From Prasinococcaceae sp. CCMP 1430 (lineage: Eukaryota; Prasinodermophyta; Palmophyllophyceae; Prasinococcales; Prasinococcaceae), in the NCBI GenBank assembly GCA_013416795.1, contig RQSC01000032.1, positions 278,897 through 325,720 of the forward strand: a DNA stretch of 46,824 nt, written 5' to 3'. A program made the position numbers and the translations under genes. The notes under the pieces are model-generated. The model was not told the origin of the DNA, did no database searches, and was given only the letters and a program-made list of their open reading frames with translations. Positions 1 to 46,824 of the stretch are shown here, in pieces; position 1 is the first letter of the stretch; each line of letters starts with the position of its first letter.

Positions 1-158
1 CACGCAAGCGGGCGCCGCCGCCGCGCGCGCGCGCGCAGCCGCCGGCACGCCGGCGCTGACTTGCGCACCACCTTGCTTCGCGGCCCTCGCCCTCCTCCTC
101 CACCTTCTCCTCCGCTCCAATCGTCTCTGTGCGCACCCCTACGGCGCGACCTACACAG

Positions 159-661
159 ACGCGGTATTCAATCAAGTACCGCCACTGCGAGGGGCTGCTG
201 GTGGTGAAGATCACGGACGACGAGACGGTGCGTATGGCCTGCGACAGCGTATGCGAACGAGTGGGCGAGCGCCAACCCTAGGCATGGGTTGGTACGGCAT
301 CCCTGCGTAGGGCGGCGCATGGCGCGATCGCGTCGCGAGCGACTCAATGCGGGGCGCTGTGCTGATAGCTTGCGCTACTGCGCGGTTATCTGCTCGCCGC
401 CCGCGGGGCACGTGTGCCACCTGCCGTCGCGCGCTCCGACGCCGGGCCACTCACCAGGTGCTAAAATACAAGACCGACCAGCTGCAGGACCTCAAGCGGC
501 TCGAGAAGCTCAACAACCTCATGTTTACGCTGATGGCGCTCGGCGAGGTCCCGCCCGAGGACGAGCTCGCCGCTAGTGGAGCGGCGGGTTCGGCGGGCGG
601 CGGTGGCAAGGACGACGCGGTGGCTGCCGCGCCAGCAAAGAAGAAGGGCCGCAGGCAGTAG
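159..661 (+). CDS. SRP9: Signal recognition particle 9 kDa protein (SRP9), 5' end off window
   Basis: SRP9 pairs with SRP14 on the Alu domain of SRP RNA and causes elongation arrest in the cytosol. Two exons are visible: 159-227, after an acacag acceptor, and 458-661. They are joined across a GTGCGT...CAG intron (228-457). The join reads TRYSIKYRHCEG, then VVKITDDET, then VLKYKTDQLQDLKRLEKLNN, which matches the SRP9 family core (KYRH, TDD, YKTDQAQD, EKLNN) in order. A short Ala/Gly tail ends in the basic KKKGRRQ, like plant SRP9 tails. The first coding exon lies before the window, so the start codon is not seen. Identity is secure and the exon borders are inferred from phase and splice signals. 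Confidence 0.9.
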
Positions 662-1078
662 AGCGGCACTCAGGCGTGCACCAGTCCCGGGAACTCCCTC
701 TCGCAGCTTGTCCTCCACAGCGGTCGCACCAAGCAGCTCGAGATTCGTCTTGAGCCGCGCCGCACAAGCGTTCACCTTCTCCGATCGATTCTCCGGCGAC
801 AGGTGCATGGCGTACGCTAAGGAAGCGCAGCTCGCGTTTATGCGCCTGCTCCTCGTCGAGCAGCCTCAGCGAGCCGCTCGCAAGTGATGCGCGCGTTGGC
901 CAGCACGGCCTCGCCAGCGGCCTCCGCCGCGGCGTTGTGCCGAGCGCCGACCGTGTCATGAGGCACCTGCGTAGGCTCACCCTGCCGTCAGCCGTCGGGC
1001 CGACCCACTATGTGACATACCCCTTGTACATAAACGAATATACTACTTACACATACACTGTCGTGGCCGTCGGGCTCC
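662..1078. other. Convergent spacer between SRP9 and the methyltransferase
   Basis: Apart from the flippase relic, this 417-bp spacer holds no supported gene. Near 1035-1055 the minus strand reads TGTAAG followed by an AT-rich tract, downstream of the methyltransferase stop, which fits a green-algal polyadenylation signal. Confidence 0.5.
690..855 (-). pseudogene. Relic of a P4-type ATPase (phospholipid flippase) P-domain segment
   Basis: The minus strand encodes a patch ending LELLGATAVEDKLREGVP, the hallmark motif of the P-domain of P4 lipid-flipping ATPases, preceded by a weaker match (SLAYAMHLSPE, then a helix with EKVNACAARL). The similarity stops abruptly after GVP. The invariant LTGDK stretch that should follow about ten residues on is absent, and a TGA lies in frame upstream. 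No other flippase exon is visible between SRP9 and the methyltransferase. This is best read as a gene fragment left by duplication, lying tail to tail with SRP9. Family assignment is strong; pseudogene status is inferred. Confidence 0.65.
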
Positions 1079-2562
1079 TCAGGCCCCCTCCTCTAGCTGG
1101 TCGCCTCTCTTCACGAAAGTCATGCCCTTCGTGAGGAAGGCGTGCGTGGTGTCGACGTGGCACAGCCCCTCCTCAGCAAAAAGTCGCACGAGGTCGACTT
1201 TGGCGTAATTGAGATAGTACTGGTGGCAGCGCGGGGTAGCGAGGATGCGTGTTGTCAGCAGCTGTACGCGTCAGGGTCGCGAGTGAGGCACGCTCGCGTG
1301 CTTGCGTGCGGCTAGTGCAGGCGCGCGCATGCATCCGCCTCGCTCATCCGCTGAGGGAAGCTGTGCTTGAGGGGGCGCGCGCGCCTAGCTCACCGGTTCG
1401 TGGTACGCCTCCGGGAAGAAGCGCACCAGTGCGTCGAGCAGGCCGCCATTGTCGCCAAGCTGGACGCTGTCCGCGAGCACCACGGTGCCGCCAGGACGAA
1501 GGACGCGCGCCATTTCCCGCACGACTTCCTTCCGCACAGATGCCGGTAGCTCATGGAAGAGGTACACGCACGTGGCCACGTCGAAGCTTCCGCTTTCGTA
1601 AGGCATCGCCGCGGCGTCTCCCTCAGCAATCCGCGCGCCCGCGATGCCGAGCGTCTTGCGCGCCTTGGCAGCGTAGTTGGGGCTCATCTCGAGGCCGTGG
1701 AGCTCTGCAGTGGGGAAGGATGCGCGCAGGTGCTCCAAGAATCGGCCGGTGCCGCAAGCGATGTCAAGGAGCTTCGGGGCGCGTGTGGTGCTCACGGCTG
1801 CGGCCGCGCGCAAAGCGTCGCACGCGGGTCCGGCAGCAGCAACACGTCTTTGCGCGTCGGCTGTGCCCGTGAAGAGCACCTCCACTTGGTGGTCGTACAG
1901 TTCGGCGCTCTCGTCCGACAACCACCCGTCGCTTTGCCAATGGTAGTTTTGTGTGTAGTACTCGGGAAAGGCGCGCTCGCCACCCGACGCGCCTGCATAC
2001 GCTTGCGCGCCGACACGCTCCTCGGCCTCGCGCCGCGCGGCGGCCTGTCTCCTGCGCTGTATCTTGGGCAGGTCCTCGAAGTACTTCCAGTTCGTCCGCG
2101 CCACCGCAAGCACGTCCGGCAGCAGGTCCGCCGGCAGAGCATAGCTGCCGCGCTCTAGCCTGCGCAAGTCGTCCGCGAAGAGCTGCCCGATGCTGTCGTA
2201 TAGCTCGCCCATGTTCGGGAAGCGCATGCCCAGCGATGCGACGCGCTCGCGCAGCGCGGGGTCGGGCGGCGCCAGTTGCAGTGAAGCCACGTACTGAGAG
2301 GTGAAGAAGGCCACACGCGCCGGCTGGCCGAGCACATACGCGATACGCTGCAGCGTCGAGAGCTCCGCCGCACGCTCGCCGCCGCCCGTGGTCGGCACGC
2401 CTGGCACGCCCGCTGCGCGCGCGGCCTCGGTTGCCGCGGCAGCCAGTGCCTCCGCCCCGGGCGGACGCCGCCGGCGCGCGCGCGTGTGGTGCGCGCGAGC
2501 CCGCGGCGCCACGCACCGCACGGGCCTCGGCCCAAAACGCGGAATCGCTCCCCAATTTTCAT
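1079..2562 (-). CDS. Plastid-type class I SAM-dependent methyltransferase
   Basis: A class I (Rossmann) methyltransferase of the UbiE-like type found in cyanobacteria and plastids; the substrate is unknown. The main exon carries motif I (KLLDIACGTGRFLEHL), the acidic end of beta 2 (ELHGLEMSPNY), motif II/III (ARIAEGDAAAMPY, FDVATCVYLFHELP) and RVLRPGGTVVLADS. An N-terminal helical part with FPEYYTQNYHWQSDGWLSDESA resembles plant plastid homologues. The last exon (1079-1219) continues YHEP into YYLNYAKVDLVRLFAEEGL across an intron at 1220-1393 (GTGAGC...CAG). The main exon has no early ATG. A tentative 46-nt first exon (2517-2562, ATG at 2562, donor GTGCGT) joins at 2412 in the correct phase and gives 401 residues. 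The N-terminus is the weakest part of the model. Confidence 0.8.
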
Positions 2563-2833
2563 ATTCCGCACGTTCTGACGTCCGAGCCTTCGTGCTGCGC
2601 AGAACGGCGGTGAAGGGCGCGCGGGCTGGGCAGCGAAAAACGGCGGTCGGCCACGTCAATCAAATCAATGGGCGCGAATCAGGGTTTGGATATTTGACCC
2701 TTACTCTAACGTAACCCAAACGAGGCGACGGTCTCGGTGGCTGGCGCGAGGGCTTGCGCGCGCGCGCGGGCGCGGGCGGCACACACGGGGGCGGCGCCCG
2801 CGTGTGGGGGGGAGGGGGACGGTCGCGGTGGCG
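2563..2833. promoter_or_regulatory. Bidirectional promoter region, methyltransferase / Tic22
   Basis: A head-to-head spacer of about 270 bp. The AT-rich part (2655-2715) holds AGGGTTTGGATATTTGACCC, an imperfect palindrome related to the telo-box-like motifs in other divergent spacers here. The rest is G/C-rich with CG-alternating runs. Confidence 0.4.
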
Positions 2834-3863
2834 ATGGCGTCGATCGCGGCGGCAGGCGGTGCGTTGTAGGCCGATGCGCGCGCTCTGGGGTTGGGGCGCG
2901 CGCGCGCGCGGCGCGCGCGACAAGCGGCGGCCGCCGGCGGGGCGGCGGGCGTGCTGCGCGCAGTCCGCGGCTGGTGCGGAGGGCGCGCCTGGGTACAAGG
3001 GGCGCGCGTGATGCGATCGCGATGTGAGGTGTGAGTGCTGACCCTCATACGTGCTGCTGTGGCGGGGCCGCCTCTGCCACGCGTCGACGTGCGCGCGGCC
3101 GCCCGCAGCGCGCGGAGGCTCTGAAGAGAGCGCGTCGCAACAATCGGTGCGCCGCAGCTCCGCAACGACCGCTGCGAGTGGCCGCACCGTCGCGGCGGGT
3201 GCCGGTGCGGCGATCGGTGAACTTGCCGTGTCGGACGACGCGCTCTCAGCGCAGCTCGCGAGTGTGCCCGTCTTTGCGGTGACCAACACAGCTTCGGAGT
3301 TCATCCTGGTGGGCGGCGGTGAGGGCGGCGACAGTGACAGGCAGCTGTGCCTGTTCTGCTTCGCCGAGCGTGACGCTCAGGCGCTGCTGGCGACGGTGCA
3401 AGCGCGCGACCCGCGAGTCGGGAAGAGCGCGCGCGTCTCGACCATCGGGCTTGACAAGGTGTACCGTCTCGCATGCGACAGCGCAGGCGCAAGCGACGGC
3501 ATCGCCTTCCGCTTCGTGCCGGACTCGCGCGAAGTGAACGCGGCGCTCAAGCTGCAGTCGGAAGCGGGCGGCGACTCTCAGCGCTTCCTTGGCGTGCCCG
3601 TCTTCCAGGCCGAGGGGCTCACCATCCGCGCCGCCGGCCGCAAGTACCTGCCCATCTTCTTCTCTTACTCAGCTGCCGTGAGCGCTGCGCAGGCCGCGTA
3701 CTCGAAAATGCCTGGCCGCGCCGCGGCGACGCCCAAGGTCGAGGTTGGGTCCTTCGAGAGTGTCGCCCGGGCCATGGAGGAGGCTGCCGAGGGCTCCGAT
3801 TGGGGTTCGGTGCTCTTCGTTCCCGCAGGTAGCGACCTTATGAACAAGCTGCTTGGCGCTTAA
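2834..3863 (+). CDS. TIC22: Tic22-like chloroplast protein import component
   Basis: Tic22 is a peripheral intermembrane-space protein that helps preproteins cross between the TOC and TIC complexes. The family pattern is clear: LASVPVFAVTN near the start of the mature part, then LCLFCFAERDAQALL, VSTIGLDKVYRL, FRFVPDSREVNAAL, FLGVPVFQAEGLTI and RKYLPIFFSYSAA. The long exon has no early ATG. A 25-nt first exon (2834-2858, MASIAAAG) with a GTGCGT donor joins at 3109 in phase, giving 259 residues, close to plant Tic22, with a Ser/Ala/Arg-rich transit-like N-terminus. The family call is strong; the first exon is tentative. The gene ends 145 bp from the convergent symplekin stop. Confidence 0.85.
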
Positions 3864-4008
3864 AAGGCACATGCGTCTATGGCACCTCACACACACACGC
3901 GCGCGCACTGCGCTGCGGCCGAGCAGCAGCAAGAGCTTGCTCATGGCGGAGAGTATTATTTGGCACGTCAGCGGCTAGCACCCGCCCGCCCGCCTGCCCG
4001 CCCGCACG

Positions 4009-7000
4009 TCAGCCACCGCCACGCAGCACCGCGTCGGTGGCGCGCGGCAGTGCCGCGGCGACGGCGGGCTGCGATGCGTATCGCCGCGCGGGCGCGCGCA
4101 GGTCGGGCACCTTGCGCAGCGCCTCAGAGAGCGCCTGCGGCGGTAGCTTGAGCAGCACCGGCATGCTCTGCGGATTCGCCTGCAGCACGCATCGAAGGAA
4201 GCCCTCCCAGACCTTGGGCATGCTCCAGACTTGCCTGTTGACGAGCCTGCCCAGAAGCTCCATGGCAAAGCCCGAGAGCTTGGGGAACGCCTGCAGCGCC
4301 TGCATGAGCGTGCGCATGCTCAGCAACGGCACTGGATCCATCGCCACCAGCCGCTGCAGCGCTGCGGCGACTTCTTGCGACGAGAAAACTTCGCGCATGG
4401 GTGCCGATGCGCACACGTTGAGCGCCTCCATGGCGCGCTTGAGGGGCAGTTTGTGCCGCGCAAGGTCGAGCGTGTGCAGCTCGACCATGGCGTCAGCCGC
4501 CGACAAGAGCGGTGCGCCGCCGCCAGGGGGCTGAAGTAGGCGCGTGAGCGCCTGCCGCAGAGCGGGCGCGCTCAGCTCGCACAGACGCGGCAACACCTCG
4601 TCAAGCTCGGCGCGCGTGAGCGCGTGCATGACGGGCACCACGTAGTGCGCGTCGCGCGTGCGCGCAAACGCGTCACGCACGCAAGCCATGAGCGCCTCGG
4701 GCGGCGAGCCTTGAGAGGCCTCCGCGGCTATGTGGAGCGCCTGCAGCGCAAGCGGCTCGGCGCCCTTGGGCGGTCCGGCCACCAGCGCGAGCAGCGGCTC
4801 CGATGTGGGGCCGAGCGTGCGGCACAGACCAGGCATGGAGCGCTGGAAGATCTGCCGCACGGGCTTGGGCGCCCCCGCGTACGCCTTGGCGACCTCTTCG
4901 AGCATGGCGGGCTTGCGCACGCACAGCGCCAGCGCGAGCTGGATCTTCTGGCGCGCCTGCTCAGCGGCGGCGGTCGCCTCCTCGCTTTCCTCCGCCGCGA
5001 CGTCCGGAGCCGAGCCCTCCTTTGAGGCGTCTGCCATCATCTGCAAGGCAAAGGCCTCCACGATGGGTACGAGGTGCGCCTGGGTGAAGAGCTTGTTTGA
5101 AATGAGGCGGATGGCCTTGGAGCGCACGGAGTCGTCCGGCCCCACGGCCGCCTCGAGGCATATCATCAAGCAGCGCTGGCGCACGGGCGGGCGGTGAAGC
5201 ACGAGATCACGCAGGGTGCTCAGCCCCAGCGTCGACCGCTCGCCGCCTTGTTGCCGATCCTCCTCGCCGCCAGCGCACAGCGACTTCAGCAGCTTGAAGA
5301 TACTGGCGGGGAGGGCAGGCGCTTCCATCAGCATCTGTGGCAACGCGCGGCTGGTCGGCGGCAGGCGCTCGAGCAAGCCGTTCGCCGCGGCCTCAAGCAA
5401 CGCGTCGTATGCAGCACCGCCAACCGCCCGCCCGCGCGAGACGTCTTCGCCACCAGCCTTGGACGTTGCGAGCTGGTGCCGCGCGTAAGCGTCATACAGG
5501 GTCTGAAGGAGCAAAGTGTGCCCGTCCCTGCCGCCATAGTCCCCCAGTAGGTAGTCGAGCAGAGCCTGTTGGTTGTGGTGCTCGTCTGCCTCTCCGTCCT
5601 CCGCCCTGCCAGCACCCTTGGAGGCCTCAAACTCGTCGAAACGCCCTGCGAGGCGCGGGAGCAGCGCAAACCACACGCGGGAGGCCCCACATCGCGCCAC
5701 GCGCTCCTGCGAGCTCAACATGCGCTCAAGCGCCGCACGCCGGTGCTTGGATCGCTCCTCCGGCGCCAGCGCGGGCGCGACGAGAGCCCGCGGGCCCTGC
5801 TTCACCGACGCGGGCGCCCCGCCCGCCCCTTCCTGCGCCGCCTCGGCACCCCCCACCGCGCCTGCCGCGGCGGCCTCCTCAGCCCTAGCCAGCCGCGGGT
5901 CGCGCCGTCTGCGCGGATCGCGCGCCGCCTCCACCTTGGGCATGTCCTTCGTCACGTGCGCCATCACCTGCGCCACAGGATCGGGCGCACCTACCGGCGG
6001 CGCGTACGTCTGTTGCTGGTCTGCAAACGCGGTCAGGTTTGCCATGACAAATTCGGCGAGCACGTCCGCGGGCAACTTCTCCACCAGCGTAAGCAGCTGC
6101 GGCCTCGCAGCCTCGCCGCCCTGCACAAGCACCATTACGCTCGCCATGAGCTGCAAGCGAGCCTCCTCCGGCGTCGTGCCCGCGGTCTGCCCGATACCCC
6201 CAAAGCCCGTGCGCGCACGCTTCGAGTCGCCCGCCTCCTCCTCCTCGCGCTTGCGCTTCGCTTCGCGTTCGCTGGCCTCGCGCTGCGCCTTGCGGTCCGC
6301 GCGCCGCGCGGACATGACGGCGGCCTCCGCCTGGTCCCCATTCCCCACGGCGATCAGCGCCTGCGCAAGCACGCCCCGCGAGTATGGCGCCTGGGGGCCC
6401 GTCGAGCCCTTGATGAGCGCAATGAGCGATCTGTGAAGCGCGTGGCTGACACTTCCGGCGGCCGCCCGCGACCCGTCGGATGCGGCGTCGCGCACGCTTC
6501 CAGCGCTCGCCGCCGCCAGCGCCTCCGCGCACTGCCGTAGCAGCTGCGGCCGCCGCGTGCCGATGCGCTCCGCGCTGCCGATCGCGGTGATGAGCAGCTG
6601 TGACCGCAGCGCGCCTCCGCCTCCACCACCAACCTTAAGCACGGAGAGGAGCCTGACCATGTAGTCTGTTGCGAGCTCCATGAGCGTCGAAGGCGCTACG
6701 AGAGGATGGCTTTCCTCGAGGAGGCTCACGTTGAACTCAGTCTTCACGGTGAGCGCCCCCGCGTCGGCCGCCGGCGTGAAGAGCAAGACCACCTGCTCGA
6801 CGAGCTTCGCCGCATGCATGCGCACCGCATCTGGTCGGCCCTCGGCTACACCAGCGGTGGCGGCGTCGAGCAGCGCGCGCAGTGAGGCCCACAGCGCGGG
6901 CGCCTCCTCATCCGAGGGCGACGGCACAAGCAGCCCAACGAGCATCGCCATGCCAACGCGTACCATCTTTCCCGCCGCGACGAGCGCTCGCTTGGCCACC

Positions 7001-7616
7001 TTGGGCGTAGCATCGCACGCGAGGTGCGCCACCGTGGGCAGCGCCGCCTGCAGGTACTGCCGGTGCCTGCATTTGTGTTTTGCGGGCGTGGGCACATGCG
7101 AGCGAACGCGTGATCGCGGTGGGGCGCCGGCCATCCACTGGCGCGTCAGAGATCGGCGCAGGGCACACTCGCACACGATCGCGGGCACGGATCGCCCGCC
7201 AGTGAGCGCGCTGGCGCCGAGAAGGCTGCGGGCCCGCACCGCAGGGCGATGATCACAGGCCGGCGAGGCGCGTGACGAGGCGCGTGGCGGGGCACTGGGC
7301 GCCTGCAAGCAGTCGCTTAGGTTTCGGCCGCGGCGGCGCGCGGCGCCGCGCAGCAGCACCCGGGGCGCGCGTCGCACCTCCCAACAGTGGCATCGACGAA
7401 GTCAACGAGCCAGACGCGCACCTCCGGCGATCCGGAGGCCGCCAGCTCCAGCGCCGCCGGCAGGAACTCACGCAGCAGGTACGGCTCCTTCTCGAGCGCG
7501 AGCTCGCGCAGCCGCCCGAGCGGCTCGAGCGCCGCTTTCGCGTCATGCGCCGCGAGCTGCGCATCGTTCAGCAGCCGGACGGCCAGCGCGCGACCGCGCA
7601 GCGCGGGCGCCGCCAT
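4009..7616 (-). CDS. SYMPK: Symplekin (Pta1-type), scaffold of mRNA 3'-end processing
   Basis: Symplekin is the HEAT-repeat scaffold linking CPSF and CstF in nuclear pre-mRNA cleavage and polyadenylation. Exon 1 (7378-7616, ATG in a GCCGCC-like context) holds the first HEAT helices, including PEVRVWLVDFVDATV. A 311-nt intron (GTGCGA...GCAG, 7067-7377) joins in phase to one long exon ending at 4009, for 1098 residues. The C-terminal symplekin domain is clear: DPVPLLSMRTLMQALQAFPKL, RLVNRQVWSMPKVWEGFLRC and PVLLKLPPQALSEAL. A charged KRKREEEE stretch and a GPRALVAPALAPEERSKHRR segment lie in the disordered middle. The start faces FAM136A about 200 bp away. Confidence 0.93.
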
Positions 7617-7816
7617 CGCCACGACTCCCCGACCACCACCGCCCTCGCGCCGCGGGCGGGGCACACGCGAGCGCCGGGGCGCGCCGCTTCGCCGCGCTCC
7701 CACCCCCCCCAAAACCAACTCTGGCCCGACCGAGCGAGCTTTCGCCCCCCGCCGGCGCGTTCGACCGAAACCGCGCGCGCGCGCTCCCATGGAACCGGCG
7801 CTGGCTGGGCGCTCCG
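7617..7816. promoter_or_regulatory. Compact bidirectional promoter, symplekin / FAM136A
   Basis: Only about 200 bp separate the two divergent start codons. The spacer is C-rich, with a run of eight or more C followed by AAAACC near 7700-7715. No telo-box-like motif is present, unlike most other divergent spacers here. Confidence 0.4.
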
Positions 7817-8425
7817 ATGGGGCGGGGCGCCGCGCGGGTGCGGCGCCCGGCGCGTGGCGAAGCGGCGGAGCGCGTGCATCTGGCGGCGAGGAAGGGGCAG
7901 TGGTAGAGAGGGGGTCATGCAGCCACGCGCGGCTCGGATCGGCTGACGCGCTTGTCCTTGCGCGCGCATTGCGGGCTCTGCCCGGCTCCCTGCCATTGCC
8001 CATTGGCAATCGCGCACATCGCGCAGGAGACACTGCAGCAAAATGTCGAGCAATTCCTCACGCGCGTGGACAGGGAGCTGCAGCGACCACTCCTCAAGCG
8101 CTCGTTCGAGGCGTGCGCCAAGTGCGCATCGAACAGCCGCGCGAGCATGACAGAGTTCCAGCAGTGTCTTGCCGCTGCGCGCGAGCCGGTCGCTCGCGCC
8201 GAGGCGGCGCTCAACAACGAGATGAACGCGCTGCAGCAGCGGCTGCAGCGCTGCTCCCTGCAGTGCCAGGACAAGCTCGACGATAACCTGCCCGCCGGCC
8301 GGCAGCCGACCAAGGCAGAGCAGGAGAAGCTCACTGCCGGGCTAACCAAGTGCGTCGACGCGTGCTCGCAGGACGGCATCAAGGCCCTGGGGCCCGTGTG
8401 GGATCGCCTCAAGGCAGCCAAGTGA
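7817..8425 (+). CDS. FAM136A: FAM136A-like (DUF842) mitochondrial protein
   Basis: FAM136A is a small conserved intermembrane-space protein of mitochondria. The main exon (8027-8425) shows FEACAKCASN, FQQCLAAAREPV, a middle helix LNNEMNALQQRLQRCSLQCQDK and a C-terminal TKCVDACSQDG with LGPVWDRLKAAK. This reproduces the spaced Cys pairs of the family. There is no early ATG in this exon. ATG at 7817 followed by seven codons and a GTGCGG donor joins at 8027 in phase, giving MGRGAAR then ETLQQNVEQF, close to family N-termini. This short first exon is a best guess; the family call is strong. The total of about 140 residues matches animal homologues. Confidence 0.85.
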
Positions 8426-8624
8426 GGCTTCGCCTCCGGCCCATTCGTTTTTTTGTCAATTATTCTTTCCTCCACTCGTAGCGGTGGCGCCAAGCGCGCC
8501 GACGCACGCTCGAGGAGCAGCCGCCTCGGCGCGAGGCGCGTGGGTCGCTAACAACAAATATTATACCCGTGCCGCGTCGACGAGCGCGGACCTCGTCGAC
8601 GATTCGTTCATCAGAAGCGAGCCA
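8426..8624. other. Convergent spacer, FAM136A / F420-ligase-like gene
   Basis: A 199-bp tail-to-tail spacer with a T-rich stretch near 8450-8470 just after the FAM136A stop and an AT-rich patch near 8550-8565. Both probably belong to 3' ends. No gene is seen. Confidence 0.4.
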
Positions 8625-9962
8625 TCAGTGCGCCTCGGGGGCATTGCAGCCTCGCACGACGACGACAGGCGTCTGCTCCTCTCCGTTGCCCGCCGGATTG
8701 GGTCGCAGCGCCTCTGTGAGCTTAGAGGTGTCAACGCCCTCACTAGCCGCCAGGATCTTCACACGCTTGAGGTCGTTCACGTCCACAATCGCCACGCCGC
8801 ATCCCACCGCCTCTGCCATGCGCTCCACCTCGTCCTCCACCCGCGTCGGGCCGAGGCAGACGAACTGATCGTACGGCGGGAGCGTGCCGGACACGTCGTC
8901 GATCAGTGGCGCCTGCCGCCCTGCCAGGCGGTAGAAGACGCCGCGCATGCGCAGCAGCACGCGTGCGGCGGCCGCCGCGAGCGCCGCGAACGCCACGCGC
9001 CACGCTCCGGCGACATCGACGAGCGCCTGCATGCCACACGCCGTCGCCAGGCTCGAGGTCGGGTGGAAGACCAGGCAGGCCAGCCGCGCGACGAGGCCCG
9101 GCCGGATGCCCTCGGGGTGGCGCACACGGCCCTGCATGACGGCCAAGGGTGTCTCTCCGATGGCAACGACGTCATCCGGGCGCGCGACGGGGCAGGCGTA
9201 CCGTCTCGCGACCTCGGCGGGATCGTCCAGGTGGCAGAGCATGTGCGTGCGTACGGGAACCACGCCAGAGGAGCCATCGTCGGCGGCGGGAGCGGCCGAG
9301 GGAGGCTCCGGAAACTGAAGCGGTAGCACGACGTGCTGCGCGTGGTGCGTGCGGCCGTGCGGGCCATATGCCACATATGCCACGCGTAGCCACACGGCGG
9401 TGAGCTGATCGAGCGCCGCCGCCGCCGTGGCCTTCACCGTCACCTCGAGCAGCGCGTCCGTCGCCGAGCCAGCCTCAACGATGTATGGCATCCAGTACCC
9501 GTCAGGCCGCGGCCGCGCATCGCCGTAGCCAACAAAGTGGTCGGGCGTGACGCGAACGCGCACGTCCACGCCCTCGATCGACGCGTCGCTAAGCACTTGC
9601 ACGCTCGGCTTGACTTCGTTCACGAAGAGCTCGCGGCGGCGGGTGATGTTGTGGAAGCGCATCCGCCCCTTCAGAGTGAGCGCCGCAGAGCCGGGGCCGC
9701 GCTCGAGCTCCCACGCCCCGCGCGTGAGCACGAGGCCGTCGCCGAGATTCGGATTGCCGCCGATGATCCGCTCACGCTCACCAGCAAGCCAGCCCGACGA
9801 GACGGACTCGACGTCCGCCGTGTCCCTGCCGTACGTGGTTGGCCCGCCGCCCCCGCCCCGCGCGCCTGCTGCGAGCGCACACGCGCGGCGGCCTCGAGCG
9901 GCGAGCCGCACCCGCAGTCGCGGCGGGGTCGGCAGCGCGATCGGGGGCGCCGCCGCCGCCAT
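8625..9962 (-). CDS. Cyanobacterial-type F420-0:gamma-glutamyl ligase-like protein, probably plastid
   Basis: This single-exon 445-residue protein matches the conserved cyanobacterial family annotated as F420-0:gamma-glutamyl ligase (CofE-like). In order it has an Arg/Ala-rich transit-like N-terminus, ERIIGGNPNLGDGL near residue 64, a beta-rich middle (GYWMPYIVEAGSATDALLEV, RVAYVAYGPHGRTHH), then RTHMLCHLDDP, VAIGETPLAVMQGR, HPTSSLATACGMQALVDV, GVFYRLAGRQAPLIDDVSGT, LPPYDQFVCLGP, VAIVDVNDLKRVKIL and NPAGNGEEQTPVVVVR. Phototrophic eukaryotes are not known to make F420 generally, so the substrate is unknown. A plastid endosymbiotic origin is inferred from the family distribution. Confidence 0.85.
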   Translation of the reverse strand: MAAAAPPIALPTPPRLRVRLAARGRRACALAAGARGGGGGPTTYGRDTADVESVSSGWLAGERERIIGGNPNLGDGLVLTRGAWELERGPGSAALTLKGRMRFHNITRRRELFVNEVKPSVQVLSDASIEGVDVRVRVTPDHFVGYGDARPRPDGYWMPYIVEAGSATDALLEVTVKATAAAALDQLTAVWLRVAYVAYGPHGRTHHAQHVVLPLQFPEPPSAAPAADDGSSGVVPVRTHMLCHLDDPAEVARRYACPVARPDDVVAIGETPLAVMQGRVRHPEGIRPGLVARLACLVFHPTSSLATACGMQALVDVAGAWRVAFAALAAAAARVLLRMRGVFYRLAGRQAPLIDDVSGTLPPYDQFVCLGPTRVEDEVERMAEAVGCGVAIVDVNDLKRVKILAASEGVDTSKLTEALRPNPAGNGEEQTPVVVVRGCNAPEAH

Positions 9963-10414
9963 CGGCTGTCAGCGAGTTGGCGGGATGGGGGCGTGAGAGG
10001 TGTTGCGGGGGGGAGGGTGGGTGGGTGGGGGGCGGGGAGCGCGCGCCGTGTCGCAGCAGGCGCGCGCGGCGCGCACATTCGATCCTCGGCGCCCACACGT
10101 ATCAAAATCAATCGAACTTTGGCTGTTCATTTTGACCTGCTGCGGCGAGCGGCCGCGCGTTGCAGAAGCGCAGCTTCCGTATCTGCCCGCGAGCGGCCCA
10201 GCAAAGGCCTTCGATCGTCAATGCTGCCGTAGGCGTGCTGGCGGCACTGCACGCCTCGGCAGGCGCCGGCCCGCGCACGCGACGGCGCCAAGCGCTTGGC
10301 ACAGGCACAGCACGCAAGCGCAGTCGGTGAGGGTGCCGCCGACGAGGAAGCGCGGCACGGGCTGTTCAAAAGGAACCAAAAAGTAATCGTAAAAATAAAT
10401 CGAGGGGGCGCCAG
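9963..10414. other. Intergenic: MED12 3' side and F420-ligase-like promoter
   Basis: This 452-bp spacer separates two minus-strand genes. It has a G-rich stretch (10000-10045, GGGTGGGTGGG type, capable of G-quadruplex), an AT-rich patch near 10095-10140, and an A-rich tract (10375-10400) just past the MED12 stop. Short minus-strand frames exist, one Cys-rich, but none has a start codon and family support. Confidence 0.4.
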
Positions 10415-13400
10415 TCAGAGTCTTGCTGGCTCACGGCGCACACGCACAGCGCCTTCGAGGATGTAGCTCGCAGCATGTGCACGCGACGCGACGAGCGAAG
10501 GGGCGCCTACCCTCTGCCGCTCAGCAATGCAAGGGCCGCCCTCGAGAAGCAACCAAGGATCAACCGCCCCGATCGAGGCACCGACGGGGCGCTTTCCTGG
10601 CGCACTCGGTGCTGACGCTGTCCGCGGCAACGAAGCCGAGCAGCGACGGCGGACCGCCTCTGGCAGAGGAAGGTCGCCCATGAGAGATGCTAGTGCTTTC
10701 AGGTCATCGGTGTTGGCGGCAACCTCGCGGAGCACGCGGCCGGCGCTGAGCCATGCCGCCCAGTGCTGGTCGAGGAGGGCGTGCAATACTGACATCAGCC
10801 GATCCGGCAGGCTCTCAGCCGACGACGCGGCGAACGCTGACAGCGCAGAGATACGCTCGTATGCGCTGCGAGTCGCAACGTCGGTCGCGCCATCACTCGC
10901 CCCGTGCACTCCAGCAGCACTCTCGGCAGCCGCGGCAGCCGTGGTCGCGACGCCGACGTCGGGCGACGCGTGCACCGCATTCGAGCTCAGCGCCCTCAGT
11001 GTGGCAGCCGCGAGGCGGGCTCGCAGCTTTGACTTGGGCGTGTCTTTGCGCACAAGCGGCAGCAGTGGCGCCAGCATCTGAAGTCGCACCCACAGCGAGC
11101 ACTGCACGCCTGAAGGAGGCCCAATGCCCCGAGCCGACTTGCGCCCCAGCTGGCTGCGCATTTTGAGGCCTCCTCGGGCTGTGCCGCTCTGCTCGGCAAC
11201 CATGCGTCCGCACAGGCGTTCGAGCTGGCCAACCAAGCCCTCGGCGAAGGTGCGCTGGTCGTTGGCCGTCAGCCCGCCGCGGCTCAGGAGTGCCAGTAGC
11301 AGCGAGACAAGCGCGCGCTCATGGCCGAAGGCCCCGGCAGCGGGCAAGCAGGCCTCGGCAGCAGCCATGACGGTGGCAGGATCCTTCCCGCCTTCGCCCA
11401 AGGCCGCGCGTGCTATGGCAACGACGAGTGGGGCGCGCCCCATGAGCTGCTCATCCTGATCGAGCAGGCTGTTGCCCTCCTTGAGCACGGCAGGCACCAG
11501 CTCCTTGTTCAGCGGCGCCAGCGCGAGCACGACCTCGCATAGGATCACCGTCGATTCCGCCGAGCGCAGGAGGAGCTTCATAAGCGCACGCGTGAACGAC
11601 GCAGTGCCCTTTTCAAGCAGCGATTCGATCGCCAGATGCAAGCAGGCCACGCTCGCTTCGAACGTCTCCCAAGACACTCCCTCAAGTAGTGAGAGAACGG
11701 AAGCGGCAGCGTCCTGCCCGCCCGCGGCGACGGCGGTGCCGGTCAACGCCAGCATGGTGTGCAGCGCGCTCGTGTTGTCGGTTTGGCCGGCGAGCGAGCG
11801 AGCCAGCGAGAGCGGGTCGAGCATGGCAGCACACCTCGGCCCGGGTGAGATCATCAACGCATTCAGCGTGCTTGCAGCACCCTCAACCCCTTCGCCCATC
11901 GTGCTCAGCGCGTTGAGCGGCATCGCAAGGGCCGCGGCGGGAAGCACGCAGCGGTGCCGAAGTAGAGCAGCACGGTCGCTCGCGCTCATCAGCAGCGCCA
12001 TTGAGTGCTCCGCCTGTACGGTGCGATCCTTGGCGTTGTTCACCTCGTTGTTCGACGGGGGAGGAGGCACCGTTGCCGTCACCAGCAGGAGGCGCCACCA
12101 GAACACTGCAGTCGCAGACGCCGTCGCGCTCGCGTTGGGGGCGTATGCGGCAGCAATCGCCGTGCTGAGCGACGCGAAGCCGCGCGCGACGCTCGCGCCG
12201 GCGATTGCCGTCGCAGCACCGATGAGGTACGCCGACCGGGCGCCAGCGTCTCCGGTGGTATCTGCAGGAGAGCACGCGGTCGCTGCGTCGAAGAGCGCCT
12301 GCATACCCCTCCACTCGCATTCGGAGGCCGCCTCGAGGCCGCCCAGAGCGCCGGCACGAATGCTGCACGCGACGAGGGTCGCCGCCGTCGTTTCGACGAC
12401 CCGCCGACCATCCACGGATCCCCAGGCCTCGGAGACCTTCAGAGCTTCGCTGAGAGCGGCCATGGCACCGTGCGCAGCGGCGGTGGCAGCCAGGGCAGGG
12501 TCTGTTGCCGCGCCGAGGGCCGCCAGCACGCGATCCGCACCTGCTGCAGCGGCATCTTGCTTGCCCGCTTGTGCCCAGGCCGACAGTGCGCCAGCCGCGC
12601 TCAGCACGAGCTCAGAGGGAATCGCGGTTGGCCTCGGCTGGTCTTTGCACGCCGCCGCGATTGCGGCCACATTGGCTTCATCGCCCCTGCTGACTGCCTG
12701 TGCCTTCGCCAATTCGTCCGCGCCGTGCTTGCCCAGCTGGCGCAGCCAGGCGGCCTCCTGCGGCGACGGGGCATCCTTGCTGGACGGCTGCGTTGAGTAT
12801 CTCGCACTGCTCACTGACGCGACAAGGACGCTCAGCAGCCGCGAGGCGACGCCGCTCGAGCTTCCCTGCGTTGCCGCCTCACGATTAAGGGCCGCGGCCA
12901 AGCCGAGTGCACTATCCAGAGCTGGCATCAGCTCCCCTGTAGCGGCGAGGACGTCTGCCTGGCTCGCGAGCGTCGCCGCAACGGACGACAGCATGTAGCC
13001 GAGCTTGGCTTCGGCGCTAGCGGCGGCCTCCCTGCTCGCGCACGCCTCAGCCTTGACATGATCCAGAATCCGCAGAGCAATCGAGGCGGACGTGCGGTGT
13101 TGCCCGAGCGAGTCAAGCACCGCCGCCATTTGGCTGGCCACATCGTCTGGAAGAGTGGCCAGATTGCCAAGAGAGTCATTGAGAGCGTGAGCAAGGCGCT
13201 TCGCCGCACGGTGCGCTCGCGAAGGTCGCACGCGCCAGAGGTCGAGCAACAGGCGCGCTTCTGACGTCGCACCGCCAACGTCTGCAAAGCCGCTGACCAG
13301 GCTAACTTTCGGCACACGGCTGCGTCCGTTGCCGCTGCCGTCTCCAGGCGTGCGCCCTGCCTGACCCACTGGCGACACTGGGGATATGGGGGAAGGCTCG

Positions 13401-15814
13401 CTGATGCCCTGCGGCGTTGGCTCGGCCGGCGTGATCGGAGTTGGCGTGGCACCCGTCGAAGCCGTTCCCGCGCGGCCGCGCACTGCAGCCTGCTGCGCTC
13501 CGCTTCCACAACCGTCAGCGGCAACGATCGCTGTCTTCTCATCTGCAAACACCCAGGGCAGGCCCAGGTCACCAGCTAGGCCAGTGAGGATCGCCTGCAG
13601 CGTCTCCTCATCAGTGCTGGCCGCATCGCGTGGTTGTTCATCAGATTTGTGGGTGCGCAGAAGCCACTTGCGCGTCTCGTTGAAGTCGTTGCGCCTGCGA
13701 GCCACGGACGGTTCCACGCGCATTCTCTTTGAGGCGCGCTCTCCGGCTCCATCGTCTGTGGGTGCGTCGGCCCTCGAGGATGGGCGCGGGCATGGAGGTG
13801 GGGGCAGCATGTGTTGAAGGCATCTGCGGTGTGCCCGAGCCCGAGCTCGATCGTCGCATCCGAGCACGCCGCTGCCAACCAGCCAGCTCGCGTAAAGCGA
13901 GGGCTCGAAGAGGCGCGTCTCAATGCAGGTGCGTAGCAGCGCCTGCACGCCCGCCGCCGCGCCGGCTTCGCCCTCCTTCCACGCCACAGGCTCCGCGTCC
14001 TGCATTGCAACGTCCTCTCCGTCGCCAATGCCCCTCGAAAAGCGCTTGTCCACCCAAGTTTGGAGCATGGCGTGTGTGTCTGCGCCATCCCCGCTTCCCT
14101 TGCCTTCGGCCAGCACTGCGGCGGCTGCGGAGCAGCGGGTCCAGAGCTCCCTCCACGCCTGCATGCGCCGGTCCGGGCTCGCGCCGGCCCCTGCTGCCGA
14201 CGCAGCGTGCGCAACTGCCCAGTCACAGATCGTGCATAGCGCGCGCTGGTCGCACGAGGAACCGGCCTCGTCAGCCGCTGCCTGCGTTGCACGGGCGGCC
14301 TGCACGAGCCTCTCCCACACCCTCGCGGGGCTCGCGTGGCCGAGCTTCGTGCCGAGCTCGCTGAGCGCCAAATGCATGGGAGCACCCTTCAGGGCGTTCG
14401 GGAAAACCGCGTCTTTCAAGCCAGCGGCGCGCCGCTGCACCGCCCCAACGCAAGCGCCAAGCTGCGGGTCTTCTGGCCACTGGTACGGCCATCCGGGCAG
14501 CCAGCCGGCCGTGTGCACGACGCAGTCAGGAGCCGTGCGCGCCGCGTGCGCCATCAGCAGGCCAACAACCTCCTCGACCTTCGGATCGAGCGGTGCCGTC
14601 TGATCCCTTTCGCCGGTCAGCGCCCTGATCAGGTCTGCGCACATCGCCACGTTACCGCCGATCGCGCCGACGACGCCGGGTAGCAGCAACAGCTCGACGA
14701 GACGCCGCCGCGCTGACGCCGCCTTCCGGTCGCAGCACGACTGTGCGGCCCAGGTGGCGAGCTTCGGGACGTCCACGAGCCCCTCGTCCACGTGCCAGGC
14801 GATGAGCCTGTGCGCGTACGCCCATGCTGACGCGGCAGACACGGGCCACTGGCGGCTGGCGGCATCGCTGCGCGCGCGTTCGCGCTCGCGCGAGGCGCCT
14901 CGGCCTCTGCCCCGCGCCGCCACGCTGGCTCCGCCATCCGCGGACGCGTCTTCATCCGCCTCGAGGGCCGTGAGCGTCTCACCCAGGTAACTCACCAGGT
15001 ACTGCGTCCACGCAGCCGTGCGATCTATCTGCTGCTGCCTGTTGCCCGCGTCCGTCTTGGCCTCGGCTGGTCGGTGTTTGTTCAAGTAGAGCGCGCGCAC
15101 GTACCACGTCGCCCGAGGCAGCGGCACGGCGGCGGCGGCGAGCGAGTCGAGCATCGCGCGCCCTCGGAGGGCGCTCGGCACGGCAGTCGCGAGCGCCGCG
15201 AGCGGGTTCGATGTGTCCGCGAGCTCGCCTGCCCAGCTCTGTTGCCTCGCCTCGTCTAGCATGAGCTCGGGGTACGCATCCGCTCGCCGCACGTCGGCGG
15301 CGGCGATCCGCCCGTATCGCAGACCTGCACGCGCCGCATCGGCCTGCGGCCCCCTGAGCCTGTCGAGCGACGCGGCGTACTTGGCGATGAGCTTTTGCGC
15401 GGCGTCCTCTCCCCAGAGCTCCGCCCTGTTGGTAAGGCTCAGCAAGCTCTCCTTGTCCTCGTCGATGCCGTCCGCCTTGTCCTGGTAGCCGTAGCATAGG
15501 AGGTAGCGGTTGAGCTCCTCCTCCTTGGCGAGCGGCTCGCCGCCGTGGCCATCGGGCAGCTCGCAGTACAGGGCTTCGAGCGTCAGGGGGCGCTGCTCTG
15601 CAGCGGAGCCGCCCGCCCGCGCCGCACCCCCCCGCGCCGCCGTGCCGCCGCCCATCGCCGCCACCCCCAGGTACCACACCGCCTCCGCGCCCACACCCTC
15701 GTCGTCGGCCTCCTCGGCGAACACAGCGGCCACCGCCTCGTCGGCCCGCCCCCCAAGTGCGCCCCCGCGCGCCCCTCCCGCGCGCGTGTGGCACCGCTCG
15801 CGCGCCGCCGCCAT
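10415..15814 (-). CDS. MED12: Mediator complex subunit 12 (MED12-like)
   Basis: MED12 belongs to the CDK8 kinase module of Mediator and controls RNA polymerase II. This is one uninterrupted 1799-codon frame starting at an ATG. The family signature is PRATWYVRALYLNKHRP at about residues 233-249, followed by RTAAWTQYLVSYLGETL and then YAHRLIAWHVDEGLVDVPKLATWA and LLLLPGVVGAI. This is the same order as plant MED12 (ATWFIKVTYLNQ, WTKDVIDYL, EGLVD). A preceding segment resembles the LGPPDYHP...ETLT region weakly. The remaining roughly 1300 residues are Ala-rich helices with a disordered Pro/Ser/Thr stretch near residues 790-830. No intron is needed. Identity rests mainly on the N-terminal third. 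Confidence 0.78.
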   Translation of the reverse strand: MAAARERCHTRAGGARGGALGGRADEAVAAVFAEEADDEGVGAEAVWYLGVAAMGGGTAARGGAARAGGSAAEQRPLTLEALYCELPDGHGGEPLAKEEELNRYLLCYGYQDKADGIDEDKESLLSLTNRAELWGEDAAQKLIAKYAASLDRLRGPQADAARAGLRYGRIAAADVRRADAYPELMLDEARQQSWAGELADTSNPLAALATAVPSALRGRAMLDSLAAAAVPLPRATWYVRALYLNKHRPAEAKTDAGNRQQQIDRTAAWTQYLVSYLGETLTALEADEDASADGGASVAARGRGRGASRERERARSDAASRQWPVSAASAWAYAHRLIAWHVDEGLVDVPKLATWAAQSCCDRKAASARRRLVELLLLPGVVGAIGGNVAMCADLIRALTGERDQTAPLDPKVEEVVGLLMAHAARTAPDCVVHTAGWLPGWPYQWPEDPQLGACVGAVQRRAAGLKDAVFPNALKGAPMHLALSELGTKLGHASPARVWERLVQAARATQAAADEAGSSCDQRALCTICDWAVAHAASAAGAGASPDRRMQAWRELWTRCSAAAAVLAEGKGSGDGADTHAMLQTWVDKRFSRGIGDGEDVAMQDAEPVAWKEGEAGAAAGVQALLRTCIETRLFEPSLYASWLVGSGVLGCDDRARARAHRRCLQHMLPPPPCPRPSSRADAPTDDGAGERASKRMRVEPSVARRRNDFNETRKWLLRTHKSDEQPRDAASTDEETLQAILTGLAGDLGLPWVFADEKTAIVAADGCGSGAQQAAVRGRAGTASTGATPTPITPAEPTPQGISEPSPISPVSPVGQAGRTPGDGSGNGRSRVPKVSLVSGFADVGGATSEARLLLDLWRVRPSRAHRAAKRLAHALNDSLGNLATLPDDVASQMAAVLDSLGQHRTSASIALRILDHVKAEACASREAAASAEAKLGYMLSSVAATLASQADVLAATGELMPALDSALGLAAALNREAATQGSSSGVASRLLSVLVASVSSARYSTQPSSKDAPSPQEAAWLRQLGKHGADELAKAQAVSRGDEANVAAIAAACKDQPRPTAIPSELVLSAAGALSAWAQAGKQDAAAAGADRVLAALGAATDPALAATAAAHGAMAALSEALKVSEAWGSVDGRRVVETTAATLVACSIRAGALGGLEAASECEWRGMQALFDAATACSPADTTGDAGARSAYLIGAATAIAGASVARGFASLSTAIAAAYAPNASATASATAVFWWRLLLVTATVPPPPSNNEVNNAKDRTVQAEHSMALLMSASDRAALLRHRCVLPAAALAMPLNALSTMGEGVEGAASTLNALMISPGPRCAAMLDPLSLARSLAGQTDNTSALHTMLALTGTAVAAGGQDAAASVLSLLEGVSWETFEASVACLHLAIESLLEKGTASFTRALMKLLLRSAESTVILCEVVLALAPLNKELVPAVLKEGNSLLDQDEQLMGRAPLVVAIARAALGEGGKDPATVMAAAEACLPAAGAFGHERALVSLLLALLSRGGLTANDQRTFAEGLVGQLERLCGRMVAEQSGTARGGLKMRSQLGRKSARGIGPPSGVQCSLWVRLQMLAPLLPLVRKDTPKSKLRARLAAATLRALSSNAVHASPDVGVATTAAAAAESAAGVHGASDGATDVATRSAYERISALSAFAASSAESLPDRLMSVLHALLDQHWAAWLSAGRVLREVAANTDDLKALASLMGDLPLPEAVRRRCSASLPRTASAPSAPGKRPVGASIGAVDPWLLLEGGPCIAERQRVGAPSLVASRAHAASYILEGAVRVRREPARL

Positions 15815-16248
15815 CGCACCGCACGCACCGCATCGCGCCGCGCCCCGAACCTCAACCCCATCCGATGCCCACCCAATGCAAACACTCCTTATTCATAAAC
15901 CCTCTAAAAGAATTTACCCCAATTATGGCGCGGTCTGCCCCCCCGCCGCAATCGGGGCCTCGGCCCGTCGCGCCGCGCCCCGGCGGGACTGGCTGACTCT
16001 GACTTCGGACGGGTCGCGCCGCGGCGACCCGGGGCGGCGTTTTCGGGTCCGTTTCCTGCTGTGCGCCGATTTTCGGCGCCGCGGGGCGCGCGCGCGCGCC
16101 GGCCGGCGCCTAACGAGCCGCACCCGAATCCGACGCCGGAGATAGTGTCTATATCACGGGAATGAAAGCCAGCCAGCGAAAGCAAGACAGCCGAATCCAG
16201 CGGCGGCACGGAGAGCACCCAGCCAGACAAGCACAGCACTGTACAGAC

Positions 16249-16290
16249 AGCACGGCACAGCACAGCGCAGCGCAGCACAGCACAGCACAG
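16249..16290. repeat. Short tandem repeat of CACAG / CGCAG units
   Basis: About eight imperfect 5-bp units read CACAG or CGCAG on the plus strand. It sits in the divergent spacer upstream of the MEKHLA protein and is flanked by further CAGCA-rich sequence from about 16205. Confidence 0.7.
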
Positions 16291-16371
16291 CCCGGATCAG
16301 GATGAGCCCAGGGGACTGGCGGGACCACACCAGCAGCCTGACCAGACAGGGGTTGATACGGTACTGTGGGG

Positions 16372-16387
16372 TAGGGTTTAAACCCTA
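16372..16387. promoter_or_regulatory. Telo-box palindrome TAGGGTTTAAACCCTA
   Basis: A perfect 16-bp inverted repeat formed by two head-to-head plant-type telomere units, followed by AAC. AAACCCTAA (telo-box) is a known plant promoter element. Here it lies about 140 bp upstream of the MEKHLA start. Its function is inferred. Confidence 0.6.
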
Positions 16388-16528
16388 AACACAGAAACCC
16401 TTACTGTACTGTGTGCATGGGCGCCGGCCGCGCCGCGCCCCACACCGCGCGCGAGCGGCGGGCGCGGGAGGCCGGCGGTGGCCGCCTCCCCGGCGGGGCG
16501 TGCGCACCGGCCTGTGGCCGCTAGGCGC

Positions 16529-17074
16529 ATGGCGGCGTGCGGGGCGAGCAGCACGGTGCGCCGTGGCGGCGGCGGGGAGGCGCCGGTCGAGCGCGAGAAA
16601 TGGGCGGCGCTCCTTGCGGAGTCGCACCTTCGCGTAGTGGGGAGGCCGCTGCTGCCTGACCTCACCGCAGACTTCCTTGCGCGCGCCGACGCTGCGGACG
16701 TCGAAGCGCGAATCGAGGCGTGGGGCGGCTGCGTGCTCTCGCACGACCTGCCAGCCGACGCACCGCGCTTCAACTACGCGAATCCGGCGGGTATGCGCGC
16801 GTTCGAGATGCCGGACGAGGAGACGCTGTGCGCGACGGAGAGTAGGAAGTCCGCGCCCGACACGGGCACGCGCGAAGAGAGGGCGGAGCTGCTGCACCGC
16901 GTCACGACGCAGGGCTTCATCGACGACTACCGCGGCGTCCGCGTGAGCACCACCGGAAAGCTCTTTCGCCTCGAGGGGGCGACGGTCTGGAACGTGCGAA
17001 ACTCCGACGGCGAGGTGGTGGGGCAGGCAGCGGCGTTCGAGCGCACCACGCCCGTGGCGTCGGCCGACGTGTAA
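16529..17074 (+). CDS. MEKHLA domain-containing protein
   Basis: A 181-residue single-exon protein that is essentially one MEKHLA domain, a PAS-like sensor fold found alone in bacteria, cyanobacteria and algae and at the end of plant HD-ZIP III proteins. Visible blocks are HLRVVGRPLLP, GGCVLSHDLPADAPRFNYAN, AFEMPDEETLCA, ERAELLHRVTTQGFIDDYRGVR and FRLEGATVWNVRNSDGEVVGQAAAF. The ATG at 16529 is the first in frame. A slightly longer transit-like leader would need a non-ATG start. The role is unknown; redox or light sensing is proposed for the HD-ZIP version only. The stop is part of GTGTAAATG, so a TGTAA signal may overlap the end. Confidence 0.88.
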   Translation: MAACGASSTVRRGGGGEAPVEREKWAALLAESHLRVVGRPLLPDLTADFLARADAADVEARIEAWGGCVLSHDLPADAPRFNYANPAGMRAFEMPDEETLCATESRKSAPDTGTREERAELLHRVTTQGFIDDYRGVRVSTTGKLFRLEGATVWNVRNSDGEVVGQAAAFERTTPVASADV

Positions 17075-17197
17075 ATGTATGGTAATTATTTTGAATAGCT
17101 GAGGCGCTCGTGCCGCGTCCGACGTTGGCCTGCGGCCTCGGGAAGGCGCGTCGTTTGAATGGTGTGCGCAGCATGCGCGTGTGCCCGTGCCGTCGAG

Positions 17198-19092
17198 TCA
17201 AGAGAACGTCTCGGCGTCGTTCTCTTCGTCCGAGCCGCGTCCCTTGAAAATCTCATCGAAGTGGGCGTGCGCGAAGCCGTCCGGAGGGAGCTCGAGCGTG
17301 AGCGCCTGCGGCGGCGGCCGCTGCCTGCTCGGCGGGCGCGCCGAGTGGGCCTTGCGACGGATCGGACCCTCGCGCTTGCGCGGAGAGCGGATGACAGAGC
17401 GCTCCCGCGCGCCGCTGGGATTGACGGTGCCCGGCCGCTGCAGCGGGATCTGGCGGCCCTCCTTCGCCACCTTCGTCCTGGTCTCGCTGTTCTTCGAGGC
17501 CACACGCTCTCGCGCGGGCGTACTGTTGGTGAAGAGGAACAACGCCTCGCTCGGCGGGCGCTGCCTGCTCAGAGGCCGGCGGTAACCGTCGGCGTCGACC
17601 TCGATGCTTTCTCCCCGGATGTCGCTCTCGCCGCCTTGCCCCTCATCTTCCTCCTCGCCCTCGTCACCGGCGTAGAAGAGGTTGGCGCTCATACCCGACA
17701 AGTCCACCTCCTTGGTGGAGGGCGCATCGGTGCCGTCGAGGCCGCTGGTGAGGCTACTGCCGTAGTGGCCGCCCTGCGTGGCCGGTCGGAAGTCAGATAT
17801 GTTTGACCGCGCCATCGCGATGTCCATTTTGGTTGGCGAGCTGCATGAAGACCCCGAGATGGACGCCACGTCCAGCTCGATCTCGTCGCCCGAGCTACCC
17901 TCGAAGCCGTACTTGTCATCTCGAGAGGGTCCGCCCGTGCATTCAGCCGCCAGCGCCTGCGCACGCTGCGTCTGCACGCGAAGACTGGCGCTGCCAGGCC
18001 GTCGACCACCCGCGCTCCACGATCTTGTGTGATCCTGCTGCGCCTCAACGCGGCTGGTGTCGCGCCCCGACCACCGGCGCCTCGCAGCGCCAACCAAGTT
18101 GGCCTCGGGCGCCACGGGCATTGTCACGAGCTGTCGCATGTAGTCCGACAGGATGAAGCTCGTTTGCTCGGTCAGCTCCTCCTCGCCTTCCTCGGGCAGC
18201 CGCATGGGCTTCCGGTGACGGGTCTCGGTGCCATTGCCAACGTCGCCGCTCCACGCGACCGCGGCTGGTCCGGTGCTCCTGCCGCTCACGCGCAGCTTTG
18301 CCGTGGCCTCCGAGCTGCCATCGGATACGTTGCCCTGGAAATGGGTGGGCGTGAGGCTCTTGGCGACGCGGTCCTGCGGCTCCTGGGTCTTCGCGAAGCG
18401 ACGCATGCTGCTACGGCTCCACACGCCCGCGGCGAGGGGGTGGGCAGTCGCGCTGCTCCCCAGGGCCGTCGACACCCTCGAGTACAGCCTGGCGCCGCTG
18501 TCGCTGCCCGCTGAGGTCGCGGGCCGCGCCGCCGCAACCTGGCGCGGGGCAACGAAGCGCTCTCGTCCATGGTCCGTGGTTAGCGTCGAGGTCGCCGGTC
18601 TTTGGCTACCCTGCGGCAGGCCATTGCTCACGCCCCACGCCTGGCCGTGAAGCGGCGTGCGCGGCCGATGCTGTGGCGTCCTGCGGGCGCTGCTGCTCCC
18701 CGCGTTGCCCCACTGCCTGCTCTGGGGACGCGAGGGGATCGCGCTGCCGCCGCGGGCCTGCACCCCCCTCGGCTGCTGCTGCTGCTGCTTTGGCGGCTGC
18801 TGCTGGCGCGGGGTGCTGCGCAGGCTGTTCCCGGTGCGCAGGCCGACGTGCATGCTGCTCGACGATTGGCCTTGTTGCTCGCTGCCACGCTCGCCCCCGC
18901 CGCTGCCGCCATGGCCGTGCACGGCTAGCGACGCTCCTTTGGCGGCCCTGAAGCCGAGCGCGCCGGGTTCGTTTCGCCCGCTCACCTCATCTGCGCGCGT
19001 GCTCTCGAACCTCTGCCGCCGCGCGCTGCCGGGCGCCGCCGCTCCGCCCGCGCGGCTCTTTGCGGCGCCCCTGCGGAGCGAGCCCGCCGGGG
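17198..19092 (-). CDS. Large disordered Ser/Arg/Gln-rich protein of unknown function, 5' end in gap
   Basis: About 630 codons are open from the assembly gap to the stop at 17198. The product is low in hydrophobic residues and has a poly-Gln stretch (RQQQPPKQQQQQPRG), many SR/RP pairs, an acidic patch (EGEEEDEGQGGE) and a short possible ordered segment (ELTEQTSFILSDYMRQLV). It ends in an acidic tail near FDEIFKG. No known domain was recognised. The frame is long and codon usage looks like that of its neighbours, so it is likely real. The start, and possibly introns, are hidden in the gap that it shares with the divergent MMS19 gene. Confidence 0.6.
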
Positions 19093-19400
19093 NNNNNNNN
19101 NNNNNNNNNNNNNNNNNNNNNNNNNNNNNNNNNNNNNNNNNNNNNNNNNNNNNNNNNNNNNNNNNNNNNNNNNNNNNNNNNNNNNNNNNNNNNNNNNNNN
19201 NNNNNNNNNNNNNNNNNNNNNNNNNNNNNNNNNNNNNNNNNNNNNNNNNNNNNNNNNNNNNNNNNNNNNNNNNNNNNNNNNNNNNNNNNNNNNNNNNNNN
19301 NNNNNNNNNNNNNNNNNNNNNNNNNNNNNNNNNNNNNNNNNNNNNNNNNNNNNNNNNNNNNNNNNNNNNNNNNNNNNNNNNNNNNNNNNNNNNNNNNNNN
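19093..19400. other. Assembly gap (308 N)
   Basis: A run of 308 undetermined bases. It hides the 5' ends of two divergent genes and their shared promoter. Its flanks are extremely GC-rich, which probably explains the failure to close it. Confidence 0.98.
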
Positions 19401-22400
19401 CGCGGCGGGTGGGCGACGCGCCAGCGGGCGCCGGCGCACCCGTCGACGCCCACGCGCTCGCCGCGCTCGAGGCGGGCCGCAAGGCCGCGATGGAGTACAA
19501 GGCGGAGGGCAACGAGCGCTTCGCGGCGCGCGAGTACCAGGCGGCCGCGGAGGCCTTCACACGAGCGCTCGGCGCGTACGCGCGCGCTCGGGCCAGTGCG
19601 GGGAGCGCGCGCGGCGACGGCAACTTCCGCGCGCCGCTCTTCTCCAACCGCTCGGCGGCGCGGCTCGCGCTCGGCGACGCCGCCGGCGCGCTCGCCGACG
19701 GTGACGACGCCGTGCGCTGCAGGCCCACGTGGTGGAAGGCCCACTCGAGGCGAGGCGCGGCGCTCGTGGCACTCGGTGCGTTCGACCGCGCCGCGCAGGC
19801 GTACGAGGACGCCGCGGGCGCGGCCGAGGACCCAGAGTGCGCGGACAAGCAGCGGGCGGAGGCCGACGCTGCACGGGGCAGGGCGAAGGCGGCACTGGCG
19901 ACCGGCAAGATCACGTTCCAGAGGCGGACCGACGCGCGCGGGGGCGGCGCGGCGATCTCCGCGCTGGTGGGCGCGCTCGGCGAGGCGCTCACCGACGAGG
20001 CGGACGAGCCGCGCCACGAGGCCACACTCGTGCTCGCGGCGGCGGTCGAGGCGGCCGCCGAGGCTGGCACGCTGGACGCGCAGACCGCCGCCGAGCTCGC
20101 GGGCTTCGCAGTGAACCGACTGGAGGACATTGGCACGCTCAGGGGCGGACTCCGGCTCGCCGGGGCGCTGCTCGGCGAGAGGACCGATGCCGGGGCCGCT
20201 GCTGATGCCGCGCCCCCCGGCGGCGCCGGCGGCGGCAATGACGACACGCAGAGCCCCATCCCCGTCGAGGCGGCCGCGACGCTCGGCGTGGCGCTCGTCG
20301 ACGTGCGCGTGCAGGCGCTCGCGCAGATGGACCGTGCAGCTGCGCTGCGCGCCCTGCGTCGCTTCTTCGCGTCGCACGCGGATGCGGCAGAGGGCCTCGG
20401 GGAGCATCTCGCGCAGGGTGTGGTCTCGGCCATCGACGGCGAGCGCGATCCGCGCAATCTGCTCACGGCATTTGAGCTGCTCGTGCTCGTCACGCGCGCG
20501 CTCGACGAGGATTCCGTGAGGGCCAACGCCGAGGAGCTATTTGACACCGTCGCACGCTACTTCCCCATCAAGTTCACGCCGCCACCCGACGCTGCCAGCC
20601 GGGCAGATGCCATCACGCGCGCGCAGCTCGTTGAAAGCCTTCGCAGCGCGATGCTGTCGCATGTCGCTTTCGCAGAGTTCGCCATGCGCCTGCTGCTCGA
20701 CAAGCTGGGCTCGCTTCTTCATACGGCCAAGATGGACTCGCTCGACGTGCTCACGCGTGCGCCGGTCGCCTTTGGCGCTGGGGCGACGCCCTTCACCGAG
20801 AGCGTGTGGGCGGCGCTGCGCCGCGCCGCACTCCCGCGAGCAGCTCAGGGGCTCTCCGAGACGCAGGCCGCCGGCCAGGACGACGCCGAGGATGCAGACC
20901 CAGCTGCGCGCGACGCAGCGCGCGAGCTGCGAGAGGAGGCGTGCGCGTGCATCAGCGCGTGGGTGGGGGCGCCGGGGAAGACTGGCGTGGATTTTAGGCA
21001 GCTCGTTCTGGGCGACGGCGGCGTTGGTGGGGTCGCCGAGGCCGTGGCCAACGCCAAAGCTAGCCCCAACGCCTCCCCGGCCGCACAGAGGGACTCGGAC
21101 GCCATGGACGAGGCAGAGGACGGTACCGAGGCCTCTACCAGTGCAGCGATTCTGCCCATGCCGTCGGCAGCGGCGGTGGCAGCAGCGGCGGCCGCGCTGC
21201 GCGCGTCAGTGGAAGGCAGCACGGTCGCCGCGCGCGAGGTGCTCGAGCGCTACGGCGCGCCGCTTGCCGCTCGGCGCAACTGCGCGGCATCGCTCGCGTT
21301 GCTCGTCGCCATCGTACAGGGCGTGCGCAAGGCTTCTGAGGATTCTGCCGCTTCCAGCACCGATTCAGTGGCTGACGCGAGCATGCTGCTCGGTGATGCT
21401 GGCAGCGCCATTTTGCAGCGCTTCTGCGCCGACGCGGGTGCGGATCTCGTGTCGGGCGCATCGGCCGCGGCTGCAGTTGCCGGTGGTGCCGCGGGCCTTG
21501 AGGCGCTCTGCTGCGCACCATGTGCTGCCGCGACGGACCGTGCAAAGCGTGCTGCCGCTGCTATCGAGGCGCTCAGCGCGGTCGCATGCACATCACTCGA
21601 TGCCACAACCGACGCTGATGCGGCTATCAATGGTGCGGCCGATGCCGCGCAGCAGGGCGCTGTGGGTGCTATGCGCAACATTGCGTTGGCGAGCACGGAG
21701 GGCGCTTCTGCGCTCGCGCGTGGTATCACCGACACCATAGCGCCAGCAGCGACCAACTTGTCTGCGAGCGCGGCTGGCAGAAACGCCGCACTCGATGCGC
21801 TGTGCGAGCTCGTAGGAGCGCAGGTGGGGGGTGAACCCGGAAGCGGGTGCGGTGGCGGCGCTGCGATGCATGCGTCAGTGTGGAAAGCCGCCGCCATGCC
21901 GCTCGCGCGGACTGCAGCAGGGATGTCCATCGGCGAACTGGATGGCACTGAACGCGAGTGCAGGCAAGGAGCACTGAAAGGCCTGTGCGTGTTGCTTGAG
22001 GGCGTGCCCGCAGCTTCGCTTTGGGCCGGCTGCGACGGTGGGGCCGATGATGCGCTTGCGGCCATTGCGGCTCAATTAATGGACGGTGCTGGCGCAGGAG
22101 GCGACGGATTGGATGCTGGTATCGTCAACCTCCTCGCGCGAGCTGTGCTTGGAGCTGTAGCACAGCTCTCTGAAGCTGCGCAGTTGCGGCTGCTCCCTGC
22201 TGTATGTGGGCCGCTTTTGACCGCCGCCACACAGAACACTTGGCAGGGCGTCCAGGGCGCCTTCGTTGTGGCTGCTGCTGCCGCATGCGCGCTTCGCTCG
22301 CAACCGACGCACGTCCTGCTGGAGAGCGTCGGAATAGGCGATGGCGACGCGCGTGGCATGGACGCCACGCTTGCTATACTGCGCTCCACGCTTGAGGACG

Positions 22401-23496
22401 GCGCAGCAAGTGAGGCTGTTGCTGAGGCGAGCGCGAGACTCGTTGCGAGCATCGTCAATAAGCTGCCCGTCGAAGGGGCCGGCCAAGCCGAGGCGCTCGA
22501 TCGCTTCGCCGAGCGGGTGCTTGACTGCGTTGCCACTGGGTGTGCGCCCGGCGGCTCCAGGTGCGTGCGCCGTCGATTCAGCGGTGTACAGTGCCATGCG
22601 TCGCGCTGAAAGTGTGCGTCCATGTGTGCATCCATGCGTCGATTTTGACACAGACTGATTGTGCGCGCGTGCGCAGTCGGCCCCGAGCTATGACGGCACT
22701 GGGTTGGATTGCCAAGGCCCTGGTCATGCGTAACCATGCGCAGGCACAGCGCGCTCGCGAGCTGCTTCTTGGCGTCGCACTCGCGCCGGCCAGTGCTGCC
22801 GACGACACACCAAGTCGTGACGCGAAGGCCTCGGCCTGCGCCGCGCTTGGACTTGTGCTCTCCGACCGGCGAGGTGCGCTGCATGCCAAGCTACACGCTC
22901 GTTCTGCCTTCCTTTACAAGCAGAAGTTTCTCAACGCGGCTGTGGGACCGCTGTGCGAGGCGAGCACTGCGAAAGATCGCTATACGGACTTCTCCAGGGA
23001 ATCTCGCCTGTGGGCGATGCGTGCGCTCTGCCACCTATTGTGTGGCGGCGCACCTGCTGCGGCGGTCATGCAGCACGCCGCCGCGGCCTTGCCGCTGGTC
23101 CTCGAATGCGTGCCCTCCCTCGTTGAGGCCTCATCGGAGGGGAATGATGCAGCTGCGACGAAGCTTGTGGGCATGGTGATGTCGCTGGCGCGGCTGCACG
23201 TCGAGGCCTCAGGCGCGGGTGAGGCTGCCCCAATCGGTCGCGTCGTTGTGTCGCAGGCCGCCAAGCTCTGCGGGGCGGCGCTGGCAGCTCTGAAGTGTGA
23301 GCAAAGCAGCCGCGCGCGAGTCGGCGCATTGAGCGTGCTGCGCGCGCTCGTGGAGTGCGACGGTGTTCCATGGAGCACACTCTTCCCGCTGCGGCCGCGT
23401 GTGTGCACAGCTCTTGGCGTGGCGCTCGATGACGACAGGCGATCCGTGCGTCAGGCTGCGGTGGCTGCCAAGGACAGCTGGGAGGCCAATCGATGA
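19401..23496 (+). CDS. MMS19: TPR-MMS19 fusion, cytosolic Fe-S targeting factor, 5' end in gap
   Basis: MMS19 is the HEAT-repeat adaptor of the CIA targeting complex, delivering Fe-S clusters to DNA polymerases, XPD-type helicases and others. Here the frame first encodes a TPR domain (about residues 20-165 counting from 19409). MMS19 proper follows with no stop: ERDPRNLLTAFELLVLVTRAL, LFDTVARYFPIKFTPPP and LLLDKLGS. The long Ala-rich HEAT middle ends at 22560 and joins across a 116-nt intron (GTGCGT...GCAG) to 22677-23496, which carries LGWIAKALVMRNH and AFLYKQKFLNAAVGPL. The product is about 1320 residues, against about 1030 in human. No ATG precedes the TPR in the visible part. TGTAA follows the stop within 25 bp. 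Confidence 0.88.
19470..19905 (+). other. TPR domain with a carboxylate-clamp signature inside the MMS19 frame
   Basis: Residues (counted from 19409) K31 and N35 in YKAEGNERF, N80 in LFSNRSAA, and K110 and R114 in WWKAHSRRG occupy the five clamp positions used by HOP-type TPRs to bind the EEVD tails of Hsp70/Hsp90. N80 to K110 is 30 residues and K110 to R114 is 4, as in the family. A roughly 14-residue insertion enlarges TPR1. Confidence 0.7.
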
Positions 23497-23533
23497 TGCC
23501 ACGTGAATTACTGTATGTAACAATTGATCCGCA

Positions 23534-25717
23534 TCAGCGTGCAGGGATTGGGTTCAGGAAGACGCTCTGAAGCAACGGAGCCACGCGCAGCGCCTTCAGA
23601 TCGATGAAAATGTCCTTGACGTCATCGACGCTGCATGCGGCTAGCACGGCCTCCCGCCGGAATCGGATGACCGCCGCCGCAAACATCGCGAGCGGCAGCA
23701 GGCTGTCGAATCCGATGATGCGATCCCACAGCTGCAGGGTCTCCGCTGCATCCAGGTGCGTGGCGAAAGCGCTCACGAGCCATGGCATGGCGATGTGGAG
23801 CGGTGGAAGTCCCAGCATGAGCAGCTTGTAGAAGACCTCGCTATCCAGCTCCTGCAGCAAATCCTCAAATGTCTTGCACAGTGCAGGGAGACACAGTGGC
23901 GGGCACACGCTCTCGCGGCCGTCACCTTGGCGTTCGCTCGCAATTTCGCCGTGTTCGTTGCTGCCGCCAAGGCCGGCCCCATTGCTGCTGCTGCTGCTAC
24001 CGCTGTACCTCTTGCCAATGCGGCTGCTCATGCCACTATCACTGCCATTGTTTCCATCGGTGACGCTGTGCGCAACGGCCTCGGGCGCCTCCATTTCAAA
24101 CGCCAACGTGTGCAGACGACAGAAGTGGCGCTCATACAGCGCACGGAAGGCAATGTACAAGTCGTGCCGGTTTGCATACAAATAGCAGAGAGGCGCAGCG
24201 TAGCAAGCCAAGCCGATGAAAGGCACCACCCCACATGGTGGATACAGCCCTCGACTGGTCCCGTCGCGCGCCATCGCCTGCAGCCGCGGGTGCGCCAAGA
24301 CGGACGCACCGACCATGCCGGGCGCGGCGCATGCCACGCTTGCGTCGCGCATGAATGCCAGCAGCACCACGCGCAGTTGCTCCCTGTGACGCAGTTTGCA
24401 GGGAGAGCGAGAAGGGAAGGGCCGCACGTGTCAGTTGCATGGCACAAGCGGTCGGCCAGGGCGTGCGCTTGCTGGACAAATGCGCGGAGGCACGCACTCG
24501 AATACGAAAAATGTCGAATTGTCTGTGACTGCGGCGATGTCCGCTCGCACGAGCGCGTCGAGCATCATGTCCTGCCGCTCGCAGCTCTCGCAGAGGCCCT
24601 CGAAGTACGCGGCACTGTTGCGATCGCTGCGAGCCCCCAAAATGCCGAGGGCAGCTGCCCATACTCGTGGACGAGCGCTCTGTGGCACGCCGCGCCGCGC
24701 GAAGACGAGGGACGCCGCAGCTGATCCCCCCGCAGCAACTGCTGCCGCTTCCGCTGAACGCCGCTCCGCAAACCACGAGCTCTCCCCGGGACTGTCGTCG
24801 ATGCCGCCTTGCGCCATGCTCGGCGCGAGCTCTGGCATGCATTCGGCGAGCACCGCGTGCGACGGCACGCGCAGCGCGAGCCGTACGGTTCCCCACTGCG
24901 GAGGGGGAGGCGTAGCATGTGGCCGCGACGCGCCCCTGCTTCGGCTCGGGGCGCCCTTTCCAGCAAAGCCACTGCCCCCATTTGCGGGAGCGCGCCCGCT
25001 CTCCGGCGGCTCGAGTGCTTCCAGCGCGTCCAAAAGTTCAACCCACGAGTATGCGCACGCCGGAATGAGTGGCTGCGGCACTGCGTCCTGGCCCGCCTCC
25101 CCGCCCTCGCGAACCGCGAGTCGCTCCGACGGTGCCGTGGGCATAGACAGCGGTGCAAGATGAGGCGGGGGTGATGACAGCGAGGACGGCGAGGAATCGC
25201 CCGGATTGCCATTGCTCTGCGGAACATCGCTGCCTCGCCCCATCTTCCCGCTGAGCGGCACCGCATGCTCGTTCGCCAATCTGTTGATGCGCTCGGCCAC
25301 CATGCGGTGCCACGCCGACCGACACGCGGCGACGGCGGCGTGCGCCGGGACAGCGGCATCCTCGTGCGACTCGGCGACGCACTCGCCGCCGCCCTTGCGG
25401 TCGGTGCCCCCCCGCCCATTCTGCAGCTGGCGCACACTCGGCTGCGGAGCTTGTTTCTGCTGCCGCACGTCCCCTCCACACTGCTCCTCCGCACGCGCGC
25501 GCGCGGCCCGCACGGCGTGGAGCGAGTACGCCTCGCTCCTCAGCCGCGAGGCGAGCCCCATGCTGTCCATGAGCGCGGGCACGTCGCGAGCCAGCTCGGA
25601 CGCCGCGTAACGCGGCTTGACGAGCTCGTCCTTGAGCGCGCGCCGCACGCGCCAGAGCTCGAGCGAGCGCGCCTCGAGCGCCGCGAGCGCCGAGCGCGCC
25701 GCCGCCGCGTCCCCCAT
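23534..25717 (-). CDS. TBC1D19: TBC1D19-like TBC domain protein (probable catalytically inactive Rab GAP)
   Basis: Two exons, 24498-25717 and 23534-24383, are joined across a 114-nt intron (GTGCGT...CACAG) so that FFVFE reads into EQLRVVLLAFMRDASV. The order matches human TBC1D19: N-terminal MDSMGLASRLRSEAYS, AWHRMVAERINRLANEHAVPL, MAQGGIDDS, VPQSARPRVWAAALG, the TBC core GVVPFIGLACYAAPLCYLYA, ALYERHFCRLHTL, FYKLLMLGLPPLHIAMPWLVSAF, LWDRIIGFDSLLPLAMFAAAV and LKALRVAPLLQ. The usual TBC Arg finger (IxxDxxR) reads ADIAAV and the Gln finger (YxQ) reads PFIGL, so both catalytic residues are missing, as in the human protein. Gly/Ser-rich inserts are lineage-specific. Only 37 bp separate its stop from that of MMS19. 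Confidence 0.9.
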
Positions 25718-26034
25718 GCCGCGGGATGGAGAGGAAACGGGGGGGGGGGGGGAGAAGGAAAATCACGCCCCGGCCGATCGCCTCACCCCCCTGGCGGCCC
25801 GGAGCCTGTGCGCCTGCCCCACCCGCCCCCACCTGCCCGCGCGGGGGGGCGCACTCTGCCGCAGCACCCGCCACGTCAACGACCATCGCATACCTTGGGG
25901 TTGGGGGTGGTTTTGCTGCAGGCATGCGGCTAAATAGGGTACGGTTGGTAAAAAGGGTTTAAACGTCAGGAGTAGGCAGCGCGCTCGAAACGGAAGGGGG
26001 GAAGGGGGGGCGCCGATGGGGCCGAGCGCGCGCA

Positions 26035-26067
<33 letters not shown>

Positions 26068-26215
26068 GGGGGGGGAGGGGGTCAGTCAGACAGGGCGCGT
26101 GGCAGCGCTGCCCGCGCGGCGCAGGCGTGAGTGTCCGGGCGAGGGAGGTGAGTGGGGGGAGGGGTGCGCCTGCGCCCCTGCCCCGTCCTCTCGCGCGCTC
26201 GCGCGCTCGCGCTAT
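25718..26215. promoter_or_regulatory. Bidirectional promoter region with poly-G tracts, TBC1D19 / ECD
   Basis: A 498-bp head-to-head spacer. It contains a G run at about 25740-25752 next to the TBC1D19 start, a telo-box-like AGGGTTTAAAC (25954-25964) preceded by TAGGGTACGG, and a very long G tract (about 26034-26080). GCTATATGAG overlaps the ECD start. No gene was recognised. Confidence 0.5.
26034..26080. repeat. Long poly-G tract in promoter spacer
   Basis: A nearly pure run of about 45 G, interrupted by a few A towards its end (GAGGGGGGGGAGGGGG). Length is likely uncertain because of assembly slippage. It can form G-quadruplexes on the plus strand. Confidence 0.85.
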
Positions 26216-28576
<2,361 letters not shown>

Positions 28577-28601
28577 GCGCATGCGAGGCCCTCGCGGTCG
28601 T

Positions 28602-28925
28602 TCACGCTGCCTTGCATTTGCGCTTTGACTTCGACCACGTACACTCAGGGTGGTTCTTGCATTCGTGTTTGCCTGCCTCAGCACCGACGCGGGCACAGAA
28701 ATCCTTGCGGGCCTTCCTAGCCTTCTTCTTGCACTTCCTCTTGGCTTTCTTCTTCATGCTTGTATCGCATGGCGCGGAGTCGGCGTGGATGGTGCTGTCA
28801 ATGACGCAGCGTCCACTGGTACGGGTGCAGCCCTTCGCAGCCTTGCACTTCTTTTTGCCCAGCCCGCGGCACGAAGGGAGCGGCTCGACGCCGGCCTCGG
28901 CCTCGGCTTGCGCCTCGGCCTGCCC
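28602..28925 (-). CDS. Cys/Lys-rich open segment, possible last exon or read-through tail
   Basis: A 107-codon open segment on the minus strand, ending in TGA. It has no ATG at its start but lies in the same frame as the UnbV gene upstream, separated by one TGA (28932-28934) and the sequence gaacag. The product has a Glu/Ala-rich leader (QAEAQAEAEAG) followed by about ten Cys spaced among Lys clusters (KKKCKAAKGC, RKCKKKARKARKDFC, HECKNHPECTWSKSKRKCK). It could be a 3' exon (gaacag as acceptor), a tail reached by stop readthrough, or a relic. No similar domain is identified with confidence. Confidence 0.4.
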   Translation of the reverse strand, partial: GQAEAQAEAEAGVEPLPSCRGLGKKKCKAAKGCTRTSGRCVIDSTIHADSAPCDTSMKKKAKRKCKKKARKARKDFCARVGAEAGKHECKNHPECTWSKSKRKCKAA

Positions 28926-28931
28926 CTGTTC

Positions 28932-30943
28932 TCAGCGCGAGCGCGGTGTGTTAGCGCGGTTCCTGACATCGTGGCCACTATGCCGACCGACCAGCACCAC
29001 CACCCCTGCCGCTGCCAGCGCTGCTGGTGCCCAAGTAGCCAGGGCGCGTTGCCCTCCGCTGTACGACGCGCTGCTCACCTCGCCGGCGCTGGTTGGCCTA
29101 TCTAATGCTTCCTCGCCGCCGTCGACCGCATGAGGCAGCCCGCTGGACCCGGGGAAAGGCACCTGCACGGTGGTATCTATGCTCTCGACCCCCATGGCGA
29201 TCGTCTCCCCTCCTGGCCACGTCACTGAGACGCGAAGGTCGTCCGCCGTAATGCCTGAGTTACCGAGGCCAAAATGCGCCACAGGCTCCATCGACAGAGA
29301 TACCCAGAACCCGCGTCGATGGCATAGGTCGTCGTGGCGCCGCCTTCGACCGCAAGGGACACGGTGGCGCCGCGTGCAGGGGCTCCAGCAGCCGTGAGCG
29401 GCACAATGCGCAGCCAGTGGCGGTCCGGGGCGGCCGCCTTGTACATCGTCAGCGGCTGCGCACCGCTTTCGCCGTGAGAGATGAGTAGCTCCAGCACTCC
29501 GTCCTCGTCAAAGTCTCCAACCGCTGCGCCCGTGCCGAGGCCATCCGCTTCAGCGGCATCACCAATGTTGAGACGCATCCACTCGCCGCTGTCTGAGCGG
29601 GAGAAGAGTCTGTTGTCACCAGGAATGTTGTTGAAGAAGATCTCTGCTCGACCGTCGTTGTCGAAGTCAGCGGCGATCACTGTCCTAACTCGGGAAGGCG
29701 ACGCCATGTCGGCGGTCGCGACGTCCTCGAACGTGCCGTCATCGTTCTGCAGCCACAAGCGATGCTCAGCTTGCCAGTTGCCTGCGGCCACGTCAAGTAG
29801 GCCGTCATCATTCGCGTCGAACACGGCAACGCCGCGGCCGTTGTGCCTGGGGTCGAGGATACCAGCTACCTCCGCGACGTCCGAGAAGGTGCCATCGCCA
29901 TTCGACTTGAACAAGAAGTTTGACGCGTCGCGGCCAGCGCTCATCTCATTGTTGGCGAAGATGTCCATGCCAGGTGTGCCAGCGACCAAGCGCGCCGACG
30001 CGAGCGCACGCCCCCCGGTCGTGCGCGCCACGCCCGCTTCGCTCGCGACGTCGCGAACCGTCAGGTCGCCGGCCGACGAGCGCTCACCCTGGTACAGACG
30101 CATCGGCCCACCGTAATTGGCGACCATCACCTCGTACTCACCCTTTCCAAAGCGGTCGACGCACGCGCACGAGCGGCCCGCGACAAAATTGGCCGAGTCC
30201 TGGTTCACCGGTAGCTCGAAAACGTCGCGCCAACCGTCGGCCGCCGAGGCCGCGCGCGCGAACAGGCGGTCCGAGGTGACTGTCTTGCCACTGTATGCGT
30301 CTGTGTTGAGCACGTACAGCTCCTCGCGGCCATCTCCGTCTACGTCGCACGCTGCAACGCCGATGGCCTTGCGTGAAGCGTCGGCCACGGTCGAGCCACC
30401 GTCCACGGGGTCGCCACTCGCGAGCAGGTCAACGTACGTGCCGCTCCCGGCGTCGTACTTGACCACCTTGTTGGGCGCTTGGAAGCCCGCGACCACCGCC
30501 TCGAAGGCGCCGTCGCCATCCCAATCTGTGACGGCCACTCCGTAGTTGTACTGAGCGGGGTTGTCGTGCGGCATGAAGTCCGCGACAGCAGTGAAGAAGG
30601 GTTCGCCCGCACCGAGGTTGACGGGGGCCTCGCACGACATGCCCGCCACGACCATGCCGCCCGTGCACGCGTCCCAGCTCATACCGCACCTGCTCGTGCT
30701 TTTGCACCAGCCGCAGGGAGAGCCGCGCATGTCGGTTGAACACGCCTCGCAGGTGCCGAGCGCATAGCAGTGACCCGCCGCCGCGGGGGCGGGCGCATAG
30801 AGCAGCAATGCTGCTGCCGCGGCTGCAGTAGTTGCCACCGCCGCGCACGCCGCGGCGCCCGCGCCGCCAACGCAGCGAGCGCGCACAGCCACGCGCGCAG
30901 CCGCCGGCACGCGGCAATGGCCACGGCGCGCGGCTGCCCGCAT
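28932..30943 (-). CDS. PSI / FG-GAP (VCBS) / ASPIC-UnbV membrane protein, CRTAC1-like, with frameshift
   Basis: From the ATG at 30943: an Ala-rich hydrophobic signal (ALLLYAPAPAAAG), a PSI-like Cys domain (CYALGTCEACSTDMRGSPCGWC), a series of FG-GAP/VCBS repeats with Ca-binding loops (VTDWDGDGAFE, CDVDGDGREE, FDANDDGLLD, ADFDNDGRAE, GDFDEDGVLE), and an ASPIC/UnbV domain (YAIDAGSGYLC, HFGLGNSG, VTWPGGETI). A Gly/Ser linker and a single transmembrane helix (WAPAALAAAGVVVLVG) follow. Within the UnbV motif, near 29292, the frame shifts by one base between GSGYLC and MEP. The family expects CQMEP, so one base appears missing. This is either a sequencing error or a true lesion. The product resembles animal CRTAC1 and bacterial UnbV proteins and is probably extracellular. 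Confidence 0.82.
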
Positions 30944-31406
30944 CGCCGCCGCTCCCACCGCTCGCCGCCGCCCTGCCCACCGCGCCACTGTGGCGCCCCG
31001 CAGCCATCGTACCCCCACCCCCCACTCGCACCCCAGCTGACGACGCCACGTCAGTCTTAAAGAGCACAACTCGCGCCACGTCGACGAAAACGGATAAGTT
31101 TCTGTGTTCTGTTTCTCAATTGCACCCTTTTGGTATATTCTGATGATCATTTGCGTTGTTTTTGTCCGGAAACTTTTCGCGAAATTACATTCCGAAAATG
31201 AGATCCTCGAGGAAAGCGCGTGGCGTGCGTGCGTGCTCCCGCGGTGCGCCACACACACGCTGCGCGCAGGCGTCAGTAGGGCGGGAGGTGCCGGGCGGTG
31301 TCGGGATCGACTGCGTGCCTGCGCATGGTCCTGCGGCGCGCTGCGGTGACGGTCGGCTCTCGCGCGGCGGCAGGGGCGGCGGCGGCGGCGGCGCGGCGCG
31401 GCAGCG
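30944..31406. promoter_or_regulatory. Bidirectional promoter region, UnbV protein / CRY-DASH
   Basis: A 463-bp head-to-head spacer with a marked AT-rich island (31055-31210) in otherwise GC-rich sequence. It contains TTTTCGCGAAA (31174-31184), a palindromic E2F/DP-like site, and TGATGATCAT. No telo-box is present. Short frames in it have no family support. Confidence 0.45.
31174..31184. promoter_or_regulatory. E2F-like palindrome TTTTCGCGAAA
   Basis: TTTCGCGAAA is close to the E2F/DP consensus (TTTSGCGC) and is palindromic. It lies about 230 bp upstream of the CRY-DASH ATG. The role is inferred only from motif similarity. Confidence 0.35.
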
Positions 31407-33405
31407 ATGACGGCGGCGCGGCCGGTGGCCGGCGGCGCGCGGCCGCCGGCGCTCGACGCGCTCCTGCTCAACCGCGATGCCAAGGCGGTGCGCTCGTCAA
31501 AGCGCGTGCTGTGTTGGCTACGCCAGGACCTGCGCACACACGACAACGCCGTGCTGCTGGCGGCGGCCGCAGCTGCGCGTGAGGCGGAGGGCGTGTCGGT
31601 GCTGCCCGTCTTTTGCTTCAACCCGAGCACCTACGCGGCGAAGCTGCCGCTGACCGGCGAGGCCAAGACGGGCGCGCGCCGCGCGCAGTTTATGCTCGAG
31701 AGCGTGTCGGACCTCCGCGAGCGGCTGCGTGCGCTGGGAAGCGACCTGCTGGTTGCCGTCGGCGAGCCCGAGGTGGTGCTCGCCGAGCTGGCCGGCGACG
31801 CCCCCGCGGCAGTGCTCACGCACGGCGAGGCGTGCACCGAGGAGCGCGACGCCGAGCGCGCCGTGGCCAAGGCGTTGCTCGCGCGCTGTGGCAACAGCGC
31901 GCTCGTGCGTGTGGAGGGAGGCTTTACAATGTACGATGAGCGTGACCTGCCGTTCGACTTGCGCGCCATGAATGACGTCTTCACGCCCGTACGAGGCAAG
32001 GTGGAGAAGAACTGCGAGGTGCGGCAGGCGTACGCCGAGCCCGCGAGCGGCGAGCTGCCTTTGGGCGGCTTCGCTGGCGCGCCAGGCCTGGGCAGCGAGC
32101 TCCCCTCCCTCGAGGCGATTGGCGTGGATCCCGAGGCCGCCGCCGTGGCACGCGCTGCCCCCCACAGGCTCGCGGCGCTCGACTTCAAGGGTGGCGAGAG
32201 CGCCGCGCTGCAGCGCGTCAAGTACTACCTGTGGGACACGGACAAGGCGAGCACATACTTCGACACGCGCAACGGCATGCTCGGCGGCGACTACTCGACC
32301 AAATTTGAGCCCTGGCTCAGCGCCGGCTGCCTCAGCCCGCGTCACGTCTACGCCGAGCTCATGAAGTACGAGGACAACCGCGTGGCCAACAAGTCCACCT
32401 ACTGGATTCGCTTCGAGCTGCTGGTACGCGACTGGTTCCGCTGGTATGTGTCCTAGCTTGCTGCGACGCCACCCACTGACGCCAAGCTCTCACGCGCCCG
32501 CTCGCTTTTACACCGCCCGCAATGCCTCTCCACGCCGCCTGCTCGCGGGGGCGCCCGTCCGTCGTTGCGCAGTGGCGCGACTTCTTCCGCTGGTGCGTGC
32601 CACATGTGCGCGCGAGGCGCTGAGCGAGCGCTCGGTGCGCGAGCGGCAAATGCTGGCGTGGGTGGCGATTTCCTCGAGCCCTGAGGTCTGGCTCGGTCGG
32701 ACACACCCAGGTGCTGACCCCGTCGCGCGCGCGCGCGCGATGTCCTGCAGGTACGCTCAGAAGCACGGGGCGCGCATCTTCATGCTCTCGGGCCCGGCGC
32801 GCCGCCACGCCAAGTGGCGTGCAGACCGCGCGCTGTTCGAGCGCTGGGTGGAGGGCAGGACTGGCGTCCCGCTCATCGACGCCAACATGCGCGAAATGGC
32901 GGCGACGGGCTTCATGTCGAACCGTGGTCGCCAGAACGTGGCGTCTTACCTTGCGCTCTCGCTTGGCGTCGACTGGCGCCTCGGCGCCGAGTACTTCGAG
33001 TCAGCGCTGCTGGGCTACGACCCAGCTTCCAACTGGGGCAATTGGGCGGCCGCTGCCGGCGTCACCGGTGGGCGCGTCAACAAGTTCAACCCGACCAAGC
33101 AGTCGAGGGACTACGACAAGGACGGGGACTACGTGCGCGCGTGGCTGCCCGAGCTCAAGGACGTGCCCGCCCCCTTCTGCCACGAGCCGTGGCGGCTCAC
33201 GCCGCAGCAGCAGCAGGAGTTTGGTTGCGTCATCGGCGTCGACTACCCGAAGCCGGCCGGCGAGGTCCCCGTGTGGTCGGGCGAGAGCGGCGGCGGCCGC
33301 GGCGGCGGCCGCGGCGGCCGCGGCAAGGGGCGGGGCGGCCGTGGCGGCGGCCGCGGCGCTGGTGGGCGGCGCCAAAAGAAGATCGTCTACCAGTATGACG
33401 ACTGA
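31407..33405 (+). CDS. CRYD: CRY-DASH cryptochrome/photolyase with RGG tail and duplicated exon
   Basis: A DASH-type cryptochrome: flavin blue-light photolyase/photoreceptor, typically repairing CPDs in single-stranded DNA. The photolyase N-domain starts KRVLCWLRQDLRTHDN. DVFTPVRGKVEKNC, GGESAALQRVKYYLWDTD, TRNGMLGGDYSTKFEPWLSAGCLSPR and ANKSTYWIRFELL follow (FAD domain). After the intron(s), exon 32751-33405 continues YAQKHGARIF, WVEGRTGVPLIDANMREM, TGFMSNRGRQNV, LGVDWRLGAEYFE and YDPASNWGNW, and ends in an RGG-rich tail before QYDD. Exon 1 can end at 32443 (reading VRDWFRW) or at 32423 and use a 20-nt exon (reading WRDFFRW). The ATG at 31407 is the first supported; a longer leader in another frame is possible. 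Confidence 0.93.
32424..32443 (+). other. First copy of duplicated 20-nt coding segment (VRDWFR)
   Basis: These 20 nt follow FELL and precede a GTATGT donor. The segment itself begins GTACGC, so it can also act as a donor site after FELL. It aligns with 32573-32592 at matching codons (RD, F, R). Confidence 0.75.
32573..32592 (+). other. Second copy: alternative 20-nt exon (WRDFFR)
   Basis: It is bounded by a gcgcag acceptor and a GTGCGT donor, the commonest donor in this window. It encodes WRDFFR plus two bases and has the same length and phase as the first copy. The family consensus at this place is FELLWRDFFR, which only this copy provides. Confidence 0.75.
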
Positions 33406-33521
33406 CCATTAAAGTGCGCTCAGGCCGATTGATAGTGCACTCGACAACACAGGTTCACAAAAAAGATCGCGTCCCCCGGTGTGCGGGGCTCTGCTCTCGC
33501 GGGGGCGCGCGCACAGGGGGC

Positions 33522-35751
33522 TCACATGCCGCGGTAGAGCTTGACGTACTCCTCGGCCGACCGCGCCCACGAGTTGTCCACCGCCATGCATCGGTCCGCT
33601 AGCGCCGACCACTGCTCCTCGCGCTCCTTGTACATCGAGATGGCACGCTGCAACGCGCCCTCGATGTCGCCCTCGCCCGCGCCGTCGAAGACGAAGCCCG
33701 TCCCGGCAGCGGGGTCGGCGTCCACGTCGACCACCGTGTCCGCCAGGCCGCCCGTGCGCCGCACGAGCGGGGCGGCGCCGTAGCGCTGCGCCACCATCTG
33801 CGTCAGGCCGCACGGCTCGAACATGGACGGCACCAGCACGACGTCGGCGGCGGCGTACAGGAAGTGCGAAAGCGCATCGTTGTACATCAGGAGGCAGCGG
33901 CCCGCGCCGCCTTCTCGCATCTCGGCGGCGAGGCCCTCGAACTCACCGGCGAGGTGGCCCGATCCGAGCAGCACGAACTGCGCGCCCATGGCCTCCGCGC
34001 GCGCAGCGGCGTGGCGGATGAGGTGCACGCCCTTCTGCGGCACCAGCCGCGACACGCACACCAGCAGCGGCACGCGCTCCCCGTCCTCGGGCACGTCAAG
34101 CCCCAGCCCGCGGCGCACGTACTCCTTGCACAGCGCCTTGCCGTCCTCGGAGACGCTGCCGTAGCGCGTGGGCAGGCACATGTCCCTCCGCGGATCCCAC
34201 GACGCCGTGTCGATGGCGTTCAGCACCCCCGAGTACTTGGTGCGGTACGTCGTCAGCGTCTTGTTGAGCCACCCGCCGCCGCCGCCCAGCGTCTCCTCGC
34301 GGTACGAGGGCGACACGGTGGTGACCGCGTTGGTGTAGACGATGCCCGCCTTAAGCAGGCTCATCCGCTCGGGATTGTGCCCGATCGTGCGCTCGTCCAC
34401 CGCCTTTTCGACCACCGCGTAGCTCTCACCGTCGAGCCCCGTGTAGTCGAGCTCCTCCGCCTTGACCTCTCCCGTGTGGTCCAGGTTGTGGATGGTGAGC
34501 ATCAGCTTCTGCTTGTCGAGCCCCATCTCGTGGTACATGTCCCAGTACAGGAGCGCCGCGGCGCAGGTGTGCCACTCGTGCAGGTGGATGACGTCCGGCT
34601 GGCGCATCGACTCGCGCAGCAGCTCGAGGCTGGCGCGGCAGAAGAAGAGGTACGCCTCGCGCTCGTCATAGCCGCCGCCGTACACGCGCTCGCCGCGGAA
34701 GAAGTGGTTCTGCGGCCGGAGGAGCAGCACGCGCACGCCCGAGATCTCGCCCACGAAGGCGTCGACCATCACCTCGCCCCCACGGTGGTACGAGCCGTAC
34801 GTGCGCTCGTGCGTGAGGTTGTTCACCGCCGATTCGGGGATGCACTCGTAGAAGGGCAGGATGACCTCAACGTTGTGGCCGCGCGCCGAGCACGCGCGCG
34901 AGAGGCCCGTCACCACGTCCGCCAGGCCGCCCACCTTGGCCACCGGCGCCATCTCGGCGGTGATGTGCACCACGTGCAGCGGCGACGCGTCGGGCTCGGC
35001 GGTCACGATGGATGCGGGCGGAGCGGCGAGCGCCTCCACGCACTCGGGCCGCTCCCAGAACGGCGTCGCGTCCTCGGGCGACGGCCACGCGATGTCCTCG
35101 CGGCGCATCACCGCGATGGGCTCACCCGCGTCGGCCGGGGACGCCGCGCCGTCCGGCATCGCCTCGGGCGCGACAGCGGGCGGCGGCGCCACCCTCGCCG
35201 CTCGCTCCTCCGCGAGCCTCGCCTTCTGCTCCGCCGCCTCCGTCCGCGCGATCAGGTCGGCCTTCTCCGCCAGCAGCTCCTCGTACAGCTTGCGGTAGCG
35301 CTCCAGCCGCTCCGCCGCGCTCTCCTTTCCCTCCGCCGTGCTCTCCTCTCCCTCCGCGGACTCCTCAGCCTCCGCGGCGTCGGCCCCTGCCAGCGGCTCA
35401 TCGGTCTCGGCCTTGGCGGCCTCGTCCTTCACCTTAGCCTTCTCCTTCTTCGCCTTCGCCTTCTTCGCCTTCGCCTTTGCCGCCGGCGCTTCTGCCGCGG
35501 CCTTCTTGGCGTCGGCGCCGTTCTTCTTCGCGGGCGCCTGCTCGGCCTCCTGCGCCTCAACAGCCGCCTCGGCCGCCTCGGCCGCCTCAACCGGGCCGTC
35601 CTCTTCCTTTTCCGCCGCCTCCGAGGCCGTCGCCTCCACCTCGGACGTCTCCGTCTCGACGCGCGACCCCGACGCCCCGGAGCGCACCACCACCGTCCTC
35701 GCTCGCGCGCCGCGCGCGGGAACGGAGCGGCGAGCCGCCGCCGCCGCGCGC
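33522..35751 (-). CDS. SS4: Soluble starch synthase, class IV-like, 5' end unresolved
   Basis: ADP-glucose:glucan glucosyltransferase (GT5) of plastid starch synthesis. SSIV-type enzymes help initiate granules. An acidic Ala/Glu/Lys-rich N-terminal part leads into a coiled coil (AERLERYRKLYEELLAEKADL...AEEQKARLAEERAARV type). The GT5 domain begins VHITAEMAPVAKVGGLADVV (KxGGL motif). Blocks PDVIHLHEWHTCAAALLYWD, LTIHNLDHTG, VTTVSPSYREE, GVLNAIDTASWDP, VSRLVPQKGVHLIRHA, VLVPSMFEPCGLTQMVAQRYG and RRTGGLADTVVDVD follow the SSIV order. The exon appears to start at 35751 after an acceptor whose second base is an N (35752). The first exon with the ATG and transit peptide lies upstream and could not be fixed. 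Confidence 0.88.
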
Positions 35752-36426
35752 NTGAAATTGGTGTGATTCCGCGGTTTGTGTGCGTGGTCGCGGGCGCGGG
35801 CGCGAACGGATGAGGCGGCTGCCGGGTGCGCCGGAGTGAGGGAGGGGGGTGAGGGAGGGGGGCCCACGCACGCACGGCCGCGCGCGCACGCGCGCGCGGG
35901 GCCGCGCGCCGTGGGCCGCCAGTCGACACCCCATCAAAACGGGTGTGATTATTTCATCGCCGTCGAATCAATCGCTCTGAATCAATACGTACTATAATAA
36001 ACGCGGGATGATGAAATTCGAGAGTCCGTGTAACGTTCAGGTCGAAGCGCATGCGTGCGCACGCGCGCGGGGCGGGGCGCGGGCGCGCGATCGAATTTGG
36101 ACCCTATCGCGGCAGAGCGCATTTCTTTACCCTAATGATGCCGCGCAGTGGTTGGGGTTGGATGCGCGTCCCCGCCTCCGCGCGTTTCGGCGCCCGCCTC
36201 TGCGTTCGAACGCGCGCGGGTGCGCCACAGCGCGGGCGCGGCGCGCAGCGCCGCCGCGGCTCGGGCCCGAGGGCGGGGCGGCGCTCCGCCACTGACGCGG
36301 AGCCGCGGATCCGAGGGCGGGCACTTCCCTCTTCCCTCCTTCACCCTCCCCCCTCCGCGCCCGCGACCCTCCTCCGCGCCGGCGCCGCGGCCCCGCGGCC
36401 ACACGGGCGCTGTCCTCGCGGCCGCC
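35752..36426. promoter_or_regulatory. Bidirectional region, starch synthase / RAD54
   Basis: About 675 bp holding the unresolved first exon of the starch synthase (minus) and the RAD54 promoter. An AT-rich core (35933-36030) has two GAATCAAT direct repeats, TACGTACTATAATAAACG (TATA-like) and a G/C-rich flank on each side. TTTACCCTAATG (36126-36137) is telo-box-like. Confidence 0.45.
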
Positions 36427-39400
36427 ATGTCGCAGGCGAGCGAGGAGTACGAGGAGCCCTCGAGCGGATCCGAGGCCGAGTCGGAGGCCGAGTCGGAGCC
36501 CGAGTCCGACGAGGAGTCGGAGCCCGAGTCGGAGGATGAATCCGAGGAGGAGTACGCGGCCGATGAGGACGAAGACGAGGGGGATGACGACGAGGAAGAG
36601 TGCAGCGACGAAGACATGGAGGACTGCGTCGCACCCGCGCCCGCGAAGAAGAAGGCGCCGGCGGCCAAGGCCGCCGCCAAGGCCGCGCCAAAGGCCAAGG
36701 CCGCCGGTCGCCCCCCTGCCGCTGCGGGCAAGGCGATCGTCGCGCGCCTCGCCGAGAGGAAGGTCGCGCGGGGCGCGGCCGCGGCCCCGGCCGGAGGCAC
36801 AGAGAGCGACGCCGCGCGCCGAGCGCGCAACATCGCGGCGATGCTCGCCGGCGCCGTGCAGACGCGCGCGTTGCCCGCGGCGGCGGGCCTGCGCGCGCCG
36901 CGCAAGGGCGAGGGCTCATTCAAGCCCTTCAAGGCGCACGCGCACCTGGAGACGGCGGCGAGCATCGAGGCGCGCAAGACCAAGTCCATCGGCATCAAGC
37001 GCGCCAAGTTCCGTCCGTGGAACGGGCGCAGCTCGCCCGTGCCTCTGCCGTTCCTGTCGATGCTCAGGAAGGCCGAGCCCGAGCCCGAGGAGGCGGACGC
37101 CGAGGAAGAGGCCAAGGTGGAGAAGCCGTTCGAACCCCCGCCGCAGCCGCCGCTCGTCCTCTACGATCCCGCGGATGACCCCAACGCGCTGCCCGGAGCC
37201 AAGGTGGTCGAGGTGGACGAGATGCTCTGCAGGTGGCTGCGGCCGCACCAGCGCGAGGGCACCAAGTTCCTCTTCGAATGTTGCGCTGGGCTCCGCGACT
37301 ACAAGGGGTGTGGGTGCATCCTTGCGGACGACATGGGCCTCGGCAAGACCCTGCAGGGCATCGCACTCCTGTGGACGCTGCTGAAGCAGGGACTCGACGG
37401 CAAGCCCATGATCCGCAAGGCCATCATCGTGTGCCCGACCAGCCTCGTGACCAACTGGGACTCCGAGGTGACCAAGTGGCTCAAGGGGCTTTGCAAGACG
37501 ATCCCGCTCGCCGGAGTGAACCGCGAGGACGCGAATGCGAGCGTCGCGAACTTCCTGAGCCCGCGCAGCTTCGCGCAGGTGCTCATCGTGAGCTACGAGA
37601 CGTTCCGCATCCACTCCGAGAAATTCCACAAGCGCGGCGAGGAGGCGTGCCAGCTTCTCATCTGCGACGAGGCGCACCGGCTGAAGAATGGCGACACGCA
37701 GACGAACATCAGCCTGCACAAGCTCGCCACGCGCCGCCGCGTGCTGCTGAGTGGCACGCCTCTGCAGAACGACCTCAACGAGTTCTTTGCGATGATTGAC
37801 TTCACCAACCCCGGCGTGCTCGGCGAGCAGAAGCGCTTCCGGCGCTACTTTCAGACGCCCATCCTGAACGGCCGCGAACCGGACGCCACGGCGAACGCGC
37901 GCTCGAAGGGCGAGGAGCGCTCGGCGGAGCTCAGCGACCTGGTGAACACGTTCATCCTGCGACGCACCAACACTCTGAACGCGAAATTCCTGCCGCCCAA
38001 GCTGATGACCATCGTGTGCGTCAACCTCACCAAACTGCAGAAGGACCTGTACGCGCACTTCCTGACGAACAAGGACGTCCAGCGCGACAACGACCGCGAG
38101 GACGGAGGCTCGCTCGTGAAGGTGCTGCCATACCTGAACGAGCTGCGCAAGCTGTGCAACCACCCGAAGATCGTGTACGACGGAGCGCGCGCGCGCATGC
38201 AGAGCCGCTCGAAGGAGCAGGACGACCATGCGGGCTTCGGCGCGGACGCCATGGAGCTCTTCGCGCCCTACGAGGCCACCCTGCAGGCCGCCGGGGGCTT
38301 CAACCGCAGCTCCAGCCGGCTCAACCCCCGCGGCGGCGCGCCCAAGAAGGTGGAGCAACTTGGCGGCGAGCACTCGTGGATCGAGCTGAGCGGCAAGTTC
38401 GCGGTGCTCGCCCGCATGCTGGCCGAGATGCGGCGCACGGGCGACGATCGCATCGTGGTCGTGTCGAATTTCACGCAGACCCTCGACGTGATCACGCAGC
38501 TGTGCAAGGACAACGGCTACCCGTACGTGCGGCTCGATGGATCGGTCTCATTGAAGAAGCGCAAGAAGATGGTGGACGAGTTCAACGACCCAAATGCCAA
38601 GCAGTTCGTCTTCCTTCTCAGCAGCAAGGCAGGCGGCTGTGGCCTCAACCTGATCGGTGGCAACCGTCTGATTCTGTTCGACCCAGACTGGAACCCGGCG
38701 GTGGACAAGCAGGCCGCCGCCCGAGTGTGGCGCGAGGGCCAGAAGAAGGAGTGCTTCGTGTATCGATTCGTCTCAACCGGCACGGTGGAGGAGAAGATCT
38801 ACCAGCGCCAGCTGTCGAAGGAGAAGCTGCAGGGCGTAGTCAATGGCAACGACATGACGACAGACATCGGCACCAGCGACCTTGCGGACCTGTTCATGCC
38901 GGTCGAGCCAGACACGAAGTCCACCACGTACGACCTGATCTGTGGCGAAGAGGGCGAGGACAAGGTGCGGCCGAGCCAGCTTGGCTACAAGCCCCAGGAA
39001 GGCGCGCCGCTGGAGGAGGACCTCGCAGAATGGGCCCACCACCCCACGCTGAAAACACTGCCGGACGAGGTCATGCAACGCGCCGGCGGCGATGACGTGT
39101 CCTTTGTGTTCGCCTGCCGGGTCGACGGTGAGTTCATGGCACTGCAGAAGGAGATGGCCGACAAGAAAGTCGCCCTTGACAAGGAGAATAAGGCCGCCCA
39201 AGCGAAGGACGCCACAGCCAAGATGGCCGCCAAGGCCGATGAGGACCAAGGCGCCGCGGGAGGCAAGCGCAAGCCGCTCGCTGACGCGGATGGCGCCGGG
39301 GCCCGGAAGCGCCGAAGCGACGAGGGCGCCGAAGCCGCGCTCGCGCGCTCATCAGAGGTTGAAATGGCCGAGCAGGAGTCGCCCGAGAACTTCAGCGAGG

Positions 39401-39621
39401 ACGACTTGGCGCTCGAGCTCGAACCTGCGCGCGCCGCGCGCGGTGGCAAGGCCGTCGAAGTCGTCGAGCTGAGCGACGACGACGAAGAGGCCGTGCCGAA
39501 CTCCAGTGACGAGGAGGACGAAGGCGAGGACGCGTCGGAGGTCGCGTCAGATGACGACACCGAGCCCGAGTCGTCTGAGGAGGAGACTGACGACAGCGAC
39601 GATGACGATTTTGCGTCGTGA
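36427..39621 (+). CDS. RAD54: RAD54 homologous-recombination DNA translocase
   Basis: A Swi2/Snf2 ATPase that works with RAD51 in strand invasion and remodels dsDNA. The single exon encodes 1064 residues, with the ATG at 36427 in a GCCGCC context. An acidic Ser/Glu tail precedes a basic segment (KKKAPAAKAAAK) and the RAD54 N-motif (FKPFKAHAH, KFRPWNGR). The core begins LRPHQREGTKFLFECC. Walker A is DDMGLGKT near residue 300, the DEAH box is CDEAHRLKN near 413, and SGTPLQNDLNEFF, LRKLCNHPKI, VVVSNFTQTLDV, LSSKAGGCGLNLIGGNRL, DPDWNPA and ARVWREGQKKECFVYRF follow. WAHHPTLKTLPDEVMQ matches the RAD54 C-terminal region. A second acidic tail ends the protein. Both acidic tails are longer than usual. 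Confidence 0.95.
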   Translation: MSQASEEYEEPSSGSEAESEAESEPESDEESEPESEDESEEEYAADEDEDEGDDDEEECSDEDMEDCVAPAPAKKKAPAAKAAAKAAPKAKAAGRPPAAAGKAIVARLAERKVARGAAAAPAGGTESDAARRARNIAAMLAGAVQTRALPAAAGLRAPRKGEGSFKPFKAHAHLETAASIEARKTKSIGIKRAKFRPWNGRSSPVPLPFLSMLRKAEPEPEEADAEEEAKVEKPFEPPPQPPLVLYDPADDPNALPGAKVVEVDEMLCRWLRPHQREGTKFLFECCAGLRDYKGCGCILADDMGLGKTLQGIALLWTLLKQGLDGKPMIRKAIIVCPTSLVTNWDSEVTKWLKGLCKTIPLAGVNREDANASVANFLSPRSFAQVLIVSYETFRIHSEKFHKRGEEACQLLICDEAHRLKNGDTQTNISLHKLATRRRVLLSGTPLQNDLNEFFAMIDFTNPGVLGEQKRFRRYFQTPILNGREPDATANARSKGEERSAELSDLVNTFILRRTNTLNAKFLPPKLMTIVCVNLTKLQKDLYAHFLTNKDVQRDNDREDGGSLVKVLPYLNELRKLCNHPKIVYDGARARMQSRSKEQDDHAGFGADAMELFAPYEATLQAAGGFNRSSSRLNPRGGAPKKVEQLGGEHSWIELSGKFAVLARMLAEMRRTGDDRIVVVSNFTQTLDVITQLCKDNGYPYVRLDGSVSLKKRKKMVDEFNDPNAKQFVFLLSSKAGGCGLNLIGGNRLILFDPDWNPAVDKQAAARVWREGQKKECFVYRFVSTGTVEEKIYQRQLSKEKLQGVVNGNDMTTDIGTSDLADLFMPVEPDTKSTTYDLICGEEGEDKVRPSQLGYKPQEGAPLEEDLAEWAHHPTLKTLPDEVMQRAGGDDVSFVFACRVDGEFMALQKEMADKKVALDKENKAAQAKDATAKMAAKADEDQGAAGGKRKPLADADGAGARKRRSDEGAEAALARSSEVEMAEQESPENFSEDDLALELEPARAARGGKAVEVVELSDDDEEAVPNSSDEEDEGEDASEVASDDDTEPESSEEETDDSDDDDFAS

Positions 39622-39864
39622 GGACGCATGCGCATGGCATGGACGCCGCCCTGGTCCCTGCCGACCCACAGAACCACGCGAACCCCCTAATAGCGACGAC
39701 GACGACGACACGGCGCGCTGTCACTGTCGCACATGACACTAACCAGCCCCGTGCCTCATGGCACGCATATGTGATCCTGCAGGCGCGTCAGAACCTACCT
39801 GCCACGTGTGTAAATTACCTGCTACAGTATGAGCCACGCGTGCGCCACCGCGACTATTGCGCTC
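39622..39864. other. Convergent spacer, RAD54 / PABPN1
   Basis: A 243-bp tail-to-tail spacer with a GACGAC repeat (39695-39710) and TGTAAATTACCTGCTACAG near 39807, a possible TGTAA polyadenylation signal for RAD54. No gene is seen. Confidence 0.45.
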
Positions 39865-41035
39865 TCAATAGGGCGAGTACCCGCGCCCGCGCCCGCGCCC
39901 GTATCCCCCGAACCTGCCACGGCCGCGACCGCGCCCGAAGCGCCCGCGCCCGCGCCCGCCGCCGCGCCCGCCCCTCATGCCCGGTGTGTTGGTACGCTTG
40001 GCCGATACCTGCGAGGGAGACGGCGCAGTCGAGCGGGTGGGCGGTCAGCGGCGTGCACGAGCGGTCGCGCCAGCACACATCGCTCGCGCACTAAGCGCGC
40101 TGCTCACCCTCAGCTGCCTCCCATGCAGCTCGCTCTCCGCCAGCAGAAGCGCGTTCGCAACGGCGTCGGGCTCGAGGAACTCGACGTACGCGAAGCCCTG
40201 CAGCGCGGGAGGCGGTGGCGCGCGCGGTGCTCGAAAGTCAGCACGCGCACCTCATCGCGAGGCTGAAAAGCGAGGCATCACCGTGCGCGCGCCCACACAG
40301 GCGTGCGCTCGCGCTCCCGAGAGCGCATCGGTTCAGAGTGGTGCATGAGGTTATCTGCAGTGCCGGACGCCTGCCCCGCCTCAGATCAGGTCTGTAATAG
40401 GTGTAGGTTGTTCATCGCCACCGATGCTTGCTCTCGCGCGCGCGGCGTTGTCCGTCGGGCGGCGCACGCCCACGCGCGCGCGCACGCCTCGCCCAGGACC
40501 ACGCCATCGCACTCACCTTGGGGTTGCCGAACCTGTCGCTGAGGATGGTGACGCGGTTCACCGTGCCGCAGCTCTGGAAGTGCACCTGCAGCTCCTCGGG
40601 TGTGACGGCGTAGTCCACGTTGCCCACGTACACAGAGCGCGCATCCACCTCCTCGCGCGACGCCGCGTTGGCGCCGGCGGCGCCGCCCTCGCCCTCGCCT
40701 GCCGCCTTGTCTGTGCCCATCTCCTGCTCCACCTTGTTCTGCATTTCCTGCAGCTTGGCAGCCTCCGCCTCCATCTCCTTCAAGCGCGCCTTCATGGTCT
40801 CGAGATCCTCCTCATCGTCGTCGTCATCCTCGTCGGCGGCAGCCGCGGCGCCATCCGCTGCGGCGGCCTCCTCGTCGGCGGCCGCCGCGGGCTCCTCCTC
40901 CTCCTCAGCCGCTTCGTAGTCGACCTCTGTGTCCCGCACGCATGCGCGCGCGGCACGGGCGCGGCGCCGCAGCGGCCGGCGATGCGGGCAGAGGCGCGCG
41001 ACGCGGGNCGCTCCCGACGGAATCCGTTGCAGCAT
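39865..41035 (-). CDS. PABPN1: Nuclear poly(A)-binding protein 2 (PABPN1/PABN-like)
   Basis: It binds nascent poly(A) and sets tail length with poly(A) polymerase. There are three exons: 40517-41035, 40108-40197 and 39865-40008, with introns GTGAGT...GCAG and GTGAGC...GCAG. Exon 1 has an acidic Glu/Ala/Asp stretch, the coiled-coil [22 protein letters not shown], then [22 protein letters not shown] (RNP2) and [18 protein letters not shown]. Exon 2 is GFAYVEF (RNP1) through GRQLR, exactly 30 codons. Exon 3 reads [13 protein letters not shown] and a GR-rich tail ending YSPY, as in animal PABPN1. The ATG at 41035 precedes an Arg-rich leader containing an ambiguous base (41008). A further 5' exon starting near the acidic part is possible. 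Confidence 0.92.
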
Positions 41036-41360
41036 GGCAATGGCGCGCGCCGCCGGGGGAGGGACGTGGGTGAGGGGGCGACGAGGGGGGGGGGAAGGGG
41101 CAAGGGCGTGGCGTGTGCGGGCGCGCGCGCGGGGGAAGGGGGGTCGCGAGCGAGCGAGCGAGCGGGGGAGCGGCGCGGAGAGGCCCTCGCACACCTGCGC
41201 GGTTTACAGCTCCGCGGCCTCGGCGGCGGCGGCGGCGGCCCGCGCCGCGCGGGAGCGCGAGCGCGCCCGCGCTCGCTCAAGCATGTGCGCATGCTCCCGC
41301 TCGAGCTGGCGCAGTGCGCGCAGGCGGCCAGCGGGGCTGGCCAGCCCTGTGCTGAGTGCT

Positions 41361-42186
41361 TTAGTTGGCCTTGGCCTTGCCGGTCGACGGCTTGCGGTCG
41401 AAGAGGAACACGAAGAGACCAGCAACCAGCAGCGAGAACTGGAGGACGAGCGCCTCCGGCTTGTCGCCCATGGCGGTCATGTGGAAGTGGATCGCTCCGG
41501 CCATGAGGGAGGTCAGGATGAACGCTCCCGCCTCGGGATTAACCCAGAGGAGGAAGTAACCAAGCAGCTCGGCCGCGCCGATGATCTTCATCATCTGATA
41601 GTTGTTGGATTCGTCGCACGCGAATGCGAAGTCGTCCGGCAAGGGGAGGCCCGCTTCGCGCAGCTGGCCGAGAACGCCGTTGCCCCAGGGCGCCCACCCG
41701 TGCTCGCACCACGCTTTCTGCTCCGCCGTGTTTGCTGTGCACCCGAATGGCGCGGCGTTCGCATTTGGTGGAGGGGTGATAGTGTGAGGTGGGGAATGGG
41801 ACCGTGTCAGCGCCGCCGCACGCGTACCACATACCAATCACGCCCGCGAGCGCGCACACGCATACGAGCACGCGCACGCTCGTACGCAGCAGGTCGCGCT
41901 GGAGCGGCCGCTGCAAGCGCATGCTTGCGGCACCTCGCGGCAGGGACACAGGGGTCATGATGGAACGGCGGCCTGCCTATCCGCACACCCGCCTGCGCCC
42001 CGCGCCGCCCCCGCCCGCGCGCCACGCACCGCTCGGCGCACAGTCGCCCGGCTGGCCGATCGCCACCGGGCACAGCGGCGCGTCGCAGCCGAGCACTGGC
42101 ATCTCGTACTTGCACGCCGCGCTGCGCAGGTAGATGCCCAGCGGCACGAGCTTTAGGACGACCAGGAGCATTCCCTTCATGCCCAT
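41361..42186 (-). CDS. Small multipass membrane protein, DoxX/TMEM35-like
   Basis: Exon 1 (42030-42186) starts MGMKGMLLVVLKLVPLGIYLRSAACKYEM, a likely first membrane helix. It ends DCAPS before a GTGCGT donor and joins in phase at 41734 (gcacag acceptor), giving ANTAEQKAWCEHGWAPWG. The rest has MKIIGAAELLGYFLLWVNP, AGAFILTSLMAGAIHFHM and PEALVLQFSLLVAGLFVFLF, three further helices, ending in a basic KPSTGKAKAN tail. The product is 176 residues. The helix pattern and the IGAAELLG and AIHFHM motifs resemble DoxX-like/TMEM35 families, but similarity is modest. The loop after helix 1 has several Cys and may be disulfide-bonded. Confidence 0.72.
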
Positions 42187-42253
42187 GGCTGCGGCCGGTG
42201 GGTGGGTAGGAGGGGGGGGGCTGTCAGGCAAGTGTGCTGCGGACCAGGAGCGT

Positions 42254-42308
<55 letters not shown>

Positions 42309-42666
42309 GCTGCCGCGCGCGCCAAGTGTGGCGGTGCCCGCACAAAAAGCGCGCGCTGGCGGCTCCACCGCAGGCCGGGTTCGAACCCGCACGCTAGACC
42401 CGGGCGCGCGCCCAGTACATCGGCCCTTGCGTTCGTACGAACCTGGTATAGTGCGCGCACCCCCGGGGTGCAGAGCGCATGAGTCTCAGCAGACTGTGGC
42501 TTGGCGAGCACTAGGAGCTAGCAGATAATTTTAAACCCTATATGATAAACCGAAAGAGATCGCAACCGAAACTTCCGTACGTTGTCATGTGTCGGTGGGA
42601 GGCGTCGCCGCGCCACAGCTGCACAGCAGGGGGGCGTGCGGGGGTGGGCGGGGTGGGTGGGTGAGG
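42187..42666. promoter_or_regulatory. Bidirectional promoter region with poly-G tract
   Basis: A 480-bp head-to-head spacer between the DoxX-like gene and the Ala-rich gene. It contains an uninterrupted G run (about 42257-42307), a GGGTTCGAACCC palindrome (42377-42388) and TTTTAAACCCTATATGATAAACC (telo-box-like, 42529 onward). No RNA gene is supported. Confidence 0.5.
42257..42307. repeat. Poly-G homopolymer of about 50 bp
   Basis: A pure G run of about 50 bases, about 70 bp upstream of the DoxX-like start codon (poly-C on that gene's coding strand). The exact length is uncertain. Confidence 0.9.
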
Positions 42667-43824
42667 ATGGCGGCCGCGGCGTGCGGACATCGTTGGGAGC
42701 CGCCGGAACTGGCGCCCGCGCGGCGGGGGCCGCCGCGGCAGCACGCGGCGGGCGCCGCCGGCAAGGGCGACGGCGGTGGCGGCGGACGCCGACCCGCCGG
42801 ACTGGTGGCTCGCGGCGGCCGCAGAAGCCGACGCCTACGCGTCAGCAGCAGCCGCTGTGACGTCGCGGGTGGTGGACGGCGACGACATTGTCGCGGACGT
42901 CGCTGCGATCATGGCTGCCGCCGCCGAGCGCGGTGAATTTGAGGAGGGCGACACCGATACGCTACTGGGTGCCGCGGGCAGCGATGCGGTAGCAGCGGCT
43001 GCCGACGCGGCTGCGGCCGCCCTTGCAGATGCTGGTGGTGGCGAAGAGCTCCAGTCGGCTCTCTTCGCCTCTGCCGCGGCGTGGCTCCTCGAGCGCGCGA
43101 TTGACACCGAGGCAGGGGCAGAATCGCCCTCCAGTGCCGACGAGCGTCCCGCTGTCGGCGCTGACGAGGACATTGCGCTGGCCGAATCGATTGCGACCGA
43201 CCTGATTGCTGAGAACGACAGGTCAAGCGGTGCGGAAGGGGTGGGCGGCAGCGAAGAGGCTTCGTCGCAAGACCGGGTCGCAGCAGACCCAGTCGAGGGG
43301 TCCATTGCAGGCGTGAGGCGCTCCGCCGCGGCGCTCGCAGCACTGCTCGGGGTGAAAGGCGCCGCTGCCGCCTACATCTGCGCAGCGGTGGGGTGCGGAA
43401 GCGCCGCATCCGCCCTCGCGCGCGCTGCGCTGCTGTCGACTATCGCTGAGGAAGGCGCAGAGGACGCGCGCCGCCAAGCGGCCGCCGAGGCCGTCTCCGC
43501 TGCTGGTGCGTGGCCCGCCCGTGTACGCACGTGCGTGCGCGCGCGTGCGTGCCATTGTCTGGGGCCACGACTAACTGCGCGCGACGCCTCCTCTCGCACA
43601 CCACCCTTGCCATCCCAGCACACATGCCACCGCTCGAAGAACACATCCAGGCTGCTACCGCCAACCTCATGCCATACCTCGGCGATGACGCATCTGTCGC
43701 TAAGGAGCGTGCCGCCAGCATTGCCGCCGAGGCGGAGCTAACCGCCGCAAAGGGCACGGCCGGCGCGGCTGACGAGGCCAACGCCGCTGTCGCTGCGGTG
43801 CGCGCCATGCTCGGGATGGAATGA
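42667..43824 (+). CDS. Ala-rich helical protein of unknown function
   Basis: Modelled as three exons: 42667-42680 (ATG), 42742-43505 and 43619-43824. The introns are GTGCGG...GCAG (61 nt) and GTGCGT...CCAG (113 nt), and the total is 327 residues in frame. The main exon has no ATG before residue 40, so a start exon is needed. The product begins near ADPPDWWLAAAAEADAY and is mostly acidic, Ala-rich helix (VVDGDDIVADVAAIMAAAAERGEFEEGD, ALAALLGVKGAAAAYICAAVG). It ends AHMPPLEEHIQAATANLMPYLGDD...AVAAVRAMLGME. No family is recognised. TGTAAATAATCG lies about 155 bp after the stop. Confidence 0.6.
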
Positions 43825-44157
43825 CGGGCGCGAGGGCAAGCGCGCGGCAGGTGGCAGCTCCCAATCAGTATCACTGTTGGTTCGTGAGAGGCCCTCTTAC
43901 TTGCGCACGCTCGCGCGCGCGCAGAGGTGACGAGGGCGCCAAAAAAAAGGGCAATGCTCTTGCGAAGTCGCCGCCGAATTCTGTAAATAATCGAAACGCG
44001 CTCCTCGGTGTTATTCGTTCCGTTTGTCGCGTTCCACGTCCAATCGCGATAAGTCCCTCCTGGTAGTTTGTATGTGCGCCGTGCCGAGCTGGAGCGCTGC
44101 AGCTGCGGCGTAGCCGGATCATCAATGCGCTGATCTGCACCGCGCGGCGTGTGGCAG
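43825..44157. other. Convergent spacer, Ala-rich gene / nucleotidyltransferase
   Basis: A 333-bp tail-to-tail spacer. It has an A-run (about 43941-43948), an AT-rich stretch with TGTAAATAATCG (about 43981) and little else. No gene is seen. Confidence 0.45.
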
Positions 44158-45215
44158 CTACAACGAGGGGAAGTCGTCCACCCTCATCTCGAACGCCCGC
44201 TGCGCCGCCCGCTTGCTCGCCTTCGCCCGGCGGTCGGCCAGCGCGCCGTTCTCCCCCCTGGATGATGCAGTGGTGAGCGGCTCGCGCGACTTGGGATGCG
44301 ATGCCGAGCCCATGATCTGCGCGACTGTAGGCGGACGCCGAGCGGCGGCCGCGCGCTGTGCCCACGACACGGGCACCTGTGAGTCCGCGTCGGATCCGGC
44401 AGAGCCCACACTGCCCTCGGACGCGGCGCTGTCGGACACGACGCTCCCGTTGACGGACGGCCCGATGGGCAACGGCAGGCTCTCGACCGCCCCCGCGTCG
44501 CTGCTGGCCTCGCTGCGGCACATTTCCGGCCACGCGGCACCCAGATCATTAATTACCCCCGGCCAGCCCTGCTGCGATCCACCCAGCGACGCCGCCCCCG
44601 TGACTGCCTCGCCCACCTCGCTCGACGCAGAGCTGCCCGGGCACGCACCGCCGTCGCTCCCCGCGGTCGATGGCGCACTGCTGCTGAGGCTCAGGCCGTC
44701 AGAGCCGGTAAACGGCAGTGGCGGCAGCACGGACGTCTCATCGTCCTCATCCCGCGTCTTGGACGACTGCAGTATGTTGCTGTATGTCGCTGAGACGGGC
44801 GCGGCCGGCTGGGGAGCCGCATCGAAGTCGAGCTCCTTGCTCACGCGCTTGGGCGAGCGTCGGGCGACGTTCAGCCATACGCCCGCAGGAGCAGCGGCGC
44901 TTTGAAGCGAGTCATCCCCGTTCGCGGGCGCGGCCGCCTCCTCTTCGCCATCATCGCGCGCCTGCACAAACGCCATGGGCGTCTCCGCCCGCTCCCAGCC
45001 CTCAGGGGTGCCACGCTGCGCCTCCTTCGCGAGCTCCGCGGCGCTCTGTCGCGGATGCGCCTTCAGCGCCGCCGGCACCACCTTGGCCGCAGCCAGCTGC
45101 GCCCAGGTGCCCGAGATCTCTTTCTTCTCCTTCGTCGGACTGCTGCCCACAGTGGGGAAGAGGCCGCGCCGCACCGGCACCTGTGCAGCGCTCACGCTGT
45201 CGACGGCGGCCGCGT

Positions 45216-45256
<41 letters not shown>

Positions 45257-46425
45257 TCGCCCAGCTCCTGCGCGTTGATCGATGGCGGCCGCTTCTTCTC
45301 ACCCGTCGGCGACAGTCCCAGCGACGGCATGCTGCTCGACGCGCTCGTCCGCACAGGGCGCGGTGGCAAGTTGTTCTTGGCGCTGAAGCGCGCGGCGCGT
45401 GCCTGCACGAACGACGGGGCGTTGGCCGCCACGTCGTCGACGCCACCCATCTCAACGCGCTCCTCCTCGTCCGCTTGCGACGCGTGCTGCCTGCAGCGCC
45501 TCAGCGTCGAGGCGAAAAAGCTGCCCTCGAGCTCGGCCGCCACGTCCAGCCCCGCCGGGCCGCTCAGGCAGCGGCTCAGCCACCTGTTGCCAGCGGCGAA
45601 CGCGCGCCGGATGCGGTACATGTTTGACTTGCTCACGCTACGCCCGAGGTTGTTGAACGGCAGCAGAGGGTCCACGATATTAACCTGCTTCCACCTGAAG
45701 CTCTTGCGATCCGAGGTGCCCGCCTTGGACGAGTCGGTGCCGTCGCTCGTGTGATCGGCGGCACAGCCAGGCAGCACTGCGTACTTGGCCGCTGCCTCCT
45801 TGAGGAACGTGCCAAGCCCCGGCAGCCCACGCGCGCCCTCCACCAGTCCCGGTGGGCCGAGCGGCTCGCCGTCCTCGCCGCCGACCGCCACCGGCCCGGC
45901 GAGCGAGATGCCGCGCGCCTCCCAGTCGAACGTCGCAAAGTACCCAAGCATCGCGTGCAGCACGTCGAGGGGCGTCTCCAGGCCCTCCCCGAAGTGGTTG
46001 AAGGTATACAGCACGAGCGTCTCGATCGCGTAGGTCGAGAGCAGCGCGTGGTGCGCGCCCAGCACCCGGCTCTCGTAGAAGCACCATGACTTGACGAGCA
46101 GCACGCTGCGCTTGAACAGGTTGTCGCGCCCGATGAACTCGTCCGCGGCGTCCAGGAAGAGCAGCCCACACAGCCCCCCGGCGCTGTTGACGCTGACGTC
46201 GACCACCAGGTCCTCCACTTCGATCTTCACCAGCTTCACCTCTGCGTTGATGAGCGTCACCTGCCCCAGCGAGAACGGCGGGTTGGACAGCCGCGCGCGC
46301 TCCACCGCCTGCACGAGCCGCTGCGCCCAGCCCTCGGGCGCGCGCGCCTCCGGAAACACCGCTGTCAAGTCAACGTCGCCGTCCGGCAGGAAGCACTTCA
46401 GCGGCACCGACCCGAACGCGAACAC
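44158..46425 (-). CDS. Plant-type nucleotidyltransferase (PAP/OAS1-like), 5' exon off window
   Basis: A DNA polymerase beta-like nucleotidyltransferase of the plant PAP/OAS1 family, related to non-canonical poly(A)/poly(U) polymerases. The exon begins at 46425 after a TAG acceptor. FAFGSVPLKCFLPDGDVDLT carries the GS motif and catalytic Asp17/Asp19, with the third Asp in LVVDVSVN (residue 76). LINAEVKLVKIEVEDLVVDV, GGLCGLLFLDAADEFIGRDNLFKRSVLLVKSWCFYESRVLGAHHALLSTYAIETLVLY and GYFATFDWEARGISLAGPV match plant members in order. The roughly 500-residue disordered tail has an Ala-Gly run, two [ST]WAQxAAA motifs and ends DDFPSL. The N-terminal helices that usually precede FAFGS are beyond the window. 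Confidence 0.88.
45218..45257. repeat. Hexanucleotide repeat CGCGCC inside the nucleotidyltransferase
   Basis: About six perfect units of GCGCCC/CGCGCC encode an Ala-Gly run (GAGAGAGAGAGA) in the disordered tail of the nucleotidyltransferase. It is probably a variable coding minisatellite. Confidence 0.75.
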
Positions 46426-46824
46426 CTACGAGCGCGAAGTGGGCAGGATGGGGGGGGGGGGGAGGGACTCGGTCAGCGGCGGCGGGGTCTACGGAGCGAG
46501 CGCGAGCTCCAGCAGCGCCGTTTGCGGCGGGCGCGAGCCCACGCAGAGCTCGCAACAGGGCCCGCGCCCTCCGTGTGCTCGCGGCCCCACGGCCGCCGTT
46601 CAAACCGCTCCGCGCCTGCGGCAGCGCGGCGCGCTCGCGCGCGCCGGCGGCGCAGCGGCGGCTGTGAAGAGCGCGCCCTCCTCTTCGCCACCGCCTTCTC
46701 CGTTCGCACGGCAGCGCCACGGCGCGGGTGGAGGGAGGGCGAGGGCGAGGGCGCAGGAACCAGCGAGGGCGGCACGCCTCTGCGCCGCCGCGCACGCCAC
46801 CCGCCCCCCCCCCAAAAAAAAAAA
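46426..46824 (-). other. Probable intron of the nucleotidyltransferase gene
   Basis: Sequence upstream of the exon at 46425 on the minus strand. A long C run (plus-strand G, about 46450-46461) just before the TAG acceptor is a good pyrimidine tract. Arg-rich open frames here show no match to the N-terminal helices expected for the family, so this is read as intron. The window ends in a run of C then A. Confidence 0.5.

Follow-up and report, generated by a model that had tools for sequence, protein, structure and literature searches.

The CRY-DASH gene of Prasinococcaceae sp. CCMP 1430 carries two versions of the same 20-nt coding segment, 149 nt apart (start to start), and raises the question of which of them enters the mRNA and whether splicing may choose between them. 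The CRY-DASH class (class 0 photolyases) is characterised by FAD and antenna binding and by the repair of CPDs in single-stranded DNA. The gene occupies positions 31407-33405 of the plus strand of the window, i.e., of the whole stretch of 46,824 nt that was analysed (68.8% G+C), and all coordinates given here are those of the window. We refer to the form with copy 1 as the V isoform (or V form) and to that with copy 2 as the W isoform (or W form), from the first residue that each copy encodes. The coding segments are the following:

31407-32423, plus strand: CRY-DASH exon 1 (photolyase domain to FELL), ending in phase 0
32424-32443, plus strand: exon copy 1, GTACGCGACTGGTTCCGCTG, encoding VRDWFR; it prolongs exon 1 in the V isoform and makes up the 5' end (20 nt) of intron A in the W isoform
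32573-32592, plus strand: exon copy 2, a 20-nt microexon, TGGCGCGACTTCTTCCGCTG, encoding WRDFFR, the family consensus
32751-33405, plus strand: last exon (YAQKHG..., FAD-binding domain, RGG-rich tail and stop)

When compared with solved structures, the W-form protein matched 6kii, 2vtb/2j4d (AtCRY3) and 1np7 (Synechocystis) at 1e-122 to 1e-127, with structure matches spanning residues 28-538, and the other photolyase structures at 1e-48 or weaker. The gene product is classified as a CRY-DASH (class 0 photolyase) on the basis of this closest full-length similarity to solved CRY-DASH proteins. Its C-terminus bears a long RGG/GGR-rich tail (33276-33402) that resembles RNA/nucleic-acid-binding tails. 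The CRY-DASH locus is single in the 24.5-Mb, 145-contig assembly; a second photolyase/cryptochrome gene, with its own 115-nt intron, is found on contig C44 (120037-120712; FFYQ/YFRCYSPVAF), and the genome contains 10 FAD_binding_7 matches. In the window, CRY-DASH is flanked by an FG-GAP repeat protein (integrin-alpha-like beta-propeller; 29222-31078, minus strand), which is divergent from it, and downstream, on the opposite strand, by a starch/glycogen synthase (Glyco_transf_5; 33522-35750, minus strand) with a low-complexity, Ala/Glu/Lys-rich N-terminus and one N at about 35753.

The initial annotation had described the two copies as equal in length and phase, and every coordinate that it gave holds. 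The copies are identical at 15 of 20 positions, and the five differences are confined to two codons (TGG/GTA and TTC/TGG), so that copy 1 differs from copy 2 by a W-to-V change and, three residues further on, by an F-to-W change, with no silent changes. The repeat, which pairs 32427-32450 with 32576-32599, covers 24 nt at 83% identity. When copy 1 with its donor was compared with the remainder of the region, only 1 of 5000 dinucleotide shuffles reached the observed repeat score; given this rarity, and the fact that copy 2 restores the family motif in frame, the repeat reflects real homology and not chance. The homology of the copies stops at the exon borders: the intron stretches that follow each copy, outside the repeat, are no more alike than shuffled sequence (local score 17, shuffle mean 17.8). 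Introns A and B, compared with a possible tandem duplication of exon plus intron in mind, do not align. A second copy of intron A, as expected from a transposon or introner origin, was sought across the assembly and none was found. An exon-end repeat of this kind was also absent from all 26 reference introns described below, and therefore such a repeat is no common trace of intron gain in this genome.

Taken alone, each copy joins in frame to YAQKHG at 32751, as had been claimed, and each of the two resulting forms is open and encodes 563 amino acids. A frame check showed that the form with both copies, the form with neither copy (copy 2 skipped) and the unspliced form all run into a frameshift or a stop, which bears out the proposal that joint use of the copies breaks the frame.

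In order to judge the splice signals, we collected 26 reference introns, called by homology, from other genes on many contigs of the assembly (chaperonins, Rab/Ran, actin, a photolyase, kinases and ubiquitin-conjugating enzymes); branch points were assigned by motif. All 26 contain a CTGAC-type branch motif (CTGAC in 24, CTAAC in one and TTGAC in one). Donors are mostly GT(A/G)CG(T/C) or GTGAGT, with C preferred at +4 (GTRCGY); the donor model built on them is small, with 26 sites. The distance from donor to branch A ranges from 59 to 424 nt, that from branch A to AG from 19 to 95 nt and the intron length from 94 to 482 nt. In 25 of 26 introns the AG used as acceptor is the first one located more than about 8 nt past branch A. 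The signals of the W isoform that were compared with this set are:

32424-32572, plus strand: intron A, 149 nt
32424-32429, plus strand: donor 1, GTACGC, whose use skips copy 1; it scores 9.15 and exceeds 16 of the 26 reference donors
32476-32480, plus strand: intron A branch point motif CTGAC, with branch A at 32479
32567-32572, plus strand: GCGCAG, acceptor of copy 2
32593-32750, plus strand: intron B, 158 nt, with donor GTGCGTG, branch A at 32717 (CTGAC) and acceptor TGCAG

Copy 2 is thus preceded by GCGCAG and followed by GTGCGTG. The claim that copy 1 begins with a usable donor agrees with the score of GTACGC, a sequence that also serves as donor in 2 of the 26 reference introns. The intron A branch A lies 56 nt from donor 1, slightly below the shortest reference distance (59 nt), and 93 nt from the acceptor; the sole AG before the acceptor sits 7 nt after branch A, and no usable AG occurs in between. 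The intron B donor scores above all 26 reference donors, its branch A is 125 nt from the donor and 33 nt from the acceptor, and the acceptor is the first usable AG. When complete intron-like structures were searched for by a rule derived from the reference introns, with a minimum donor-branch distance of 55 nt, a value chosen to admit intron A (56 nt), five were found on the plus strand of the 46.8-kb window, two of which are exactly introns A and B, and none in 10.3 kb of single-exon CCT (chaperonin) coding sequence. Donors as strong as those at 32424 and 32444 occur four times in the same 10.3 kb. Since introns A and B fit the signals of this genome and make up two of the five structures in the window, the W mRNA with its 20-nt microexon is very probably the main form.

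The V isoform would depend on a further donor, located immediately after copy 1:

32444-32449, plus strand: donor 2, GTATGT, whose use keeps copy 1; it scores 8.85 and exceeds 15 of the 26 reference donors
32444-32750, plus strand: 307-nt intron, the only one of the V isoform, with branch A at 32717; length within the reference range (94-482 nt)

Donor 2 is as strong as donor 1 (8.85 vs. 9.15), both being mid-range among real donors. However, the distance from donor 2 to the intron A branch point, as placed by motif, is 36 nt, against a genome minimum of 59 nt among the 26 introns, and published work names a donor-branch distance of less than about 50 nt as one way in which exons exclude each other (PMC7969005, PMC5740500). 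Because donor 2 is too near branch A 32479, splicing from it should jump to 32751 and give the V form. Judging from the motif positions, joint use of the two copies would be blocked twice, by branch-point geometry and by frame. Among 189 two-step changes of the copy-2 donor, 9 (about 5%) keep a score of at least 8.8, which may be read as a weak hint that donor 2 is maintained. On these sequence grounds, the chances that V mRNA is made at a detectable level appear to be even. An 18-nt inverted repeat (32307-32324 and 32616-32633, 89%) connects exon 1 with the part of intron B just after the copy-2 donor. As a selector based on RNA structure it was discarded, being only mildly unusual (1.2% of shuffles) and lying in conserved coding sequence. 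In the predicted fold, which is GC-rich, both donors are mostly paired.

One of the two residues that differ between the copies is a key tryptophan of the pocket for the DNA lesion, the pyrimidine dimer. Residue W340 of the W form falls, in the alignment, on the E. coli PhrB Trp numbered 278 in the gene, which we take to be Trp277 of the crystal numbering, with the first Met removed; this supports the match to E. coli Trp277 proposed for the W of copy 2. This pocket Trp is present in 80 of 80 prokaryotic CRY-DASH proteins (78 counted in the alignment and two unmatched ones, L104 and L109, inspected separately). At the second changed position, the 78 aligned proteins have Y in 62 cases, F in 16 and W in none. 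Taken together, the invariant Trp and the Y or F, never W, at the other position identify copy 2 as the conserved version, in keeping with its description as the family consensus. Likewise, the W isoform has the ELLWRD(F/Y)F motif with the pocket Trp and the V isoform lacks it, and the V form scores 8 bits below the W form against the family model. The prokaryotic genome contigs gave bacterial and archaeal CRY-DASH only, and the viral contigs, searched with exon 1 and the CRY-DASH alignment, encoded no relative.

The initial annotation had also read the change from Trp to Val as an altered substrate cavity. Copy 1 does encode Val at this position. On the other hand, exon 1 ends in phase 0, so that any GT donor placed there reads through as GTN, that is, Val. 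The Val follows mechanically from the GT, as the automatic price of a donor by which copy 1 can be skipped, and an adaptive value need not be assumed. The donor does not impose the Phe-to-Trp change in copy 1.

The explanation that we consider best, with a probability of roughly 0.5, is a two-copy duplication with splicing choice by donor competition. An old local duplication would have doubled the exon segment encoding the pocket Trp, and competition between the donors at 32424 and 32444 would decide which version is spliced in. Binding of U1 at 32424 would lead to the use of branch A 32479 and of the AG at 32572, to the inclusion of copy 2 and to the removal of intron B, yielding the W enzyme. 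With U1 at 32444, the branch point at 32479 would be too close, and branch 32717 and the AG at 32750 would be used, yielding the V isoform of the same length. The V protein would be expected to have weak or no CPD repair, and it is unlikely that it has a selected role. We are similarly doubtful of the most far-reaching version, a splice switch by which a unicellular alga makes, at equal length, a Trp repair form and a Val cryptochrome-like non-repair form, with branch-point geometry enforcing exclusivity and the skipping donor sitting inside the very codon that is replaced.

The serious rival is that copy 1 is a relic of a short local duplication, or of a duplication that accompanied the gain of intron A, and that only the W mRNA is productive, the use of donor 32444 being splicing noise at most. 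W splicing alone suffices to restore the conserved protein, and copy 1 has two changes at conserved sites with no silent ones, as relaxed constraint would allow. The flanks hold no residual duplication, and the duplication may have covered only about 24 nt; if it was never longer than that, unmatched flanks are no evidence of constraint. A relic fits less well with a copy 1 that keeps a donor as good as real ones, an open frame and 15 of 20 identical bases, and with a homology that ends at the exon borders; none of the 26 reference introns has such an exon-end repeat. The Val forced by GT, together with an F-to-W change at a position that is only Y or F in 78 relatives, nevertheless keeps a decaying relic plausible, if somewhat short of an even chance.

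It could also be supposed that the V form, with one 307-nt intron, is the main or only mRNA and that copy 2 is a dead intronic repeat. This would be the simplest gene model, and donor 32444 is good and matches canonical U1 better. However, it is copy 2, and not copy 1, that keeps the residues of all 80 relatives, it is flanked by two of the only five genome-typical signal sets on the plus strand of the window, and it is preceded in intron A by an AG-free run of about 84 nt, while such runs occur at only 2.5% of window positions; this makes the possibility very unlikely. Least credible of all is an assembly or sequencing artefact, such as collapsed alleles or a chimeric repeat. The draft assembly does contain some N, including the one at about 35753, but the locus is single, the copies differ at five of 20 bases with both frames intact, and full, distinct sets of signals mark intron A and intron B.

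If splicing does choose between the copies by donor competition, the arrangement can be compared with known systems of mutually exclusive exons (MXE). As in such pairs, the copies are neighbouring and homologous, of like length, phase and frame, joint inclusion and joint skipping both cause a frameshift, and the donor-branch distance (36 nt by motif) is in the range of steric exclusion. Lacking an acceptor, copy 1 cannot be skipped as an exon; it is an alternative-donor extension of exon 1, so the pair is not strictly a classical MXE pair. The copies would work like an MXE pair with branch-point exclusion without being a strict member of the class. The closest likeness is with exons 4a/4b of vertebrate OGDH, which have been experimentally shown to be mutually exclusive via distant branch points, the branch point lying 25-41 nt from the copy-1 donor and far from its acceptor (PMC7969005). 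Here too an exon is duplicated and the branch point is near the copy-1 donor (36 nt) and 93 nt from the acceptor. In OGDH, however, copy 1 is a separate exon with an acceptor, whereas in the algal gene it would prolong exon 1 and starts with the very donor by which it would be skipped. A branch point too close to the donor of the upstream exon is also described for alpha-tropomyosin exons 2/3 (Smith and Nadal-Ginard, 1989, as cited in PMC7969005), in that case in an animal gene under tissue-specific control. The features used to select candidate human MXE clusters, namely similarity, same length and same frame (Hatje et al., 2017; PMC5740500), are found here, as are two of the three mechanisms listed there (frameshift on joint use and a donor-branch distance below 50 bp); the human criteria also demand junction reads, and the algal pair, of 20 nt, is a candidate in this sense. 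As for the pocket, Arabidopsis CRY1, a non-repairing plant cryptochrome, has the aliphatic Leu296 at the photolyase Trp277 position (PMC6378743), and residue 340 of our query aligns with residue 296 of the CRY1 structure 1u3c. The V isoform would likewise have an aliphatic residue there, but CRY1 belongs to another family and carries other changes, whereas the V isoform is otherwise still DASH. The literature searches made here turned up no report of alternative exons for CRY-DASH or of MXE in an alga.

A relic copy 1 would still leave a gene model with a 20-nt microexon, which automated annotation could easily overlook and so predict a wrong V protein. The near-invariant branch motif and the donor preference could make a strong ab initio intron finder for this genome. 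If Trp and Val pockets are indeed obtained from one gene by splicing, steric mutually exclusive splicing, best known in animals, would extend to an alga, and in a minimal layout, with the skipping donor inside the exon copy itself. It has long been debated whether CRY-DASH acts in repair or as a signalling cryptochrome; with such a gene, the two roles could be separated within one cell.
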